From an uncultured Slackia sp. (GTDB lineage: Bacteria; Actinomycetota; Coriobacteriia; Coriobacteriales; Eggerthellaceae), in NCBI RefSeq assembly GCF_944321625.1, contig NZ_CALUMA010000047.1:62001-126000 (forward strand): a stretch of 64,000 nucleotides of DNA, in the 5' to 3' direction. Below the pieces are notes generated by a model that was not told the DNA's origin, made no database searches, and was given only the letters and a program-made list of their open reading frames with translations. The translations under genes were made by a program, and so were the position numbers. Of the stretch, positions 1-64,000 are shown piece by piece; position 1 is the stretch's first letter; each line of letters opens with the position of its first letter.

Positions 1-3015
<3,015 letters not shown>

Positions 3016-3127
3016 GGGTCTTCCTTCCTTAATGGATTCAGACTATTGATGCGTATGCGTTCGCTTGCGTGCTCTACAGAGAAAGCCTGCACGGCTTTTG
3101 CCGCAGCGGCGTTCCCGCGCCCGAGCC

Positions 3128-3178
3128 CTTGTGATAAGCTTGGCGCACGCCCTTGCAGAACCCTTGCTGCAAGCCTGC
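3128..3178 (-). repeat. degenerate 11-bp-phased CTTGC units in rpoB leader
   Basis: On the + strand CTTGT (3128), CTTGG (3139), CTTGC (3152), CTTGC (3163) and CCTGC (3174) occur at spacings of 11, 13, 11 and 11. Read in the direction of rpoB the core is GCAAG. It resembles the perfect arrays at 7831 and 33027 but is weaker. It lies inside the predicted untranslated leader, so here it would be in RNA. Chance resemblance is possible. Confidence 0.35.
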
Positions 3179-3224
3179 TTTCCCTGCGTGAAATACGCAA
3201 ATCCACGTAAATACGCAAACGAAA

Positions 3225-3253
3225 AATTTAATCACGATGAAAAAATAAGTCAA
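3225..3253 (-). promoter_or_regulatory. rpoB promoter (-35 TTGACT, -10 TAAATT)
   Basis: On the minus strand TTGACT (3253-3248) and TAAATT (3230-3225) are separated by 17 bp in an AT-rich patch that contrasts with the GC-rich surroundings. This is a good match to a housekeeping sigma promoter. Transcription would start near 3218, giving rpoB a leader of about 200 nt. Two copies of TACGCAAA lie just downstream, near 3193 and 3212. Confidence 0.65.
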
Positions 3254-3640
3254 GACTTTTTTTCATGAGATGTGTTGGTTTTCTGGAATCTTATAAAACA
3301 AATGCGCTTCTGAACAGGCAAAACCGATTGTAGGTTTCTTTTAGATAGTAAGTATTTTCTAGAAATAAAATACTTCAGCGTCGCGTTACTTAGCTAATCT
3401 CCCATTTCTCTCCCTCATTGTGGATTCTTTCTCCAAAATGGCGCTTTGTTGGCTGTGGGAGAACAGGTATCGTGCAGCGGATTCGACAATGTATTCGCAA
3501 TTGGCGCATCCTTCACCTGGATCCGCCGACGCCACAGCGACCAAAACACGGTGCCGCAATAGTGAATAAACACGCTACGGAGCCAACAAAAACGATGCCC
3601 TGCCCAGCCAGCACATCGACAATACGAAACGGTGAAACCT
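3254..3640. other. AT-rich divergent intergenic region with inverted repeat 3350-3375
   Basis: Non-coding stretch between the rpoB promoter and the rightward gene at 3641. The clearest element is a 9-bp perfect inverted repeat, AAGTATTTT (3350-3358) and AAAATACTT (3367-3375), which could be an operator. The word ATAGTAAGTAT at 3345-3355 recurs in reverse at 61141-61151 and 62916-62926. No convincing gene is seen here. Confidence 0.4.
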
Positions 3641-4789
3641 ATGACCGTCTGTCTTAGCCATATTTCAGCACTTGACTTCTTTCGAGCGGCCAATGTATCG
3701 AAAGTCGACATTCTGGGCTTGCCCCGCACGGGAAAGTTCGACGCATGCGACGCTTCAACCGTATTCGACGCGCTCGCCTCAAGCGGCTTTCCAGCCTATC
3801 TCAAACCGCCCGTCCATGTTCTCGTAAAAGGCAGGTCGCACTCGCATTCTGAGAAAAATGTCATCCGACACTCATGCCATTCGGACTTGCCGAACCGAGC
3901 CTTCATCCGCCTTACGGACGAATTAATGGTGGTGTCGCCGGAACTATGCTCGTTGCAGCTATGCGCCACCCTGCCCGAGCTGGACGCGGCCCTTGCTATC
4001 TTCGAGCTATGCGGCGTCTATTCGCTCAAACCCAATACCAATCCGCGTTTTTCTGAGACCCAAGCAACGAACGCGTCCGCAATGCGCAAAATCGAGCCTG
4101 AAGACTTTTTTGGACTCGAAGAAGAGAACCCTAAAACGTACGGAACGCGAACTTACAGTCAACCAGACATAGCCAGAAAAGACGTCTATGCATTTGCCGC
4201 AAGCCAAGCGCAAGAGCAGCTGCCCCACATGACAATCAAAGACTGGGGATTCTACAATCGCGAGAACCGACTCACCTCGTGTAAAAGAATTGCCTCGTTC
4301 GCCGATTCCGTGCCCGGTGCGCATGGACTGGGAAAACTCCGCACTGTGCTGAAATACGTCCTGGATAATTCCGCTTCTCCCATGGAAACAGCCTTAGCGC
4401 TTATGGTTACGGGACCAGCAAGAATCGGGGGCATGGGATTCAAAGGGGCCACGCTTAATCATCGCGTAAACACGATACATGGGGAACGCAGGATAGACCT
4501 GCTTTGGGCAGAGCAGAAGTTTGGATTAGAGTACCAGGGCTTCGACTCACACGAAGGCTGGACGAATCGCGTAAAGGATGACCGCCGCAGAAACGCCATC
4601 GCCGCAGAAGGAATAGACATCGCGTCTGTCTATTATCAGGATCTGGCCAGCCCCTTTCACTTTGATGCCCTCATCAGCAACATAGCACGCATCATGGGCA
4701 AGCGGGTACGAATCACCACCAAAGACCATCGGTACAAGCAAATGCTACTAAGAAAAGCAGTATTACCGCCCGCCTCTGCCAAGCGATAG
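3641..4789 (+). CDS. AbiEi-like / DUF559-type nuclease-fold protein, copy 1
   Basis: Protein of 382 residues, function unknown. The ATG at 3641 (MTVCLSHISALDFF) is preferred over the in-frame GTG at 3632 because the paralogue at 16598-17551 starts with the equivalent MPVCLSH. Shared blocks are CLSHxSA at the N-terminus, VHVxVKxR, SPELC, and a region with RIGGMGF. The C-terminus carries DLLWAEQKFGLEYQG, then H and a KDDRRR stretch. This follows the D...ExQ...H...D-x-x-R layout of DUF559/Vsr-type PD-(D/E)xK nuclease-fold domains, and the N-terminal part resembles AbiEi antitoxin-type regulators. Relative to copy 2 there is an extra block of about 65 residues in the middle. A nuclease or antitoxin role is inference. 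Confidence 0.6.
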   Translation: MTVCLSHISALDFFRAANVSKVDILGLPRTGKFDACDASTVFDALASSGFPAYLKPPVHVLVKGRSHSHSEKNVIRHSCHSDLPNRAFIRLTDELMVVSPELCSLQLCATLPELDAALAIFELCGVYSLKPNTNPRFSETQATNASAMRKIEPEDFFGLEEENPKTYGTRTYSQPDIARKDVYAFAASQAQEQLPHMTIKDWGFYNRENRLTSCKRIASFADSVPGAHGLGKLRTVLKYVLDNSASPMETALALMVTGPARIGGMGFKGATLNHRVNTIHGERRIDLLWAEQKFGLEYQGFDSHEGWTNRVKDDRRRNAIAAEGIDIASVYYQDLASPFHFDALISNIARIMGKRVRITTKDHRYKQMLLRKAVLPPASAKR

Positions 4790-4996
4790 AAACCTGGAAC
4801 ATGAACGGTCCAAAGAGGCCCCGGCACTACGCACTCTTTGGACCGGCTTCCGCCCGCAGGGAAGCTAAGTGGCGCTTCAGGAAAGTATTCAGCCATGCGC
4901 CACGATGCGATTCCTTGTAATAGGCTGCTCTTGAGATGCTGCGCGACAAATGAGCACGATGAGGTCACCCAGGCGGCATTGCGGCAAAAATGTATT

Positions 4997-5290
4997 GGCA
5001 ATTTCTCGGAGTATGTAATCCAAAACTGCGTCGATTTGAACGACGCCGCCAGTTTTGGTGAGTATGTAATCCAAAACCAAGGATTATTTCATCGCATAGG
5101 AGCTTACTGCGACTATAGCGCGCTTTAAATCGTATTTTAAAAGACGCTGACCAGGTCTTTCCTGAAGCAACCAAGTCCAATTGCGCACCTGCATTCGCTT
5201 GCAGGCCTCTAATCGGATTACATACTCACCAAAACTGACGTCGCACCAATTCTGGACAAAGAATTGGATTACATACTCCGAGAAATTGCC
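4997..5290. repeat. outer pair of nested inverted repeat (27-bp arms)
   Basis: The arm at 4997-5023 (begins GGCAATTTCTCGG, ends TATGTAATCCAA) is repeated as an exact reverse complement at 5264-5290. The arms are 27 bp with no mismatch. They enclose the inner pair listed next, giving the order A-B-B'-A' over 294 bp. Arms A and B share the core GAGTATGTAATCC, so the structure holds four copies of that core, two in each direction. It lies between the 3' ends of the gene at 3641 (rightward) and the exporter at 5384 (leftward). Confidence 0.85.
5050..5237. repeat. inner pair of nested inverted repeat (23-bp arms)
   Basis: The arm at 5050-5072 (begins CAGTTTTGGTGAG, ends TATGTAATCC) recurs as an exact reverse complement at 5215-5237. 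The 142 bp between the inner arms have no good coding frame. The A-B spacer (5024-5049) and the B'-A' spacer (5238-5263) are both 26 bp but differ in sequence. The geometry is therefore conserved while the spacers are not, as expected of paired protein-binding sites or ends of a lost cassette. Confidence 0.85.
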
Positions 5291-5383
5291 AACGGTCGGA
5301 CTATCGCCCCCATTGCGAGCATGAAATCAAATGCTGCTGAAGGCAAACGAAGATTCAGAGGCCCTGAAGAAACCGAAGAAGCG

Positions 5384-6364
5384 TCAGTCTCCGTCGGTGG
5401 CGCGAACGGCATAGCCTCGGCGGCATACCCGCAAGAGTCTTTGTGCCAAACCGTTCGAAACGGCCTTACGACCCTTTCTCACCTGAGGCCTTTCATCGAG
5501 CAGCGTCGCGGCAACGGTGCAGGCGACCACGATCGCAGCGCCCGCAATGCCCATCGCGCTCAGATACTCGCTCAAGAACATCGCCGAGAGCACCGCCGTG
5601 AACACGGGCTCGGCGCACAGGACCACCGAAACGGTTGCGGAAGGCAGATGCGCGAGCGCAGTGTTCTGGAGGAAGAACGCCAGACAAGTGCCGAATAGTG
5701 CGAGGAAAGCAATTGCGGCCCAGCTGATAGCCGGCACCTGGGTGAAGGCCGGCGTGGGCTCGAAGAGCAAAGCACCCGCAAGAGCGAACACAAACGTGAC
5801 GCCCGTCTGCGTGGCGGAAAGCCCCTTGGCGTCCACATGAGCGTTCGCGTCCGACAGATCGCGCTCGCTCAGAACCAGTGCGGCGGCAAAGAACGCCGAG
5901 CTCGCAAGGCCCACAAGCTCGCCCGGCCCGATGCTCAGCGCACCGCCATTGCAGCACAGGAGATACAGCCCCACCAGCACTGCAAGCTGCAGCGCCGCGA
6001 TGCTCAACCGATAGGGCCTATGCATGAGAACCAGCGCGAACGCAGGGGCAAACAGCATCGGAAGCGCAATGAAGAACCCGGCATTCGTGGCGCTGGTCAG
6101 GTTGACGGACAGGCTGCTGGTGATGAACGTCGCCCCCATGCAGATGCTCGACGGCAACCAAGCGCGCAAGCCTGCACAGCGAAGCTGCGACCCAATATTG
6201 CGTCCGAACAGCAGCATGAACACGACAAACGCGATTCCGAAACGCAAAGCGGTGCACCACAGAGGCGGGATGTCGGTATACGCAACTTTCATGACCACGT
6301 TCGCGGCGCCATAAATGGCGGTCTGCAGAACCACCAGCATAACGAACATCCAGCTTCTCTTCAT
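5384..6364 (-). CDS. EamA/DMT-family exporter
   Basis: Integral membrane protein of 326 residues with about ten hydrophobic segments and two homologous halves, as in the drug/metabolite transporter (EamA, 10-TMS) family. The second half carries the typical LPSATVSVVLCAEPVF block near residues 240-255. These proteins export metabolites or amino acids, and the substrate cannot be told from sequence. The ATG at 6364 (MKRSWMF) has an AGAGGTG ribosome site; an upstream in-frame ATG at 6388 lacks one. It is divergent from the LysR gene at 6512, which probably controls it. The tail after about residue 290 is basic and cytoplasmic. Confidence 0.85.
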   Translation of the reverse strand: MKRSWMFVMLVVLQTAIYGAANVVMKVAYTDIPPLWCTALRFGIAFVVFMLLFGRNIGSQLRCAGLRAWLPSSICMGATFITSSLSVNLTSATNAGFFIALPMLFAPAFALVLMHRPYRLSIAALQLAVLVGLYLLCCNGGALSIGPGELVGLASSAFFAAALVLSERDLSDANAHVDAKGLSATQTGVTFVFALAGALLFEPTPAFTQVPAISWAAIAFLALFGTCLAFFLQNTALAHLPSATVSVVLCAEPVFTAVLSAMFLSEYLSAMGIAGAAIVVACTVAATLLDERPQVRKGRKAVSNGLAQRLLRVCRRGYAVRATDGD

Positions 6365-6461
6365 TTCGTGCACCTCTTTTCGCGGCATCCTCGTGTGTAA
6401 TTCCGAAGCTGCATCTTAGTGGCGCCCTCAATAAAAGTAAAACTGGAATATCTTTCTATTG

Positions 6462-6480
6462 ATATAAGATATTCTTATAT
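6462..6480. promoter_or_regulatory. probable LysR operator palindrome
   Basis: ATATAAGA-TAT-TCTTATAT is a perfect 8-bp dyad with a 3-bp centre. It lies in the AT-rich divergent region between the exporter and the LysR gene. LysR-type proteins usually bind dyads of this kind, so this is the likely site for autoregulation and control of the exporter. Confidence 0.6.
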
Positions 6481-6511
6481 AGCAAATTACCAGCGACAGC
6501 AGGAGCAGGGC

Positions 6512-7393
6512 GTGGGCAACTCCAAGTACGAAGCATTTCTCAAGGTGGCGGAAGTCGGCAGCTTCAAAGGCGCCGCCGAAGAGCTTGGCTACACCCAAGC
6601 GGGCATCAGCTACATAATCGCATCGTTGGAAAAGGAGATGGGCACTGCCCTGTTCGCGCGCGAGCGGACGGGTGTCACGCTTACCCCCGACGGACAAGAG
6701 CTTCTCCCCCTCGTGCAGAACGTGCACAATACCGAGCGATCGCTCCAAACGCGTCTGGATGAGATGCATCACTTGGAATCGGGCACGGTGCGCATCGCGG
6801 CATTCGCCAGCGTCGCCATTCATTGGTTGCCCGGAATCGTGAGCGAGTTTTTAAAACAGCATCCCAAAGTCGATTTGCACATATCATGCATCGAAGACCA
6901 GGCCGAGGTTGAAAATCATCTTTTGAACGGAGACTTTGACTGCGCGTTTTTGGTGCTGCCGGCAGCGCATGAGCAACTCTTCTGCATCCCGCTCGCCCAG
7001 GATCCCATCTATGCGGTGGTCGCGCACGACCATCCCCTGGCGCAAGCCTCCTTCTTTCCCGCCGAGGCTTTGGCAAACGAGCCCTATATAAAAGTACGCG
7101 GAAGCGCTCATTCGGAATTCGATGCGCTCTTCGACCGCCACGGCGTGCATCCCAAAACGCGGTTCACCCTGGATAACGACTTTGCCGTCATGGGAATGGT
7201 GAGCGAAGGGTTGGGATTCAGCCTGTTCGCCAAGCTCATGCTGCGTGACGCGCCATTCGACCTGGCGTTTGTGGAACCCGAAATCCCCACGCATCGCGAG
7301 CTTGCCATCGCGGTTCGCTCCTACGACACTGCCTCAATTGCCACAAAGGCATTCCTCGAATGCGTGCGCGCCTGGGTTGCGGCGCAGAAGTAG
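6512..7393 (+). CDS. LysR-family transcriptional regulator
   Basis: Regulator of 293 residues. The N-terminal winged helix-turn-helix (about residues 1-60) contains FKGAAEELGYTQAGISYII and GTALFARERTGVTLT, diagnostic of LysR proteins. The remainder is a periplasmic-binding-protein-like effector domain (about residues 90-290). The GTG at 6512 (VGNSKYEAFLKV) is chosen because AGGAG lies 6 nt upstream and the helix-turn-helix then falls at the usual place; the frame continues upstream to 6419 without a better start. It is divergent from the EamA exporter at 5384-6364, its likely target. It ends 8 bp from the convergent XRE gene. The effector is unknown. Confidence 0.9.
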   Translation: MGNSKYEAFLKVAEVGSFKGAAEELGYTQAGISYIIASLEKEMGTALFARERTGVTLTPDGQELLPLVQNVHNTERSLQTRLDEMHHLESGTVRIAAFASVAIHWLPGIVSEFLKQHPKVDLHISCIEDQAEVENHLLNGDFDCAFLVLPAAHEQLFCIPLAQDPIYAVVAHDHPLAQASFFPAEALANEPYIKVRGSAHSEFDALFDRHGVHPKTRFTLDNDFAVMGMVSEGLGFSLFAKLMLRDAPFDLAFVEPEIPTHRELAIAVRSYDTASIATKAFLECVRAWVAAQK

Positions 7394-7401
7394 CAGCTGG
7401 G

Positions 7402-7704
7402 CTATCGCAAAAGAACTCTCCCTGTAGGAAGATTCGCGACAATCGACATCGTGCCGCCTATTGCCTCAATGTAGCGTCGAATGGAATCGAGGCTCATGCA
7501 GCCTAGCTCTCCGTTTTCCATGCGGGATACCCGATTCTGCGAAACGCCCATTGCGGCGGCAAGCTCAACTTGAGTCATATTGCACGCCTTACGCGCCTCC
7601 CGCAAGCAATATGCATCGATTTCCGCCCGTGTACGCTCGCGTGCCACCTGCATTTGCTCTTCGGTAATCCCATGCTTTTTGAGATAAGTATCGAGATCAG
7701 CCAT
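7402..7704 (-). CDS. XRE-family antitoxin-like DNA-binding protein
   Basis: Protein of 100 residues with a C-terminal Cro/C1-type helix-turn-helix (MTQVELAAAMGVSQNRVSRME, about residues 42-62 when the initial M is counted as part of the first helix) after a charged helical N-terminus. The arrangement is that of HigA- or PezA-like antitoxins. The start at 7704 has a GAGG site and a leader of about 35 nt from the promoter at 7747-7775. An alternative ATG at 7734 (MWNIQYLRTK) has a stronger AAAGGAG site, but that site would lie at or before the predicted transcription start. No toxin gene is adjacent, so it looks like an orphan or a remnant of a higBA-type pair. Confidence 0.75.
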   Translation of the reverse strand: MADLDTYLKKHGITEEQMQVARERTRAEIDAYCLREARKACNMTQVELAAAMGVSQNRVSRMENGELGCMSLDSIRRYIEAIGGTMSIVANLPTGRVLLR

Positions 7705-7746
7705 CTTGGTCCTCAAATATTGGATGTTCCACATATCATCTCCTTT

Positions 7747-7775
7747 CATATATAGTCTATAAGCTATATTGTCAA
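7747..7775 (-). promoter_or_regulatory. XRE gene promoter with overlapping inverted repeat
   Basis: On the minus strand TTGACA (7775-7770) and TATATG (7752-7747) are 17 bp apart. The spacer holds the inverted repeat TATAG-CTTATAGA-CTATA (7751-7768). A dyad inside the promoter of an XRE gene is the normal arrangement for autorepression. Confidence 0.6.
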
Positions 7776-7810
7776 GGCAAAACTTGTAGAGCCGATGTGG
7801 ACTCAACTAT

Positions 7811-7880
7811 TTCAATGCTAGCTTCCAAACCTTGCCGAACCCTTGCATAAACCTTGCCGAACCCTTGCCTGATTCTTGCG
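7811..7880 (-). repeat. five CTTGC units at exact 11-bp period with conserved flank
   Basis: CTTGC begins at 7831, 7842, 7853, 7864 and 7875, exactly every 11 bp; adjoining units alternate CCGAA and variants. Next to the array is TTCAATGCTAGCTTC (7811-7825). The same flank and the same five-unit, 11-bp array occur at 33007-33075 upstream of the DUF4160 gene. Read in the direction of the downstream (leftward) gene the unit is GCAAGGKTTNN. The period of one DNA turn suggests sites for a protein that binds side by side on one face of the helix. It is too short for CRISPR. Confidence 0.8.
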
Positions 7881-7981
7881 AATCATGCTGCTGCCAAGTC
7901 GCAAATCCTTCCTCGCTTCAGCTATGCGATTGCGTTGAAATTCGGTTAGCAGCACAAGCGTTCTTGCTCAGCGACGAACAA

Positions 7982-8020
7982 ACAAAAAACCGGCCCTTCC
8001 GTAAATCTGGAAGAACCGGC
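7982..8020 (-). terminator. terminator of the dmsABB-torD-dmsC operon
   Basis: On the minus strand an 11-bp stem, CCGGTTCTTCC with GGAAGGGCCGG (two G-U pairs, 8-nt loop), is followed by TTTTTTG. It lies about 120 bp past the dmsC stop and closes that operon. Confidence 0.7.
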
Positions 8021-8139
8021 TCATAAGACCAAAAGCAATGCGACCTTAAAGCTGATGCATGCTTAAAACTGCTGTACGACACCCTTAGGCATTTTGCAAT
8101 TTAGCATGCACACACCGATTAACAAAACTAAACGAACCC

Positions 8140-9156
8140 TTACATTCCTAGACCAATCGTGAGATGCATAGAATAGAACGCAAAACGCGTGAGAAATATG
8201 CCCGTGAACACCAGTATGCATGCGATGACGCTCGCTATAAACGCACGTCTCGAGACGCAATCCGCCCTACGCTGATTCGAGCCTGCTTCTTGGTCTTCGA
8301 ATCCGAATTCCTGCAACGCAACGATGCCCGATTCATGCAGCGCGTTTGAATCATGCCCCATACGCTTGCGCCTATAAGCGCCCTCGAAAGCCCCATCACG
8401 CACGTCGAGCATCCACTGCATCGCTATAGAAATTGCGGTAAGCAAAGCAAACGCTACGATGCAAACTCCGTAGAACGGAACCAGGTCAATTGCAGTAGAC
8501 AACTCGTTTGACACTTCCTTAAGCGCCTCGTTCTGAAACGACATGCAAGCTACATTGGCGATAAGAGCAATGAAAGATTCTATGAGAAAAATCCGAGCAA
8601 TCTTACCTCGGACGAACTCGGCCCTTGCTAACCTCAGGCTAGCGAGGGCAAGAATCGGACCCCCTACCAACGCAGAAAGCCAGAGATTGGTTGGCACATA
8701 TGGCGTATTCCACGAAACGATAGTGTCAGCTGCATACGCAAATGCAATAAGCGTGATAAACACGATTCCCGCAATGCAGATGAGTGCAAACCAGATAGCT
8801 CTTAAGCGCAGAGCAGGCTTTCGCGAAAACGAATGCAGCCAATACACCCCCGCAAGAGCCAGAAAAAGCGCCGCGCTCGCCACTTCATTCGATAGGGGCG
8901 AATAACCCGTTCGCGCAAAAACATAGAGCACATTGCTCGGATTGCCCAGGTGCGTAGCCGACATGACGAGTCCCACCAAAGCCACAACCAGAGGAACATA
9001 AAGGTGGCGATCAATCCTTGAACGTGTCTCGGAGTCGATGCGACCAATATATGACATGACACCCATAAGAAGAAACGCAAGGGTGCCCGATGGAGCCAAC
9101 GTGGTGAAAAGCACCAGCGTCAGCTCGCTCATCGCCATGTCTACGCCAACAATCAT
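8140..9156 (-). CDS. dmsC: DmsC-like membrane anchor subunit
   Basis: Membrane protein of 338 residues with eight or nine hydrophobic helices, starting MIVGVDMAMSELTLVLFTT. The pattern, including FLLMGV in helix 1 and a THLGNP motif after helix 3, is that of DmsC, the quinol-oxidising anchor of DMSO reductase. It passes electrons from menaquinol to the DmsB clusters. The start at 9156 lies 14 nt after the torD stop; ATG codons at 9138 and 9132 are alternatives. It is the last gene of the dmsA operon. The loop around residues 245-290 is long and charged, unlike the compact E. coli protein. Confidence 0.8.
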   Translation of the reverse strand: MIVGVDMAMSELTLVLFTTLAPSGTLAFLLMGVMSYIGRIDSETRSRIDRHLYVPLVVALVGLVMSATHLGNPSNVLYVFARTGYSPLSNEVASAALFLALAGVYWLHSFSRKPALRLRAIWFALICIAGIVFITLIAFAYAADTIVSWNTPYVPTNLWLSALVGGPILALASLRLARAEFVRGKIARIFLIESFIALIANVACMSFQNEALKEVSNELSTAIDLVPFYGVCIVAFALLTAISIAMQWMLDVRDGAFEGAYRRKRMGHDSNALHESGIVALQEFGFEDQEAGSNQRRADCVSRRAFIASVIACILVFTGIFLTRFAFYSMHLTIGLGM

Positions 9157-9170
9157 GGCAAGTCGCTTTC

Positions 9171-9827
9171 TTATCGGAAGAAGCGCGGATAAGTGACCTC
9201 GAGGCCGAATGCCTCCTGCATACCCTCGAGACTTGCCTTGGTTATCTGCGCCAGACCCTTGTAGAAAAGCTGCTGCGCGGATTCTTCCAGCTGATCGAGG
9301 TAATGAGAAGACCACGGCAGCAGATGGTCGAGGAGGAACTCCTTCACGAGCTCCGGCTTCTCTTGGGCAAGCCAAGCCAAAAGCGCGAGCATCAATCCGA
9401 TATGGTCTTCAGGAGTTTTCTCATCGCCTAAACGCTGAATACCGCATTTGCGCATCCAGGCACGCAACGCAAGGTTCGACTCTCCGAACACGACACAGTC
9501 GCGATCGGTATACACCGAACCCCAAGGTGGGCAAGGCATCTTGGCAGGGCCCACAAACAAGCGACGATACTCCCAGACAAGGGCATCGGCATGCGGCCCT
9601 TCCGAAAGTCCCTGCTTCATCAGGCTCAATGCGCCGCACGCTTCCTCGGCGGAAACGAACGGCCATTCCGCCGCCGCAGCGTCAACGTCAAGCGACGACA
9701 TGGCAGCAAGCTCTTCATCGAGCGCTCCATGGGCGGGGTCGTTCAAGAACAAGGGAGCAAGCGTTTGCCCCACGAATACCACGCCCTCGAGTTGAGCGCG
9801 CCCCTTAGAACTGCAAACTTCCGACAC
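9171..9827 (-). CDS. TorD/DmsD-family molybdoenzyme chaperone
   Basis: Cytoplasmic chaperone of 218 residues that binds the Tat signal of a molybdoenzyme and holds it until the cofactor is inserted. The family signature is present: EYRRLFVGP followed by PCPPWGSVY (about residues 86-105) and PEDHIGLMLALLAWL (about 139-153). It lies between the second dmsB and dmsC, so DmsA at 11273-13702 is the likely client. It starts 8 nt after the preceding dmsB stop. Confidence 0.88.
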   Translation of the reverse strand: MSEVCSSKGRAQLEGVVFVGQTLAPLFLNDPAHGALDEELAAMSSLDVDAAAAEWPFVSAEEACGALSLMKQGLSEGPHADALVWEYRRLFVGPAKMPCPPWGSVYTDRDCVVFGESNLALRAWMRKCGIQRLGDEKTPEDHIGLMLALLAWLAQEKPELVKEFLLDHLLPWSSHYLDQLEESAQQLFYKGLAQITKASLEGMQEAFGLEVTYPRFFR

Positions 9828-9835
9828 GATTCCTC

Positions 9836-10453
9836 CTATACCAGCTCACGTTGATTTACTACGTTTCCTTCATTTGATCCAGGCGGGCGAGCACCGTGCG
9901 GCAGCGTAACGACCAGATTCGGCTGCGTCGCGCAAGAAGGCGGCAGAGGCGCCACTTCAGCCACATCGCCGTACATGGTACGCAACTCCCCTATTTCGCC
10001 GAAATCCAAAGCACGAAGCGGACAGGCCTCTACGCAAATGGGATTTAAGCCTTGCAATACCCGATCACGACAGCCATCGCATTTAACGGAATGGCCCGCC
10101 TTCCGATCGACTTTGGGAGCACGATATGGACACGACAAGGCACAGTAACCACACCCGATGCACTTTCGAGCATCGACACTGACCAGCCCGAGTTCGTCCT
10201 TATGCATAGCGCCCGTTGGGCAGACATTCATGCATGCAGGCCCATCGCAATGACAACAAGCGTTCGACACATAATACGCGAAGCAATTTTGCTCCCATCG
10301 ACCGCCTCGGTCGCTCGTCCACGACCCACCTGCATATTCGTACACCTGACGGTATGCGATATCAGGCGGCAGATCGTGATAATCCTTGCATGCAAGCATG
10401 CAGGTCTTGCAGCCCGTGCAGCGCGTGCCGTCGAAATGGAATCCGTATTGCAT
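9836..10453 (-). CDS. dmsB: DmsB-like ferredoxin subunit, second copy in operon
   Basis: Protein of 205 residues with four ferredoxin motifs: CTGCKTCMLACKD near the N-terminus, a HCDGPACMNVCPTG block, CIGCGYCALSCPY, and a last CDGCRDR...CVEACP motif. This is the layout of DmsB/NrfC electron-transfer subunits with four [4Fe-4S] clusters. It starts at the ATG at 10453 (MQYGFHFDGTRC) behind GGGAGGTGG. It is about 60% identical by eye to the dmsB upstream (10641-11261) and so is a tandem duplicate. The second copy diverges most in the region between clusters and in the C-terminal 30 residues (APLPPS...). It may pair with a different catalytic subunit or form a longer electron wire. Confidence 0.85.
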   Translation of the reverse strand: MQYGFHFDGTRCTGCKTCMLACKDYHDLPPDIAYRQVYEYAGGSWTSDRGGRWEQNCFAYYVSNACCHCDGPACMNVCPTGAMHKDELGLVSVDARKCIGCGYCALSCPYRAPKVDRKAGHSVKCDGCRDRVLQGLNPICVEACPLRALDFGEIGELRTMYGDVAEVAPLPPSCATQPNLVVTLPHGARPPGSNEGNVVNQRELV

Positions 10454-10497
10454 GCCGCAGAACCACCTCCCGGCCGCCCATACTACCATGAATTCAG

Positions 10498-10624
10498 AGG
10501 GCCGTACGGCACTATCGCCATACGGCCCTTGCGTGATGTCGCGGGTCGTCTAAGGGAGGGAGGAGGGGACGACCCGACGTCAATCGTTGTGCCTCACGCT
10601 ATCCCGAAAATCTTATTTTCGGGA
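10498..10624. other. three stem-loops between the two dmsB genes
   Basis: The 187-bp gap between the two dmsB genes holds three strong hairpins. The first is AGGGCCGTA / TACGGCCCT (10498-10506 with 10521-10529). The second is GGGTCGTC / GACGACCC (10543-10550 with 10568-10575), with a purine-rich loop. The third is CCCGAAAAT / ATTTTCGGG (10603-10611 with 10615-10623). None is followed by a long T-run in the leftward direction, so partial termination or mRNA processing that sets dmsB/torD/dmsC level is more likely than a full stop. Confidence 0.7.
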
Positions 10625-10640
10625 ATTGCGAGATGCAAAG

Positions 10641-11261
10641 CTACACCAGTTCAACCTGGTTGAGGATGGCTCCCGTGGTGTCATCGAACGGAAGAGCATT
10701 CTTGGGCTCGGTGATGACCAAACTCGGAATGGTTTGGGAAGGATCCGCCAACGGAGCAATGGCGCTCACATCTCCATACGTCGAACGCAGCTCCTCGATA
10801 TCGCCGAAATCAAGCGCACGCAAGGGGCATGCTTCCACGCAAATGGGCTGCTTGCCCTCCGCGAGACGATCGCGGCAGCCATCGCACTTCACATACACGC
10901 TGTTCTCGGCGTCGCGCTTAGGGATGGAATACGGGCACGCTTCAGCGCAAGCGCCGCAGTCAATGCAGTTCTCGGCATCGATGTACACCAGGCCGGTCTC
11001 TTCGTCCTTGATGATTGCTCCCTGCGCACAACTTGCGAAACACATCGGGCTTTCGCAATGGTTGCATGCTTCAGAGATGTAATACACGGACGTGGTGCAG
11101 GTCCAGCCATCGCCATCCTGCGTCCACTCTCCCAGGCCATACTCATAGATCTGTCGGAAGGCAACGTCGTTGGACAGGTTATGGTAATCCTTGCACGCAA
11201 GCATGCAGGTTTTGCAGCCCGTGCAGCGCGTGCCGTCGAAATGGAATCCGTATTGCGTCAT
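10641..11261 (-). CDS. dmsB: DmsB, iron-sulfur subunit of DMSO-reductase-type enzyme
   Basis: Protein of 206 residues with the four cysteine motifs of DmsB: CTGCKTCMLACKD, CNHCESPMCFASC, CIDCGACAEACPY and CDGCRDR...CVEACPLRALDFG. It carries electrons from DmsC to DmsA. It starts 11 nt after the dmsA stop and is evidently cotranscribed. In the second motif the order CNHCESPMCFASCAQG keeps all four cysteines. The C-terminus (LPFDDTTGAILNQVELV) differs from the duplicate downstream. Confidence 0.92.
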   Translation of the reverse strand: MTQYGFHFDGTRCTGCKTCMLACKDYHNLSNDVAFRQIYEYGLGEWTQDGDGWTCTTSVYYISEACNHCESPMCFASCAQGAIIKDEETGLVYIDAENCIDCGACAEACPYSIPKRDAENSVYVKCDGCRDRLAEGKQPICVEACPLRALDFGDIEELRSTYGDVSAIAPLADPSQTIPSLVITEPKNALPFDDTTGAILNQVELV

Positions 11262-11272
11262 GATGTTCCCCC

Positions 11273-13702
11273 TTACGCCTTCGCGACCTGGCAGATGTTG
11301 CTATGCTGCGGATTTGCCTTGGCCAAAGGCGACGGACGATAGATGGTGACGGTGTTGATGCATCCGCCATGGTCAATCTTGTCGCCGTTCATGTCGGCAT
11401 CATGCCACATGCCCTGAGGCATTGCCACAGTACCGGGAATGATGCGAGGCGTCACCTTGGCGATAATACGCAGTTCACCGCGATCGTTGAACACGCGCAC
11501 TTCGTCGCCATCGGCAATGCCGCGCTCTTCGGCATCAACGGGATTGATCCACAGCTCATGGTGAGCAGCCGTCTGGATGATCTCATTGTTGGCATACGAG
11601 GAATGCGTGTGCGCCTTGTAATGGAAGCCGGTGAGCAGCAGCGGGTACTCGTCGGTCAAGCTCACATAGCTCTCGAAGCCCGGATCGAACTCAGGAATGG
11701 GGCTAATGACTTCATCTTCGGCAAGCTCCCACGTGTCAGCAAAACCAGCAAGCGTTTCGGAGTAAATCTCAATCTTTCCAGAAGGCGTAGGCAAAGGATT
11801 CGCCTCGGGATCCTCGATGAACGCCTGGAGGCTGATGGTCGCCTCGGGAGTGCGCTTCCACACGCCCTGAGCCATGCCGGTATCCCAATCAGGCAGCTCG
11901 GGATACGTCTCACGCGACTCATCAAGAATCTGGCGCAGCCAATCTTCGCGAGTCTTGCCACCGTCGGTGAACTCATCTTTGACCCCAAGCTTATCGGCAA
12001 TCTCGGTGCACACCTCATATATGCCGCGACGCTCGAATTGAGGATCATACACGGGGCTGCCGTAGACGATTGCTTCCATATTGTCGGCATATCCGTTTGC
12101 AGAAAGACTGTACTGCTCCTGCAACGTCAAGTCGGGAATGATGATGTCGGAATACTTTGCCGAATCGGTCATGAACACTTCGCTTGTGACGATGAATTCG
12201 CACAGGCTCTCATCCTTAAGGATGTCGTGCGTCAGATTAATGTCGGAATGCTGATTGGTCAGCGTATTACCTGCATAATTCCAAATGAACTTGATGCTGC
12301 TGGAGAGCTTCTCGGCGTTCTGAACACCAGCGTTAAGCGCAGTCAGCTCCTCGCCGCGACGAATTGCATCGGGCCACATAAACGTAGGCAGGCTCGTCTT
12401 AACGGGGTTCTCTCCCGCAGGGAAGCTGGACAGAGCAAATGCCGACTTGCCCTCGCGTCGTCCGCCAGTAGTGCCAGGCAGACCGATCTGGCCAACCAGC
12501 TGAGGGAGCATCATGATGGCACGTGAAGTAATCTCACCATTGGAGTGACGCTGCGAACCATAGCCCTGGCAAATGTAGACAGGTTTCGTAGTGCCAATCT
12601 TTTCCGCCAGTTCCTTAATCTTTGCGGCGGGAATCAGCGTAATAGGCTCAGCCCACTCAGGCGTCTTGGGCGTTTTGTCGTAACCAGTACCCAAGATATA
12701 GTCCTTGTAAGACTTATTCTGGCCCTTGGCGGACTCGGGCATGGTTTCCTCGTCGTAACCGACGCAGTACTTATGCAGGAACTCTTCGTCTGCCCAGCCA
12801 TTGTTGATGATTTCGTACGCAAGTGCCGCACACAGCGCTCCATCGGTACCGGGACGGATAGGAATCCATTCGCCACCCTGACCGCATGTGGTATCGGTCA
12901 TGCGAGGATCAATATTGATGACTTCGAGATTCTTCGCCTCGCGCATCCAAGCAAAGTCGTGAGTGTGACCGCCGCCACCCATACGCGTATCAGCGGGGCT
13001 GTTGCCAAACATGACCACAAGCTCGCCATCCTGCAGCGTAAGGAAGTTGCTGCCATACGTGCCGCCACCATAAGTATAGGTGCCTGCGGCGGAGATATGA
13101 GCCGAACTGTAAGAACCGTAATAGTTCAAATAGCCGCCAGTGACGTTCATAAGGCGATTGACCACAGAACTGCCCATCAAGCCCGAAGACACACCGGAAG
13201 CATAATGCACGGTCATGGCCTCATCGCCATACGTCTCACGAATGCGCTTCATTTCATCGGCGATGGTCTGAATCGCTTCGTCCCAGCTAATCTGCTCGTA
13301 CTCACCCGAGCCACGTTCACCCACGCGCTTCATGGGGTAATTCAGACGATCGGGGCTCTGCAGCCAGCGACGCAGCGAACGACCACGCAGGCAGGCACGA
13401 AGCTGCGGCTGATCCATAGCAGAATCGCCCGTATTATCGGATTCGATGTACTTAATTTCCCCGTCTTGAACGTGGCATTGCAGAACGCACGTGCTGCCGC
13501 AGTTGACTGCGCAATGCGTCCAGACAATTTTCTCTTCGGGCGCCGCCTCGGTCTGCTGGCCTTCCCCTTCGCCTCCAGTGTTCGAAGAGCAGCCAAAGAG
13601 CGTCGCCGTGCCACCGGCGGCCGCAAGGCCGAGACCAGCCAAGGCGGATCCCTTCACGAACGTACGGCGCGACAGGGCTTTTTCTTGTGCCTTCTCCACC
13701 AT
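11273..13702 (-). CDS. dmsA: DmsA, molybdopterin catalytic subunit
   Basis: Catalytic subunit of 809 residues that reduces DMSO or a related acceptor outside the membrane. It starts at the ATG at 13702 behind GGGGGAG. The Tat signal contains SRRTFVKG and ends in a lipobox-like LFGC. Next comes the [4Fe-4S] region (CAVNCGSTC ... RACLRGR). The segment GGYLNYYGSYSSAHISA matches the region of E. coli DmsA that holds the molybdenum-ligating Ser. GFHYKAHTHSSY and RPSPLAKANP near the end also match E. coli DmsA closely. Leftward operon dmsA-dmsB-dmsB-torD-dmsC. The actual acceptor cannot be fixed from sequence. Confidence 0.93.
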   Translation of the reverse strand: MVEKAQEKALSRRTFVKGSALAGLGLAAAGGTATLFGCSSNTGGEGEGQQTEAAPEEKIVWTHCAVNCGSTCVLQCHVQDGEIKYIESDNTGDSAMDQPQLRACLRGRSLRRWLQSPDRLNYPMKRVGERGSGEYEQISWDEAIQTIADEMKRIRETYGDEAMTVHYASGVSSGLMGSSVVNRLMNVTGGYLNYYGSYSSAHISAAGTYTYGGGTYGSNFLTLQDGELVVMFGNSPADTRMGGGGHTHDFAWMREAKNLEVINIDPRMTDTTCGQGGEWIPIRPGTDGALCAALAYEIINNGWADEEFLHKYCVGYDEETMPESAKGQNKSYKDYILGTGYDKTPKTPEWAEPITLIPAAKIKELAEKIGTTKPVYICQGYGSQRHSNGEITSRAIMMLPQLVGQIGLPGTTGGRREGKSAFALSSFPAGENPVKTSLPTFMWPDAIRRGEELTALNAGVQNAEKLSSSIKFIWNYAGNTLTNQHSDINLTHDILKDESLCEFIVTSEVFMTDSAKYSDIIIPDLTLQEQYSLSANGYADNMEAIVYGSPVYDPQFERRGIYEVCTEIADKLGVKDEFTDGGKTREDWLRQILDESRETYPELPDWDTGMAQGVWKRTPEATISLQAFIEDPEANPLPTPSGKIEIYSETLAGFADTWELAEDEVISPIPEFDPGFESYVSLTDEYPLLLTGFHYKAHTHSSYANNEIIQTAAHHELWINPVDAEERGIADGDEVRVFNDRGELRIIAKVTPRIIPGTVAMPQGMWHDADMNGDKIDHGGCINTVTIYRPSPLAKANPQHSNICQVAKA

Positions 13703-14107
13703 GTCTCCCCCTTCTGTGTTCCGATATTTCCTATCGTGGCGATGCGGACAACCCGCACTTGCCCAAGAAGGAGAATCTGAAGTTCGACCGACGAGACGCG
13801 TCGCAGACATCCACCAGAAAGTCCAGCACGCATTCCTGTCCAGACTCGCATTTCTGTTTTATGCGACCCGGTGGAGCAATAACTGCCGAACGCCCCGCTG
13901 ACCTTACGTCAATCCCCCCACTTGAGGCTTTCGCCATGTAAGCACTGTATCTCTTAATCCATATTACCTTGTCGCATAAAATGTATGAATTTTAAGAAAT
14001 GCCTGCTCAGAGAGGCGACGCCTTAAAACAGAGTTTTCGCGCTCTGTTTTGGACTGCTGAGCCATATGCGAAAATAATGCGGGACATCCATTGGAAAGAA
14101 GGGGTAC
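13703..14107. promoter_or_regulatory. divergent dmsA / luxR control region
   Basis: Region of 405 bp. Leftward, TTCATA (13989-13984) and TAATAT (13966-13961) at 17-bp spacing could drive dmsA, with a leader of about 250 nt. Rightward, AAAACAGAG (14025-14033) and CTCTGTTTT (14042-14050) form a perfect 9-bp dyad. It overlaps a possible -35 TTGGAC (14049-14054, with AAATAA 17 bp on) for the LuxR gene at 14108. The dyad is a candidate site for that regulator. Confidence 0.5.
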
Positions 14108-15679
14108 ATGAAGTCTTGGACGCTGTTCAAACCGAACGCATGTGCATTGGGCTACGCGCTCTTCCTGGCCACCAATGCCGCAGGGGTATGGGGCGGCGTA
14201 TTCCCCTTCCTTCCCATTGAATTCCAGACGCAGCAAATCCTCTACTGCTTTTTCGCAACTCAGTCCATTGTATTCGGAATAAGCTACCTTGCGAGTGCTC
14301 TAGGGGCTTACTGCCTGCCTTGGGCAACTCGTCGATTCCTCGTGTTTGGAGCGGGCATTCCTTATTTCCTTGGATGGGCATGTCTTATCGCCGCAATGTA
14401 CCTCGAGCCGATGACACTTGTATTCATGACCATAGGTGGCGGCCTTTTAGGGTTAGGCTCAGCAGGGTTTTACATGCTTTGGCAACGTCTTTTTGCGAGT
14501 CAAAATCCCGATTCCGGAACGCACGACCTCATTTTGGGCACCGCCTACTCCGCACTCATATACTTCTCGTTCTACTTAATTCCGCGTGCTGTCACGGCAC
14601 TTCTTATTCCCATCGTGTTTCTCCCTTTATTCGGCCTTTGCATTCTTGTGAGAAGCCGCAACATTGATCTCAATCAACCGATGTTTGAAGACGTACCACG
14701 CGAACATCCTCAGGTCTATCAGCGCGTGCTCAAAGACTACTGGCGCAGCGCCCTCTCCATCGGCGCATTGGGATTCGGGTGCGGCATTATGCGCTCTCTC
14801 GCTATTTACGACCCTGAAGTGGGCAGCCTTGTTAATGTAATGTCCATGCTCGGATCGATAATCGCTGCCATCATCCTCTTGCTTCTCTGGCGACAAAAAA
14901 GCGTTCGAATCAATGTGCTTACCGCATATCGCGTTCTTTTCCCCCTGGTCATGACTGCATTTTTTCTACTGATGTTTCTGGGCGAGGGATATTCGAGCAT
15001 CTTCGCCGGAACCATGTACATGTTCTACAGTTGCGGAATCATGCTGATGATGCTTCAGTGCGCGCAGGCGTCACGCGATCGCGGCATCAACCCTGTATTC
15101 ATATACGGTTTCTTCGGCGGAATCGTCTATATACTGCATGATTTAGGATTCTTGGGAGGCATTCTCATGGAATCCATGCCATCCGCAGGCCTTTCCCCTG
15201 TGGTCGGCGCAGCCGCCGTGGCTATGTGGCTTCTGGCAATTATGTACTTTGTGGGCCAGGGCGGATTCAGACAAGTCCTTATTCCGGGAAAAGCATCTGC
15301 TGAAAACATCGAGTTCATCGCGCTTAATGCCCCACGGGTTCAAATCAAAACGGACACTGTTGAAAACTCCGCCGATTCGACAGGCTCAAACGACGATCAG
15401 AATTACGTCTCCGAAAGCGCTGATGCGCCTGCATATCGTGACCGCATCTCCAAACAGTGCGCCGCATTACAGCAGCACTATCGCCTCTCCGCCCGCGAAG
15501 CGGAAGTCATGGAGCTGCTGGCTCGAGGAAACACAGTTGCCCATATCGCTGATGAACTTGTTGTGTCCGAGAACACAATCCGCACCCATTCGCGCCGCAT
15601 CTACGCAAAACTCGATATCCACAAAAAACAAGAGCTGCTCACACTTGTTGATTCTTTCGAACCGAGCGATTTGGACTAA
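14108..15679 (+). CDS. membrane-bound LuxR-type regulator next to dms operon
   Basis: Protein of 523 residues. About twelve hydrophobic helices fill residues 10-400. A linker and a C-terminal LuxR helix-turn-helix follow (about 460-517: LSAREAEVMELLARG, VSENTIRTHSRRIYAKL). There is no kinase or receiver domain, so ligand or redox sensing in the membrane appears to be coupled directly to DNA binding. Such proteins are numerous in Eggerthellaceae beside respiratory reductases. It is divergent from dmsA and probably controls it. The ATG at 14108 follows AAGAAGGGG. Similar proteins lie at 21851 and 25574. Confidence 0.85.
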   Translation: MKSWTLFKPNACALGYALFLATNAAGVWGGVFPFLPIEFQTQQILYCFFATQSIVFGISYLASALGAYCLPWATRRFLVFGAGIPYFLGWACLIAAMYLEPMTLVFMTIGGGLLGLGSAGFYMLWQRLFASQNPDSGTHDLILGTAYSALIYFSFYLIPRAVTALLIPIVFLPLFGLCILVRSRNIDLNQPMFEDVPREHPQVYQRVLKDYWRSALSIGALGFGCGIMRSLAIYDPEVGSLVNVMSMLGSIIAAIILLLLWRQKSVRINVLTAYRVLFPLVMTAFFLLMFLGEGYSSIFAGTMYMFYSCGIMLMMLQCAQASRDRGINPVFIYGFFGGIVYILHDLGFLGGILMESMPSAGLSPVVGAAAVAMWLLAIMYFVGQGGFRQVLIPGKASAENIEFIALNAPRVQIKTDTVENSADSTGSNDDQNYVSESADAPAYRDRISKQCAALQQHYRLSAREAEVMELLARGNTVAHIADELVVSENTIRTHSRRIYAKLDIHKKQELLTLVDSFEPSDLD

Positions 15680-16006
15680 TTAATACGCTGCAAAACATAC
15701 TCCTACCTATTATTCAAAACTACTTATCAGAATAATCTAAAACCCGATGACGTCGCGTCATCTGTCCTGCTCAGAGGCATATTTTTGCTTTCAATCGTAT
15801 AGAAGATGTGTACTTTTGCAAAGTGTTGTCTGTCACCCAACAGCTTCGCCTCCAAACCGGGTAGTATCAGCTCCACAACGCAGGAAGCGAAGCGGAGAGC
15901 ACCTCGACTTGAGAGACTCGAAACACGGATCCGGAGCTTCACCGTTCTTGCGCGCATCAGATACGGAGGGCCCAACGCGAGCCCATGGAAGATAAGGACG
16001 CAAGCG
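15680..16006. other. intergenic region with short hairpin
   Basis: A non-coding stretch of 327 bp. It contains the perfect dyad GATGACG-TCG-CGTCATC (15746-15762), which could be a short hairpin or operator downstream of the LuxR gene. The rest shows no clear promoter or gene. An open frame running from 15806 into the next gene is rejected because it has no ribosome site. Confidence 0.4.
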
Positions 16007-16486
16007 ATGGTACACACCTATGAATTCGAACTGTACCCTACGGGAGGCTCGCTTAGCGCTATGCCCTTCGATTTCGAGGGGGAGGTCAAAGGCCGCAGCC
16101 GCGCCGAAGTTTCGCGCAAAGCGGTTTCGCTGCTGCGCCGCGAAATCGAACAGCGCCTCATGCATAACAGCCCCATGCCGAAGGCGACATTCGGCAATGC
16201 GCCTAGCCACGACGGCGGCATCGTTCTGATCGCCAGCATCGACGCGTCCGTTGACGCCATCGACACCATCACCGCCTCCGAAGCGGCCGAAAAGCTGGGA
16301 GTATCCCGCGCACGCATTTCGCAGATGGTCAAAGCCGGCATCCTCGAGGGCTACACGAAGGGCAACGCATCGTTCATCACCTGCGAATCCGTCCAGCGAC
16401 GCCTGAACAGCAAGCCGCGCCCCGGACGCCCCCGCCTTACTAAACCCAAAACCGTCCAAAAGCGCACGGCCAGCGCAGAAAAATAG
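16007..16486 (+). CDS. HicB-like / excisionase-type helix-turn-helix protein
   Basis: Protein of 159 residues. The N-terminal half (MVHTYEFELYPTGGSLSAMP..., residues 1-60) resembles the HicB antitoxin fold: a beta strand, a small loop and a helix with regular acidic and basic residues. Residues 85-130 hold an excisionase/MerR-type helix-turn-helix (ITASEAAEKLGVSRARISQM, then a strand with ITCESVQRRL). The C-terminus is basic and proline-rich (KPRPGRPRLTKPK). The ATG at 16007 has AAGGA upstream. No HicA-like toxin gene is adjacent. A regulatory or orphan antitoxin role is inferred. Confidence 0.65.
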   Translation: MVHTYEFELYPTGGSLSAMPFDFEGEVKGRSRAEVSRKAVSLLRREIEQRLMHNSPMPKATFGNAPSHDGGIVLIASIDASVDAIDTITASEAAEKLGVSRARISQMVKAGILEGYTKGNASFITCESVQRRLNSKPRPGRPRLTKPKTVQKRTASAEK

Positions 16487-16534
16487 CATTCGACCGTCTT
16501 GCCGGAACCAATCGGCAATCACCGCCACATAAGA

Positions 16535-16583
16535 CATCGTCAGAAGCGCCGGAACCGCACAGGCTCCGGCGCTTCTGACGATG
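16535..16583. terminator. bidirectional terminator hairpin
   Basis: A 19-bp perfect stem (16535-16553 with 16565-16583) and an 11-nt loop lie between two convergent genes, the HTH gene at 16007 and the DUF559-like gene at 16598. There is no T-run, so it acts as a structure or a rho-assisted stop in both directions. Confidence 0.75.
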
Positions 16584-16597
16584 GTGGGGAAAAGACT

Positions 16598-17551
16598 TTA
16601 CTGCAGAAACATCTCGAAAGAAGTCCCCGGTAAAACCTTCTGACGAAGCAATTGTTGTCGTGCCGCATGGTTTTTCAAGGTGATCCTGACGCGCCGACCC
16701 ATGGCGCGTGCGATAGTGCGCGACAAATCATCGAACCGCTCAGGGTCAATGAAATCAAGAATACGAACAGCGATGACCTCGACCCCGTTCACCTGCGTCA
16801 TCCTTCGACGACGGTCCATCTTGAGGAACAAACGCCACCCTCCGTCGGGGATAAAGTCTACGATTTCAAGCCCGATTCTGTACCGCGGCCACACCACATC
16901 CGCCCAACGATCGCCATCTTTCGTCGATACCCATTTATTCAGCACTGCCCCATCGAATCCCATGCCTCCGACGCGCGAAGGCGCGGTAAGCAGAAGCGCC
17001 ATTGCGGCCTGTGCGGGAGATGCCGACCCCGCGCAGGCATACGACAGCACCTTGCGCGCCGGTTTCACACCATGCAAGCCCGGCATCGCCTTGACGAGCC
17101 GCAACGCTTGCCGCTGCGTAGCCAGGGGTTTCCCTCTCCCAAGGCACTCGCCGCCATCCTGTTCGAGCGCGTAATACCCTAGAAGCTCATACGCCCTCAA
17201 CGCCAAATCGATTTCAGGCATCTGCGCGCCCATCTGGGCAAAACAAAGCTCGGGTGACGCCACGAATACGCGCTCGGAGAACTGGGCCACGGAGGATTCG
17301 GGCAAATCGAGCGAAACCCCATGCTTTGCAACGCCCGCCTGGCATCGCTGATGCGTTCGCTCCTTGACCATGACGTGCACCGGCGCCTCAAGTGCATCCT
17401 GAAAGCCGTCCTCGGCGAGCGCCTCAAACACGCGTATCGCCGAAAAATCCTCAAGCGACCCCAATCGCGGCAGCTTCGATACATTGATTCCCCTTTGGGC
17501 GCAGACGCGATAAAACTCAAACGCCGATACATGGCTTAGACAAACCGGCAT
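16598..17551 (-). CDS. AbiEi-like / DUF559-type protein, copy 2
   Basis: Protein of 317 residues, a paralogue of 3641-4789. The ATG at 17551 (MPVCLSHVSAFEF) has GGAAGGGG upstream. Conserved blocks shared with copy 1 are CLSHxSA, VHVMVKER, SPELC, PGLHG, SRVGGMGF and a C-terminal MGRRVRIT. The nuclease-like region reads DVVWPRYRIGLEIVDF; the Asp and Glu are kept, but the EYQG...H of copy 1 is replaced by EIVDFIPDGG, so the catalytic His is absent. It may keep a regulatory or DNA-binding role after losing activity. The middle block of copy 1 is missing. Function unknown. Confidence 0.6.
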   Translation of the reverse strand: MPVCLSHVSAFEFYRVCAQRGINVSKLPRLGSLEDFSAIRVFEALAEDGFQDALEAPVHVMVKERTHQRCQAGVAKHGVSLDLPESSVAQFSERVFVASPELCFAQMGAQMPEIDLALRAYELLGYYALEQDGGECLGRGKPLATQRQALRLVKAMPGLHGVKPARKVLSYACAGSASPAQAAMALLLTAPSRVGGMGFDGAVLNKWVSTKDGDRWADVVWPRYRIGLEIVDFIPDGGWRLFLKMDRRRRMTQVNGVEVIAVRILDFIDPERFDDLSRTIARAMGRRVRITLKNHAARQQLLRQKVLPGTSFEMFLQ

Positions 17552-17735
17552 AGCCGCCCCTTCCCACCGATTGGCACGACAAACAAAGCGCCTCGATGTG
17601 AAAAGGCCGCTCATATCGTGCCATTGTGGGTCAGCCAGCGCCGCACCCGTTTGCCCACAGCCACCACAAACAAATAGTTGGCGGTGGTTGTTGACGGCGC
17701 GGTTGGCGACGACCGAAGTCCAAGACGCTGGTGGT

Positions 17736-17791
17736 ATTCGGCAGCAGAAATGCACGGGGCAATGGCATTCGGCAACGGCAGAAATGCACGG
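17736..17791. repeat. short tandem duplication
   Basis: The segment ATTCGGCA...GCAGAAATGCACGG occurs at 17736-17757 and again, with a 3-bp insertion, at 17767-17791. It is in the 265-bp gap between the copy-2 gene start and the histidine kinase stop. It looks like a local slippage or recombination duplication with no evident role. Confidence 0.6.
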
Positions 17792-17816
17792 TGGAAATAC
17801 TCAGATCAGCGCGCAC

Positions 17817-19598
17817 CTATGCGGGCATGACCAGGGTGAATACCGTGTGACCCGATTCGCTCGACGCCATCAGGTCGCCGCCGTGAGCGCGTGCAATCTC
17901 GCGAGCGATAGCAAGCCCCAAACCCGCGCCTCCCGCCTGAGTCCCGCGAGAGGCGTCCTCACGGTAGAACTTTTCGAAAATCGATTGCAGATGCGCAGGG
18001 CTTATCTCGCGTCCCTGGTTTTCGACTTCGATCGTCAAAACGCGAGCGGACGCGAAATCCGACGCACCGCACGATTCGCCCGTGCCCCCAAGAGCAGCAC
18101 CTAATTCACCCGTTGCCCCAGAGGCAGCACCGCCTTCGTTCACGCACACACGCACCTGCACCGTCGAGCCTTCATCGGCATAGCTCACAGCATTCTTCAG
18201 CAGGTTGTTCAGCACGCGCGACACCTTGCCTGGATCGGCGAAGACGAACAGCGACGCCGGCGCATCGACGTCAATAGAGATGCCGCGCGCCTCGGCCGTA
18301 GGGAAGAATTCGTCGGCCACCTGGCGGCACAGCATGCCCGCATCGAACCGCTCCCTCTCGATGGGGATCGATTGCAGGTTGTACCGCGTGATTTCGAAAA
18401 ATTCCTCAAGCATACCTTCAAGCCGTTGCGCACGATCCAACGCGATGCCCGCGTAGCGAGCGCGCTGCTCAATCGGCATATCGGGCGATTCCTGCAGCAT
18501 GGTGAGATAGCCCACCACCGAGGTGAGGGGCGTGCGAATGTCGTGCGCAAGATAGGCAACAAGTTCATTCTTGCGTTGCTCGGCGGCGCGGGCAGCAAGC
18601 TCATTGGACTCGTTCTCGCGCCGGATAGCATCTAGCGCACGCGATGTGGGCTCAAGCTCGCGCGGCAAGTCAGGCTGGACATCGCGCTTGAGCAGCACGC
18701 TCTCCATCGCGCCGAACAGCGTATCGAATGCATCCAGAGAACGCTGCAGCAGCGCCCACATGATAATCACGACGCCTATGAGAAACGCGGCGACGGCGAG
18801 GGGGATTTTGAACGATTTCACTATGTTGTACACGGTCATATCGCGGTACTCGTAATGCCCGTCAAGGTAATAGACGTCGTAGTATCCGCCCAGGCCGTTG
18901 AGGACGGTAGTCTCCTCGGTCATGCCGTAGTAGCTCATCGCCTCCTGGAAAAGGCGCTCGAACGATTCGCTATCGGTTTTTTGAAGATTACCCACCGCCT
19001 TTTCTATGGCGGCATGCGCATCAGCGGTCACGTCATAGAACATGTAATACGCGCCCTCTGACGGCACCCGAATCTCCGACCCGGCGTTCACCGGATGGCT
19101 CTCGCGTACGCCGTCCGCCAGCGCAAGGGCTTCCTTCGACGCTCCTTCGCGCGGGCTTCCCTTGCCCTCGCTCGAACCGTACAAATCAGTCATATAGCCG
19201 ACGAGCGTGTCAGCCTTGGTGGTTTGCACGGCCATCTGGAATGCGGCCCATTCCTCCGTGCCTGCGTTTTTGGCGTCAACGATGCGCCACGGCGCGAACT
19301 GGTCGGCAACCACCTCGGCTATCCGCGGCACCATAACCGCATTGAAGGCAAGCGCGAACAGGCAAAACGCCGCAGCCCAAACGCCCAGCAGCGCGAACAT
19401 GCGCCCCAGGAGCTTGCGCCGCAGAAGCTTCTCCTGCTCCCTTCGGTAAGTGGAACGAAACCCTGCAGAAGCGACAGGCGCGCTATATTCGTAACCCATA
19501 CCGGACATGTGATCCGCACCGGATCCGCAGTCCGCATCGGACATGCAGCCTTCATTGAACTCGCGATTCACGCCAGGCACATTCGCCGTTCCGCTCAT
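17817..19598 (-). CDS. VanS-like sensor histidine kinase
   Basis: Sensor kinase of 593 residues. A long cytoplasmic N-terminus (1-65) and the first membrane helix (about 66-90) lead to an extracytoplasmic domain of roughly 165 residues, a second helix (about 257-278), then HisKA with the phospho-acceptor in AHDIRTPLTSVVGYL and HATPase_c with GGAGLGLAIAREIARAHGG. The start at 19598 has AAAGGAA; upstream frame extension to 19865 lacks one. The response regulator at 19903-20670 lies 5' of it with a 304-bp gap, so cotranscription is likely. The peptidase at 20814 is a plausible target. The signal sensed is unknown. Confidence 0.88.
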   Translation of the reverse strand: MSGTANVPGVNREFNEGCMSDADCGSGADHMSGMGYEYSAPVASAGFRSTYRREQEKLLRRKLLGRMFALLGVWAAAFCLFALAFNAVMVPRIAEVVADQFAPWRIVDAKNAGTEEWAAFQMAVQTTKADTLVGYMTDLYGSSEGKGSPREGASKEALALADGVRESHPVNAGSEIRVPSEGAYYMFYDVTADAHAAIEKAVGNLQKTDSESFERLFQEAMSYYGMTEETTVLNGLGGYYDVYYLDGHYEYRDMTVYNIVKSFKIPLAVAAFLIGVVIIMWALLQRSLDAFDTLFGAMESVLLKRDVQPDLPRELEPTSRALDAIRRENESNELAARAAEQRKNELVAYLAHDIRTPLTSVVGYLTMLQESPDMPIEQRARYAGIALDRAQRLEGMLEEFFEITRYNLQSIPIERERFDAGMLCRQVADEFFPTAEARGISIDVDAPASLFVFADPGKVSRVLNNLLKNAVSYADEGSTVQVRVCVNEGGAASGATGELGAALGGTGESCGASDFASARVLTIEVENQGREISPAHLQSIFEKFYREDASRGTQAGGAGLGLAIAREIARAHGGDLMASSESGHTVFTLVMPA

Positions 19599-19902
19599 GG
19601 CGTTCCTTTCTCGCCGCGCCAGCAATTCAAACACTCGTGGACGTTTTTGCGACTTTCCCGGGCTTAGATGCCCCAAAAAGCATTCTTTCCCGCTCATCCG
19701 AGCCAGTTCCAGACGCATGGAACTATCCCAAATGAACAAAACGCCTGGTCGCAAAATGCAACGAACATGACTCAATCCTCCACGCGCACAAACGAGCCGG
19801 GAAACTCGAAAAAACGTCCGCGAAATCGAGGTTTCCTGGCCGAGCGGGCATCGCGCTATGCGCAAAATCCTCGAAATGAGCTTCGCATGCGACCAGCCTT
19901 GC
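19599..19902. other. gap between response regulator and kinase
   Basis: A stretch of 304 bp with no convincing gene, hairpin or promoter that I can support. In-frame codons upstream of the kinase start exist but have no ribosome site and give low-complexity protein. It is unusually long for a two-component pair, which normally overlaps. Confidence 0.4.
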
Positions 19903-20670
19903 CTAGCGACGTTCGTTTGCCGCCTTCGCTATGCGATAGCCCATGCCCCACACCGTCTCCACGTAGAGGGTGGACGCATCGACCTCCGCGAGCTTCTTGC
20001 GCAGATGGCGCACGTGCACCATGACGGTGTTCATGCCAGCGGGATCGGCCGGCTCGCCCCACGCCTTCTCGTAAAGCTCGCCGGTGGATACCGGGGAACC
20101 GCCTGCTCTCAACAACGCTTCAAGCAGGGAAAACTCTTTGGGCGTGAGCGAAAGCGGAACATCCAGCAGCCACGCTTCATGAGAATCGGGGCACATCTCG
20201 ATGCCGCGCATGCTCAGCCGTTCATCATCGTTCGAGGTTTGCTCCGCCCTACTGAAGCGACGCAGGCACGCTCGCACGCGCATCACCAGCTCACGCGGCT
20301 TGAACGGTTTGGTCACATAGTCATCCGCACCTAGCGCGAATCCCAGCACCTTGTCCACTTCCTCGTCTTTGGCGGAAAGGAAGATGAGAGGGATATCGGA
20401 GAATTCACGGATGCGTCGTCCCAGCTCAAAGCCGTCCATACCCGGCATCATGATGTCCAGGATGGCGCAATCCACCTGACCGCCGTGCACCAAGGCAAGC
20501 GCATCTTGGGCACAGTAGGTCGCCTGGGCATTAAAGCCCTCGCGCTCAAGCAAGCTGGCGACCAGATCAGCAATCTCGCGCTCGTCATCGCACACTACGA
20601 CGTTGCGACGCAGCTGCTGCGGCGCCTGGACAGATTGCATGCTGGAGGTGTATGTCATTTGCTCATCCAT
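19903..20670 (-). CDS. VanR/OmpR-family response regulator
   Basis: Regulator of 255 residues. The receiver domain spans about 22-135 (VVCDDEREIADLV; phosphorylation Asp in CAILDIMMPGMDG; Lys in DDYVTKPFKPREL). The OmpR/PhoB winged helix follows at about 155-250 (LSLTPKEFSLLEALL, MNTVMVHVRHLRKKL, ETVWGMGYRIA). It is phosphorylated by the kinase at 17817-19598. The 143-bp divergent region with the peptidase gene at 20814 holds TTTAAA-containing half-sites around 20721 and 20764, which may be its binding sites. Confidence 0.92.
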   Translation of the reverse strand: MDEQMTYTSSMQSVQAPQQLRRNVVVCDDEREIADLVASLLEREGFNAQATYCAQDALALVHGGQVDCAILDIMMPGMDGFELGRRIREFSDIPLIFLSAKDEEVDKVLGFALGADDYVTKPFKPRELVMRVRACLRRFSRAEQTSNDDERLSMRGIEMCPDSHEAWLLDVPLSLTPKEFSLLEALLRAGGSPVSTGELYEKAWGEPADPAGMNTVMVHVRHLRKKLAEVDASTLYVETVWGMGYRIAKAANERR

Positions 20671-20813
20671 GGCGTCATCCTACCACGGCATTCGCCACAG
20701 CCCTTCTTTCTTAAGGAAGGTTTAAAGCGTGGCACCAAACCGTCACGGCTCCTTGTGGGACTTTTAAACGGTGCGACACGTAGTCTTGGGACAACCCGAA
20801 GAAAGGATTTCCC

Positions 20814-21689
20814 ATGATCACACGCGACAACCGCCCCTCGCCCACGCCCCATTTGGAAGATGACGCATTTCCAGCGCCCCGACCTTTTTCGCGCAATCCT
20901 TCACGCACGATGCGCTCAACGGGTGCACAGTCGCCCACTTCGGGAGCCGCACGCCCCTCGCCCAAAGCTCCCTACGCGCGCACGGTTCTTCACGGGCGTC
21001 GCTTGTTCTCCCGCAGGCGACGCAGCGTCGATCTCATCGTGGCGATTGCTATCGTGGCAGCGTTGGCGGCAGTGGCCTCATGCGCGTTCTTCACCTGGAA
21101 GCAGGCAAGTGTTTACACAGCAAGCCAGCAAAGCGGCACCCTGAATTCAAGCAATGTGTTCGAAAGCGGCACGAGCACGCCGAAGAGCGAGTGGCATCAG
21201 GGTGAAGTGCCCATGTTGTTCCAAACCGACCCCGCATGGGGTAGCAACCCTTATGCTGGCTCGGACATCGCAACGGCAGGATGCGGACCGACCTGCTTGA
21301 GCATGGTCTATATTGCGCTTACGGGCAAAACCAACATGGGGCCTGTAGAAATGGCGGCGTTTTCCGAGAAGAACGGCTACGTCCAAGACGGCATGACCGC
21401 GTGGGCGCTGATGACCGATGGGGCGAGTGAGCTGGGGCTTGTCGCCGAAGAGCTCCCCGCCAGCGTGAGCGCCCTTATCGGCGCACTTGAAGAGGGCCGG
21501 CTTGTCATTGCCTCCATGCTGCCGGGCGATTTCACCACCGTGGGCCACTTCATCGTGATTGCCGGCGTGGACTCGTCGGGCAAACTCGTGGTGCGCGACC
21601 CCAACAGCGCCGAGCGCAGCATGCAGACGTGGGACGCACAAACCGTGCTCGCCCAATGCGCAAACCTCTGGGCGTATTCGAGGGGCTGA
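20814..21689 (+). CDS. membrane-anchored C39-like cysteine peptidase
   Basis: Protein of 291 residues. A proline-rich, basic cytoplasmic tail (1-70) and one membrane helix (about 72-94) anchor an extracytoplasmic papain-like domain. The catalytic layout of peptidase C39-like domains (DUF3335/C39_2) is visible: Gln in MLFQTDP, Cys in AGCGPTCLSM (about 157), His in TTVGHFIVIAG and Asp in VVRDPNS. Typical roles are processing of leader peptides or trimming surface proteins. There is no ATP-binding cassette, so it is not a bacteriocin transporter. It is divergent from the VanRS-like pair and may be regulated by it. The ATG at 20814 follows GAAAGGA. Confidence 0.75.
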   Translation: MITRDNRPSPTPHLEDDAFPAPRPFSRNPSRTMRSTGAQSPTSGAARPSPKAPYARTVLHGRRLFSRRRRSVDLIVAIAIVAALAAVASCAFFTWKQASVYTASQQSGTLNSSNVFESGTSTPKSEWHQGEVPMLFQTDPAWGSNPYAGSDIATAGCGPTCLSMVYIALTGKTNMGPVEMAAFSEKNGYVQDGMTAWALMTDGASELGLVAEELPASVSALIGALEEGRLVIASMLPGDFTTVGHFIVIAGVDSSGKLVVRDPNSAERSMQTWDAQTVLAQCANLWAYSRG

Positions 21690-21850
21690 TGCGCTCGCGC
21701 TCTATGATGCGAAGACGGGCCCGCCTCCGCAGCGCGCTTCTCATCACCGCAGCGCGTATCCAACCGACGGATAGGCGCCCAAGCAAAAGCAGCAGCTTAA
21801 TTGCACGTCGAACAATCCCCTCCTGCTACAATGTCCGCGGGAGGGATAGT

Positions 21851-23461
21851 ATGTCACACATTGATCGCATCGGCGGGCCCGACGGCATCAAGGCGATTGT
21901 CGGGTCTGGTTTTTTCTGGGCATGGTTCGATGCCCTGTTCATGAGCGCCCTTTTCATTCCCGGCGAATCACCAGCCATCCTGCCAGAATACGGAGCTATC
22001 GCGGCATTTGCGTTGAGCCTCCCCGTGTTTGCCCTCGTGCTCTGGCGCGATGACCTGCCGCATACGCTGGTAGGAGCCAAGCGCACAGGAATATTCACCG
22101 CCGCCGTAGGAACCGCTGGCTCGCTGCTCTACCTTTTCTCGAGCCTCACGGGAAGCGTTGCGATGTTTGCGACGGGAGCCTTGCTCTGCGGCATCTTCAT
22201 GGGCGTATACGACATGGCTTGGGGCATGACCTACTGCAAGCACGGGGCCCGAAGCGCCCTGCCGCTCGTTGCCGGGGCATTCGCCCTCGCTCCCCTGCTC
22301 GACGCGCCGCTCCTCTTCATGATTCCTGAAGCAAAGGCTGCGTTCTTTACGCTCTTTCCCCTGGCATCGGGACTCATGTATGCCCTGCTTAACCGAAAAC
22401 CAAAACCTCAGGGAAAAGGCGCTGGCGCATGCGACCAGCCCGAGCACGACCAGCGCGACAAAACCGCCTTTCGTCCGTTGGCGGCCACCATGGAGGCGGG
22501 CGAACATATGGACGCCTCGCTCGCCCGCGCCCTTGGGCTTGAAACCGCCCCCGCTCCCTCGCATGGCATCATGGCGTTTCTCCAGACCCACCTGGGCGTT
22601 TCGCTCACGCTCATCGGAGCCGTTGCGCTTGTCATGGGCGGCTTCGGATACCTGCAGCACCTTATCTCGTTCTCGAGCGAGACGAGTGGCATAGGCGTGC
22701 AGATTGTTCGCGGTGCGGCGGCCATCATCATGTTTTGTCTCTTCATGCTGCTCCCTAAAAAAGCGAGTGCAGTATTTCGAGTCGGATTTCTCGTGATGGT
22801 GGCGGGCATCATGATGATGCCGTTCTCCTTCGGCGGCAATACGTTCCTCGTGTCCGGAGCGGTGATCGTCAGCGGATACACCGCATTCGACATCTTTATT
22901 TGGGTGGCGTTTTCCGACATCGCATACACTCGCTCCAAATCGCCCGCAAAAACTGTTGCGTTCATCCGCCTCGTTGCGAATGCCACTACGGCGCTCGGGC
23001 TTGCATGCGGCATAGCGCTGGTCGGCTCTCACAATGGATTCGATATGCTCGCATTCCAGGAAACCACTGTAGTGGGATACCTCGTTGTCATCGCAACCGT
23101 GATGATTCTTTCGAGCGAGGAGTCAGCGGCGCTCCTGCGCAGCGCCCGGCCCGCCGCCGCGACAGGTCCAGCCCTCATAGGCGTAGTCGGAGAAAACCCC
23201 GCGGAGCGCCTTTCAACATGGTTCGACTCACTTGGATTCACCGCGCGCGAGAAGGACGTCGCTCCGCTTCTCCTCCAGGGGCGCACCCAGCCTTGGATTG
23301 CCGAGGCGTTGGGAATCTCCGAGAACACCGTCGGCACCCACGTGCGCCATATTTACCAAAAAGCGGGGGTGCATGACCGCCAACAGTTCCTTGACCTGGC
23401 GATACTATCCATATCACCCGAAGCACGTGACAGGCAAAACGGTCTCACGGAAGCCGACTGA
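21851..23461 (+). CDS. membrane-bound LuxR-type regulator 2
   Basis: Protein of 536 residues with about twelve hydrophobic helices across residues 20-440 and a C-terminal LuxR helix-turn-helix from about 461 (FTAREKDVAPLLLQGR, SENTVGTHVRHIYQKAG). The ATG at 21851 has GGGAGGG upstream; the frame extends back to 21629 without a ribosome site and through the previous gene. It lies directly upstream of, and in the same direction as, the flavin reductase at 23586, which it probably controls. It is the same architecture as the proteins at 14108 and 25574 but only distantly alike in the membrane part. Confidence 0.85.
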   Translation: MSHIDRIGGPDGIKAIVGSGFFWAWFDALFMSALFIPGESPAILPEYGAIAAFALSLPVFALVLWRDDLPHTLVGAKRTGIFTAAVGTAGSLLYLFSSLTGSVAMFATGALLCGIFMGVYDMAWGMTYCKHGARSALPLVAGAFALAPLLDAPLLFMIPEAKAAFFTLFPLASGLMYALLNRKPKPQGKGAGACDQPEHDQRDKTAFRPLAATMEAGEHMDASLARALGLETAPAPSHGIMAFLQTHLGVSLTLIGAVALVMGGFGYLQHLISFSSETSGIGVQIVRGAAAIIMFCLFMLLPKKASAVFRVGFLVMVAGIMMMPFSFGGNTFLVSGAVIVSGYTAFDIFIWVAFSDIAYTRSKSPAKTVAFIRLVANATTALGLACGIALVGSHNGFDMLAFQETTVVGYLVVIATVMILSSEESAALLRSARPAAATGPALIGVVGENPAERLSTWFDSLGFTAREKDVAPLLLQGRTQPWIAEALGISENTVGTHVRHIYQKAGVHDRQQFLDLAILSISPEARDRQNGLTEAD

Positions 23462-23585
23462 TTTATTAAAATAGCGCCATTCAAGCGTTGCGAATGCATA
23501 CGCGAAAAACCATCCTTCCTCATATGCGCACCGAAGCGCATTCCTCGGGAAAGGGACCGAGGACAGACAAGAGGAGGGATACCTT

Positions 23586-25304
23586 ATGGCTATGGAACTC
23601 GATCGCAGGAACTTCCTGAAGGGCGCCCTGGCAACCGGTGCTGTCGTGGCGGGAGGCGCCGCGCTCGCAGGCTGCAGCCCCAGCAGCAGCTCTTCCGAAG
23701 GCAGCTCCACCGGTTCTGCCACCACCGCGACTTCCGGCTCCACTGAGGGCGCTGAAGTCAAGCACACGTGGGAGGTCGCACCTGAGCCCATCACCGACAT
23801 CGCCGAGACCAAGGAATACGACGTCGTGATTGTTGGCGCTGGCTTGGCTGGCATCTCTACCGCCGAGGCCGCCGCGCGTAACGGCGCCAAGGTCGCCGTC
23901 ATCGAGCGCATGGGTGAGATTTCCATTCGCGGCGTTGACGTGGGCAACATCGGCAGCAACTTCCACAAGTCCAACGGCTTCGACATCGACTGGCACATCC
24001 CCGCGCGCCAGCTGCATTTCGACTCCCGCCAGAAGACCAACTACGAACTCATCTCCGTGTGGGCAAGCCGCTCCGGCGAAGTGTTCGACTACCTGGAGAA
24101 ACTGGGCGAGCCGCAGGGCATCTCCATGGTGCACGCGCTTTCCGGCACCTCCAAGTATGACATGTGGAGCGAGCTTGACAGCCAATGGCGCGTCTACCCC
24201 GACGCCGTTTCCTTCGTGCGCGGCGGCGAGACCTACGACGTGCGCGACGACGGCAAGTCTGTCAACTGGACCCTCGGCGAGATGCTGTACAACTCCGCCA
24301 CCGAGAACGGTGCTGAGTTCGTGTTCAACACCCATGCCGAGCAGCTCGTGGGCGACGCCGAAAGCGGCGTGACGGGCGTCATCGTGACCGCCGAGGACGG
24401 CTCCTACATGCAGTACAACGGCGCCAAGGGCGTTGTGCTCGCCACCGGCGACATCGGAGGCAACCAGGAGATGATCGACGCGTTCGCTCCTATCGCCAAC
24501 CGCGCTGATGCCAATACCTACACCCCGATGGGCGGCAACACCGGTGACGGCGTCCTGATGGGCTGCTGGATCGGCGCTGGTCTGCAGAAGAGCACGGCAG
24601 CTCCCATGATTCACCAGTTTACCGCTGACTCTCTGGCGCTGAACCTGACCTCGTTCATCATGTGCTGGCTTGCCGTTGACAGCGAAGGCAAGCGCTATGG
24701 CGCCGAGATGCCCTTCGAGCCCATGCTGACCAACGCCCGCATGAACACCATCGACAACGTAGCGTGGTCCATCTTCGACTCCGACTATGAGAAGTACGTC
24801 AAACAGCAGCAGCCTTCTCGCTACGAGCGCTTCCTGGATGGCGTCGAAGACGTCATGGCAGAGTGGGAAGAGGCCGGCACGCTGATCAAGGCGGATACGC
24901 TGGACGAGCTCGCCGAGGCCATCGGCGTTCCCGCCGAGACCTTCAAGGCCACCATCGAGCGCTACAACTCCATGGCAGAGGCTGGCGAAGACGTTGACTT
25001 CGCTGTTCCCGCTGAGTTCCTGGCGCCCGTCCAGACCGCTCCGTTCTATGCCACCAAGAACGTCTGCAGCCTTCTGACCATCCCCTTCGGCCTGCACTGC
25101 AACGCCGAATCTCAGGTCATGACCGAGGACGACAAGGTCATCCCTGGCCTGTATGCTGTCGGCAACGTCCAGGGCGACTTCTTCGGCGACGATTACCCGG
25201 TGCACTTCCCCGGTGTCAGCCATGGTCGCTGCGTGACCTTCGGCGAGTTGGTTGGTGAGGCAATCGCCAAGGACACCGTCATTAGCGAACTCGACTTCGA
25301 ATAA
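23586..25304 (+). CDS. Tat-exported FAD-dependent reductase 1 (fumarate-reductase-like)
   Basis: Flavoprotein of 572 residues. The Tat signal has DRRNFLKG and ends in the lipobox LAGC (about residue 30), so it should be an extracytoplasmic lipoprotein. The FAD-binding Rossmann fold (VVIVGAGLAGISTAEAAARNG) follows at about residues 80-100. The rest is the fumarate reductase/succinate dehydrogenase flavoprotein fold with a C-terminal GVSHGRCVTFGELVG. There is no haem-binding domain, so it needs a separate electron donor. The family includes Eggerthella reductases for cardiac glycosides and for small organic acids; the substrate here is unknown. It follows the LuxR-type gene at 21851. Confidence 0.88.
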   Translation: MAMELDRRNFLKGALATGAVVAGGAALAGCSPSSSSSEGSSTGSATTATSGSTEGAEVKHTWEVAPEPITDIAETKEYDVVIVGAGLAGISTAEAAARNGAKVAVIERMGEISIRGVDVGNIGSNFHKSNGFDIDWHIPARQLHFDSRQKTNYELISVWASRSGEVFDYLEKLGEPQGISMVHALSGTSKYDMWSELDSQWRVYPDAVSFVRGGETYDVRDDGKSVNWTLGEMLYNSATENGAEFVFNTHAEQLVGDAESGVTGVIVTAEDGSYMQYNGAKGVVLATGDIGGNQEMIDAFAPIANRADANTYTPMGGNTGDGVLMGCWIGAGLQKSTAAPMIHQFTADSLALNLTSFIMCWLAVDSEGKRYGAEMPFEPMLTNARMNTIDNVAWSIFDSDYEKYVKQQQPSRYERFLDGVEDVMAEWEEAGTLIKADTLDELAEAIGVPAETFKATIERYNSMAEAGEDVDFAVPAEFLAPVQTAPFYATKNVCSLLTIPFGLHCNAESQVMTEDDKVIPGLYAVGNVQGDFFGDDYPVHFPGVSHGRCVTFGELVGEAIAKDTVISELDFE

Positions 25305-25366
25305 TCGAGGCGCCTCGTTCGGCCGGGACCTACCTCCCTCCCAACGACACCCGGCCGGATTACCGC

Positions 25367-25396
25367 AGGAGCCGCCCTTCTGGGCGGCTCCTTTTT
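25367..25396 (+). terminator. intrinsic terminator after flavin reductase 1
   Basis: An 11-bp perfect stem, AGGAGCCGCCC / GGGCGGCTCCT, with a 4-nt loop and TTTTT follows about 60 bp past the stop at 25304. Confidence 0.9.
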
Positions 25397-25573
25397 GTTG
25401 CGCAGGTAGATTTCAGCCAGAGCGGCCCACAACACACGTCCACTTGAATAAATTTCTACTAACGCTAGATTACAGAAATCGAAAACGCACGCCGAATCCC
25501 TAATACAAACCGAAACAGTAGCGCCATCCACAATCATGGTGTTAAAGTAGGGTGAATCTGTCACTGGAGCTGA

Positions 25574-27019
25574 GTGATTGCGCGGTACCCAATGGTCAAC
25601 ATGGACAGTACAATCCGTTTTATTCGTAGCGAGTCAAAGTACTTGATCAGCTACTCATGTTGGTGGGCAATCTACTGTATTGCGCTTCTCACTCCCCTAT
25701 TCTCTCAGGCAATTAGCGACTCTCAATTTAGGCTTGATTTTAATGGGATGTCAGTTTTATCAGGTGCTATCGTCTCCATCCTTTTAGCCATGTCCAACGG
25801 CTTCGCAATCACCAAGCGCCCCAAACAAAGCACCATCGTTGCCATCTTTTGCATTGAAGGCGGCCTAGCTGCCTCGTACTTTATGTTTATTCAGATTGGT
25901 GGCTTCCTGCTCGGAGTCGGCATATCTCTGCTTCAGATCCTCTGGGGAGTTATATTTTTCTCAAAACTTCGTGCGAAAGAGATTTATATTGCGACGGTTG
26001 TCCCAATCGCCATAGGAAGCATTGTCGCCTTTGTGATTGTCCTATTTGGATCAGTCGCCTCCGCAATTCTTGCATTTGTCTTGCCGCTCGGAGTATCAAT
26101 TGGGATTTTCGCAATCGAGACAATCAATGACAGGTCAACAAACCCCACAAAACACATTGACGATACGATAGAAACAGAATCCAACAGAGCCATGATTGGC
26201 CCTATAATCCTTACAACCTGTTTCGGTCTGGCTTTCGGAATCTTTAGAACAATCCTGCTTCCCGAGCACTCTCATTTTGAAATACTTACTTTCGGTGCAA
26301 CCGTTCTCTCTTGCTGCGTAGCAGGAATCTTAGTCCTCGCGATCTCTTTATGCCTATCCCGATCATCTCGCGTGCCCCTAGCTCTTGGCATGACCCTCTT
26401 TGCAGTTACCGCAGCCGTATTCGTCCTGTCCCTGCTCGAATCCGAAGGAAAGTCCATCGCTCAGGCGATTATCACTGGCGGATTCCGCTGCGTAGACATC
26501 ATTACGTGGATTATGCTGTTGCTGTCTATCAGTGGCAGCTCTGCTCTGACATCAGTTCGGGCTTTCGCTCTATGGCGCGGACTGGGCTGCCTAGGATGCT
26601 ACTTCGGATATCTTATGGGCGATATCATCGTGGAGCATAGCATCCTTGACTCTATTGGTCTGGTTCCAATCTCTATTCTTCTGCTCCTCTTTTTGATGGC
26701 TGCAACAGCAATTAGTCTTCAGTTTTTCCGCCAAACTGATATCACTGGAAACACCGCAGAGCCCATTCGTGACAATTTGGCAACTTCATACGAAGCCATT
26801 TCCAGGCAATACAAGCTTTCGAAACGTGAAGCGCAGGTGTTTGAGCTACTTTGCTCCGGAAGATCTGTTCCTTATATCGCAGAAAAACTCGTTATCGCCC
26901 CCAGCACAGTAACGACGCACGTACAACGCATTTACCGCAAACTTGACGTGCACAACAAGCAAGAGCTCATTGATTTTGCAGAAAGAAACCGTACCGAGCA
27001 GGATGAACACCTTCCGTAG
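25574..27019 (+). CDS. membrane-bound LuxR-type regulator 3
   Basis: Protein of 481 residues with about twelve membrane helices and a C-terminal LuxR helix-turn-helix from about residue 413 (LSKREAQVFELLCSGRS, VTTHVQRIYRKLDVHNKQ). The start at the GTG at 25574 is placed because GGAG lies just upstream; the internal ATG at 25592 has no such site. The gene has lower GC than its neighbours, which may point to acquisition. It lies upstream of the flavin reductase at 27244 in the same direction. It is the third such regulator-reductase arrangement in the window. Confidence 0.83.
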   Translation: MIARYPMVNMDSTIRFIRSESKYLISYSCWWAIYCIALLTPLFSQAISDSQFRLDFNGMSVLSGAIVSILLAMSNGFAITKRPKQSTIVAIFCIEGGLAASYFMFIQIGGFLLGVGISLLQILWGVIFFSKLRAKEIYIATVVPIAIGSIVAFVIVLFGSVASAILAFVLPLGVSIGIFAIETINDRSTNPTKHIDDTIETESNRAMIGPIILTTCFGLAFGIFRTILLPEHSHFEILTFGATVLSCCVAGILVLAISLCLSRSSRVPLALGMTLFAVTAAVFVLSLLESEGKSIAQAIITGGFRCVDIITWIMLLLSISGSSALTSVRAFALWRGLGCLGCYFGYLMGDIIVEHSILDSIGLVPISILLLLFLMAATAISLQFFRQTDITGNTAEPIRDNLATSYEAISRQYKLSKREAQVFELLCSGRSVPYIAEKLVIAPSTVTTHVQRIYRKLDVHNKQELIDFAERNRTEQDEHLP

Positions 27020-27243
27020 GTTATCCGCCATGAATAAAAGCAACGCTATTTGCTGCGAATCATATGTTTCATAGGACACTTCCGTAGTCATTTCATATCA
27101 TTAATCGACAGACAAAATGTCCCGCCATTCCTATCCTGAAATTGCTAGCTAGCAAAGAGCGATGCAGTGATTCTTGCCCGTGAGCAAACCACTGCATATC
27201 GGTGGATTATTCATTCGCCAAGTTTGCAGCCAAGGAGGGAACC

Positions 27244-28941
27244 ATGGAACTTGATCGTCGACATTTTATAGGCGGAAGCGCTGCCGCAATTCTCGCAGCA
27301 GCCGGCACAGCTGGACTCGTAGGATGCACCTCCAGCTCGGGTCAAACATCTTCTAATCCCGAAACTTCTTCTGAAACCTCATCGAACGCATCTCCCCACT
27401 CTTGGGAATCGACGCCAGATCCCATACCCGAAGACGAAATTACGGAGACAGTCGATACCGAGGTCGTTGTTATCGGCGCCGGCATTGCTGGCCTAACTTG
27501 CGCCCACTCCGCAGCAATGAATGGAGCTCAAGTTATTCTGGTTGAAAAAATGGAAGAGTTTTCCGCTCGCGGGCATGATAACGGAGTAGTCGGAAGCGCT
27601 TATCAAAAAAACCAGGGGATCGAAGCCGATATTCCGCGCATGCGTCAAGACTATCTCCAGCTCACCACGTATAAAACCAACATTAATCTTTGGAACGTCT
27701 GGGCCAGCCATAGCGGCGAGGCAATGGACTACTACGCAGAGCGCATGAATGAAGAGGGTGTAACCGAATTCTCTATGGCGGCATCCACGCATATGGACTC
27801 AGATAATGTTGCCGTTCGCGAATATCCTACCGGTATAGACTTCGGAGTCACCCAAGTTACCGATGACGGAGAAAACATCCAACACCGTTTCTTGAGATTC
27901 GTCGAGCAATGGGCGAAAGACGAAGGTGCCGAATTCCGCTACAGCACCAAGGCCGAACGACTCATTCGCGATGAAGACGGCCCGGTCACTGGCGTAATTT
28001 GCTCAACAGAAAATGGCTATGTGAAAATCAATGCTTCCAAGGGAGTCGTCCTTGCCACAGGAGACATCTCCGGTAACGATGACATGCTTAAGACTTTTGC
28101 CCCCATAGCGTTGAGCTGCGAAGACAAGCTCTATACGCCCTTTGGAGGCAATGAGGGCGACGGCATTAACCTTGCTTGCTGGGTGGGCGGCGCACCGCAG
28201 AAAACCAATGCGGCGATCATGGCCCTCCCCTCTGCAAAAGCCAAAGGCGGTCCCCTTGCCAGTGACGGCATTCTCGGGTGGCTTGGCGTTAACATGAATG
28301 GCGAAAGGTACTTCGCAGAAAATAGCGGCGGCCCCTCTATCTGCTTCGCCACAATGCAGCAGCCTGAAGCGAAGGGCTACTCCATCTTTGACGGCAAGTA
28401 TGAAGAGAAGATACTTGTTCAGGCGCCCGATGGTAAAAATCGTAGCGGAATTGACTATCTTGGCGATCTATATGGCGTGAGCGAAGGCTTCGAAGGCCTT
28501 CAGGATTGGATGGATAAAGGCAAAGAGGACGGAACCTTCTTTGAAGCAGAAACCCTCGATGAGCTTGCCACGACACTCGGAATTGACCCCGAAACCCTAA
28601 AGAGCACTGTCGATGAATACAATGCTCTTTGCGAAAAGGGCGTCGATGAAGCATACGGTAAGCCAGGGCAATACCTTACAACGGTCGATACTCCTCCGTT
28701 CTATGCATCAAAAATCAAGGCTGCGGTTTTGGTTGTCCCGTTCGGCGTCAACGTCAACAGCCACTCCCAGGTTTGCGATGCCGACGACAAGGCAATTGAG
28801 AACCTGTACGCAATTGGAAATGTCCAAGGTAATTTCTTCACCGATTCTTATCCGATGTTGTTCCCCGGCATCAGCCATGGACGCGCATTGACATTTGGAT
28901 GGGTGCTCGGAAAAGCACTAGCGGAAGGAAAGCTCATTTAA
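27244..28941 (+). CDS. Tat-exported FAD-dependent reductase 2
   Basis: Flavoprotein of 565 residues, related to the one at 23586. The ATG at 27244 has AAGGAGGGA upstream. The Tat signal contains DRRHFIGG and ends in LVGC, a lipoprotein signal. The FAD Rossmann motif is VVVIGAGIAGLTCAHSAAMNG at about residues 74-94. A C-terminal PGISHGRALTFGWVLG matches reductase 1. No haem domain. It is AT-richer than reductase 1, like the regulator before it, so the pair may have been gained as a unit. The substrate is unknown. Confidence 0.87.
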   Translation: MELDRRHFIGGSAAAILAAAGTAGLVGCTSSSGQTSSNPETSSETSSNASPHSWESTPDPIPEDEITETVDTEVVVIGAGIAGLTCAHSAAMNGAQVILVEKMEEFSARGHDNGVVGSAYQKNQGIEADIPRMRQDYLQLTTYKTNINLWNVWASHSGEAMDYYAERMNEEGVTEFSMAASTHMDSDNVAVREYPTGIDFGVTQVTDDGENIQHRFLRFVEQWAKDEGAEFRYSTKAERLIRDEDGPVTGVICSTENGYVKINASKGVVLATGDISGNDDMLKTFAPIALSCEDKLYTPFGGNEGDGINLACWVGGAPQKTNAAIMALPSAKAKGGPLASDGILGWLGVNMNGERYFAENSGGPSICFATMQQPEAKGYSIFDGKYEEKILVQAPDGKNRSGIDYLGDLYGVSEGFEGLQDWMDKGKEDGTFFEAETLDELATTLGIDPETLKSTVDEYNALCEKGVDEAYGKPGQYLTTVDTPPFYASKIKAAVLVVPFGVNVNSHSQVCDADDKAIENLYAIGNVQGNFFTDSYPMLFPGISHGRALTFGWVLGKALAEGKLI

Positions 28942-28984
28942 CGGCACAAGCATAGCGTCACAGAACCGCCAGATGCCCCTCCCC

Positions 28985-29020
28985 AAGCAGGTCGCTCATC
29001 AATCGAGCGACCTGCTTTGT
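28985..29020. terminator. terminator between reductase 2 and the symporter
   Basis: A 13-bp perfect stem, AAGCAGGTCGCTC / GAGCGACCTGCTT (28985-28997 with 29005-29017), is followed by TGTTTGG. It serves the two convergent genes. Confidence 0.85.
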
Positions 29021-29045
29021 TTGGTGCCCATACGCTGTGAAGCGT

Positions 29046-30575
29046 CTACTTCAGCCCCACATCCTCGGCGTCGGCGTCAATCGCCTCTTCGAAGTACTCA
29101 CGCACCGGCTCAGGACCCACATGCTTGAGGTCGTCCTCGCCCACGTGCCAGCACTGCGTGGCAGGCAGACCGGGGATGCTCTCAGCCACGAACACGGGGT
29201 TCTTGCCCAGCTTGCGCTGACGGGTGTAGTCGTCCAGCGCCTTGAACGCCCACTTGCCCAGCAGGAAGATGGCGATCAGGTTCACCATCGCCATGAACGC
29301 CATGGTGATGTCGGCGAAGTTCCAAGCCAGCGTGAAGTTGTTCAGGCAACCCACCATGATGGCGGCAAGGCAGGTGAAGCGGAACACGGTGAGCACGGCC
29401 TTGCTCTTGGTGATGAAGCGAATGTTTCCCTCGGCGTAGAAGTAGTTGCCAATCAGGCTAGAGAACGCGAAGCAGAAGATGGCAAACGTCACCACGTGGA
29501 TGCCGATCTCGCCCACCGAAGAATTGATGGCCATCTGCACCAGCGGCATGCCGTTCAGATCGCCGAACGTGCCGCCCTGCTTCACGAAGAAGATCAGCAC
29601 GATGAACGCGGAGCAGGTGCACACGAGCATGGTGTCCAGATACACCGAAAGCGTTTGGACCAAGCCCTGCTTGCACGGGTGCGACACGCTCGCGGTTGCG
29701 GCGGCGTTAGGGGCGGAACCCATACCGGCCTCGTTGGAGAACAGACCGCGCTTGAGGCCCAGCACCACTACCGAGCCAGCAAAGCCGCCGAAGATGGACT
29801 GGAAGTCGAACGCGCTCTGGAAGATGTAGCCGAACGCCTCGGGCAGCAGGTTGATATTGGCGATGGTGATGCCAATGCCCAGCGCCAGATACGCCACAGC
29901 CATAATGGGCACCAGGATGGACGAGATAATGCTGATGCGCTTCGATCCGCCGAAAATAACGAACGCGGTCATCACCATAAGCACGATGCCCAACGCCACG
30001 GCGGTGCCGTTGGTAGCGTAATCAGGGATGTAATACTCCAGCGCACTCGCCATGTTGTACGCCTGCAAGCCGTTGAAACCGTAGGCGTAGCAGATGATCA
30101 GCAGCACAGCGAACACGATGCCCAGCCAACGCTGGCCCAGCGCCTGCTCGATATAGTACGCAGGACCGCCGCGGAACTCGCCCTCCTTGCCGCGCACCTT
30201 CCAAATCTGCGCGAGCGTGGACTCAACGAAGGCGGATGCCGCGCCCAAAAGCGCCATGAGCCACATCCAGAAGATTGCACCCGGGCCGCCCGTCGCCACA
30301 GCAGTGGCGATACCGGCGATGTTGCCCGTGCCCACGCGCGACGCGGTGGACACCATCATCGCCTGGAACGACGAGATGGACTTCTCGCCCTCCACGTGGC
30401 GCTTCTCGGTCAGCTGGGTGAACATATCCTTGATGTAGCGAATCTGAACGAAACGCGTACGCACCGTGAAGTACACGGCACAGAACACCAGCAGGATTAC
30501 CAGGATATAGGTGTAGAGAAAGTCATCGAATTGCGTGGTGACGTCGATCAGCCATGCATTCATCTCTGCGCTCAT
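29046..30575 (-). CDS. sodium:alanine/glycine symporter (AGCS family)
   Basis: Membrane protein of 509 residues with about eleven helices. Diagnostic blocks are STASRVGTGNIAGIATA (about residues 75-92) and GLKRGLFSNEAGMGSAPNAAA, the AgcS signatures. It imports alanine or glycine with sodium. The ATG at 30575 has GGGGGCC upstream. The C-terminal tail of about 50 residues (after FLLGKW) is acidic and cytoplasmic. It is a single gene with no clear partner. Confidence 0.92.
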   Translation of the reverse strand: MSAEMNAWLIDVTTQFDDFLYTYILVILLVFCAVYFTVRTRFVQIRYIKDMFTQLTEKRHVEGEKSISSFQAMMVSTASRVGTGNIAGIATAVATGGPGAIFWMWLMALLGAASAFVESTLAQIWKVRGKEGEFRGGPAYYIEQALGQRWLGIVFAVLLIICYAYGFNGLQAYNMASALEYYIPDYATNGTAVALGIVLMVMTAFVIFGGSKRISIISSILVPIMAVAYLALGIGITIANINLLPEAFGYIFQSAFDFQSIFGGFAGSVVVLGLKRGLFSNEAGMGSAPNAAATASVSHPCKQGLVQTLSVYLDTMLVCTCSAFIVLIFFVKQGGTFGDLNGMPLVQMAINSSVGEIGIHVVTFAIFCFAFSSLIGNYFYAEGNIRFITKSKAVLTVFRFTCLAAIMVGCLNNFTLAWNFADITMAFMAMVNLIAIFLLGKWAFKALDDYTRQRKLGKNPVFVAESIPGLPATQCWHVGEDDLKHVGPEPVREYFEEAIDADAEDVGLK

Positions 30576-30735
30576 CCAGGCCCCCTTTCCCCTGTCATGC
30601 GCCGCAACGAGCCTGAACGGGCGGGTCCGTTTGAGGGAAGAAGAACGGCGCGATTGAAAAACGATGCGCCGATTCTACCAGACGAACGACGGGCGCTCCA
30701 TCCCTTTGGAGCGATAAAGCACGCAGAAATGAAAA

Positions 30736-30759
30736 GAGACGCCCCGCAGGACGCCTCTC
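30736..30759 (-). terminator. terminator of the CBS-domain protein gene
   Basis: On the minus strand AGAGGCGTC and GGCGTCTCT form a stem with two G-U pairs, followed by TTTTC. It lies about 40 bp past the stop at 30799. Confidence 0.55.
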
Positions 30760-30798
30760 ATTTGCATCTCGTCATTCGGAAGAACGGCGGAACGATAC

Positions 30799-32115
30799 CT
30801 ATTCCTCTTCGGACTCCTCGACGGTCACCCAGAACTCGACCTGGCCGATGCGACGCGCGTCCATCGAGCGCACGATGAAACGCACGGTGGTGTTGCCGTT
30901 GATGTATTCCGTCTTGTCACCCGCCTCGGGGATACGGTCGAACTCGTCAAGCAGCAGGCCGCCCAGCGTGTCGTACTCAGGGAAGTCGTCGTCGCTGAAG
31001 CCCAGTTCGTCGGCGAAATCGTCGATGGGGCATGCGCCGCTGGACAGGTAGTGGCCCTCGGAAACCTTCACCAGGTCATCGCCGCTGCCGTGGGAGTACT
31101 CGTCGTCGTAATCGCCCACGATCTCTTCGAACACGTCGCCCATGGTCACAAGACCGCTGGTGCCGCCGTGCTCGTCCACCACGATGGCAATCTTGGTGTG
31201 CTCCTTCTTGAGCAGACCCAGCAGCTTGGAAACCGTCAGACCCTCGGGCACGGCAAACATGCGGCGGATGCGCAGGCTTTCCATGCCGGCGTCCTCGGGC
31301 AAGTTGTACAGATCCTTGATGTGGATGAAGCCGACGATGTCGTCCTTATCCTTGCGGCACACGGGGTAGCGCGTGAACTTGTGCTCGTCGACGACGCGCA
31401 GGTTCTCCTCCAGGGAGTCCTCCATGCTCAGGCACACCATGTCGGGACGCGGGGTCATGATGGCCTCGACATCCTTCTCAGCGATATCGAAGATGTTGTC
31501 CACGAACTCGTTCTGCTCGGAATCAATCAGGCCGCTTTCAGTAGACTCGTCGATGAGCAGGCGAATCTCTTCCTCGGTGTACACCTCGTGCTCGTTTGCG
31601 GGGTCATGGCCAAGCAGGCGCACAACAGCGTTCGTGATGGAGTTGAACAGCCACATGATGGGATAGGTGATGCGGTAGAACCACATGAGCGGCGTGGCCG
31701 TGTGAAGCGCATAGCTCTCGGTAGAGAAAATTGCCAGCGACTTAGGAATCAGCTCGCCGATGACCACGTGCAGCGTGGTCATGATGAAGTAGCCGATCGC
31801 CACGGAAACGGCGGTGACGGCAGCAGCAGGCAGATGCAGCGCCTCGAATACGGGATGGAACAGCGCCGAAATGGCAGGCTCGCCCAACCAACCCAGTGCC
31901 AGCGAGGCAAGGGTGATACCCAACTGGCAGGCCGACAGGTACGCGTTGATGTTTTCCGCGATGACCTTGGCATTCTTGGCGCCGGGCTTTCCCTCCTCTA
32001 CGGCCATCTCGATTTGGGACCTGCGAACACGCACCAGCGAGAATTCCGCCACAACGAAGAACGCGTTCATCAGAAGGAATACGACAACAAGAATCAGACT
32101 TATGCCAATGGGCAT
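30799..32115 (-). CDS. CNNM/DUF21 and CBS-domain membrane protein (HlyC/CorC family)
   Basis: Protein of 438 residues. The DUF21 (CNNM) transmembrane domain fills about residues 1-190 with three or four helices and LPAAAVTAVSVAIGYFI. A CBS-domain pair follows at about 200-330 (MTPRPDMVCLS, EHTKIAIVVDEHGGTSGLVT). A CorC_HlyC domain closes the protein. Family members affect magnesium or cobalt efflux. The start at 32115 (MPIGISLILVV) lies 12 nt after AAAGGAG. It is leftward and monocistronic. Confidence 0.9.
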   Translation of the reverse strand: MPIGISLILVVVFLLMNAFFVVAEFSLVRVRRSQIEMAVEEGKPGAKNAKVIAENINAYLSACQLGITLASLALGWLGEPAISALFHPVFEALHLPAAAVTAVSVAIGYFIMTTLHVVIGELIPKSLAIFSTESYALHTATPLMWFYRITYPIMWLFNSITNAVVRLLGHDPANEHEVYTEEEIRLLIDESTESGLIDSEQNEFVDNIFDIAEKDVEAIMTPRPDMVCLSMEDSLEENLRVVDEHKFTRYPVCRKDKDDIVGFIHIKDLYNLPEDAGMESLRIRRMFAVPEGLTVSKLLGLLKKEHTKIAIVVDEHGGTSGLVTMGDVFEEIVGDYDDEYSHGSGDDLVKVSEGHYLSSGACPIDDFADELGFSDDDFPEYDTLGGLLLDEFDRIPEAGDKTEYINGNTTVRFIVRSMDARRIGQVEFWVTVEESEEE

Positions 32116-32431
32116 GGGTGAGACTTACTCCTTTCGGTTGGTTGCACTGGGGTCTCAAACCCGACCGCGCGATTGTTCCGTCCTGCCTTGCGGCTTAATC
32201 GCGTGGGCTTCCCGCCCAAGCGCGACAATGCCGACGGCGGTCCCCAGGTTGGAATCCGGAGGCGGCGCTTTCGCCGCTTCCTCAGGGACCGCGCTTTGCG
32301 CACGCGGCCAATTGTTAATCCGCCATCATACAGGAAAGCCGCTCGCCATGCGCGTGACGAGCGGCTTTAACTGATATTTGTCAACATTTAGACACCAAGA
32401 ACGACGCCGCGTCGCCATTGAAGCCCGACGC
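32116..32431. other. intergenic region with a strong hairpin
   Basis: Region of 316 bp between two leftward genes. The clear element is AAAGCCGCTCG / CGAGCGGCTTT (32335-32345 with 32358-32368), an 11-bp perfect stem. It is a terminator for the DUF2442 gene read leftward. No gene is seen here. Confidence 0.65.
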
Positions 32432-32683
32432 CTATCGAGAATCTATGGGCGTGCTCATCTCGTACAGATCCTCGGGAGACATATCCTGACCGTGCGGCCA
32501 CACGACGCAATCGCCCCCATGGGCAATACTCACCTGCTTGAAATAAGCTGGGCATGAAAGCTCACCGAAAAAATCGCCCTTGATATACGGCTTCATACTA
32601 AAAACCCTTTGTTCGCCCGATTCATACGTCAAAAGAAGACGCAGGTCATCCAAGGCAACAACGTTTTGCAGCATCGGCCTCAT
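32432..32683 (-). CDS. DUF2442 domain protein
   Basis: Protein of 83 residues (MRPMLQNVVALDDLRLLLTYESGEQRVFSM...). The core V-x-P...L-x-L-x-F/Y-x(2)-G-E...F-x-M and the tail VVWPHGQDMSPEDLYE are typical of DUF2442. These small proteins are very often encoded right after a DUF4160 gene, as here. The ATG at 32683 has GGGAGGTT upstream and lies only 11 bp from the DUF4160 stop. Toxin-antitoxin function has been proposed for such pairs but is not proved. Confidence 0.8.
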   Translation of the reverse strand: MRPMLQNVVALDDLRLLLTYESGEQRVFSMKPYIKGDFFGELSCPAYFKQVSIAHGGDCVVWPHGQDMSPEDLYEMSTPIDSR

Positions 32684-32694
32684 CCAACCTCCCG

Positions 32695-32961
32695 TCAACG
32701 TAGCGGATCAATTCTGAAAAACTCCCCCGTTTCCTGCAGGAGTCTCCAATTAGCCCTAAGTTCTTCCTCGTGAATCGCCATCCATGCTAGCACAAGTTTC
32801 TCTTGCTTTGCAGGCAATCGGCCCTCGAGCAAGCTTCCGTCAAGCCCATACACAGCCGACTCATCCGCATGGTACGCATGGATATGGGGCAAGTGATGTC
32901 TTCCTCCCTTTTCTAAAAACATTCGAATGACGATTCCGAAAAACATACTGAGTGTTGGCAT
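32695..32961 (-). CDS. DUF4160 domain protein
   Basis: Protein of 88 residues (MPTLSMFFGIVIRMF...). HHLPHIHAYHADESAVYGLDG and LPAKQEKLVLAWMAIHEEEL are signature parts of DUF4160. The start at 32961 is preferred because a strong GGAGGAG site is present; an upstream frame reaching 33003 has none. It pairs with DUF2442 (32432-32683) in one operon. The five-unit CTTGC array lies 66-114 bp upstream. A toxin-antitoxin-like role is inference. Confidence 0.82.
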   Translation of the reverse strand: MPTLSMFFGIVIRMFLEKGGRHHLPHIHAYHADESAVYGLDGSLLEGRLPAKQEKLVLAWMAIHEEELRANWRLLQETGEFFRIDPLR

Positions 32962-33006
32962 TGCGCATCTCCTCCAAACCCTGCTGATCAGACAACAATT
33001 CATGGA

Positions 33007-33075
33007 TTCAATGCTAGCTTCAATACCTTGCCAGACCCTTGCCCAAACCTTGCGGAAATCTTGCCGGAATCTTGC
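33007..33075 (-). repeat. five CTTGC units at exact 11-bp period, second copy
   Basis: CTTGC begins at 33027, 33038, 33049, 33060 and 33071, again exactly every 11 bp. The flank TTCAATGCTAGCTTC (33007-33021) equals that of the array at 7811. It lies upstream of the DUF4160 start, with the same strand and order as the first array. The copies of the repeating unit differ between the two loci in the bases between the cores, so the cores and the phase, not the full sequence, are conserved. Confidence 0.8.
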
Positions 33076-33173
33076 GGATTTTCACTCTAAAAGTTGGCAA
33101 AGTCCAGGCTATTTCGCTTCAAAGATTCTTCTTTCTTCTTACTTTGCACCACAATACCCTTGCAGTAATCCGT

Positions 33174-35909
33174 CTAGTACGCCTCGTCCAGGGGGGCGTG
33201 GGCTTTCACGTCCAAGCTCAGGTCGGCGAACTTGCCCTGCGCGTAGCGGTCGCGAGCCACTTCGGCAATCATGGCCGCCTGATCGCCGCACGCCGAAAGA
33301 GGCGGCATGGTCAGGCGCACACCAATCTTCTTGCACATACGCTCGTAGGCCGCGCGCAGCTCGGGATTAGCCGCCACGCCGCCGCCCAGGCAGAACTCCT
33401 TGGCGCCCGTCTCGAGCAGCGCCGCCTTGGCTTTTGCCACCTGCACATCCACCACAGCTGCCGTGAAACTGGCGGCGATGTCGGACATGTTGAGTTCGCG
33501 CCCTGCCTGCTGCTCTTTTTGGATGTAGGTGGTCACGGCGGTTTTCAGGCCGGAAAGGCTGAAGCGCAAATCGCCCGAATGCATGAGCGCGCGCGGGAAA
33601 TCGATGGCTTTAGGATTGCCCTGCGCCGCAAGCTTGCTGATGATAGGACCACCGGGATAGCCCAGGCCCAACGCCTTGGCCACCTTGTCGAACGCCTCGC
33701 CCACCGCGTCGTCGATGGTGGAGCCCAGCGTAACGTAGTCGCCCCAGTCGCGCACGTGCACGAGCATCGTATGGCCGCCGCTCACGAGCGACACCACCAT
33801 GGGCGGCTTGATGTCGGCGCGTGCGATGCGGTTGGCATAGAGATGCCCCTCCAGATGATTCACGGCGATAAGCGGCTTATCGGCGCCCCACGCCGCGCCC
33901 TTGGCGAAGGCCAGACCCACCACCAGTGCGCCCACCAGACCGGGAGCATAGGTGACTGCGACGGCGTCCAGGTCGCGCCAACGGAGATGTGGGGAGGCAG
34001 TGCGGAGTTCCGTCTCCGCAGCGAAAGGAATCCCGTCATTTTGACACGAAAATTCACCCGATTCGCCTAAATTAGCGTCAAAATGACGGGATTCCTTAGC
34101 CGAACCGTCCTTTGCGCTCGAATTGCCGTGATTCGCCAAGCCCAAGCTGCGCGAAGCCGCGTCCAGGCATTCGTCGCACACGCCGCAGATGGCCTCGATG
34201 TGCTTACGGCTCGCGATCTCGGGCACCACGCCGCCGAAACGCGCATGGAAATCGATCTGCGAGGCCACCACGTCTGAAAGAATCGTGCCGTTGCCATCGA
34301 TGATGGACGCCGCCGTCTCGTCGCACGAGCTTTCGATGGCGAGAATGAGCGGATGGGCGAAAGCAGGCTCCTCGTCAGCAGTGGCCGCAGGCACTCCCGC
34401 GCCTGCGAAGGTCTGCCCTGCTCCGTCGATCGCCCCGGAGCAAACGGCATCGCGCCCTGCGCCCGACCCTTCGGAGGGAGCAGCGGAATCGCCGGAGGTC
34501 GCAACCTCATCCACACGCAGCGTCATGCCTGCCACATCATGCTGAGCCACCGGCAAGGGACCGGTCATGATGACGGCATCCTCTCGGTCTGAATAGTAGC
34601 GCGGGCGCACGCCGATGCGCGCGAGTCCCAGATTCTCGTAGAAGGCCTGCGCGCCCTCGTTGGACAGACGCACCTCAAGCGTCATTTCGGTGGCGCCCAA
34701 ATCACGCGCGTCGGAGGCGACAAGCCCGATGAGCTCGCGGGCAATGCCGCGACGGCGATACGCAGGGTCGGTGGCGATCTTCAGAATCTGCACCTGGCCA
34801 TCCACAATCCAGCCGCCGCAATAGCCCACAAGCTTCTTGCCGTCGTACGCCGCCCACCAGGTGCGATCCTTGCGCGGAAGCTCGTCAGCCACGAGCGTTG
34901 CGGCCCAGGCATCGCTCCCCATGGTCTCGCCCTCGAGGCACGCCACGTCGCGCACGTGGGCCACATCGAGCGGGCGATATGCCAGCGCAGCAGCCGCACC
35001 CGAAGCATCATCCTGCACGCCGGTGTGCAGATTCTTCGGCTCCGTCTTGGCGAGGCGAATACGCTCGTTTTCTTCGGCATCGGAAAGACGCGTGTACACC
35101 GGCAGCAGCGTGGCGGGGTTGCCATCGCCCGTACGTGGAGCAAGCAGCAATCCGCGACCGGAAACCGACCACAGCTTTTCAGGCGCAAGCTGGCCCATTT
35201 CAGCAAAGATATCGGCATATTTTGCCAGAGCATCACCCAGAACGATGAGGCCGGATGAGCTAGCGGGACCGTTGGATTCCGCAAGCCCCGCCGAATCTGC
35301 GGATTCCGAGGTATCAACAGGTTCGGCGGCGTCAGAAAGATGCGTGCCGCCTCCGTCAACCGCAGAAAGAGCATCCTCAAGCCATTCCCCTGCCGCCGCG
35401 GCCTTTACCACGGCATCGCTGGTCAAGCGGTGCGCGCCGGCACCGTCCAAATCAAACAGCGCCGGATACACCTCCTTGCGCATCGCGTCGGCAGCAACCA
35501 GCACGCGCCCGCGCAGGCCATCAGCCCACGCGTTCCACGCAACCGCATCAAGCGTGGACACACCAAAAAGCGGCACCTCAAGCGCCGATGCCACGCCCTT
35601 TGCCGTCGCCATGCAAATGCGCACGCCGGTGAAGCTACCGGGGCCGCGCCCGCACACGATAGCAGCGATGTTGCCCTTGGAAATGCCCGCAGCCTCAAGC
35701 GCGGAATCCACCTCAGACAGAAGCACGGTGTTGCTCGCGCGATGGGCGGCCACCTCGCGCGTAGTCACGATGTCAACCGACGCGACCTTCATCGCGTCAC
35801 CCGCCCCCGCCTTGTCACTCGCATTCTCGCGCAGCTTCCCCACGCCAATAGCAACGACCTCATTAGCCGTATCAAATGCCAGAATATATTCGCGTGCGTG
35901 CTCGCTCAT
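33174..35909 (-). CDS. TsaB-RimI-TsaD fusion protein (t6A synthesis)
   Basis: A 911-residue fusion of three proteins usually encoded separately. Residues 1-290 are TsaB-like (FDTANEVVAIGVG; CGRGPGSFTGVRI). Residues 315-470 are a GNAT domain like RimI, the acetyltransferase of ribosomal protein S18 (IATDPAYRRRGIARELIG). Residues 535-911 are TsaD (AIESSCDETAASI; metal-binding HLEGH and LVSGGHTML; CLGGGVAANPELR). TsaD and TsaB make threonylcarbamoyladenosine at tRNA position 37. The start at 35909 (MSEHAREYILAFDT) has AAAGGGT upstream. About 51 residues between DECLDAASRSLGL and RWRDLDAVAV in TsaD are extra compared with the family; they come from a palindromic DNA insertion. Confidence 0.93.
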   Translation of the reverse strand: MSEHAREYILAFDTANEVVAIGVGKLRENASDKAGAGDAMKVASVDIVTTREVAAHRASNTVLLSEVDSALEAAGISKGNIAAIVCGRGPGSFTGVRICMATAKGVASALEVPLFGVSTLDAVAWNAWADGLRGRVLVAADAMRKEVYPALFDLDGAGAHRLTSDAVVKAAAAGEWLEDALSAVDGGGTHLSDAAEPVDTSESADSAGLAESNGPASSSGLIVLGDALAKYADIFAEMGQLAPEKLWSVSGRGLLLAPRTGDGNPATLLPVYTRLSDAEENERIRLAKTEPKNLHTGVQDDASGAAAALAYRPLDVAHVRDVACLEGETMGSDAWAATLVADELPRKDRTWWAAYDGKKLVGYCGGWIVDGQVQILKIATDPAYRRRGIARELIGLVASDARDLGATEMTLEVRLSNEGAQAFYENLGLARIGVRPRYYSDREDAVIMTGPLPVAQHDVAGMTLRVDEVATSGDSAAPSEGSGAGRDAVCSGAIDGAGQTFAGAGVPAATADEEPAFAHPLILAIESSCDETAASIIDGNGTILSDVVASQIDFHARFGGVVPEIASRKHIEAICGVCDECLDAASRSLGLANHGNSSAKDGSAKESRHFDANLGESGEFSCQNDGIPFAAETELRTASPHLRWRDLDAVAVTYAPGLVGALVVGLAFAKGAAWGADKPLIAVNHLEGHLYANRIARADIKPPMVVSLVSGGHTMLVHVRDWGDYVTLGSTIDDAVGEAFDKVAKALGLGYPGGPIISKLAAQGNPKAIDFPRALMHSGDLRFSLSGLKTAVTTYIQKEQQAGRELNMSDIAASFTAAVVDVQVAKAKAALLETGAKEFCLGGGVAANPELRAAYERMCKKIGVRLTMPPLSACGDQAAMIAEVARDRYAQGKFADLSLDVKAHAPLDEAY
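34025..34097. repeat. 21-bp inverted repeat inside tsaD coding sequence
   Basis: The arm at 34025-34045 (begins AAGGAATCCCG, ends TTTTGAC) and its exact reverse complement at 34077-34097 flank 31 bp. The structure lies in an in-frame insertion of about 150 bp (roughly 33984-34140) that adds about 51 residues to TsaD. The protein segment is hydrophilic. A self-complementary element inserted in frame recalls palindromic coding repeats of Rickettsia. Confidence 0.85.
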
Positions 35910-36266
35910 GAACGTACCCTTTCCTGCGTCCGCACCCTCGACCGAGGTCCCTCGCCAGCTATTGCCCTTCATCAGGCAAACGCGCTCGGATGCCGTACGC
36001 CAAATTCGCCCAACGTGCACGCACCGCATTGCGATACGAACGTCGGACGTTTAAATATCCATAACTTTCGAAATTGTACGAATTTTCCCCGCAAAGCGCG
36101 CGCATTCAGCCGAAAACCAGAATCCCGGCATCTTGCCACGCCAGCGACGACGGCGTCGAACGGCCTCATTTTGCCCATTCATGACACGCCTCTTCCATGA
36201 AACCGAAATTGACCGGACAAAATGATTACAGAAGCATCCTGACGTTCGAGCGAAAGAGGAGTCGCC

Positions 36267-36467
36267 ATGTATAAAACGGTCGTAGTCAAATATTGTGCCA
36301 AAGCCAAGGAGATGGCAGAGCAGGTGGAGAAAGTCTCCAATCAGATGGCGCAAGAAGGATATGAGTTGGTCACGTTCTCTACCATGCCATCGGCAAAGGG
36401 GATTCTGGTGTTCAAGGAAAGCGGAACCGCAGACGACGCGGTGGATAACGAGGCAGATGCCGAATAG
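36267..36467 (+). CDS. DUF4177-like small protein
   Basis: Protein of 66 residues (MYKTVVVKYCAKAKEMAEQ...). The pattern YKTVVVKY, then a long helix, then EGYELVTFSTMPSAKGILVFKES fits DUF4177, short alpha-beta proteins of unknown function. It starts at an ATG behind GAGGAG. It ends in an acidic tail (DDAVDNEADAE). It is a single gene with no obvious partner. Confidence 0.65.
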   Translation: MYKTVVVKYCAKAKEMAEQVEKVSNQMAQEGYELVTFSTMPSAKGILVFKESGTADDAVDNEADAE

Positions 36468-36577
36468 CAAAGCAATCATTTACCAATTCCCCATCCGCTG
36501 TCCGCATAGAAAGCCTTGCCAGGCGGGGGTGATGGGGCTCTTTGGGCATAGCGCGATGCAAGCGGCATGCCAGCAAA

Positions 36578-38182
36578 TCACACAAGCGGCGTCGCATACA
36601 CCTCGCGCAGGACGGGGCCGGTGGATTCGTCAAATTCCACCACGTGCCAGCACTCGGCGAGTTCCGCCTCGGGAAAGCGCTCTTGCACGGCGTTCGCCCA
36701 GGCGGCAGGGAATGTCACCGAAGGGATCTCGGAATTAAAGCGCACACGGTCTTCGGCGGAAATCTCGCTCAAAAATGCGGCGCGATTGTCCATGACGCGT
36801 CGGATCTCGTCATTCAGGGACGCGACACGCTTGTACGCCGTGCGATCGAAACGCACGGCGAAGGGCCGCTGAACCCGTTGGGGCACAGAGGCCGCATCGG
36901 GCGAGCCGGCTTGCCTTTCTTGAGGATCCCGAGGCTCCACTTGCGCACAAAGACTCCCGTCATCGACCATCTCCCGCGACAGCGCCTTGGAGGCAAACGC
37001 CTTCGCCTCAGCGAGTTCGACCGCCTCCGTCCCTTCTTTACTCGACAGCCAATCACGCACACGCAACGCATCCTCGCCAAACGCTTTTACGCACTTCAGG
37101 AAATAGTCCGCCTCGTCCATCGCAAGCCACGCGTGCGAGCGAGCGAAGCCATCGTCCAACAAAAAGCCGCGATTTTGCTGAAACACCTGCCCCGTATTCT
37201 TGTTGTCGAGCGAACAATAATGCACACCCATGCGCAAGCCCCGCTCTTCGGAGAAACGCAGCAAATCCAGGCATGCCGCCTCGCTGCCCGCGATGGGCAG
37301 GCCGCCCGCATACCAGTAGTTGTAAAGCACCTTGTACGGCTTGCGACGCAGCTTGAACCCGCGGCGCTTGAATTCCTGCTCGTTATGCAGCGGGAAGCAC
37401 AGCTCCAACAAATTAATGCCGCGAATGCCCAGTTCGTCGAGGCGTAGGAGCAAATCACGCATTTCCTGCTCCTCGCCAGGCATAACGGGCATCTCAACCA
37501 TCACGTCGGGAATGACACGCACGGCAGCCGCCATGCGCCCGAATAGCTCCTCCTGATCGCCATCAGTGTCCTGCGGCTTCACACTGAAGCGCAGCTCATC
37601 GAGGCCCGCCTCTGCAAGATCGTTCAAAAACGCATCATCGAGCAAATCACCGCTCGTGTATATGCGCACATGAACCCCGGGATACAGCTCTTTCGCGCAG
37701 CGCAAGAACTCGAGCACCTCGGGCTTGTGCAAGCACGGCTCGCCACCCGTAATCGCCAGACAATCGAACTGCGCGCCCTGGGCATGCGCCTGGCGCAGCT
37801 CCTCGGCAATATCGCGCGTGTGGGTGCGGAAGAACTCGTAATCTTCTTGGTTGGGGTTGAAGCAGAAATAGCAATGCTTGGTGCATTTGAGCGACACGAA
37901 AAACGTTGCCGTGCGCTCGCCCTTGCGGCACGCCAGACATGCCGGCGAAATCCAACCGCGCCACAAGCTCGCATCGCCGTTCTCACAGTGAAGGGGCTGG
38001 CGCACCTCGTCATGCGATTCATCAGCGCCTTGTCCGACGGCGTTCACCTCGCGCACAAGCTCAAGACGATGCGCGCGGGGACACGACTCAGCCGCCTCAA
38101 ACGGCAGCCCAAACTGCGCCACCGACTCTTCGAAATCGGCACGCACCACATCATATGTCCCGCAGTATTCCGCCCTGTTCAC
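36578..38182 (-). CDS. radical SAM protein
   Basis: Protein of 534 residues. The radical SAM [4Fe-4S] motif is CTKHCYFC (CxxxCxxC), preceded by SPACLACRKGERT and followed by the GGEP motif in AITGGEPCLHKPEV. The TIM-barrel part fills about residues 95-340; the C-terminal 190 residues match nothing I recognise. The GTG at 38182 (VNRAEYCGTYD) has GGGGGAG upstream; an ATG at 38194 is possible but lacks a site. It lies 50 bp after the response regulator gene and may be cotranscribed with the haem-sensor system. Its role is unknown. Confidence 0.8.
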   Translation of the reverse strand: MNRAEYCGTYDVVRADFEESVAQFGLPFEAAESCPRAHRLELVREVNAVGQGADESHDEVRQPLHCENGDASLWRGWISPACLACRKGERTATFFVSLKCTKHCYFCFNPNQEDYEFFRTHTRDIAEELRQAHAQGAQFDCLAITGGEPCLHKPEVLEFLRCAKELYPGVHVRIYTSGDLLDDAFLNDLAEAGLDELRFSVKPQDTDGDQEELFGRMAAAVRVIPDVMVEMPVMPGEEQEMRDLLLRLDELGIRGINLLELCFPLHNEQEFKRRGFKLRRKPYKVLYNYWYAGGLPIAGSEAACLDLLRFSEERGLRMGVHYCSLDNKNTGQVFQQNRGFLLDDGFARSHAWLAMDEADYFLKCVKAFGEDALRVRDWLSSKEGTEAVELAEAKAFASKALSREMVDDGSLCAQVEPRDPQERQAGSPDAASVPQRVQRPFAVRFDRTAYKRVASLNDEIRRVMDNRAAFLSEISAEDRVRFNSEIPSVTFPAAWANAVQERFPEAELAECWHVVEFDESTGPVLREVYATPLV

Positions 38183-38232
38183 GCTCTCCCCCATTGCTGT
38201 CGCACGCCTAACGCGCCTCGTAACGTTTTGGC

Positions 38233-38961
38233 CTATTCGCTCGCCACATCCACGCGTTCAGCGAATTTGTAGCCAACGCGCCACACGGTAAGCAGATATT
38301 TCGGCTGCGAGGGATTATCCTCTATCTTCTCGCGAATCTTGCGCATGAACACCGTGATACTGTTTTCGTCCACACTGCTATCGCGCCCCCAAATGTGCTC
38401 GTAAATCTGGTTACGCGTGAATACCTGACCGGGACTCGACGCCAACAGCGCCAGGATTTCGAACTCCTTCGCGGTCAAATCAACCGGTTCGCCACGCAGG
38501 CGCACTTCGTAGCGATTGAAGAATATCTCCAGGTCACCGGTCTTGTTGCTGCCTTCGCGGCTCACTGCCTTGGCAAACGCCAGGTCCGACTTGTGGCGGC
38601 GCAGGTGCGCCTCGATGCGCAGCAGCAGTTCATCGGGGCTGAACGGCTTGACCACGTAGTCGTCACCGCCGGCCTTGAAACCGATGCTCTTATCCACGAT
38701 GTCGCCCTTGGCAGAGAGGAAGATGATGGGAATGCGGCGCCCCTGCTCGCGAATCTTCGTGCACACATCGAAGCCGTTCATGCCGGGCATCATCACATCC
38801 AGAAGCAGCAGGTCAGGATGCTCACTCGCAAGCATCTTCAGGCCGCTCTCGCCGTCATAGGCGGCGCAGTATCTATATCCGGCGTCCTCGATGATGCGGC
38901 GCATGAGCACGTGAACGCCCTTGTCGTCGTCAATCAGCATGACTTTGTACGGTTCCGCCAT
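38233..38961 (-). CDS. OmpR-family response regulator 2
   Basis: Regulator of 242 residues. The receiver domain has IDDDKGVHVLMRRI, the phosphorylation Asp in LLLLDVMMPGMNG (about residue 55) and Lys in GDDYVVKPFSPDEL. The DNA-binding winged helix follows (LTAKEFEILALLASSPG, NSITVFMRKIREKI). The ATG at 38961 (MAEPYKVMLID) has GAGGTGA upstream and lies 5 nt after the kinase stop. Its partner is the kinase at 38967-40748. The dmsA2/dmsB genes at 41674-45805 are probable targets. Confidence 0.92.
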   Translation of the reverse strand: MAEPYKVMLIDDDKGVHVLMRRIIEDAGYRYCAAYDGESGLKMLASEHPDLLLLDVMMPGMNGFDVCTKIREQGRRIPIIFLSAKGDIVDKSIGFKAGGDDYVVKPFSPDELLLRIEAHLRRHKSDLAFAKAVSREGSNKTGDLEIFFNRYEVRLRGEPVDLTAKEFEILALLASSPGQVFTRNQIYEHIWGRDSSVDENSITVFMRKIREKIEDNPSQPKYLLTVWRVGYKFAERVDVASE

Positions 38962-38966
38962 GCGAA

Positions 38967-40748
38967 TCACCTCTCTTCTTCGCGAGACGCCTCTGCCCCA
39001 GTTGCCTCGCATGCGTCGCACGTCGGCTCAGGCGCAGAAGCTTCACCAAATTGCGTAGTCGCCAGGTCACTGGAGACGCCCGTAACGTTTGTCGGATCCT
39101 CCGGCAGACGCACGGTAAACGTGCTACCTTGCCCCGGCTTGCTTTGGACGGCAATCGACCCGCCGTGCATCTCGGCGTACTCCTTGGCGAGCGCAAGGCC
39201 CAACCCTGTGCCATTGTATTTGCGTGATACGGAGGAATCCACCTGCACGAACTTCTCGAATATGCGCTGCTGGTCCTTCTCGGCGATGCCGATACCCGTG
39301 TCAATCACCTTGAGTACAACCTCGTGAGCAGCGGCATCGCGCTCCACCGCCAGATGCACGCTGCCGCCTTCCGGCGTGAACTTCATCGCGTTGCCGCAAA
39401 GATTCTCAAGCACGTGGCGAATCTTTTCGAAATCCCCTTGAATAAGTGGAACATCGGGATTGATGTCGCAGGTGAACTTCACGCCGTTGCGACGCGCAAG
39501 CGGTCCCACAACCGATTGGACCAGGCCCACCACATCGCCCATGTCCACAGTCTCAAGCGCAAGCTGCGTCTTGCCGGCATCCAGACGGCTAATCTCCAGA
39601 ATGTCGTTGATCATCGCGAGCAGCACGCGACCGTTCGCCTCAATCTCGCGGCTCGCCTCCGCTTCCTTCTCATCGACCGGATTGCCCTCGCGGTTGAGCA
39701 ACTCGGCGTACGCCAGAATCGAGGTAAGCGGCGTGCGCAGCTCGTGGCTCATCATGGCAAGGAAGTTCGATTTGTATTCGTTGTCGTTGCGCAGAAGCTC
39801 GTTCGCCTCTTCGAGCTGCACGCGCTGGCGCTCAAGAACCTCATTCGCGTGAGCAAGCTGCGCGGTGCGGTCGTCCACCTGGGCCTCAAGGCCTTCGTAG
39901 AGATCGGATAGCTCATGAGCCATGTCGTTGAATTCAGCCGCGAGCGTGTTCATCTCGGCAGATGACTCGGCACCGTCAAGCCGCACGTCCAAATCGCCCG
40001 TCTGGATGCGAGACACGCCTTGGCGAATCTTTCCAAGGGGCTTCGTGACCAAGTGCGAGAGCGTCAAATACACGATGAGCAGGCACGCAACCAGCACCAC
40101 GATGAAAAAGACCACGTTCTGCAGCACGCTATCTTGCTCGGCGGAAACATAGAGGTCCATAGGGATGACGATGCTGATGGCACCGCCGATATCGTCGATG
40201 GCCCATCCTTCTTTGGGATGGCCGGTAATGTCGATCTCGCCCTTGGGTTCGCCGTGGCACTCCAGACACGTGCGCTCGATTTTCATGGGAGCAAGATAAC
40301 GAAACACCTGTTGACCGTCATATTCGGTCACAGCGTAATACTCGGTGAGCGATGGATCGGCATGGAACGCATCGAGCGCAGCAGCTTCAAAATCGTCGGG
40401 CGTATCCTCGATGTTGCGCGGATCGAAATTGACGAAACGCGTCACATAACCCGATTCATTGGTGAAAAGCTGCGCGATAGAGCGACCCGCGATAGCGCAG
40501 TGGAGCCCCTGATAAGAGCCTGTTTCAGAGAATGACGATGCCTCGAACCTATCCTGATTTGAGCTCATGAAATCCCACACGGCGGTCATCTGCTGAGAAA
40601 GAACCAGGCCTTTCTCGCGCAACTCATTAAGGGTCTGCTGACGTTGGGAATACGAGGTCCACAATGAACTCGCCACCAAAGACACCACAAACAGCGCCAC
40701 GATAAGCACGCCAAACTTAGTCTTGAGTTTGATTTTGCCCGCGTCCAT
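38967..40748 (-). CDS. histidine kinase with DUF3365 haem-type sensor domain
   Basis: Sensor kinase of 593 residues. The first membrane helix lies at about 13-35. The extracytoplasmic sensor (about 36-210) is DUF3365/Tll0287-like with the c-type haem motif CLECH at 161-165. The second helix is about 211-232; then a HAMP domain and a coiled coil lead to HisKA (MMSHELRTPLTSIL, about 345) and HATPase_c (GTGLGLALAKEYAEMHGG). A CxxCH motif in this domain suggests a redox or gas signal read through haem. The ATG at 40748 has GGGGGA upstream. It ends 5 nt before the partner regulator. Confidence 0.9.
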   Translation of the reverse strand: MDAGKIKLKTKFGVLIVALFVVSLVASSLWTSYSQRQQTLNELREKGLVLSQQMTAVWDFMSSNQDRFEASSFSETGSYQGLHCAIAGRSIAQLFTNESGYVTRFVNFDPRNIEDTPDDFEAAALDAFHADPSLTEYYAVTEYDGQQVFRYLAPMKIERTCLECHGEPKGEIDITGHPKEGWAIDDIGGAISIVIPMDLYVSAEQDSVLQNVVFFIVVLVACLLIVYLTLSHLVTKPLGKIRQGVSRIQTGDLDVRLDGAESSAEMNTLAAEFNDMAHELSDLYEGLEAQVDDRTAQLAHANEVLERQRVQLEEANELLRNDNEYKSNFLAMMSHELRTPLTSILAYAELLNREGNPVDEKEAEASREIEANGRVLLAMINDILEISRLDAGKTQLALETVDMGDVVGLVQSVVGPLARRNGVKFTCDINPDVPLIQGDFEKIRHVLENLCGNAMKFTPEGGSVHLAVERDAAAHEVVLKVIDTGIGIAEKDQQRIFEKFVQVDSSVSRKYNGTGLGLALAKEYAEMHGGSIAVQSKPGQGSTFTVRLPEDPTNVTGVSSDLATTQFGEASAPEPTCDACEATGAEASREEER

Positions 40749-40872
40749 AATTCCCCCGGCTTTAATCCCCACGCCCTGCGCTTACATCTGAGGCGTTTCA
40801 CGCTCGCTCAACTCAGCTTGCCCTTGTCAATCGTACCGATAAGCCACACTATCATAAGGCGGCAAAATCAAA

Positions 40873-40905
40873 GACGTGCCCGCACGACATTCGCGCGAGC
40901 ACGTC
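40873..40905 (-). terminator. terminator of the dmsA2-dmsB-torD operon
   Basis: On the minus strand GACGTGC...GCACGTC (7 bp, extended by CGC/GCG) forms a hairpin followed by TTTGATTTT. It lies just past the torD stop at 40914 and separates that operon from the kinase gene at 40748. Confidence 0.7.
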
Positions 40906-40913
40906 AACCTTCA

Positions 40914-41594
40914 CTACTGCAAGGAACCCGAAATCTCGACCAGCGCCGCAGCATCAGCGGCACACAGTTCGCGAGCAAGCACGGCAAAACGCGGATAGAA
41001 TTCGCCAAATTTTGGCGACTCCGTATTCAGCAAACGCTCCACGAACTGAGGCAGCCATACATTCAGATGCTGCGCGAGAAACATCGTCTGCTGGGAAAGC
41101 AGCAGACGCAGCTTTGCAGAATCGCCCGCATCGTATGCCGCTTGCGAATCCTTGGCGAGTGCCTCCATGAATCCAAGCTCGGTAGCGAGGTGGTCGTCTG
41201 CCTCATGGGGATACCCCGTGGCCTGGTAGCCGGCCTTGCGGTATGCGTCGCGCACCTCAAGTGTGCTCGGTTGGAACAGCAAATCCTCGCCCGCCACATA
41301 CACCGATTCCCACGGCGGGGCAGGCAGCTTGCCGGGACCGATGAACAGCCTCGTATAGTCGGATTTCAACGCGTCGAGAGCATCGGGCGCCGATGCCGTG
41401 GATACCAAGACACGCTGCTCTTGCGCTGCGCGAGACCCTTCGCCTGCAAGAATCACACACTCCTCAGTTGCCTGATCAGATGCGACAGTTGCCAGCAACG
41501 CCTCGTCGGGCTCGGCAGCAAAAGCACGCCACAGATAGGTATATACAAAGCTTCGGTTTGCCAACGCAGCGGCAATTGCGTCATCGTGTTTCAT
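40914..41594 (-). CDS. TorD/DmsD-family chaperone 2
   Basis: Chaperone of 226 residues for the molybdoenzyme encoded upstream. The signature SDYTRLFIGPGKLPAPPWE (about residues 82-100) and EADDHLATELGFMEAL (about 128-143) match the TorD/DmsD family. The ATG at 41594 (MKHDDAIAAAL) is preferred because AAAGGT lies upstream; longer frames to 41723 run into the dmsB gene. It is the third gene of the leftward operon dmsA2-dmsB-torD. Confidence 0.88.
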   Translation of the reverse strand: MKHDDAIAAALANRSFVYTYLWRAFAAEPDEALLATVASDQATEECVILAGEGSRAAQEQRVLVSTASAPDALDALKSDYTRLFIGPGKLPAPPWESVYVAGEDLLFQPSTLEVRDAYRKAGYQATGYPHEADDHLATELGFMEALAKDSQAAYDAGDSAKLRLLLSQQTMFLAQHLNVWLPQFVERLLNTESPKFGEFYPRFAVLARELCAADAAALVEISGSLQ

Positions 41595-41673
41595 GGTGGA
41601 CCTTTCAAAGACAGGCCGCGGCGAAGGGAGGGGATTCGCCGCGGCCGTCATACAACAGTATGGAGAGTTTACC

Positions 41674-42252
41674 TTACAGGAGAACCTCCACGAAGTCGTC
41701 CTCGAGAGCAGCGGGACGTGCATCGATAAGCGTGCACGGACTCGTCGTGGACGAATCCGGAAGGATAGCGATGTCCTTCACGGCGTCGGGATGAGCGGCA
41801 GCGAGCTCATCGATGGGCCCAAACTCGAGTGCGCGCATCGGGCATGCCGCCACGCACGCAGGCTGTTCGCCATTGGCGCGAAGCTCGATGCAGGCATCAC
41901 ACTTGCGCACGACCTTTTCTTCCTCAAAGAACACCGGCACACTGTAGGGGCACGCAGTCACGCACGCCTGGCAGCCGTCGCACTTGGAGATATCGTACTG
42001 AACGGTGCCGTCCTCGTCATCGATGTAGAGAGCACCAGTTGAACAATTCGCAACGCATGCCGGCATCTCGCAGTGGTTGCACGTGGCGGCGTAATGGAAC
42101 AACTTAGGAGCGGGATATTCGCCCGATTCGAAATCGCTGACATGCCTAAAAAGGTAGCCGACTTCGAGATCGTTCTTATCCTTGCATGCAACCTGGCAGG
42201 TCTTGCAGCCCACGCAGGCAGCCTGATTGAAGTAAAAACCCTGCTTCGCCAT
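41674..42252 (-). CDS. dmsB: DmsB-like ferredoxin subunit of second molybdoenzyme
   Basis: Protein of 192 residues with four [4Fe-4S] motifs: CVGCKTCQVACKD, CNHCEMPACVANC, CDGCQACVTACPY and CDACIELR...CVAACPMRALEFG. The start MAKQGFYFNQAAC follows GAGGAACC. It lies 9 bp after the dmsA2 stop. It is closely similar to the unlinked copy at 45227-45805. No membrane anchor gene of DmsC type follows in this cluster. Confidence 0.9.
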   Translation of the reverse strand: MAKQGFYFNQAACVGCKTCQVACKDKNDLEVGYLFRHVSDFESGEYPAPKLFHYAATCNHCEMPACVANCSTGALYIDDEDGTVQYDISKCDGCQACVTACPYSVPVFFEEEKVVRKCDACIELRANGEQPACVAACPMRALEFGPIDELAAAHPDAVKDIAILPDSSTTSPCTLIDARPAALEDDFVEVLL

Positions 42253-42261
42253 GGTTCCTCA

Positions 42262-44886
42262 CTATTCCTCATCGATATAGTCATTCGGGACAAACGTGGA
42301 ATCATCGGGGATTTCTTCGCCGGTCCATTTTTCAAAATTAGCAATACAACCATTCCAGCCGGACACACCTTGTCCAGTGCTGATTCCACCGCACAGGTAG
42401 TTATCTGCACCAGCTTTGTCGACCTTGGTCTCCTCGTCTACGTTCACCCAGGCGCCATGCGGCAGACCAATAACACCCGGCGTCAAGCGTTGCGTGATCG
42501 ACACCTTTCGCAGCGTGCTTCCATGCTTACTGGTAACCTGAACCGTATCTCCGTCAGCTACGCCCTTTGCTTCAGCATCGGCGGCACTGATGAAAACAGG
42601 GTTTTCCCATGCTTCTCGGAGCCAGGGAATGTTGTCAAAAACGGTATGAGAACGACGAAGGTAATGAGGATTTATCACCTGATAAGGGTACTCTCCTGGC
42701 GTCTTTTTCTCAAAATCAGAGAACGTCTCTTCGTATCCCTCAACAGGCTCAATAAATTTAGCAATAGGGCTAATCTCGCTGTATCCCATATTGTTAATAG
42801 TGTCGGCAAGCGCTGCAGAATAGATCTCAAATTTGCCACTCTGGGATTCCTCAAGAGGATTGGCTTCAGGGTCATTAATGAAGCCTTCGTAAGCAATGTA
42901 GCCGTAATTATCCCCATCTGCGCGCGGCACCTGATACACACCTTGCGCTAGCAGATCGTTCAACGCAATTTTTCCTTCTTGAGGTGCCCCTTCACACTCC
43001 CAAGAATCAATGTCCTCTTGAGTCACCGTTACCAGAGGAACCTGAGTAACACCGTCTTCATCGGTCACTGTCGCAGTAAGCAGTTGGTCAAAGAACTGCT
43101 GCTTCTCAGACCTTGGATAAACCTGGTTCGGGTCGACACCCAAAAGCTTTGCGAGCTCGAGGGCTATCCACTGATCGGAGTGGGTCTCATACATTGAGTC
43201 GATGACCTGGCTGTAAACAATTGCCATCTCACGATTGCCCGTCAAGAAACCGCCAGGTCGCTCCCAATACGTATTTAAGGGAAGCAAAATGTCGCAGTAT
43301 TTTGCAGTAGTTGTCAAAAACTGCGTATGGCACACCGCCATGTCAACTTTGCGATGAGCCTCAATACCCATACCCATGTTATCGCGTGTCTGCAACAATG
43401 CTCGGTTTGCATGGTAAATGACATGAATATCGATATCTCTGACTTCGCCCTTGTCCTGAGTGTAATTGCCATTCGGGGCAAGACCAGTCCAATTGTAGGA
43501 ACCATTAACAACAGCATCCCACAGTTGGGTGTCGTTAATGCAGTCATCCACGGGGACATCAATTTCCGGAAGCTCAGTTGCGCCCGGAGTTACCAGCGAT
43601 GGGCCGTGATTGCCGGTGCGATTGTGGCAGCTTACACCGGTCATATTTCCCGACCTACCAATATGTCCGGTCATAGCTCCAACGGTCATTAGAATCTGAG
43701 CAAAATTGTCAGCGTTGTGCGTGCGAGCGGGCGCCCAGCCAGCTAGAAGAGCAACATTTTTGGAGGGATCAAGTTCATAGGCGAGATTGCGAATCTGATC
43801 AGCGGAAGCGCCCGTATGCTCCGCAGCCCATTCTGGAGTTTTGGGAACCCCATCATATGTGCCAAGAACGTAATCCTTGAAATTATCTTTCGGATCAGCG
43901 CCTTCGGGCATATGGTCAGCATCGTAACCTAAGGTATATTTATTCAGAAAATCTTGATCAATCAAGGATCCGTTCTCGTCTTCGGTGATAAGCGTATACG
44001 CCACTCCAAGAAGAAGCGCAGTATCTTGACTCGGACGACAAGGAACCCACTCTGCATCCAAAAGCGCATACGTCTCGTTGTAATACGGATCGACTCCGAT
44101 GAATTTCGCTCCCGCCTTTTTCACCTGAAGAAAGTTATACGCGGGCGTACCAGCAGAACTCCATGCTGGATTGGTGCCGATCATAATGACCGTATCACAG
44201 TTCTTCATATCAAGACGGTCATTAATTGCCTTAGAATCATCGCCGTTGGACGTACCAATAAGATGGGGCGTAAGAGCGAAAGCGCCCAAAGATCCTGTAC
44301 CCCAGCGCGACGTGTAGCCGCCGAAGAGGTTCAACGTACGTCCAATTTCCGTTCCTTCGGCGAGAATGGAGCGGTTACCATACTTTTCTTTGGCGCTCTT
44401 CAGGCCTTCTGCCACGTAATTAAGAGCCTCATCCCAGCTGATACGCTCCCATTCATCGATGCCACGCAACTCACCGTTGGGGTTATCAGGACTCCAATTC
44501 TTGCGCTTCATCGGATATTTAATGCGGTCCGCGGCGAAAATCTGCTTACGCTGAGCACGGCCGCGGATGCAGGCACGCTGCTGTGGATAGTCGGGGCTAT
44601 CGTCATGAGTATCGTCGGTCTTTTGCCGAATCACAACCCCATCCTTAACCAAAACTTTGTTCAAGCAGCGACCGCCACAGTTATGCCAGCACGCAGCAGA
44701 TTTCCATTCTCCCGAGATTAAATCGCGTTGCTGCTCTACGCCAGACGTTTCCCCGACCTCCTCAACATCGTTGGGAGCACAGCCGGCGATACCTGCCACG
44801 GACAGAGCGGCTGCCGTGGCAGCGCTTGCCTTGATGAACCCTCTACGACTGATGCCGGAAGACTGAATTCGCTCGAGATAGCTCAT
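42262..44886 (-). CDS. DmsA-like molybdopterin oxidoreductase 2
   Basis: Catalytic subunit of 874 residues. The Tat signal ISRRGFIKASAATAAAL ends in the lipobox IAGC. The N-terminal [4Fe-4S] region is CWHNCGGRCLNKV...RACIRGRAQRK. The molybdopterin domains show NLFGGYTSRWGTGSLGAF in the metal-ligand region and KYTLGYDADHMPEG. The sequence is more distant from E. coli DmsA than the one at 11273-13702, so its acceptor may be different. The ATG at 44886 has GGGGGAAAT upstream. It heads the operon dmsA2-dmsB-torD. The heme-sensing two-component system nearby is a likely controller. Confidence 0.88.
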   Translation of the reverse strand: MSYLERIQSSGISRRGFIKASAATAAALSVAGIAGCAPNDVEEVGETSGVEQQRDLISGEWKSAACWHNCGGRCLNKVLVKDGVVIRQKTDDTHDDSPDYPQQRACIRGRAQRKQIFAADRIKYPMKRKNWSPDNPNGELRGIDEWERISWDEALNYVAEGLKSAKEKYGNRSILAEGTEIGRTLNLFGGYTSRWGTGSLGAFALTPHLIGTSNGDDSKAINDRLDMKNCDTVIMIGTNPAWSSAGTPAYNFLQVKKAGAKFIGVDPYYNETYALLDAEWVPCRPSQDTALLLGVAYTLITEDENGSLIDQDFLNKYTLGYDADHMPEGADPKDNFKDYVLGTYDGVPKTPEWAAEHTGASADQIRNLAYELDPSKNVALLAGWAPARTHNADNFAQILMTVGAMTGHIGRSGNMTGVSCHNRTGNHGPSLVTPGATELPEIDVPVDDCINDTQLWDAVVNGSYNWTGLAPNGNYTQDKGEVRDIDIHVIYHANRALLQTRDNMGMGIEAHRKVDMAVCHTQFLTTTAKYCDILLPLNTYWERPGGFLTGNREMAIVYSQVIDSMYETHSDQWIALELAKLLGVDPNQVYPRSEKQQFFDQLLTATVTDEDGVTQVPLVTVTQEDIDSWECEGAPQEGKIALNDLLAQGVYQVPRADGDNYGYIAYEGFINDPEANPLEESQSGKFEIYSAALADTINNMGYSEISPIAKFIEPVEGYEETFSDFEKKTPGEYPYQVINPHYLRRSHTVFDNIPWLREAWENPVFISAADAEAKGVADGDTVQVTSKHGSTLRKVSITQRLTPGVIGLPHGAWVNVDEETKVDKAGADNYLCGGISTGQGVSGWNGCIANFEKWTGEEIPDDSTFVPNDYIDEE

Positions 44887-45226
44887 ATTTCCCCCTTCTG
44901 TATTCAGTTCCCCCTTGACGCTTTTAGCGCCGCGACCTAGATGTCGCCTCTGAATACAGAGTAAAAACAGAGTGGATTAATGCCAATGCAGCGAACCTTG
45001 AAAGTTTCTTACCTGAATCTTTCTGAATTCTTAATAGCTTAAAGTCATAACAACCGAATCAGTATCGCAGCAGACAAGAACGCATACGGCGACGCACGGC
45101 GGTATTTCTTCCTTTCTCATCATTTTGTGTAGAAAGTAACACAAACCAAAGAAGCGAATCAAACACCCCAATACTCCGAGCCCTAGACGGGGAACACTTT
45201 AGTTGACCATATCGACGCGAAGTGCT
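44887..45226. promoter_or_regulatory. dmsA2 upstream region with repeats
   Basis: A 340-bp control region. The perfect inverted repeat CTGTATTCAG (44898-44907) / CTGAATACAG (44950-44959) flanks the start side. Farther up, CTGAAT occurs as a direct repeat at 45013-45018 and 45023-45028, 10 bp apart, on one DNA face; this is the spacing of OmpR-family binding sites. They are candidate sites for the regulator at 38233. No clear -35/-10 pair could be fixed. Confidence 0.5.
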
Positions 45227-45805
45227 CTACAGCATCACTTCCACATAGTCGGGGTCAAGAGCAGAATTCTTAGCATCGATAATAGTGCAGGGATGAGTTT
45301 GCGTAGGCTCAGGCAAAATAGCTATTGTGCGTACGGCATCAGGGTGTTTCTCTTCGAGTTCAGCAATAGGACCGAATTCGAGCGCACGCATGGGACATGC
45401 TGCCACGCAAGCAGGTTGTTCTCCGTTCGCCCGCAACTCGATACATGCATCGCATTTAATCGCCTGGCCCAATTCCTCATCATACGTCGGCACGCCATAG
45501 GGGCATGCCTGGACACAATACTGGCACCCGATGCACTTCGAATAATCGTGCTGCACGGTTCCATCCGCGTCGTCAATGTACATGGACCCGTTAGGACACG
45601 CCGCCACGCATGCGGGCGATTCGCAATGGTTGCACGTCGAGGAATGATGATATACGCGAGCGTTTGGATATTTCCCCACCTCAAAGTCGCGCACGTGCCT
45701 GAACAACAGACCGACACGAAGGTCATTTTTATCTTTGCACGCGATTTGGCATGTCTTGCATCCGATACATGCCGTCTGATTGAAGTAGTAACCCATCTTT
45801 GTCAT
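45227..45805 (-). CDS. dmsB: extra DmsB-like ferredoxin subunit
   Basis: Protein of 192 residues with the same four cysteine motifs as 41674-42252 (CIGCKTCQIACKD, CNHCESPACVAAC, CIGCQYCVQACPY, CDACIELR). It is about 70% identical to that protein by eye, so this is a duplication. It starts at the ATG at 45805 behind AAAAGGGGGA. Its own promoter-like TATAAT lies at 45828-45833. It has no catalytic partner next to it except dmsA2 340 bp downstream. It may supply a second electron wire or replace the other copy under different conditions. Confidence 0.87.
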   Translation of the reverse strand: MTKMGYYFNQTACIGCKTCQIACKDKNDLRVGLLFRHVRDFEVGKYPNARVYHHSSTCNHCESPACVAACPNGSMYIDDADGTVQHDYSKCIGCQYCVQACPYGVPTYDEELGQAIKCDACIELRANGEQPACVAACPMRALEFGPIAELEEKHPDAVRTIAILPEPTQTHPCTIIDAKNSALDPDYVEVML

Positions 45806-45827
45806 ACGTCCCCCTTTTGCCGCGGCA

Positions 45828-45833
45828 ATTATA
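45828..45833 (-). promoter_or_regulatory. -10 element TATAAT of the extra dmsB
   Basis: On the minus strand TATAAT is placed 17 bp upstream of the probable start region and gives a short leader of about 17 nt to the dmsB ATG at 45805. A -35 match is weak (GTGTGC at 17-bp spacing), so activator dependence is possible. Confidence 0.4.
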
Positions 45834-45970
45834 ACGCGCCCTAGAAGACAGCACACAAAGAAGAAAGAGTGGCAGCCCGAACCGCGCCATCAACCCCCCA
45901 AAGCCAGCATGAACCGCACCATCGACGTTGCCTACACGCAATAATTCCGGCAAGAGAAATTGTACGAGAA

Positions 45971-46255
45971 TCACCCCTGCATAAGCCACAGATCCGTTGC
46001 CTGACGCAGCGCTTGAGAACGCGAAATGCCGAGCGCGCGAGCTTTGGCATCCAACGCGATTATCTTGCTTTTAGGTTCTTTGTGGGAAACCGTTTCAGTC
46101 TCTTCTTCGTAAAGCGAAGGCCTACCGATTCTTGTGATTTTACCTTTAGGCCACTCACCTCGATCAGCAGCATCCGCCGCGGCCTCAAGCTCTTCAATTT
46201 CCTTTTCAGATAGGCCAAACCTCTCCATCAGTTCAGCCTTCGAAACCACAGACAT
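45971..46255 (-). CDS. antitoxin of BrnT-like pair
   Basis: Protein of 94 residues (MSVVSKAELMERFGLS...). An acidic N-terminal part is followed by a C-terminal ribbon-helix-helix-like segment (SKIIALDAKARALGISRSQALRQATDLW). The ATG at 46255 has AGGGGGAGGAA upstream. It overlaps the end of the toxin gene by 28 bp, so it is translated after it. The order toxin-antitoxin and sizes fit brnTA-type modules. Autoregulation through the operator at 46578 is likely. Confidence 0.65.
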   Translation of the reverse strand: MSVVSKAELMERFGLSEKEIEELEAAADAADRGEWPKGKITRIGRPSLYEEETETVSHKEPKSKIIALDAKARALGISRSQALRQATDLWLMQG

Positions 46256-46518
46256 TTCCTCCCCCTCTCGTTGAGGCCGAACTCCCTTTGCGCACGCGTG
46301 CTTAACGGAGTATTCGCGTGGTACACAATCAGACCGCATTCCCTGGCACGCGCTGACATCTCTATGGGTCGACTGGAAGCGTCAAACCCAATTGCTTTAA
46401 TGTAGTACCCATCCCCCAAATCGGAATCGATACGAATGAAGTCAATCGCATTTCGCCATGCGTGCCTAATTTGCCCTTCCGATAGACCATGACGCAATGC
46501 CCTGGGCAAAATTATCAA
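46228..46518 (-). CDS. BrnT-like toxin candidate
   Basis: Protein of 96 residues beginning at the TTG at 46518 (codons ILPRALRHGLSEGQIRHAW...). ALRHGLSEGQIRHAWRNA and IKAIGFDASSRPIEMSARA recall BrnT-like RNase folds of actinobacterial toxin modules. The TTG start is uncertain because no good ribosome site lies just upstream. It is read first and overlaps the antitoxin gene by 28 bp. A family search is needed to settle whether it is truly of the BrnT type. Confidence 0.55.
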   Translation of the reverse strand: MIILPRALRHGLSEGQIRHAWRNAIDFIRIDSDLGDGYYIKAIGFDASSRPIEMSARARECGLIVYHANTPLSTRAQREFGLNERGRKCLWFRRLN

Positions 46519-46577
46519 ATTAGCGGTTAAAGGATTGCCTTCTCAGATGGCCATTTAAACCACCTGCCAGTAATTAC

Positions 46578-46620
46578 TTTCGTATACGAAAAGTATACTC
46601 ATCGTATTTAAAATAAGCAA
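46578..46620 (-). promoter_or_regulatory. promoter and operator of the toxin-antitoxin pair
   Basis: On the minus strand TTGCTT (46620-46615) and TATACT (46597-46592) are separated by 17 bp. Overlapping the start point is the perfect 14-bp palindrome TTTCGTATACGAAA (46578-46591). This is the usual autorepression layout of a toxin-antitoxin operon. The start of the toxin lies 60 bp downstream. Confidence 0.7.
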
Positions 46621-46772
46621 ATAGAAGTTTCTACCCCTTTTGACCACTCTTCGAAAGAAGCCGGAACCCAGGGACAGTCTCGCTGGAACCCGGCGTTGGG
46701 TTTCAATACAAGCAATCGTCTGTTTCATATGCCAGCCCCTTTCTCTCAACGAGAAAATCCTGGCATACAAAC

Positions 46773-46822
46773 CTTGCCGCTCTTTGTTCTCGGCGTACCT
46801 TAAAACCTTGCTAAAATCTTGC
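46773..46822 (-). repeat. degenerate CTTGC units
   Basis: CTTGC begins at 46773, 46807 and 46818; the last two are 11 bp apart and the first is 34 bp from the second, one base more than three units. A related CTTTC lies at 46851, 33 bp after 46818. It resembles the arrays at 7831 and 33027 but has lost units. It lies upstream of the toxin-antitoxin promoter. Confidence 0.35.
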
Positions 46823-46932
46823 CGATTTGCACTCTGCTTCTCGTCAAAATCTTTCCGGTTTTCGATTCGCCTTTGAACAGAATTTCGGAACCTGCTCCCG
46901 TTGCTCCTTGTCTTTTCGTGCACCATAACAAA

Positions 46933-46953
46933 GGAGCCGCACGAGGCGGCTCC
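46933..46953 (-). terminator. terminator of the pap gene
   Basis: An 8-bp perfect stem, GGAGCCGC / GCGGCTCC, with a 5-nt loop (46941-46945) is followed on the minus strand by TTTGTT. It lies about 60 bp past the pap stop at 47012. Confidence 0.75.
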
Positions 46954-47011
46954 CTGATAGTTGGAACTACGTTGTTGCTCAGCGGCCCGCGCTTGATCAG
47001 CCCGGCAACCC

Positions 47012-48658
47012 TTACTTCCCCAGCCTCTTTTCGAGCGCATCGTTGATGGTCTTCAGCGCCTTGATGCGCGCGTAGTACTTGTTGGTGGATTCCAGGATGG
47101 TCCACGGCGCATACTCGGTCGAGGTCAGGCGGAACATATCATTAATCGCAGAGGCGTACTGCGGTGCCTTGTCGCGATTGCGCCAATCCTCAGGCGTGAT
47201 CTTCCACTGCTTCTCAGGCGTGTTCTCGCGCTCGATGAAGCGACGCAGCTGCTCGTCGCGGTCAACCGCCACCCAGAACTTGATCAGCAGCGCGCCCCAC
47301 GCATTGAGCTCCTGCTCGAACTCGTTGATCTCATCGTACGCGCGACCCCACTCCTCGGGGCTGGCGAACCCTTCCACGCGCTCCACCAGCACGCGGCCGT
47401 ACCAGCTGCGATCGTAAATGCCCACATGGCCGGCACGCGGCAGACGCGTCCAGTAGCGCCACAGATGCGGATGCATCAGCTCGGGCTTGGTAGGTGCCGG
47501 GCTGGGGAAGATCGTGTACGCACGCGCATCGATCGCCTGCGCCACACGCTTGATGCTGCCGCCCTTGCCGGCCGCATCGTCACCCTCATACACCAGCATC
47601 AGCGGCACGCGCGCCAGATACATCTCAAGCTCCAGCTCGCCCAGACGCTTCTGCTCGCGCTTCAACTCCTCGCGATACTCCTCGCGCGTGAGCGCCAGTG
47701 AATAGTCGATATCCTCCAGGCGCGGCGGATGTTTAACCATGGTGAAGCGCGAATGACGCGGAGCGAGCGCAGCCGCCTCTTCTGCCTGGCGCTGGGCCTC
47801 CTCCATCACACGCGCGGTCTCCTCATCGGAGCGATTGCGCGGGTCGGTAGCAGCGAGCAGACCGGCGCTGTTCTGCTGGGCCTTGAGCGCCGCCGCAGCA
47901 GCCGCAGGATCGGCGCCCTTTTCCAGTGCGCGCTCCATCGCATTAACGATGGTCTGGGCAATCACCAGGTTGGCGGTACGCTTGTCCTCGCCGTTGACGA
48001 TGGTCCAGCGCGCGAAATCGTAGTCGGTCATGCGCAAAAGCTCGTCGTAGCGCTCATACGTCTCGTCGTAGTCTTTCAGATGCTTAAGATCGCGATCGGT
48101 CACGCGCCACGCGGTGGAAGGATTGCTGCGCAGCTCCTTCAGGCGCTTCTTCTGCGCCTCTTTGGAAACATGCACGAAGAACTTCACGATCACGTAGCCG
48201 TCGGCGGCAAGCTGGCGCTCGAATTCACCCGCAGCGGCGCGATACGTGAGCGTCATGTCCTCTTTGTCGGTATACAGCAGACGACGGGCGGCCGCGGTAT
48301 ACCAGCCGCGCTCGTAGATGGTCATGTCGCCGCGCGGCCCAAGGGCGTCCCAGAACTCCTGCATAAGCGGTTGGAAACCCGTCACGCCGGTGCCCATGTC
48401 GCGGAAGCGCTTGGCCTCCTCCTCGTCGAAGTTGGAGAGCACATGCACATGCGTGGCGCGGGCGTCAAGGTTGTGAAGCAAGTCGCCAATGCGGCTGCCC
48501 TTGCCGGCACCTTTCCAGCCCTCGAATAGCACCACGAGGCCCAGGCCTTCCGAGCGGGCCTTCTGCTGCAGCACCACAAGTTTGGACAGCAGGGCGTCGT
48601 AAGCGGGCTTATATTCCTCCTTGGGAGTCCTGATGGAAAGATCGACCTGTTCGAGCAT
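47012..48658 (-). CDS. pap: polyphosphate:AMP phosphotransferase (two-domain PPK2)
   Basis: Protein of 548 residues made of two PPK2-type kinase domains in tandem. Walker A sequences are FEGWKGAGKGSRI in the first half and YEGDDAAGKGGSI in the second. The second half also has PTKPELMHPHLWRYWTRLP and YDRSWYGRV, the PPK2 core. Two-domain PPK2 proteins (class II) use polyphosphate to phosphorylate AMP to ADP. The ATG at 48658 (MLEQVDLSIRTPKEEY) is chosen over an upstream frame without a site. It is divergent from ppk1 at 49061, which makes the polymer it uses. Confidence 0.9.
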   Translation of the reverse strand: MLEQVDLSIRTPKEEYKPAYDALLSKLVVLQQKARSEGLGLVVLFEGWKGAGKGSRIGDLLHNLDARATHVHVLSNFDEEEAKRFRDMGTGVTGFQPLMQEFWDALGPRGDMTIYERGWYTAAARRLLYTDKEDMTLTYRAAAGEFERQLAADGYVIVKFFVHVSKEAQKKRLKELRSNPSTAWRVTDRDLKHLKDYDETYERYDELLRMTDYDFARWTIVNGEDKRTANLVIAQTIVNAMERALEKGADPAAAAAALKAQQNSAGLLAATDPRNRSDEETARVMEEAQRQAEEAAALAPRHSRFTMVKHPPRLEDIDYSLALTREEYREELKREQKRLGELELEMYLARVPLMLVYEGDDAAGKGGSIKRVAQAIDARAYTIFPSPAPTKPELMHPHLWRYWTRLPRAGHVGIYDRSWYGRVLVERVEGFASPEEWGRAYDEINEFEQELNAWGALLIKFWVAVDRDEQLRRFIERENTPEKQWKITPEDWRNRDKAPQYASAINDMFRLTSTEYAPWTILESTNKYYARIKALKTINDALEKRLGK

Positions 48659-49060
48659 GGAGCTACCTGCTTTCTCTCGCGCAACGACCCCTGAGTCGGC
48701 GGGGACGCGCATCTCCCTCGGCGTGCGCCGCTTCCGTGACCGCCGTTCGCGTTCGGCGACGTGCCGCTCGCATTCTGGCGTGCCTTTCTATTTTACGCGA
48801 ATTTGACCTTGAGGCCTTCACCAATTGCTCCATGTCGGATAAGACGCCTCACGTACGGAAACAATGGAGTAACCGCTCCTCGAATCGCGCGCCTGCGCGC
48901 GGAAACAAACACTTCAACCGCTATAATGAAATTGTGGTCGGCTACACGCAAGTCGCATCACTTTTGTACACATGACAAGGCGTCCCGCGTTCGCGCGGCT
49001 CCTTCCAAGAGCCCAACACGTCTCAGCGGTTCGCATGCAAGAGCTCGAGGAGGGATCCAC
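48659..49060. promoter_or_regulatory. divergent pap / ppk1 control region
   Basis: A 402-bp region. TATAAT at 48922-48927 is the best -10 for ppk1, giving a leader of about 130 nt; the -35 17 bp upstream (GCGGAA) is poor, so activator control is possible. The remainder is GC-rich with no gene. The shared region would allow joint control of polyphosphate making and use. Confidence 0.45.
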
Positions 49061-51850
49061 ATGGCGGACGACATCACCACCACGGCGGAAGGCGGCGAAG
49101 CAAGCGGCCGCAAGGCCGCAACGGCTACGTCCGACAAATCCGAGAAAAAAGCCAAAGACGGCAAGAACAAGACGGTCAAATCCCGCCCCAGCCGCAAGCC
49201 CTACATGCAGAACCGCGAGCTTTCGTGGCTCGAGTTCAATAAGCGCGTGCTTGACCAGTCCACCGATCCCGCCGTGCCCCTGCTTGAGCGCATGAAGTTC
49301 ATCGCCATCTGGCGCTCCAATCTCGAAGAGTTCTTCATGGTGCGTGTGGGCAGTCTGCTCGATCTGGAGCTCGCCAAAGAGGTCGTTTATGACAGCAAAA
49401 CAGGCATGACCCCGGCAGAGCAGCTCGATGCCGTGTATGCGCGCGTGCGCGAGCTGACCCCTAAAGCGTCGGAGGATTTCCGCATGGTGCGCCACCAGCT
49501 CGAAGCGGCCGGCATTCACCAACTCTACCCCGACGAGCTCACCCCCGCCCAGCTTGAAGAGCTGGACGACTACATGGAGATGAACGTGCTGCCGCTCGTC
49601 TCCCCGCAGATCATCAACTCGCTGCACCCGTTCCCCCATCTGGAAAACGGCGCGCTCTATATAGCCGTGCGCTTGGACGACCAGGCCGAGCCCGAAAAGG
49701 CAAAAGCCCGCGCCAAGGCCGCCGAGAACGTAATCATGGGCATCATCCCCATGCCGCGCGACTGCAACCGCATCATTCCGCTGAAAGATCCCAACGGCGG
49801 CTACGCCTTCATTCTGCTGGAGCACGCCCTTGAGATGGCGGCCGACCACATCTTCGAGATGTACCCGGTCAAGCACGCCAACGTGATCCAGGTGACGCGC
49901 AACGCTGACCTTGATATGCACGAGGAATCCGACGAATACGACGAGGATTTCCGCAGCCACATGCAGCGCATCCTGAAGAAGCGCGGCCGCCTTGCCCCTG
50001 TGCGCCTGGAGAGCGAGCGCCCGCTTTCGGACACCACCGAGCGCTTCCTGTGCAAGCGCCTCGGCCTCAAGCGCAACCAGGTGTACTCCGTGGGCATGCC
50101 GCTTGACATGGGTTATTCCTGGGGTCTGGCGGGGCTGATTGGCTCCGAGCGCGCCGCTGCGCTCACCGATGAACCGGCAAGCCCGCAGTGGCCCGACTGC
50201 CTGGTGCGCGGCGTGAGCGTCATCGAGCAGGTCCAGCACAAGGATGTCATGCTCTCCTACCCCTACGAATCCATGGACCCGTTCGTGCACCTGCTGCAGG
50301 AAGCCGCCATCGACCCGGATGTCATCTCCATCAAGATCACGCTGTACCGCCTGGCCAGCCAGTCGCGCCTGGCCGAGGCCCTGATCACCGCCGCCGAAAA
50401 CGGCAAGGAGGTCACGGCGCTGTTCGAGCTGCGTGCCCGTTTCGACGAGAGCAACAACATCGAGTGGTCGCAGCGCTTTGAGCAGGCCGGATGCAATATC
50501 ATCTACGGCTTCCGCGACTTCAAGGTGCACTCCAAGATCTGCGCCATCACGCGCCGCGGCAAGGACGGCCTGCAGTTCATCACGCAGCTGGGCACCGGCA
50601 ACTACAACGAAAAGACGGCCAAGCTCTACACCGACCTGTCCATGATTACCTGCGATCCCCAGATCGGCATGGACGCGTCCAAGTTCTTCCGCAACATGCA
50701 GCTTGAGACCATCGCCGATGACTACAAGCGCCTGTGGGTGGCCCCGCTCATGATCAAACAGAACATCTGCGCCGCCATCGACGAGGAGATTGCCAAGGCC
50801 CAGGCTGGCAAGCCGTGCGGCATCATGATGAAGACCAACTCGGTGACCGACAAAGACGTCATTGAGAAGCTTGCCGAGGCCAGCCGCGCCGGCGTGAAGG
50901 CAACGCTGCTCGTGCGCGGCATCTCGTGCCTGGTGCCCGGCGTGCCCGGCCATACTGAGAACATCCGCGTGGTGAGCGTGGTGGGCCGCGAGCTTGAGCA
51001 TTCTCGCATCTACATGTTCGGCGCCGAGGACGACCCCGAGCGCAAGATTTATCTGTCCAGCGCCGACCTGATGACCCGCAACCTGGACAAGCGCGTGGAA
51101 ATCGCCTGGCCGGTGAGCGATCCCGACCTGCGCGCCAAGGTTGTGAACTACTACAACACTATGCTCTCCGACACCGCCAAGCTGCGCGAGCTCAAGCCCA
51201 ACGGCGCCTACACCGAGCTGTATCACTTCGTTCCGCGCCGCCCCGACGGCAGCTTCGCCGCCAAGCCGTTCGACGCGCAGGATCACCTGATCAAGGAGGC
51301 CTATATCGCCGCCGAGCGTGCCCCGAAGGCGCCGAGCCGCGACTTCATCATGCATGCGGTGAGCACGCAAATCGAGGCGCTTGACGAGGAGGCACGCGAT
51401 GACGAGGCCGCCTTGGATTACGAGCGCGTTCCCGCCCGTCGCGCAAGCGCCATCGATTCGGAGATGGAATCCGAAAGCGCCGGCTATCAGGGTAAAAACG
51501 ATAGCGACACGACCAACACCGCTGATTACGACGGTGGCATGAGCGACCTGGATGAACCGGCAGACTCCGCCGCTGAGGAAAAGGCTGCTCCGGCCGCTGA
51601 GGCCAAGCCCGCGGTTTCCGCCCCCGAGGTTGAGGTGAAGCCGGAAGCTGAGCCCGCCGAGGCGCCCGCTCCCGAAGCCAAACCCGAGCCCAAGCCCACG
51701 GTGAGCCAGCGTATCGAGACCGCGGAGGCTGCCAAGGCAGAGGCAGCGGCACCTGCCGAGCAGGCCGCAGCGCCTACGGCAGAGCCCGCGCCCGCTCCAG
51801 CCGAAGAGCCCAAGAAGAAGGGCTTCTTCGCCAGGTTGTTTGGCAAGTAG
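49061..51850 (+). CDS. ppk1: polyphosphate kinase 1
   Basis: Enzyme of 929 residues that joins phosphates from ATP into inorganic polyphosphate. Motifs seen: NRELSWLEFNKRVL at the start of the PPK N domain, LYRLASQSRLAEALITAAENG, the phospho-His in RDFKVHSKICAITRR, QLGTGNYNEKTAKLYTD, and the second His in LEHSRIYMFG. The ATG at 49061 follows GAGGAGGG and gives an extra charged N-terminus of about 45 residues before the conserved part. After about residue 780 comes a low-complexity Ala/Pro/Glu tail of about 140 residues that ends KKKGFFARLFGK, a cationic amphipathic end unlike the compact E. coli enzyme. Confidence 0.96.
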   Translation: MADDITTTAEGGEASGRKAATATSDKSEKKAKDGKNKTVKSRPSRKPYMQNRELSWLEFNKRVLDQSTDPAVPLLERMKFIAIWRSNLEEFFMVRVGSLLDLELAKEVVYDSKTGMTPAEQLDAVYARVRELTPKASEDFRMVRHQLEAAGIHQLYPDELTPAQLEELDDYMEMNVLPLVSPQIINSLHPFPHLENGALYIAVRLDDQAEPEKAKARAKAAENVIMGIIPMPRDCNRIIPLKDPNGGYAFILLEHALEMAADHIFEMYPVKHANVIQVTRNADLDMHEESDEYDEDFRSHMQRILKKRGRLAPVRLESERPLSDTTERFLCKRLGLKRNQVYSVGMPLDMGYSWGLAGLIGSERAAALTDEPASPQWPDCLVRGVSVIEQVQHKDVMLSYPYESMDPFVHLLQEAAIDPDVISIKITLYRLASQSRLAEALITAAENGKEVTALFELRARFDESNNIEWSQRFEQAGCNIIYGFRDFKVHSKICAITRRGKDGLQFITQLGTGNYNEKTAKLYTDLSMITCDPQIGMDASKFFRNMQLETIADDYKRLWVAPLMIKQNICAAIDEEIAKAQAGKPCGIMMKTNSVTDKDVIEKLAEASRAGVKATLLVRGISCLVPGVPGHTENIRVVSVVGRELEHSRIYMFGAEDDPERKIYLSSADLMTRNLDKRVEIAWPVSDPDLRAKVVNYYNTMLSDTAKLRELKPNGAYTELYHFVPRRPDGSFAAKPFDAQDHLIKEAYIAAERAPKAPSRDFIMHAVSTQIEALDEEARDDEAALDYERVPARRASAIDSEMESESAGYQGKNDSDTTNTADYDGGMSDLDEPADSAAEEKAAPAAEAKPAVSAPEVEVKPEAEPAEAPAPEAKPEPKPTVSQRIETAEAAKAEAAAPAEQAAAPTAEPAPAPAEEPKKKGFFARLFGK

Positions 51851-51883
51851 GCAATTAAGCGCCTAGACCATATCGTTAGATTG

Positions 51884-51914
51884 GGGGCGAATCCTTCGGG
51901 ATTCGCCCCTTTTC
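51884..51914 (+). terminator. ppk1 terminator with TTCG loop
   Basis: An 11-bp perfect stem, GGGGCGAATCC / GGATTCGCCCC, closed by a TTCG tetraloop and followed by TTTTCTT. It lies 34 bp past the ppk1 stop. Confidence 0.92.
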
Positions 51915-51972
51915 TTGCACGACTCTTTCGCAACGATGCTTCATGCCCATCACTGAGTATTACCGAATAAGG

Positions 51973-52011
51973 TTTACTGAATTATTTTTCAGTGAACTAT
52001 GATTCAGTAAA
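51973..52011. repeat. ACTGAAT inverted repeat between convergent genes
   Basis: TTTACTGAAT (51973-51982) and its exact reverse complement ATTCAGTAAA (52002-52011) flank an AT-rich centre with another TTTCAGT at 51987-51993. A related CACTGAGTATT lies at 51951-51961. The cluster sits between the 3' ends of ppk1 and cca, where no promoter is needed, so it may be a remnant or a site for a chromosome or mobile-element protein. Confidence 0.65.
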
Positions 52012-52030
52012 TTTGGCCACGACAGGAGAG

Positions 52031-53458
52031 CTACTCCCCGGAGCGGGCATGCTTGCGCTGGTTCTCAGCCTTGCGATGGAGCGCGCGGTACATGCCCAGG
52101 CACTGCGTGAGCGCCTCGCCTTTGGAAACGCCCGCCAGACGCACCTTGTGAGCGAACCGCAGCACCTCACCCATCTCAGGGCCCGACTCGACCCCGGCGG
52201 CAATCAGGTCATCGCCCTTCACATACGGACGAGCCATGAGTTCCTGGAAGGCATGAAGATGCCCCGCCAACCTATCCGCCACCGTAGCAAACGGCTCACC
52301 GCCCGTGCTGCCTTCCCAGTCGGACTGCGCCAGCAGGCACAAATCGGCTGGACAGCAGCTCTCGTCGAACAGCTTGGTGAACGACTTCTGCTTCGCATTG
52401 GCGTTGAGCAGCGAACCGGGACGCATGTGCAGCTTGACCATGTTCAGCACATACTGCTTGAGGCGCTTCTCGTGGAACACGCGGTCCATGAACGCCGCAG
52501 CCACCTCGACGCCCTCGTTCTCGTGGCCGTACGATACGATGCGGCCCGTCTCCAGCCTGAACGTGGTTTTGGGTTTGCCCATGTCGTGGCACAGCGCCGC
52601 GAGCATCAGGCCCAAAGGCCAGCTTGCCTGATCGCGTAGCGTGGCGGCGCAGTCCAGAACGAGCATGGTGTGCTCGAACACGTCCCCTTCGGGATGGAAA
52701 CAAGGGTTTTGCTCCACGCCGATGAGCGCGTTCACCTCGTCGAACCAGCCTTCGAGCTGGTCCATCTCGCGAAGCATGCAGAAATAGATTGAAGGGCGCC
52801 GCGCTTTGAGGAGCGCCTTCTTGGTTTCCTCGGCAATGCGCTCATGGGGCAGATGCTCAAGCGACATGGTGCGACAGAGCTCAATGGTGGACGCATCAAT
52901 GCGCATATCGAAGCGGGCGGCGAACTGCGCGGCTCGCAACACGCGCAGTGGATCTTCGCCAAATGTGCGTCCGTCGACATGCCTGATTACGCCCGCGCGC
53001 AGATCATCCGCACCGCCGTAACAGTCAACCACCTCGCCCGTCAGCACGTCCTGATACAGCGCGTTCATAGTGAAATCGCGGCGGCGAGCAGCCTCTTTAA
53101 TTCCCAGCGCTGGGTCAACTTGCACCTCAAAGTCGCGGTGTCCCTTGCCAACGCACACCTCGGTACGCGGGAGCGCCACGTCGATATCGTTGCCGAAAAG
53201 CTTATAGATGCCGAAGGATTCGCCCACACGCATCACGGTGCCGAACTCGCTCAGGATCCGCTCGAGCGTTTCCTGGCCAACGCCGTGAACCTCGATATCC
53301 AGATCCTTGGTATCGCGGCCCAGAATCGCATCGCGCACGCATCCGCCCACGAAGTACGCGCGCCCGCCCCGTGCCGCAACCGCCCGAGCGAACTCTCTCG
53401 CACACGTAATCTCGGGGGAGTCCAAGCGCTCGTATTGTCCTTCGCCTGCAGTCGCCAT
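52031..53458 (-). CDS. cca: tRNA nucleotidyltransferase (CCA-adding) with HD domain
   Basis: Enzyme of 475 residues that completes tRNA 3' ends. The polymerase domain has FVGGCVRDAILGRDTKDLD with the catalytic Asp pair, then RRDFTMNAL and EDPLRVLRAAQFAARF. A second part holds an HD phosphohydrolase domain (LAALCHDMGKPKTT; H then H-D), as in many bacterial CCA-type enzymes. The ATG at 53458 (MATAGEG) lies 7 nt after GGAGG; an in-frame TTG at 53464 is an alternative. It is leftward and convergent with ppk1. Confidence 0.9.
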   Translation of the reverse strand: MATAGEGQYERLDSPEITCAREFARAVAARGGRAYFVGGCVRDAILGRDTKDLDIEVHGVGQETLERILSEFGTVMRVGESFGIYKLFGNDIDVALPRTEVCVGKGHRDFEVQVDPALGIKEAARRRDFTMNALYQDVLTGEVVDCYGGADDLRAGVIRHVDGRTFGEDPLRVLRAAQFAARFDMRIDASTIELCRTMSLEHLPHERIAEETKKALLKARRPSIYFCMLREMDQLEGWFDEVNALIGVEQNPCFHPEGDVFEHTMLVLDCAATLRDQASWPLGLMLAALCHDMGKPKTTFRLETGRIVSYGHENEGVEVAAAFMDRVFHEKRLKQYVLNMVKLHMRPGSLLNANAKQKSFTKLFDESCCPADLCLLAQSDWEGSTGGEPFATVADRLAGHLHAFQELMARPYVKGDDLIAAGVESGPEMGEVLRFAHKVRLAGVSKGEALTQCLGMYRALHRKAENQRKHARSGE

Positions 53459-53526
53459 ACTCAAACCTCCGACCTATGCGTGCATTCGCCTTCCACTTCG
53501 CATCATACGCAAATGCGCCCAGAACG

Positions 53527-53560
53527 CAAAAGAACGCGCCGCGGCGAAAAGCCACGGCGC
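53527..53560 (-). terminator. terminator of the small membrane-protein gene
   Basis: On the minus strand GCGCCGTGGC and GCCGCGGCGC form a 10-bp stem with one G-U pair and a 5-nt loop, followed by GTTCTTTTGC. It lies just past the stop of the gene at 53597-53770 and before cca. Confidence 0.7.
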
Positions 53561-53596
53561 TTGGCGGATGCGGTTCGCTGACTTTAGGCAATCGTC

Positions 53597-53770
53597 CTAC
53601 TTCGAAGCGGCCTCCCAAGGGTAGCCGCCTTCGGTTCCGCTGCCAAAACCAAGATCGCCAAGGAAGTTGGCGATGACCGTAAGCGGCCAACCGGGATCGC
53701 CCCAAAGCCACACGCCTATGCCATAAATTGCGATAACAACAATGACGGGCAGCAAATCTTCAAGATCCAT
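53597..53770 (-). CDS. small single-pass membrane protein (57 residues)
   Basis: An open frame of 57 codons (MDLEDLLPVIVVIAIYGIGV...). The ATG at 53770 has a strong GGGAGGCGACC site 5-8 nt upstream, and codon use matches neighbours. Residues 7-24 form one membrane helix (LLPVIVVIAIYGIGVWLW); the rest is a short Gly-rich extracytoplasmic tail with WPLTVIANFLGDLG. I do not recognise the family. A terminator follows at 53527-53560, so it is a one-gene unit. Confidence 0.7.
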   Translation of the reverse strand: MDLEDLLPVIVVIAIYGIGVWLWGDPGWPLTVIANFLGDLGFGSGTEGGYPWEAASK

Positions 53771-53874
53771 GGTCGCCTCCCTTCGGCGTTGCTTATCTGT
53801 TAGCTTTATTCTCTCATGAACTGGGAAAACAACGCACGTTTGTTGCTGTTTTGTGCAAAAATGATCCGCCCTTG

Positions 53875-54840
53875 TTATTGCGTCGAATAAAAGAGGCGAT
53901 TCTGTCCATCCACGAAAATCGCGACGGCGATTTCGGGGCGGCTTTTGGCAAACTCGATACCGCCCTCAATACCCAGCGCGCACAGTGTGGTGGAAAAACC
54001 ATCGCAGTCAAAGCTCTTTGCCGCCACTACGGTGGCGCTTTCGACATCGGTCTGGATGGGCATGCCCGTACGCGGGTCTAAAATGTGACAATAACGCTTG
54101 CCGTTCAGCTCGAAGCAGCGTTCGTAAAGGCCGCTCGTCACCACTGAGCCATCCGTTAAATTCACGGCGCCGAGAATCTTGGATGTGTCCCGCGGATTGC
54201 GGATACCAACAGCAAAGGGGCTGCCGTCGGGCTTACCGCCGCCCACCACCACGTTGCCTCCCAGGTTGATAATAAAATGCATCACGCCGCAGTCGCGCAA
54301 AAGCTCGCCGAGCCTATCGGCAATCCATCCTTTTGCCGTGCCGCCCACATCTACCATAGCACCAGGATGCGAGAGCCGCGCCGTACGAGTGCCCGGCTCG
54401 CCACCAAGCTCGATGCCGCGCCAATCGACAAGCGCCAGCCGCCCTTGCAGCGCATCGGCATCAGGCATCACGCCTCGCTGGAAATCCCACAAGCTGGTGA
54501 GCGAACCTACCGTGATATCGAACCAACCAAGAGATTGCTCGCAATAGCGAAGACTTCCTTGCAGCAAATCATACGTTTCATCCGCAATTGCCACGGCGGC
54601 TCCACCCGCCGCATTCAGCCGCGACACATCACTATGCGGCAGCGTGCGCGAGAAAAGCCGCTCGTAGCGCCGGCACGCCTCTACCGCCCGAGAAAAGGCC
54701 GAGAACACCGCTCGCTCTTCCCCGTAGGCGCTCAAAGCCACCTCGGTGTTAAAAGCATAGAACGTACATTGGTGCGGTCCCTGCGGATCTTTGCCGCACA
54801 GGTAATCCACTTTATCTTCCAGGGGAATCGCATCGAGCAT
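53875..54840 (-). CDS. apbE: ApbE-family FAD:protein FMN transferase
   Basis: Protein of 321 residues that attaches FMN to Thr residues of flavoproteins outside the cytoplasm. Signatures: FFDITVGSL-like (WFDITVGSLTSLW), a metal- and FAD-binding MVDVGGTAKGWIADRL, HFIINLGGNVVVGG and HILDPRTGMPI. No signal peptide is seen at the chosen start (54840, MLDAIPLED; GAAAGG upstream), so it may be cytoplasmic or the start may be farther up. The neighbouring flavin reductase at 56152 and the two at 23586 and 27244 are possible substrates. Confidence 0.9.
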   Translation of the reverse strand: MLDAIPLEDKVDYLCGKDPQGPHQCTFYAFNTEVALSAYGEERAVFSAFSRAVEACRRYERLFSRTLPHSDVSRLNAAGGAAVAIADETYDLLQGSLRYCEQSLGWFDITVGSLTSLWDFQRGVMPDADALQGRLALVDWRGIELGGEPGTRTARLSHPGAMVDVGGTAKGWIADRLGELLRDCGVMHFIINLGGNVVVGGGKPDGSPFAVGIRNPRDTSKILGAVNLTDGSVVTSGLYERCFELNGKRYCHILDPRTGMPIQTDVESATVVAAKSFDCDGFSTTLCALGIEGGIEFAKSRPEIAVAIFVDGQNRLFYSTQ

Positions 54841-55259
54841 CGTGATGCCTTTCGTCAGTCTTCGCACAAGCATGAAGCACGCGCCGTCCATGGGCGCCGC
54901 AGAGTACCGCTGCATATTATAGAAGAGGTGTCTTCTGAACGCCGACGGCGAGCAGCGTCGCATGCGGCGTGGCGAGAATGGAGCCCGGAGTCTCGTACAT
55001 TGGCTGCGGTCATATGAGGCCCGCTACCTCGCATGGCCCGTAGTCGAATGGGGCCTGTATCTCGCATGGCCGGCGGGTCGCATGCGACCCGCCGGCCATA
55101 CATGAGACCGCAGTCGCACATGGGCTCAGCGTGCGCAAGCCAAAGCCCCTCCTTCTCAACGAAACCAACCATGAACAGCGCGTTGCATTCCAAAGCCGCG
55201 GCAATACGCCCTGATGCGTTTTGTTTATACTGGTCAATGGCCCATGAAAGGGGGCTTTT
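54841..55259. other. palindrome-rich divergent region apbE / iclR
   Basis: A 419-bp non-coding region. It contains a perfect 34-bp palindrome (55066-55099, centre GTCGCATGCGAC). Around it CTCGCATGGCC is repeated directly (55029-55039 and 55061-55071), and a TGCGGTC...ATG block occurs in both orientations near 55008-55020 and 55103-55120. It may form a cruciform, or it may be the IclR operator cluster. No gene is seen. Confidence 0.7.
55066..55099. repeat. 34-bp perfect palindrome
   Basis: ATGGCCGGCGGGTCGCA and its exact reverse complement meet with no spacer. It is 160 bp upstream of the iclR-family start and on the far side from apbE. Such a long uninterrupted palindrome is unstable in most bacteria and is kept only if useful or recent. 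Confidence 0.9.
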
Positions 55260-56030
55260 ATGGACAGCCGCGAAAAACAAACAATGCAGTCGCTCGAACG
55301 CGCCCTGGACGTACTTGAGGCGCTTTCAAGCTCCCATGGGGGAATTGGGGTATCGGAGCTCGCGATCAAAACGGGCCTGAGCAAAACCACCACGCATCGT
55401 ATTTTGCAGACCCTGGCAACCCGCGGATATGCCGAAAAAACTCTTTCCGGCGCTTACGAGTTAGGGTCGCAACCGTTTATCCTGATGAGTCGGCACATCA
55501 ATTCGCTCGAGCTTCAAGTTGAAGCTCGCCCGTATTTGCTTGCGCTTGAGCACGCCCTGAAGCTTCCGGCTTACCTGGGAGTGCTCGATGGCCCCTTCGT
55601 TTCCATCATCGGCAAAGAATCTGAGAGCAAAGCGGATGAAGATTTCACCCGCGTAGGAAAACGCTATCCCGCCCACTGTTCGTCAATGGGAAAGGTGCTT
55701 CTGTCGTGTCTTTCGGCTGAAGAGCTTGAGGAGGCGCTTTTCGATTTTACATTTGAGCCCCATACGCCCAACACCATTACAAACCGAAGGGATTTCGTGC
55801 GCTATTTGCGCACCGTCAGACGAAACGGATGGGCGGCCGACTGCGAGGAATCGGAATTCGACCACCGATGCATTGCGGCCCCCATTTTCGATTTCAGCGG
55901 CGAGGCCGTTGCGGCGGTAGGCGTAAGCGGATCAAACGGCGACCTCCCCGAGGAAGACTTTGCCGCCGTGGCGCACAAGGTTATGCGTGCGGCGGCGGGC
56001 ATTTCGCGACGCATGGGATACGTCGAGTGA
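55260..56030 (+). CDS. IclR-family transcriptional regulator
   Basis: Regulator of 256 residues. The N-terminal helix-turn-helix (LERALDVLEALSSS, SELAIKTGLSKTTTHRILQTL, about residues 11-55) and the C-terminal GAF-like effector domain (PAHCSSMGKVLLSCLSAEEL, about 137-156; CEESEFDHRCIAAPIFDFSG) are typical of IclR. The ATG at 55260 follows AAAGGGGG. It is convergent with the flavin reductase at 56152 and divergent from apbE; either may be controlled by it. The inducer is unknown. Confidence 0.9.
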   Translation: MDSREKQTMQSLERALDVLEALSSSHGGIGVSELAIKTGLSKTTTHRILQTLATRGYAEKTLSGAYELGSQPFILMSRHINSLELQVEARPYLLALEHALKLPAYLGVLDGPFVSIIGKESESKADEDFTRVGKRYPAHCSSMGKVLLSCLSAEELEEALFDFTFEPHTPNTITNRRDFVRYLRTVRRNGWAADCEESEFDHRCIAAPIFDFSGEAVAAVGVSGSNGDLPEEDFAAVAHKVMRAAAGISRRMGYVE

Positions 56031-56073
56031 GCCTTTACGCTGCAGCTTTGTCAGCGAGCGGCGCCCATTGTGC

Positions 56074-56112
56074 AAAACCGCCGGTGCGAGGAGGGACGCT
56101 GCCGGCGGTTTT
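56074..56112. terminator. bidirectional terminator
   Basis: An 11-bp perfect stem, AAAACCGCCGG / CCGGCGGTTTT (56074-56084 with 56102-56112), lies between the convergent iclR-family and flavin reductase genes. A-run and T-run on both sides allow termination in both directions. Confidence 0.9.
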
Positions 56113-56151
56113 GCCCTATATCGAACTGCTCAGTAGAATTAATTGTTTCAG

Positions 56152-57777
56152 CTATGCCGTAGTCGCCGCGTTCCTGCCGGCAATGCGTCCCCAATTGAGC
56201 GCGCCCTGGAGGCAGGTGCCGGAACCTGGGTAGTACGGCCCAATCCACCCTGCCGTGTCAACGCCGGCGCCGAACAGATGCGGAATGGGGTTCCCATCGG
56301 TATCGAGAATTGCGGCATCGGTATTGATCAGGAGCCCGCCAATAGACCCAATGTTGGTGTTCTGGGTTTTCCAGGCGAAGTAAGGAGCCTCATCGAGCGG
56401 TGTCAACTGGACAACGCGCCCGAAAGCGGCATCTTCCCCAGCCTTACAAGCGGCATTCCACGATTCGACCGTAGCTTTGAGATTGGATGCGGGCATGCCC
56501 AGCGCCTTCGCAAGCTCGTCAAGCGAGTCGGCCTGCACCAGGCTCCCGTCATCAAGCGCCGCCTTGCGAGCATCCGCGCCGTCCGATGCGTTATCAGACC
56601 AGGAGCATTTAGCGTCCGACGTCAGCATTTTGTTGTCCATGAGCATGTACGTGCACCCATCCATGCCGCCCTGGGCCATAGCGGCGTTGAACATCGCGCG
56701 GCAATGGAAGGCGTACGTGGTATCCTCGCGCACGAATCGGTTGCCACGCATATCGATCAGGATATAGGGGATTTCGGGGTTCTGGTTGTTGGTGTAGCTC
56801 CAGGTTTGGAGTATTAGGTCGACGGCGCCATGGAACGCCGTATCGGCGCCGTGCGCCATTCCGATGCGAATGCCGTCGCCTGTATTGGTTGCGGCAGTAG
56901 CAACGGCCTGCGTCTTGATATCCCAATACTGCTGCTGGTCATACTTGAATGCCATGTCTTCGTTGTGGTCAATTGATCCCATTGCCAGCACAACGCCCTT
57001 GTTTGCCTTGTAGTTCTTGCCGTCTTTGGTGGCAACGCCTACAACCGTGCCGTTTTCGTCTTGGTAAATGTCAACCACTTCCGTATCGGTTTGCACCTCA
57101 CCTCCCTTTTCCTGCACGGCGGCAAGGGCATTGGTGGCCCACACCACGCCTCCGGTCTTCGTTTCGTCGGATGCGTCAGTAATCAGATGGATGCGATCAC
57201 GCATGTATTCGTCTTTCATATAGGGCGTGGGATAGCATCCGAACACGTTCGAGAAAGTGATATTGAAGTTGTCGGCCATCCACTGCAGATTATCGGCCGC
57301 ATTGTCAGCCATGCATTGCACAAGTTCCTCTTTGACAAGTCCCTCGCCGTCGGTCATCCAAAAATTCTTATGAAGCTCCGGGCTGTCATCGGTCACGCCA
57401 GCGATTTCTTTTTGCCATGTGGTGCCACTTGCTTGAATGGCGCCTTCTGCAAGAGCGGTTGTTCCGCCCGTGGTGCCGGCCTTTTCAAGCACCAGCACGC
57501 TCGACGCCCCATTCTCAAGCGCAGAATACGCCGCAGTAAGCCCGCTGCCGCCGCCTCCGCACACAACGACATCGTATTCGCCATCCCACGAAGAAGGCAC
57601 GCTCGATCCCGTGGATGCGGAAGAAGAGGCCTTCTCGCCCGCTTGGCTTGGAGAGCATCCTGCCAGCCCTGCGGCCGCTACCCCCGCCAGCCCCATTGCG
57701 GCAGCAGTCACAAACCCACGGCGTGACAGCCCCTTTTCCATAGTGGATTCCGACTTCATTGATTGCATCGCGGTCAT
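56152..57777 (-). CDS. Tat-exported FAD-dependent reductase 3
   Basis: Flavoprotein of 541 residues. The Tat signal LSRRGFVTAAAMG ends in the lipobox LAGC. FAD-binding VVVCGGGGSGLTAAYSALENG lies at about residues 70-90. The C-terminal GPYYPGSGTCLQGALNWGRIAG differs from the SHGR motif of reductases 1 and 2, so it belongs to another branch of the fumarate-reductase flavoprotein family. The ATG at 57777 has GGGGGACG upstream. It shares the neighbourhood with IclR and ApbE. The substrate is unknown. Confidence 0.87.
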   Translation of the reverse strand: MTAMQSMKSESTMEKGLSRRGFVTAAAMGLAGVAAAGLAGCSPSQAGEKASSSASTGSSVPSSWDGEYDVVVCGGGGSGLTAAYSALENGASSVLVLEKAGTTGGTTALAEGAIQASGTTWQKEIAGVTDDSPELHKNFWMTDGEGLVKEELVQCMADNAADNLQWMADNFNITFSNVFGCYPTPYMKDEYMRDRIHLITDASDETKTGGVVWATNALAAVQEKGGEVQTDTEVVDIYQDENGTVVGVATKDGKNYKANKGVVLAMGSIDHNEDMAFKYDQQQYWDIKTQAVATAATNTGDGIRIGMAHGADTAFHGAVDLILQTWSYTNNQNPEIPYILIDMRGNRFVREDTTYAFHCRAMFNAAMAQGGMDGCTYMLMDNKMLTSDAKCSWSDNASDGADARKAALDDGSLVQADSLDELAKALGMPASNLKATVESWNAACKAGEDAAFGRVVQLTPLDEAPYFAWKTQNTNIGSIGGLLINTDAAILDTDGNPIPHLFGAGVDTAGWIGPYYPGSGTCLQGALNWGRIAGRNAATTA

Positions 57778-58054
57778 GACGTCCCCCTAACCTTTGGGTC
57801 TTGAGCTTCGCGTCGGAACCAACGCACTGAGAGCTTCGCCAAACCCCAGAACCGCAATATCTCTGCGGCTTGGCACGCCCCTCGCTTGCGTTCAAGCATC
57901 TGGCGCGTTACCCCGCCCGCCTCCCTGCGGGCTTGTATGACCCGAAGTTTAAAGAGCCGCAAGACGCCCCACAACGCCCCCAAACCGCCGTACGGCACGG
58001 GTGTTCCACGATGCGGAACAACGCAGAATCGCATGCGTTTTGCCGCCAAACAAC

Positions 58055-58082
58055 AAGGCGGCGACCGAATGGCCGCCGCCTT
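58055..58082 (-). terminator. groEL terminator
   Basis: AAGGCGGCG and CGCCGCCTT form a 9-bp stem extended by CC/GG pairs, followed on the minus strand by GTTGTTTGG. It lies about 35 bp past the groEL stop. Confidence 0.75.
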
Positions 58083-58115
58083 GAATGGCGTTGCTCTATG
58101 GTTAATGCAAACGCA

Positions 58116-59804
<1,689 letters not shown>

Positions 59805-59868
59805 TTACTTGCGAATCGTCATCGCTTCAGCCACGATTTGGAGCCGCGAGCGCTTCGCAATCGCAACG

Positions 59869-60159
59869 TTAGTCGGTGTAAACCGCAAACAGATCGTCGG
59901 CACGCAGGATGAGCACTTCCTCGCCCTCGACGGTGATTTCGGTTCCGCCGTACTTGCCGTACAGCACGCGGTCGCCCTCCTTGACCGGCATGGGAATCAG
60001 ATTGCCGTCCTTGTCCAGCTTGCCCTCGCCCACAGCCAGCACGATGCCGCTCTGTGGCTTCTCTTTGCTGGTGGAGGCCAGGATGAGGCCCGACGCGGTG
60101 GTGGTTTCAGCTTCGTCGCGCTTGACGATAACGCGATCTCCCAAAGGCTTGAGATTCAT
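59869..60159 (-). CDS. groES: co-chaperonin GroES
   Basis: Lid protein of 96 residues ([20 protein letters not shown]...). The mobile loop [19 protein letters not shown] and the [20 protein letters not shown] block are standard. The ATG at 60159 has GGAAAGGAC upstream. The groES-groEL operon is controlled by CIRCE. Confidence 0.98.
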
Positions 60160-60253
60160 GGAATGTCCTTTCCCTGTTGCCTTTTATTACCTTGCGGTCG
60201 TGCGCAACGAGCATCGCATTTAAAGACGCATGCGATTGTTCGTCGCGGCTTCT

Positions 60254-60285
60254 GAGTGCTAGCACTCAAACCCATCGAGTGCTAA
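60254..60285 (-). promoter_or_regulatory. CIRCE element (HrcA site) of groES-groEL
   Basis: On the minus strand TTAGCACTC-N9-GAGTGCTAG (60285-60259) matches the CIRCE consensus with one base change in the last position. GAGTGCTAGCACTC (60254-60267) overlaps it as a further perfect dyad. HrcA represses groES-groEL here until heat or unfolded protein removes it. Confidence 0.95.
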
Positions 60286-60294
60286 CAGTTGGCT

Positions 60295-60322
60295 ATACTA
60301 GCACCCAGCCTTTGGGATTCAA
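60295..60322 (-). promoter_or_regulatory. groES promoter (-35 TTGAAT, -10 TAGTAT)
   Basis: TTGAAT (60322-60317) and TAGTAT (60300-60295) are separated by 16 bp on the minus strand, immediately upstream of CIRCE, so the repressor would cover the start point. Confidence 0.7.
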
Positions 60323-60404
60323 CCCCTTTTGCAGAAAATCTAAGTGCCGTTGACTAAATGTTGCGAAAGATGGAGAAACCTCCAGTGGAAGAACGAAGGT
60401 CGCT

Positions 60405-60881
60405 TTATTCTCTTGCAGACGAAAGCGCTTCGAGCAGCGCCGTGCAGCCGCGGAGCACGTCGTCGTAAGTGGTGTCGAAATCGCGGGTGTACCAGGGGTC
60501 GGCCACATCGGACGCGGCATCAGTTGGCACTCCCTCGGGGAATTCGAGCAGCTTATGCACCTTGCTCGCCGGATCGCCGCCTAACATGCGGCGTATGTTG
60601 CGGATATTGGCGGAATCCATACCCACGAACAGGTCGTATTTGTCGTAGTCATCCGCGCGCAGCTGCACCGCGCGCTTGCCGTCGCTGGAAATGCCGTGGG
60701 CGCGCAGCACCTTCTTGGTGCCCGGATACACGGGCATACCGATTTCCTCGGTACTGGTGGCAGAGCTGGCAATAACGAACTCATCGGCCCGTCCCGCCTT
60801 TGCCACCAGGTCTTTCATGACGAACTCCGCCATAGTTGACCTGCAAATATTGCCGTGGCACACAAACATGATTCTATGCAT
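60405..60881 (-). CDS. low-molecular-weight protein tyrosine phosphatase
   Basis: Phosphatase of 158 residues. The P-loop CHGNICRS (C-x5-R-S, about residues 8-15) and the DPWYT-loop Asp in VADPWYTRDFD give the family catalytic residues. The coiled-coil gene at 60874 overlaps its start by 8 bp, so translation is coupled. The substrate could be a tyrosine kinase or polysaccharide regulator; none is near. It begins MHRIMFVCHGNICRS. Confidence 0.93.
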   Translation of the reverse strand: MHRIMFVCHGNICRSTMAEFVMKDLVAKAGRADEFVIASSATSTEEIGMPVYPGTKKVLRAHGISSDGKRAVQLRADDYDKYDLFVGMDSANIRNIRRMLGGDPASKVHKLLEFPEGVPTDAASDVADPWYTRDFDTTYDDVLRGCTALLEALSSARE

Positions 60882-61137
60882 GGGTATATTCCTTTTCTAG
60901 CTCGCGCTCTATCAGCTCATTCGCGATCTCAAGCGCCTTGATGCGACGCTTGGCGAGCGTGATCTGCGACTTATAGCGTTCGGGATGGCCTTTCGATTCC
61001 AACGTGACAATCGTCGCACGCAGCTTATGGAGAATGGAATCGATTTGACGCTGGGCCTCTTTCAAATCGTCGACGTTGAATTCGCTCGCCTGAGACGCTG
61101 CTTTATCTATACATTCTTTTTGATTGGTAGTCTCCAT
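60874..61137 (-). CDS. hypothetical coiled-coil protein
   Basis: Protein of 87 residues (METTNQKECIDKAASQASEF...). It is almost wholly helical and charged, with heptad-like hydrophobic spacing from about residue 20 (VDDLKEAQRQIDSILHKLRA) and KRRIKALEIANELIERELEKEY at the end. Its ATG shares one base with the stop of the methyltransferase gene (TAATG) and its end overlaps the phosphatase start by 8 bp. The three genes form one coupled unit. No family is recognised. Confidence 0.75.
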   Translation of the reverse strand: METTNQKECIDKAASQASEFNVDDLKEAQRQIDSILHKLRATIVTLESKGHPERYKSQITLAKRRIKALEIANELIERELEKEYTHA

Positions 61138-62186
61138 TAGATACTTACTATCTCTTCACAACCACAGAGTTCCCAGAATGCCACCGCGCTGGCGGCCGCA
61201 ACATTAAGGCTGTCCACGTGGTGCTTCATGGGAATGCGTACCGTGTAATCGCAGCCGGCGATGGTTTGCTGCGCCAGGCCATCGCCTTCGGTTCCGAAGA
61301 CCAGCGCCAGACGGTTACATGCAGCAAGTTGCGACGCACCCAGGGGAATTGAGTCATCAGAAAGCGCCATGGCTGCCGTCTTGAAACCCAGCGCATGCAG
61401 GCGCTCAAGCCCTGCCGCCGGCCATTCGTGCACATTCTCGCCGATGCGCGTCCACGGCACCTGGAACACCGTGCCCATGCTCACGCGCACTGCACGACGA
61501 TACAACGGATCGCAGCACGTAGGCGTGACCAGCACCGCATCCACACCCAACGCGGCGGTAGAGCGGAAAATAGCACCCACATTGGTGTGGTCGACAATAC
61601 CCTCCAGCACAGCCACGCGCAGACGCACATCTTCCGGCGCACAACCCATCGCGGCAGACTTTTCGCGCGCGATTTGATCGATGAGCTCCTCCGCACTCGG
61701 CAGCTGCGGACGGCGCATGGCGCACAGAATGCCTCGCGTAAGCGCGAAACCCGTGAGCTTTTTGAGCTCGTCTTCGGGCGCCACGAATATGGGCACTCCG
61801 TCGTCGGCCGCACCCCGGGCGCTTTCGACGCCGCTCGCGCCTTCGACCGCGTGGCCCCCTTCAGCGTTGCCGGTCCCCTTTGCCTCATCGCTTTCCTCAA
61901 TGCTGCCGAATCCCGCGGCCGCCCCGGTCCTTTCGTTGGCCTTTGCCGCAACGCCCGCCGCTTCAATGCGCGTCACCACGTCGGCAGCCGCATCCAGCCA
62001 ATGTGGCGTCATCAGAACCGACACGGGCACCATGCCGCCTTCGAGCGCACGGTCAATCACCTTGATGCTCTCGGCGATGAAGATTCCCTTCTCGGGCTCC
62101 AGCTTATTGCGCAACTGCGCCTCAGTCAGACGCGCATACGCATCCAAACGCGGGTCATCAAGCGAATCAATTTGGATATAGGGCAT
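61137..62186 (-). CDS. SpoU/TrmH-family RNA 2'-O-methyltransferase
   Basis: Methyltransferase of 349 residues. A substrate-binding N-terminal part (residues 1-140) has an extra low-complexity, Gly/Ala/Glu-rich insert (about 85-125). The SpoU knot domain follows: NVGAIFRSTAALGVDAVL (motif 1), LVFGTEGDGL (motif 2) and IPMKHHVDSLNVAAASAVA (motif 3), which bind S-adenosylmethionine in the trefoil knot. The target, rRNA or tRNA, is not fixed. The ATG at 62186 has GGAGGC upstream. It heads a unit with the coiled-coil and phosphatase genes. Confidence 0.9.
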   Translation of the reverse strand: MPYIQIDSLDDPRLDAYARLTEAQLRNKLEPEKGIFIAESIKVIDRALEGGMVPVSVLMTPHWLDAAADVVTRIEAAGVAAKANERTGAAAGFGSIEESDEAKGTGNAEGGHAVEGASGVESARGAADDGVPIFVAPEDELKKLTGFALTRGILCAMRRPQLPSAEELIDQIAREKSAAMGCAPEDVRLRVAVLEGIVDHTNVGAIFRSTAALGVDAVLVTPTCCDPLYRRAVRVSMGTVFQVPWTRIGENVHEWPAAGLERLHALGFKTAAMALSDDSIPLGASQLAACNRLALVFGTEGDGLAQQTIAGCDYTVRIPMKHHVDSLNVAAASAVAFWELCGCEEIVSI

Positions 62187-62339
62187 CGAAGCCTCCTGCC
62201 TGCCATTGAATCAGCGGTGATAGACTGCGCCTCCCACGCAGGCACGCGCATGAATACCCCGTTGCATGAATGGGCGCCTTCTTTCTCACAATGTATCATG
62301 TTAGAAAATGTGAGCAAATGTGAGAAAAAGAAGATTCCA

Positions 62340-62855
62340 CTAGAGCGTAGTCAGATCATAGTAGTGCGGGTAGATGTCTTCGTATTCGCCGTTGATATTG
62401 CGGAAGCCGCCGGGAATGGCGCCCAAGCGTGTGAAGCCAATCTTCTCATAAAGGTGGAGCGCCGACGCATTGGACGCAACCACGGCGTTGAACTGCAGCA
62501 CGCGGAAACCGCATGCCTTGGCGCGATGGAGAGAGTCGGTCACGAGCGCCGCGCCCACGTGTTTGCCGCGCGCCTCCCGCGCCACGGCATAACTCGCGTT
62601 GGCAATATGCCCGCAACGCCCGATATTGTTGGGGTGCAGGATGTAGAGGCCCAGGACCTCGCCATCTTGCACAGCCACAGCGGTCTCCGTCTGCGACGCA
62701 AAAAACTCCTCCGCCTCGGCGTCGCTGGCGAGCACGTCTTCTTGCGGGAACGCGCGCCCATCTATGACGACCTGATTCCAAATCTCGCGCATCGCGGGAA
62801 CATCGGAAGATGTGAACAAACGAACCCCGATTGCCTGCGTATTTTGAGATGCCAT
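62340..62855 (-). CDS. GNAT-family N-acetyltransferase
   Basis: Acetyltransferase of 171 residues. The acetyl-CoA site is VAREARGKHVGAALVTDSL (about residues 95-113), the GNAT R/Q-x-x-G-x-G/A form; SALHLYEKIGFTRLG closes the fold. It resembles phosphinothricin-type or L-amino-acid N-acyltransferases. The ATG at 62855 has GGAGGG upstream; longer frames to 63008 have none. The substrate is unknown. Confidence 0.85.
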   Translation of the reverse strand: MASQNTQAIGVRLFTSSDVPAMREIWNQVVIDGRAFPQEDVLASDAEAEEFFASQTETAVAVQDGEVLGLYILHPNNIGRCGHIANASYAVAREARGKHVGAALVTDSLHRAKACGFRVLQFNAVVASNASALHLYEKIGFTRLGAIPGGFRNINGEYEDIYPHYYDLTTL

Positions 62856-62873
62856 GCTTTGCCCTCCATTGAT

Positions 62874-62903
62874 AAAGGCGAGTCCGAAAGTCGACTCGCC
62901 TTT
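62874..62903 (-). terminator. terminator of the UPF0210 gene
   Basis: An 11-bp perfect stem, AAAGGCGAGTC / GACTCGCCTTT, with an 8-nt loop lies about 50 bp past the stop at 62956 and before the GNAT gene. It is followed on the minus strand by ATC only, so termination may be partial. Confidence 0.65.
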
Positions 62904-62955
62904 AGTAGTAAAAAGATACTTACTATTTTTTACGCTTATACATTCTGAAAGAATC

Positions 62956-64000
62956 CTAGTTCTTAAACGAATGAATAGGCGCGGGAATTCGTCCGCCACG
63001 GGTGACAAACGCCTCGCAGCTTGCCTGGTTCACCGGCATGATAGGCGCGTATCCCATGAGACCGCCGAAGTGGGCCATCTCGCCCACGCCCTTGCCCGCC
63101 ACGGGGATGATGCGCACCGCGGTGGTCTTCTGGTTCACCATACCGATGGCGGCCTCGTCGGCAATGATGCCGCTGATGGTGGCAGCGCTCGTGTCACCCG
63201 GCACCGCGATCATGTCCAGGCCCACGCTGCAAACGCAGGTCATAGCCTCAAGCTTCTCAATGGTCAGGCACCCGTTAGCAGCCGCCTCGATCATGTTCTT
63301 GTCCTCGGACACGGGAATGAACGCGCCGGAAAGACCGCCCACGTAGGACGACGCCATGATGCCGCCCTTCTTCACCTGGTCGTTCAGCATGGCGAGCGCC
63401 GCCGTGGTGCCGGGCGCGCCCACCTGGGAAAGGCCAATCTTCTCCAGCACCTCGCCCACGGAGTCGCCCTCGGCCGGCGTGGGCGCCAGCGACAGGTCGA
63501 TGATGCCGAACGGGGTGCCCAGCCTACGACTTGCCTCCTGCGCCACCAGCTGGCCCACACGCGTAATTTTGAACGCGGTGCGCTTGATGGTCTCGCACAG
63601 GAACTCGAAATCCTTGCCCTTGGCCTCGTCCAGCGCGCGGCTCACCACGCCGGGGCCGGAAACGCCCACGTTAATCACGGCGTCGCCCTCGGTCACGCCG
63701 TGGAAGCCGCCGGCCATGAACGGATTGTCGTCGGGCACGTTGCAGAAGGCCACGAACTTCACGCAGCCATAGGAGTCGTTATCGGCGGTAGCAGCGGCGA
63801 TATCCTTGACCACATGACCCAGAAGCTCGACGGCATTCATGTCGATGCCCGTCTTGGTGGAGCCCACGTTCACGCTGGAGCACACGATATCGGTCTCGGA
63901 AAGCGCCTGCGGCAGCGAGCGGATGAGCAGCTCCTCCGCCGGGGTCATGGCCTTGTTCACCAGCGCCGAATAGCCACCCAGCAGATCGACGCCCACCTCT
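62956..64000 (-). CDS. UPF0210/DUF711 family protein (N-terminus outside window)
   Basis: The last 348 codons of a protein of about 450 residues are present; the start lies beyond 64000. [64 protein letters not shown] and [13 protein letters not shown] are conserved parts of UPF0210 (PFL-family) proteins. The first residues seen ([20 protein letters not shown]) are internal in the family. Biochemical role unknown; the gene often lies beside an ACT-domain gene, which may be just outside. Confidence 0.9.

Follow-up and report, generated by a model that had tools for sequence, protein, structure and literature searches.

About 15 promoters in the genome of the source Slackia (G000, 2.4 Mb) carry tandem arrays of 11-bp units joined to a −10 element, and we interpret these arrays as operators at which an activator, most likely C44, a protein of the SARP family, switches on a natural-competence regulon. 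From the sequence evidence described below, we put the probability of this reading at roughly 0.78. The genes behind the arrays form a nearly complete competence set, confirmed by Pfam matches, and the same promoter geometry recurs in other genera of the Eggerthellaceae. Two of the arrays lie in the window, the whole 64-kb stretch of DNA that was analysed.

Two five-unit arrays in the window

The preliminary description of this DNA had claimed a five-unit CTTGC array with an 11-bp period joined to the flank TTCAATGCTAGCTTC, a twin of the same design at 33007-33075, and a small gene downstream of each in equal orientation, all of which we confirm, the genes following the arrays immediately. CTTGC begins at 7831, 7842, 7853, 7864 and 7875 in array 1 and at 33027, 33038, 33049, 33060 and 33071 in array 2. 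The flank adjoins the arrays at 7811 and 33007, its array 1 copy containing the −10 element, and both arrays are oriented, with their genes, along the minus strand (Table 1). A three-unit pattern with at most one mismatch was matched seven times in the window, against 0.01 expected from shuffles, six of these matches being the two five-unit arrays themselves.

The XRE-family gene behind array 1 has a second promoter-like TTGACA...TATAGA just upstream, and no partner toxin was recognised for its antitoxin-like product. Behind array 2, the DUF4160 protein resembles a DhiT-type toxin, scoring below the NCBIfam cut-off, and the DUF2442 protein is its likely partner. A two-unit GCAAGGGTTCTGCAAGG on the minus strand at window positions 3136-3167, upstream of an rpoB-like start, does not fit the −10 geometry and was set aside as probably due to chance. 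A near-perfect inverted repeat, GGAATCCCGTCATTTTGAC ... GTCAAAATGACGGGATTCC, was also seen at window positions 34020-34097, within an apparent tsaD-type coding region.

Table 1. Arrays, promoter elements and array-associated genes in the window (first seven rows) and elsewhere
Feature	Position or location	Strand	Details
Operator array 1	7831..7879	−	five 11-mers (C/T)GGCAAGGTTT; plus strand reads CTTGC; exact 11-bp period
Operator array 2	33027..33075	−	five units; exact 11-bp period
Array 1 −10 element, TAGCAT	7815..7820	−	exactly 10 nt downstream of last GCAAG
Array 2 −10 element, TAGCAT	33011..33016	−	10 nt downstream of last GCAAG
XRE-family HTH protein, antitoxin-like	7402..7734	−	behind array 1; HTH_3
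DUF4160 protein	32695..32961	−	first gene behind array 2; PF13711, 5.9e-20
DUF2442 protein	32432..32683	−	second gene behind array 2; PF10387, 6.7e-12
comEA-comEC	C93		behind core
yraN-comM-dprA	C18		behind core
comFC	C27		behind core
A24 prepilin peptidase	C40		behind core
cpaB-tadZ-tadA, Tad/Flp pilus	C110		behind core
rpsF-ssb-rpsR-rplI	C117		behind core
JAB/RadC-like protein	C29		behind core
AbiEi- or REase-like proteins	C5, C29, C108		behind cores
GNAT-like paralogues	C81, C120		behind cores
Two-gene unit	C72		behind core
AbiEi/REase-like family members	L033:5939-7030; L039:4075-5142; L031 (C5); C47:15102; L065 (G066)		

A genome-wide promoter family with fixed geometry

Across the whole G000 genome, the three-unit pattern was matched 29 times, mostly in promoter position, compared with a single match for the reversed control, and almost all arrays are directed, on the GCAAG strand, toward a gene. 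A dispersed family had been one of the readings offered at the outset, together with the proviso that a chance-level count, or a location inside unrelated coding sequence, would count against any special role. The family is real, and both origins are ruled out by the shuffles and the reversed-pattern controls.

The minus-strand consensus drawn from 67 array units, CGGCAAGGTTT, recurs with a period of 11 bp, and the final unit of an array ends in GCAAG-N10-TAnnnT, that is, with a −10 element and without a −35. The common core GGAAAGGGTTTGGCAAGGTTTnnnAGCTA terminates arrays at 13 sites in G000, against none in the control. In its tight form, the geometry is GCAAG (or GAAAG)-N6-GCAAG-N10-TAnnnT; with GCAAG in both places it occurs exactly at six sites in G000 (control, 0) and with at most one mismatch at 21 (control, 6). 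Given the six control matches, the one-mismatch cores at C29:56684, C47:138015, C85:71732, C91:10418 and C47:65136 look like chance and were discarded.

The promoters take two forms. In the short form, which includes both window loci as well as C5 and C40, the array abuts the −10 element. In the long form, represented by eleven promoters, a proximal unit pair is accompanied by a distal cluster lying about 143, 154 and 165 bp upstream of the proximal unit, with a further single unit at about 77 bp in most copies, such that unit distances stay near multiples of 11 over a span of up to about 165 bp. Over about 200 bp, the eleven copies share a partly conserved sequence that includes GCATAATCCGCGCCGCAAAAACCG, an element found between the distal and proximal units at about −62 to −40 (C18, C29, C81, C93, C110, C117 and C120) and perhaps bound by a second regulator. 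Because the likeness extends beyond the units, these copies are not fully independent evidence within the genome, and their spacing could stem from common descent instead of a physical lattice. For weak units between the clusters, phase 0 scores 1.72 and two other phases 1.67 and 1.64, an effect too weak for us to claim a continuous 11-bp lattice.

Competence genes behind the arrays

The genes served by the arrays cover most of a competence machinery (Table 1). Pfam matches identify its parts as Competence (PF03772, 7.6e-41), HHH_3 together with SLBB in ComEA, DNA_processg_A (7.6e-64) and Mg_chelatase (3.4e-87), as well as UPF0102, Peptidase_A24, RcpC and T2SSE. The names JAB/RadC-like, AbiEi-like and GNAT-like come from reading the protein sequences, library matches being weak or absent. 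A shared operator standing before both DNA-uptake and strand-processing genes is the organisation expected of a competence regulon.

A link between the arrays and toxin-antitoxin genes had been proposed from the two window loci. It holds in so far as several such genes are served, but they make up only part of the set, the core of the regulon being the competence machinery. A single toxin-antitoxin promoter type was therefore rejected, since the majority of the conserved targets are competence genes.

Two further toxin loci were observed in this context: comEC is directly followed by a RelE/HI1420-type toxin-antitoxin pair (L038:4269-4884, C93), and the prepilin peptidase gene by a BrnT-type toxin gene (L034, C40), an arrangement that looks like the incorporation of addiction modules into competence operons. 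Additionally, a family of AbiEi/REase-like proteins of about 330-380 aa adjoins arrays in two genera, in either orientation, its C-terminus bearing a weak likeness to the restriction-endonuclease fold (REase_MTES_1575).

Conservation in other Eggerthellaceae

Conservation was assessed in the upstream regions of comEA or rpsF, 55 in total, from 28 Eggerthellaceae genomes, a set that leaves out G000 and G099, the genome most closely related to it. Of the 1024 pentamers, GCAAG is the most over-represented in these regions, with 107 occurrences against 28.5 expected and 22 for the reverse complement. GCAAG-N10-TAnnnT is matched 15 times, whereas no other spacing between 0 and 40 gives more than 4 matches, and the distances between GCAAG pairs peak at 11, 22, 33, 44 and 55 bp. 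Control regions upstream of the regulator gene showed no GCAAG excess (14 against 18.6 expected). Sites in other genera lie upstream of cpaB (G011), rpsF-ssb (G135) and yraN-comM (-dprA) (G098 and G125), while another Slackia species, G103, has them upstream of the prepilin peptidase gene, rpsF-ssb and a HicAB-like pair. Besides, in several genera, a GCAAG pair with the array-type −10 geometry precedes a conserved membrane peptide of about 32 aa, MKxxLVTLATLAAMGGLFVxVALQxPRLEKxR (L198, L200, L208-L213 and L221).

These data bear on two readings that give the arrays a different role. One sees in them a dispersed repeat, or a mobile promoter cassette, spread by copying and free of any common regulatory role, as the roughly 200 bp shared by the long-form promoters might suggest. 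However, likeness stops at the array and the −10 element, terminal repeats are absent, the targets are functionally coherent, and the core is kept upstream of equivalent genes in other genera despite diverged flanks, which together make spread by copying extremely improbable. According to the other, a repressor or a DNA-coating filament would occupy the arrays and silence acquired genes, in keeping with the length of the arrays, the near-multiples of 11 in the long form and several cargo-like genes among the targets. Silencing nevertheless appears very unlikely to us, as the missing −35 and the one fixed distance from the last unit to the −10 element across genera are expected of an activator, and the conserved targets consist mostly of ssb and core competence genes rather than foreign DNA.

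SARP operators and the candidate regulator

SARP proteins are known as activators of antibiotic clusters, and their operators have a period of 11 or 22 bp, with the 3′ repeat 8 bp from the −10 element by the usual count. The view first taken of the arrays, that no element of this form had been described, is thus mistaken, because SARP operators match them (PMC5930380, PMC10936776). The published operators are direct repeats of 11-bp period with the 3′ repeat just upstream of the −10 element; the AfsR repeats occupy −40/−30 and −29/−19, and region 4 of the sigma factor docks on AfsR, not on a −35 (PMC10936776). PimR, of the SARP-LAL type, has the heptamer CGGCAAG with 4-bp spacers (PMC5930380). 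This heptamer and spacing, common to the PimR, SanG and PolR operators of Streptomyces, match the array unit CGGCAAGGTTT, and Streptomyces SARP operators resemble the arrays further in their 11-bp period, their −10 register, the lack of a usable −35 and in runs of up to three or more tandem units. If TAnnnT is placed at −12 to −7, CGGCAAGGTTT falls at −29 to −19, the register of AfsR (PMC10936776). With 11-bp direct repeats and a fixed −10 distance replacing the −35, the arrays would accordingly belong, as far as sequence can tell, among SARP-type operators.

G000 encodes two BTAD proteins, C44 (840 aa) and C107 (1005 aa), named here after their contigs. C107 was rejected as the regulator, its clear orthologues being confined to the Slackia genomes G099 and G103, with a fragment in G061. 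C44, in turn, is present in 131 of 138 Eggerthellaceae genomes and is single-copy across the family. It combines a P-loop-like N-terminus, which gives weak AAA/STAND matches, with a C-terminal SARP domain (residues 581-840) in which an OmpR-type winged-helix DNA-binding domain is followed by BTAD, the order that defines the SARP family; no match to solved structures was found for the N-terminal half. PimR and AfsR carry the SARP domain at the N-terminus, whereas in C44 it is C-terminal, and this reversed order speaks against counting C44 among the SARP-LAL (PimR-like) proteins.

The family assignment is borne out by the orthologues, 26 of 26 of which match BTAD and 21 of 26 Trans_reg_C, and by a C44 family profile that matches EmbR (1.8e-13) and AfsR (3e-11). 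The recognition-helix region, NFYSxWSxLRR, is almost invariant. In an alignment with AfsR, the contacts W74, T88, S91, R94 and K95 are kept in C44 as W, S, S, R and K, while Q48, P79, R87 and R92, the last being the base-reading arginine, are not (PMC10936776). C44 is 83% identical to a protein of Slackia equolifaciens DSM 24851, the only species matched in the contig scan.

An array also stands upstream of the C44 gene, in opposite orientation, in two Slackia genomes, G000 and G099. In the regulator upstream regions examined from other genera it is not conserved, and autoregulation as a family-wide feature is unsupported beyond these two genomes. comEC, scored as absent where there was no match beyond metallo-beta-lactamase level, is missing in 6 of 7 genomes without the regulator against 9 of 131 with it (Fisher p about 4e-6, uncorrected for relatedness or genome incompleteness), and part of the joint absence may stem from incomplete genomes and common ancestry.

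Sites of the OmpR/PhoB type are likewise head-to-tail 11-bp repeats next to a −10 element with no −35, and G000 has 17 DNA-binding domains of this type. The main rival for the array-binding protein is hence a two-component response regulator of the OmpR/PhoB type, acting on the same operator and regulon. Yet the arrays precede none of the 17 genes, whereas the SARP gene has one, and the array heptamer is the published SARP-LAL consensus (PMC5930380), so that we consider a response regulator unlikely.

Proposed mechanism

In the reading that we favour, with C44 as the activator, the SARP-type winged-helix protein would bind the minus-strand CGGCAAGGTTT head to tail along one face of the DNA, each 11-bp unit being occupied by a single protomer. 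The two protomers nearest the −10 element would lie at about −29 to −19 (the last) and about −40 to −30, positions from which they would stand in for the missing −35 and recruit RNA polymerase to TAnnnT, while additional units may increase occupancy or cooperativity. The initial suggestion of a protein polymerising along one face of the DNA survives in this modified form, as its one-face, helical-turn geometry fits tandem cooperative binding of an activator. C44 is presumably gated by a signal sensed through its N-terminal half. Once active, it would switch on the uptake machinery (Tad pilus, prepilin peptidase, ComEA, ComEC and ComFC), the proteins that protect the incoming strand and recombine it (SSB, DprA, ComM and the JAB/RadC-like protein) and toxin-antitoxin- or AbiEi-like genes, both window loci included, and would thereby be expected to render the cell competent.

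A more far-reaching version is conceivable, in which a SARP assembled over as many as about 16 turns of an 11-bp lattice is the competence master switch of the Eggerthellaceae, and recruited toxin-antitoxin modules, some by themselves and others placed after comEC and prepilin peptidase, penalise the loss of competence genes. We regard it as speculative and, on balance, doubtful.

Comparison with known systems

If our reading is correct, the arrays would be the first concrete operator for competence in this branch of the Actinobacteria, and C44 the first candidate for its master regulator; with the operator, the target list and a single candidate regulator found across the family, competence control becomes directly testable in gut Eggerthellaceae. 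The role of SARP proteins would then extend from antibiotic clusters to the control of horizontal gene transfer, and toxin-antitoxin-like genes would be tied to a competence programme. A literature search, not exhaustive, returned nothing on competence control in Eggerthellaceae or Coriobacteriia, or on SARP proteins together with competence; the novelty would thus lie in the use of an operator and regulator of the SARP type for a competence regulon that contains toxin-antitoxin-like genes.

Compared with the SARP operators of Streptomyces, the arrays described here have five units and, in a long form of 200 bp, upstream clusters at fixed positions, and they precede competence genes where the Streptomyces targets are antibiotic clusters. 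Competence regulons are driven by ComK in Bacillus, ComX in Streptococcus and Sxy/CRP-S in Haemophilus and Vibrio, in each case through one operator type placed before uptake, pilus, ssb, dprA, comM and radC-type genes. The Slackia set differs from these in regulator family and DNA site, in an uptake pilus of the Tad/Flp type, and in the inclusion of several toxin-antitoxin- or AbiEi-like genes. Micrococcus luteus, in which the upstream signals and the regulatory cascade of competence are yet to be identified (PMC12849477, PMC8467076) and no competence operator has been defined, belongs to the same phylum, Actinomycetota, and shares the uptake parts of the Slackia set, comEA/comEC and Tad pili.
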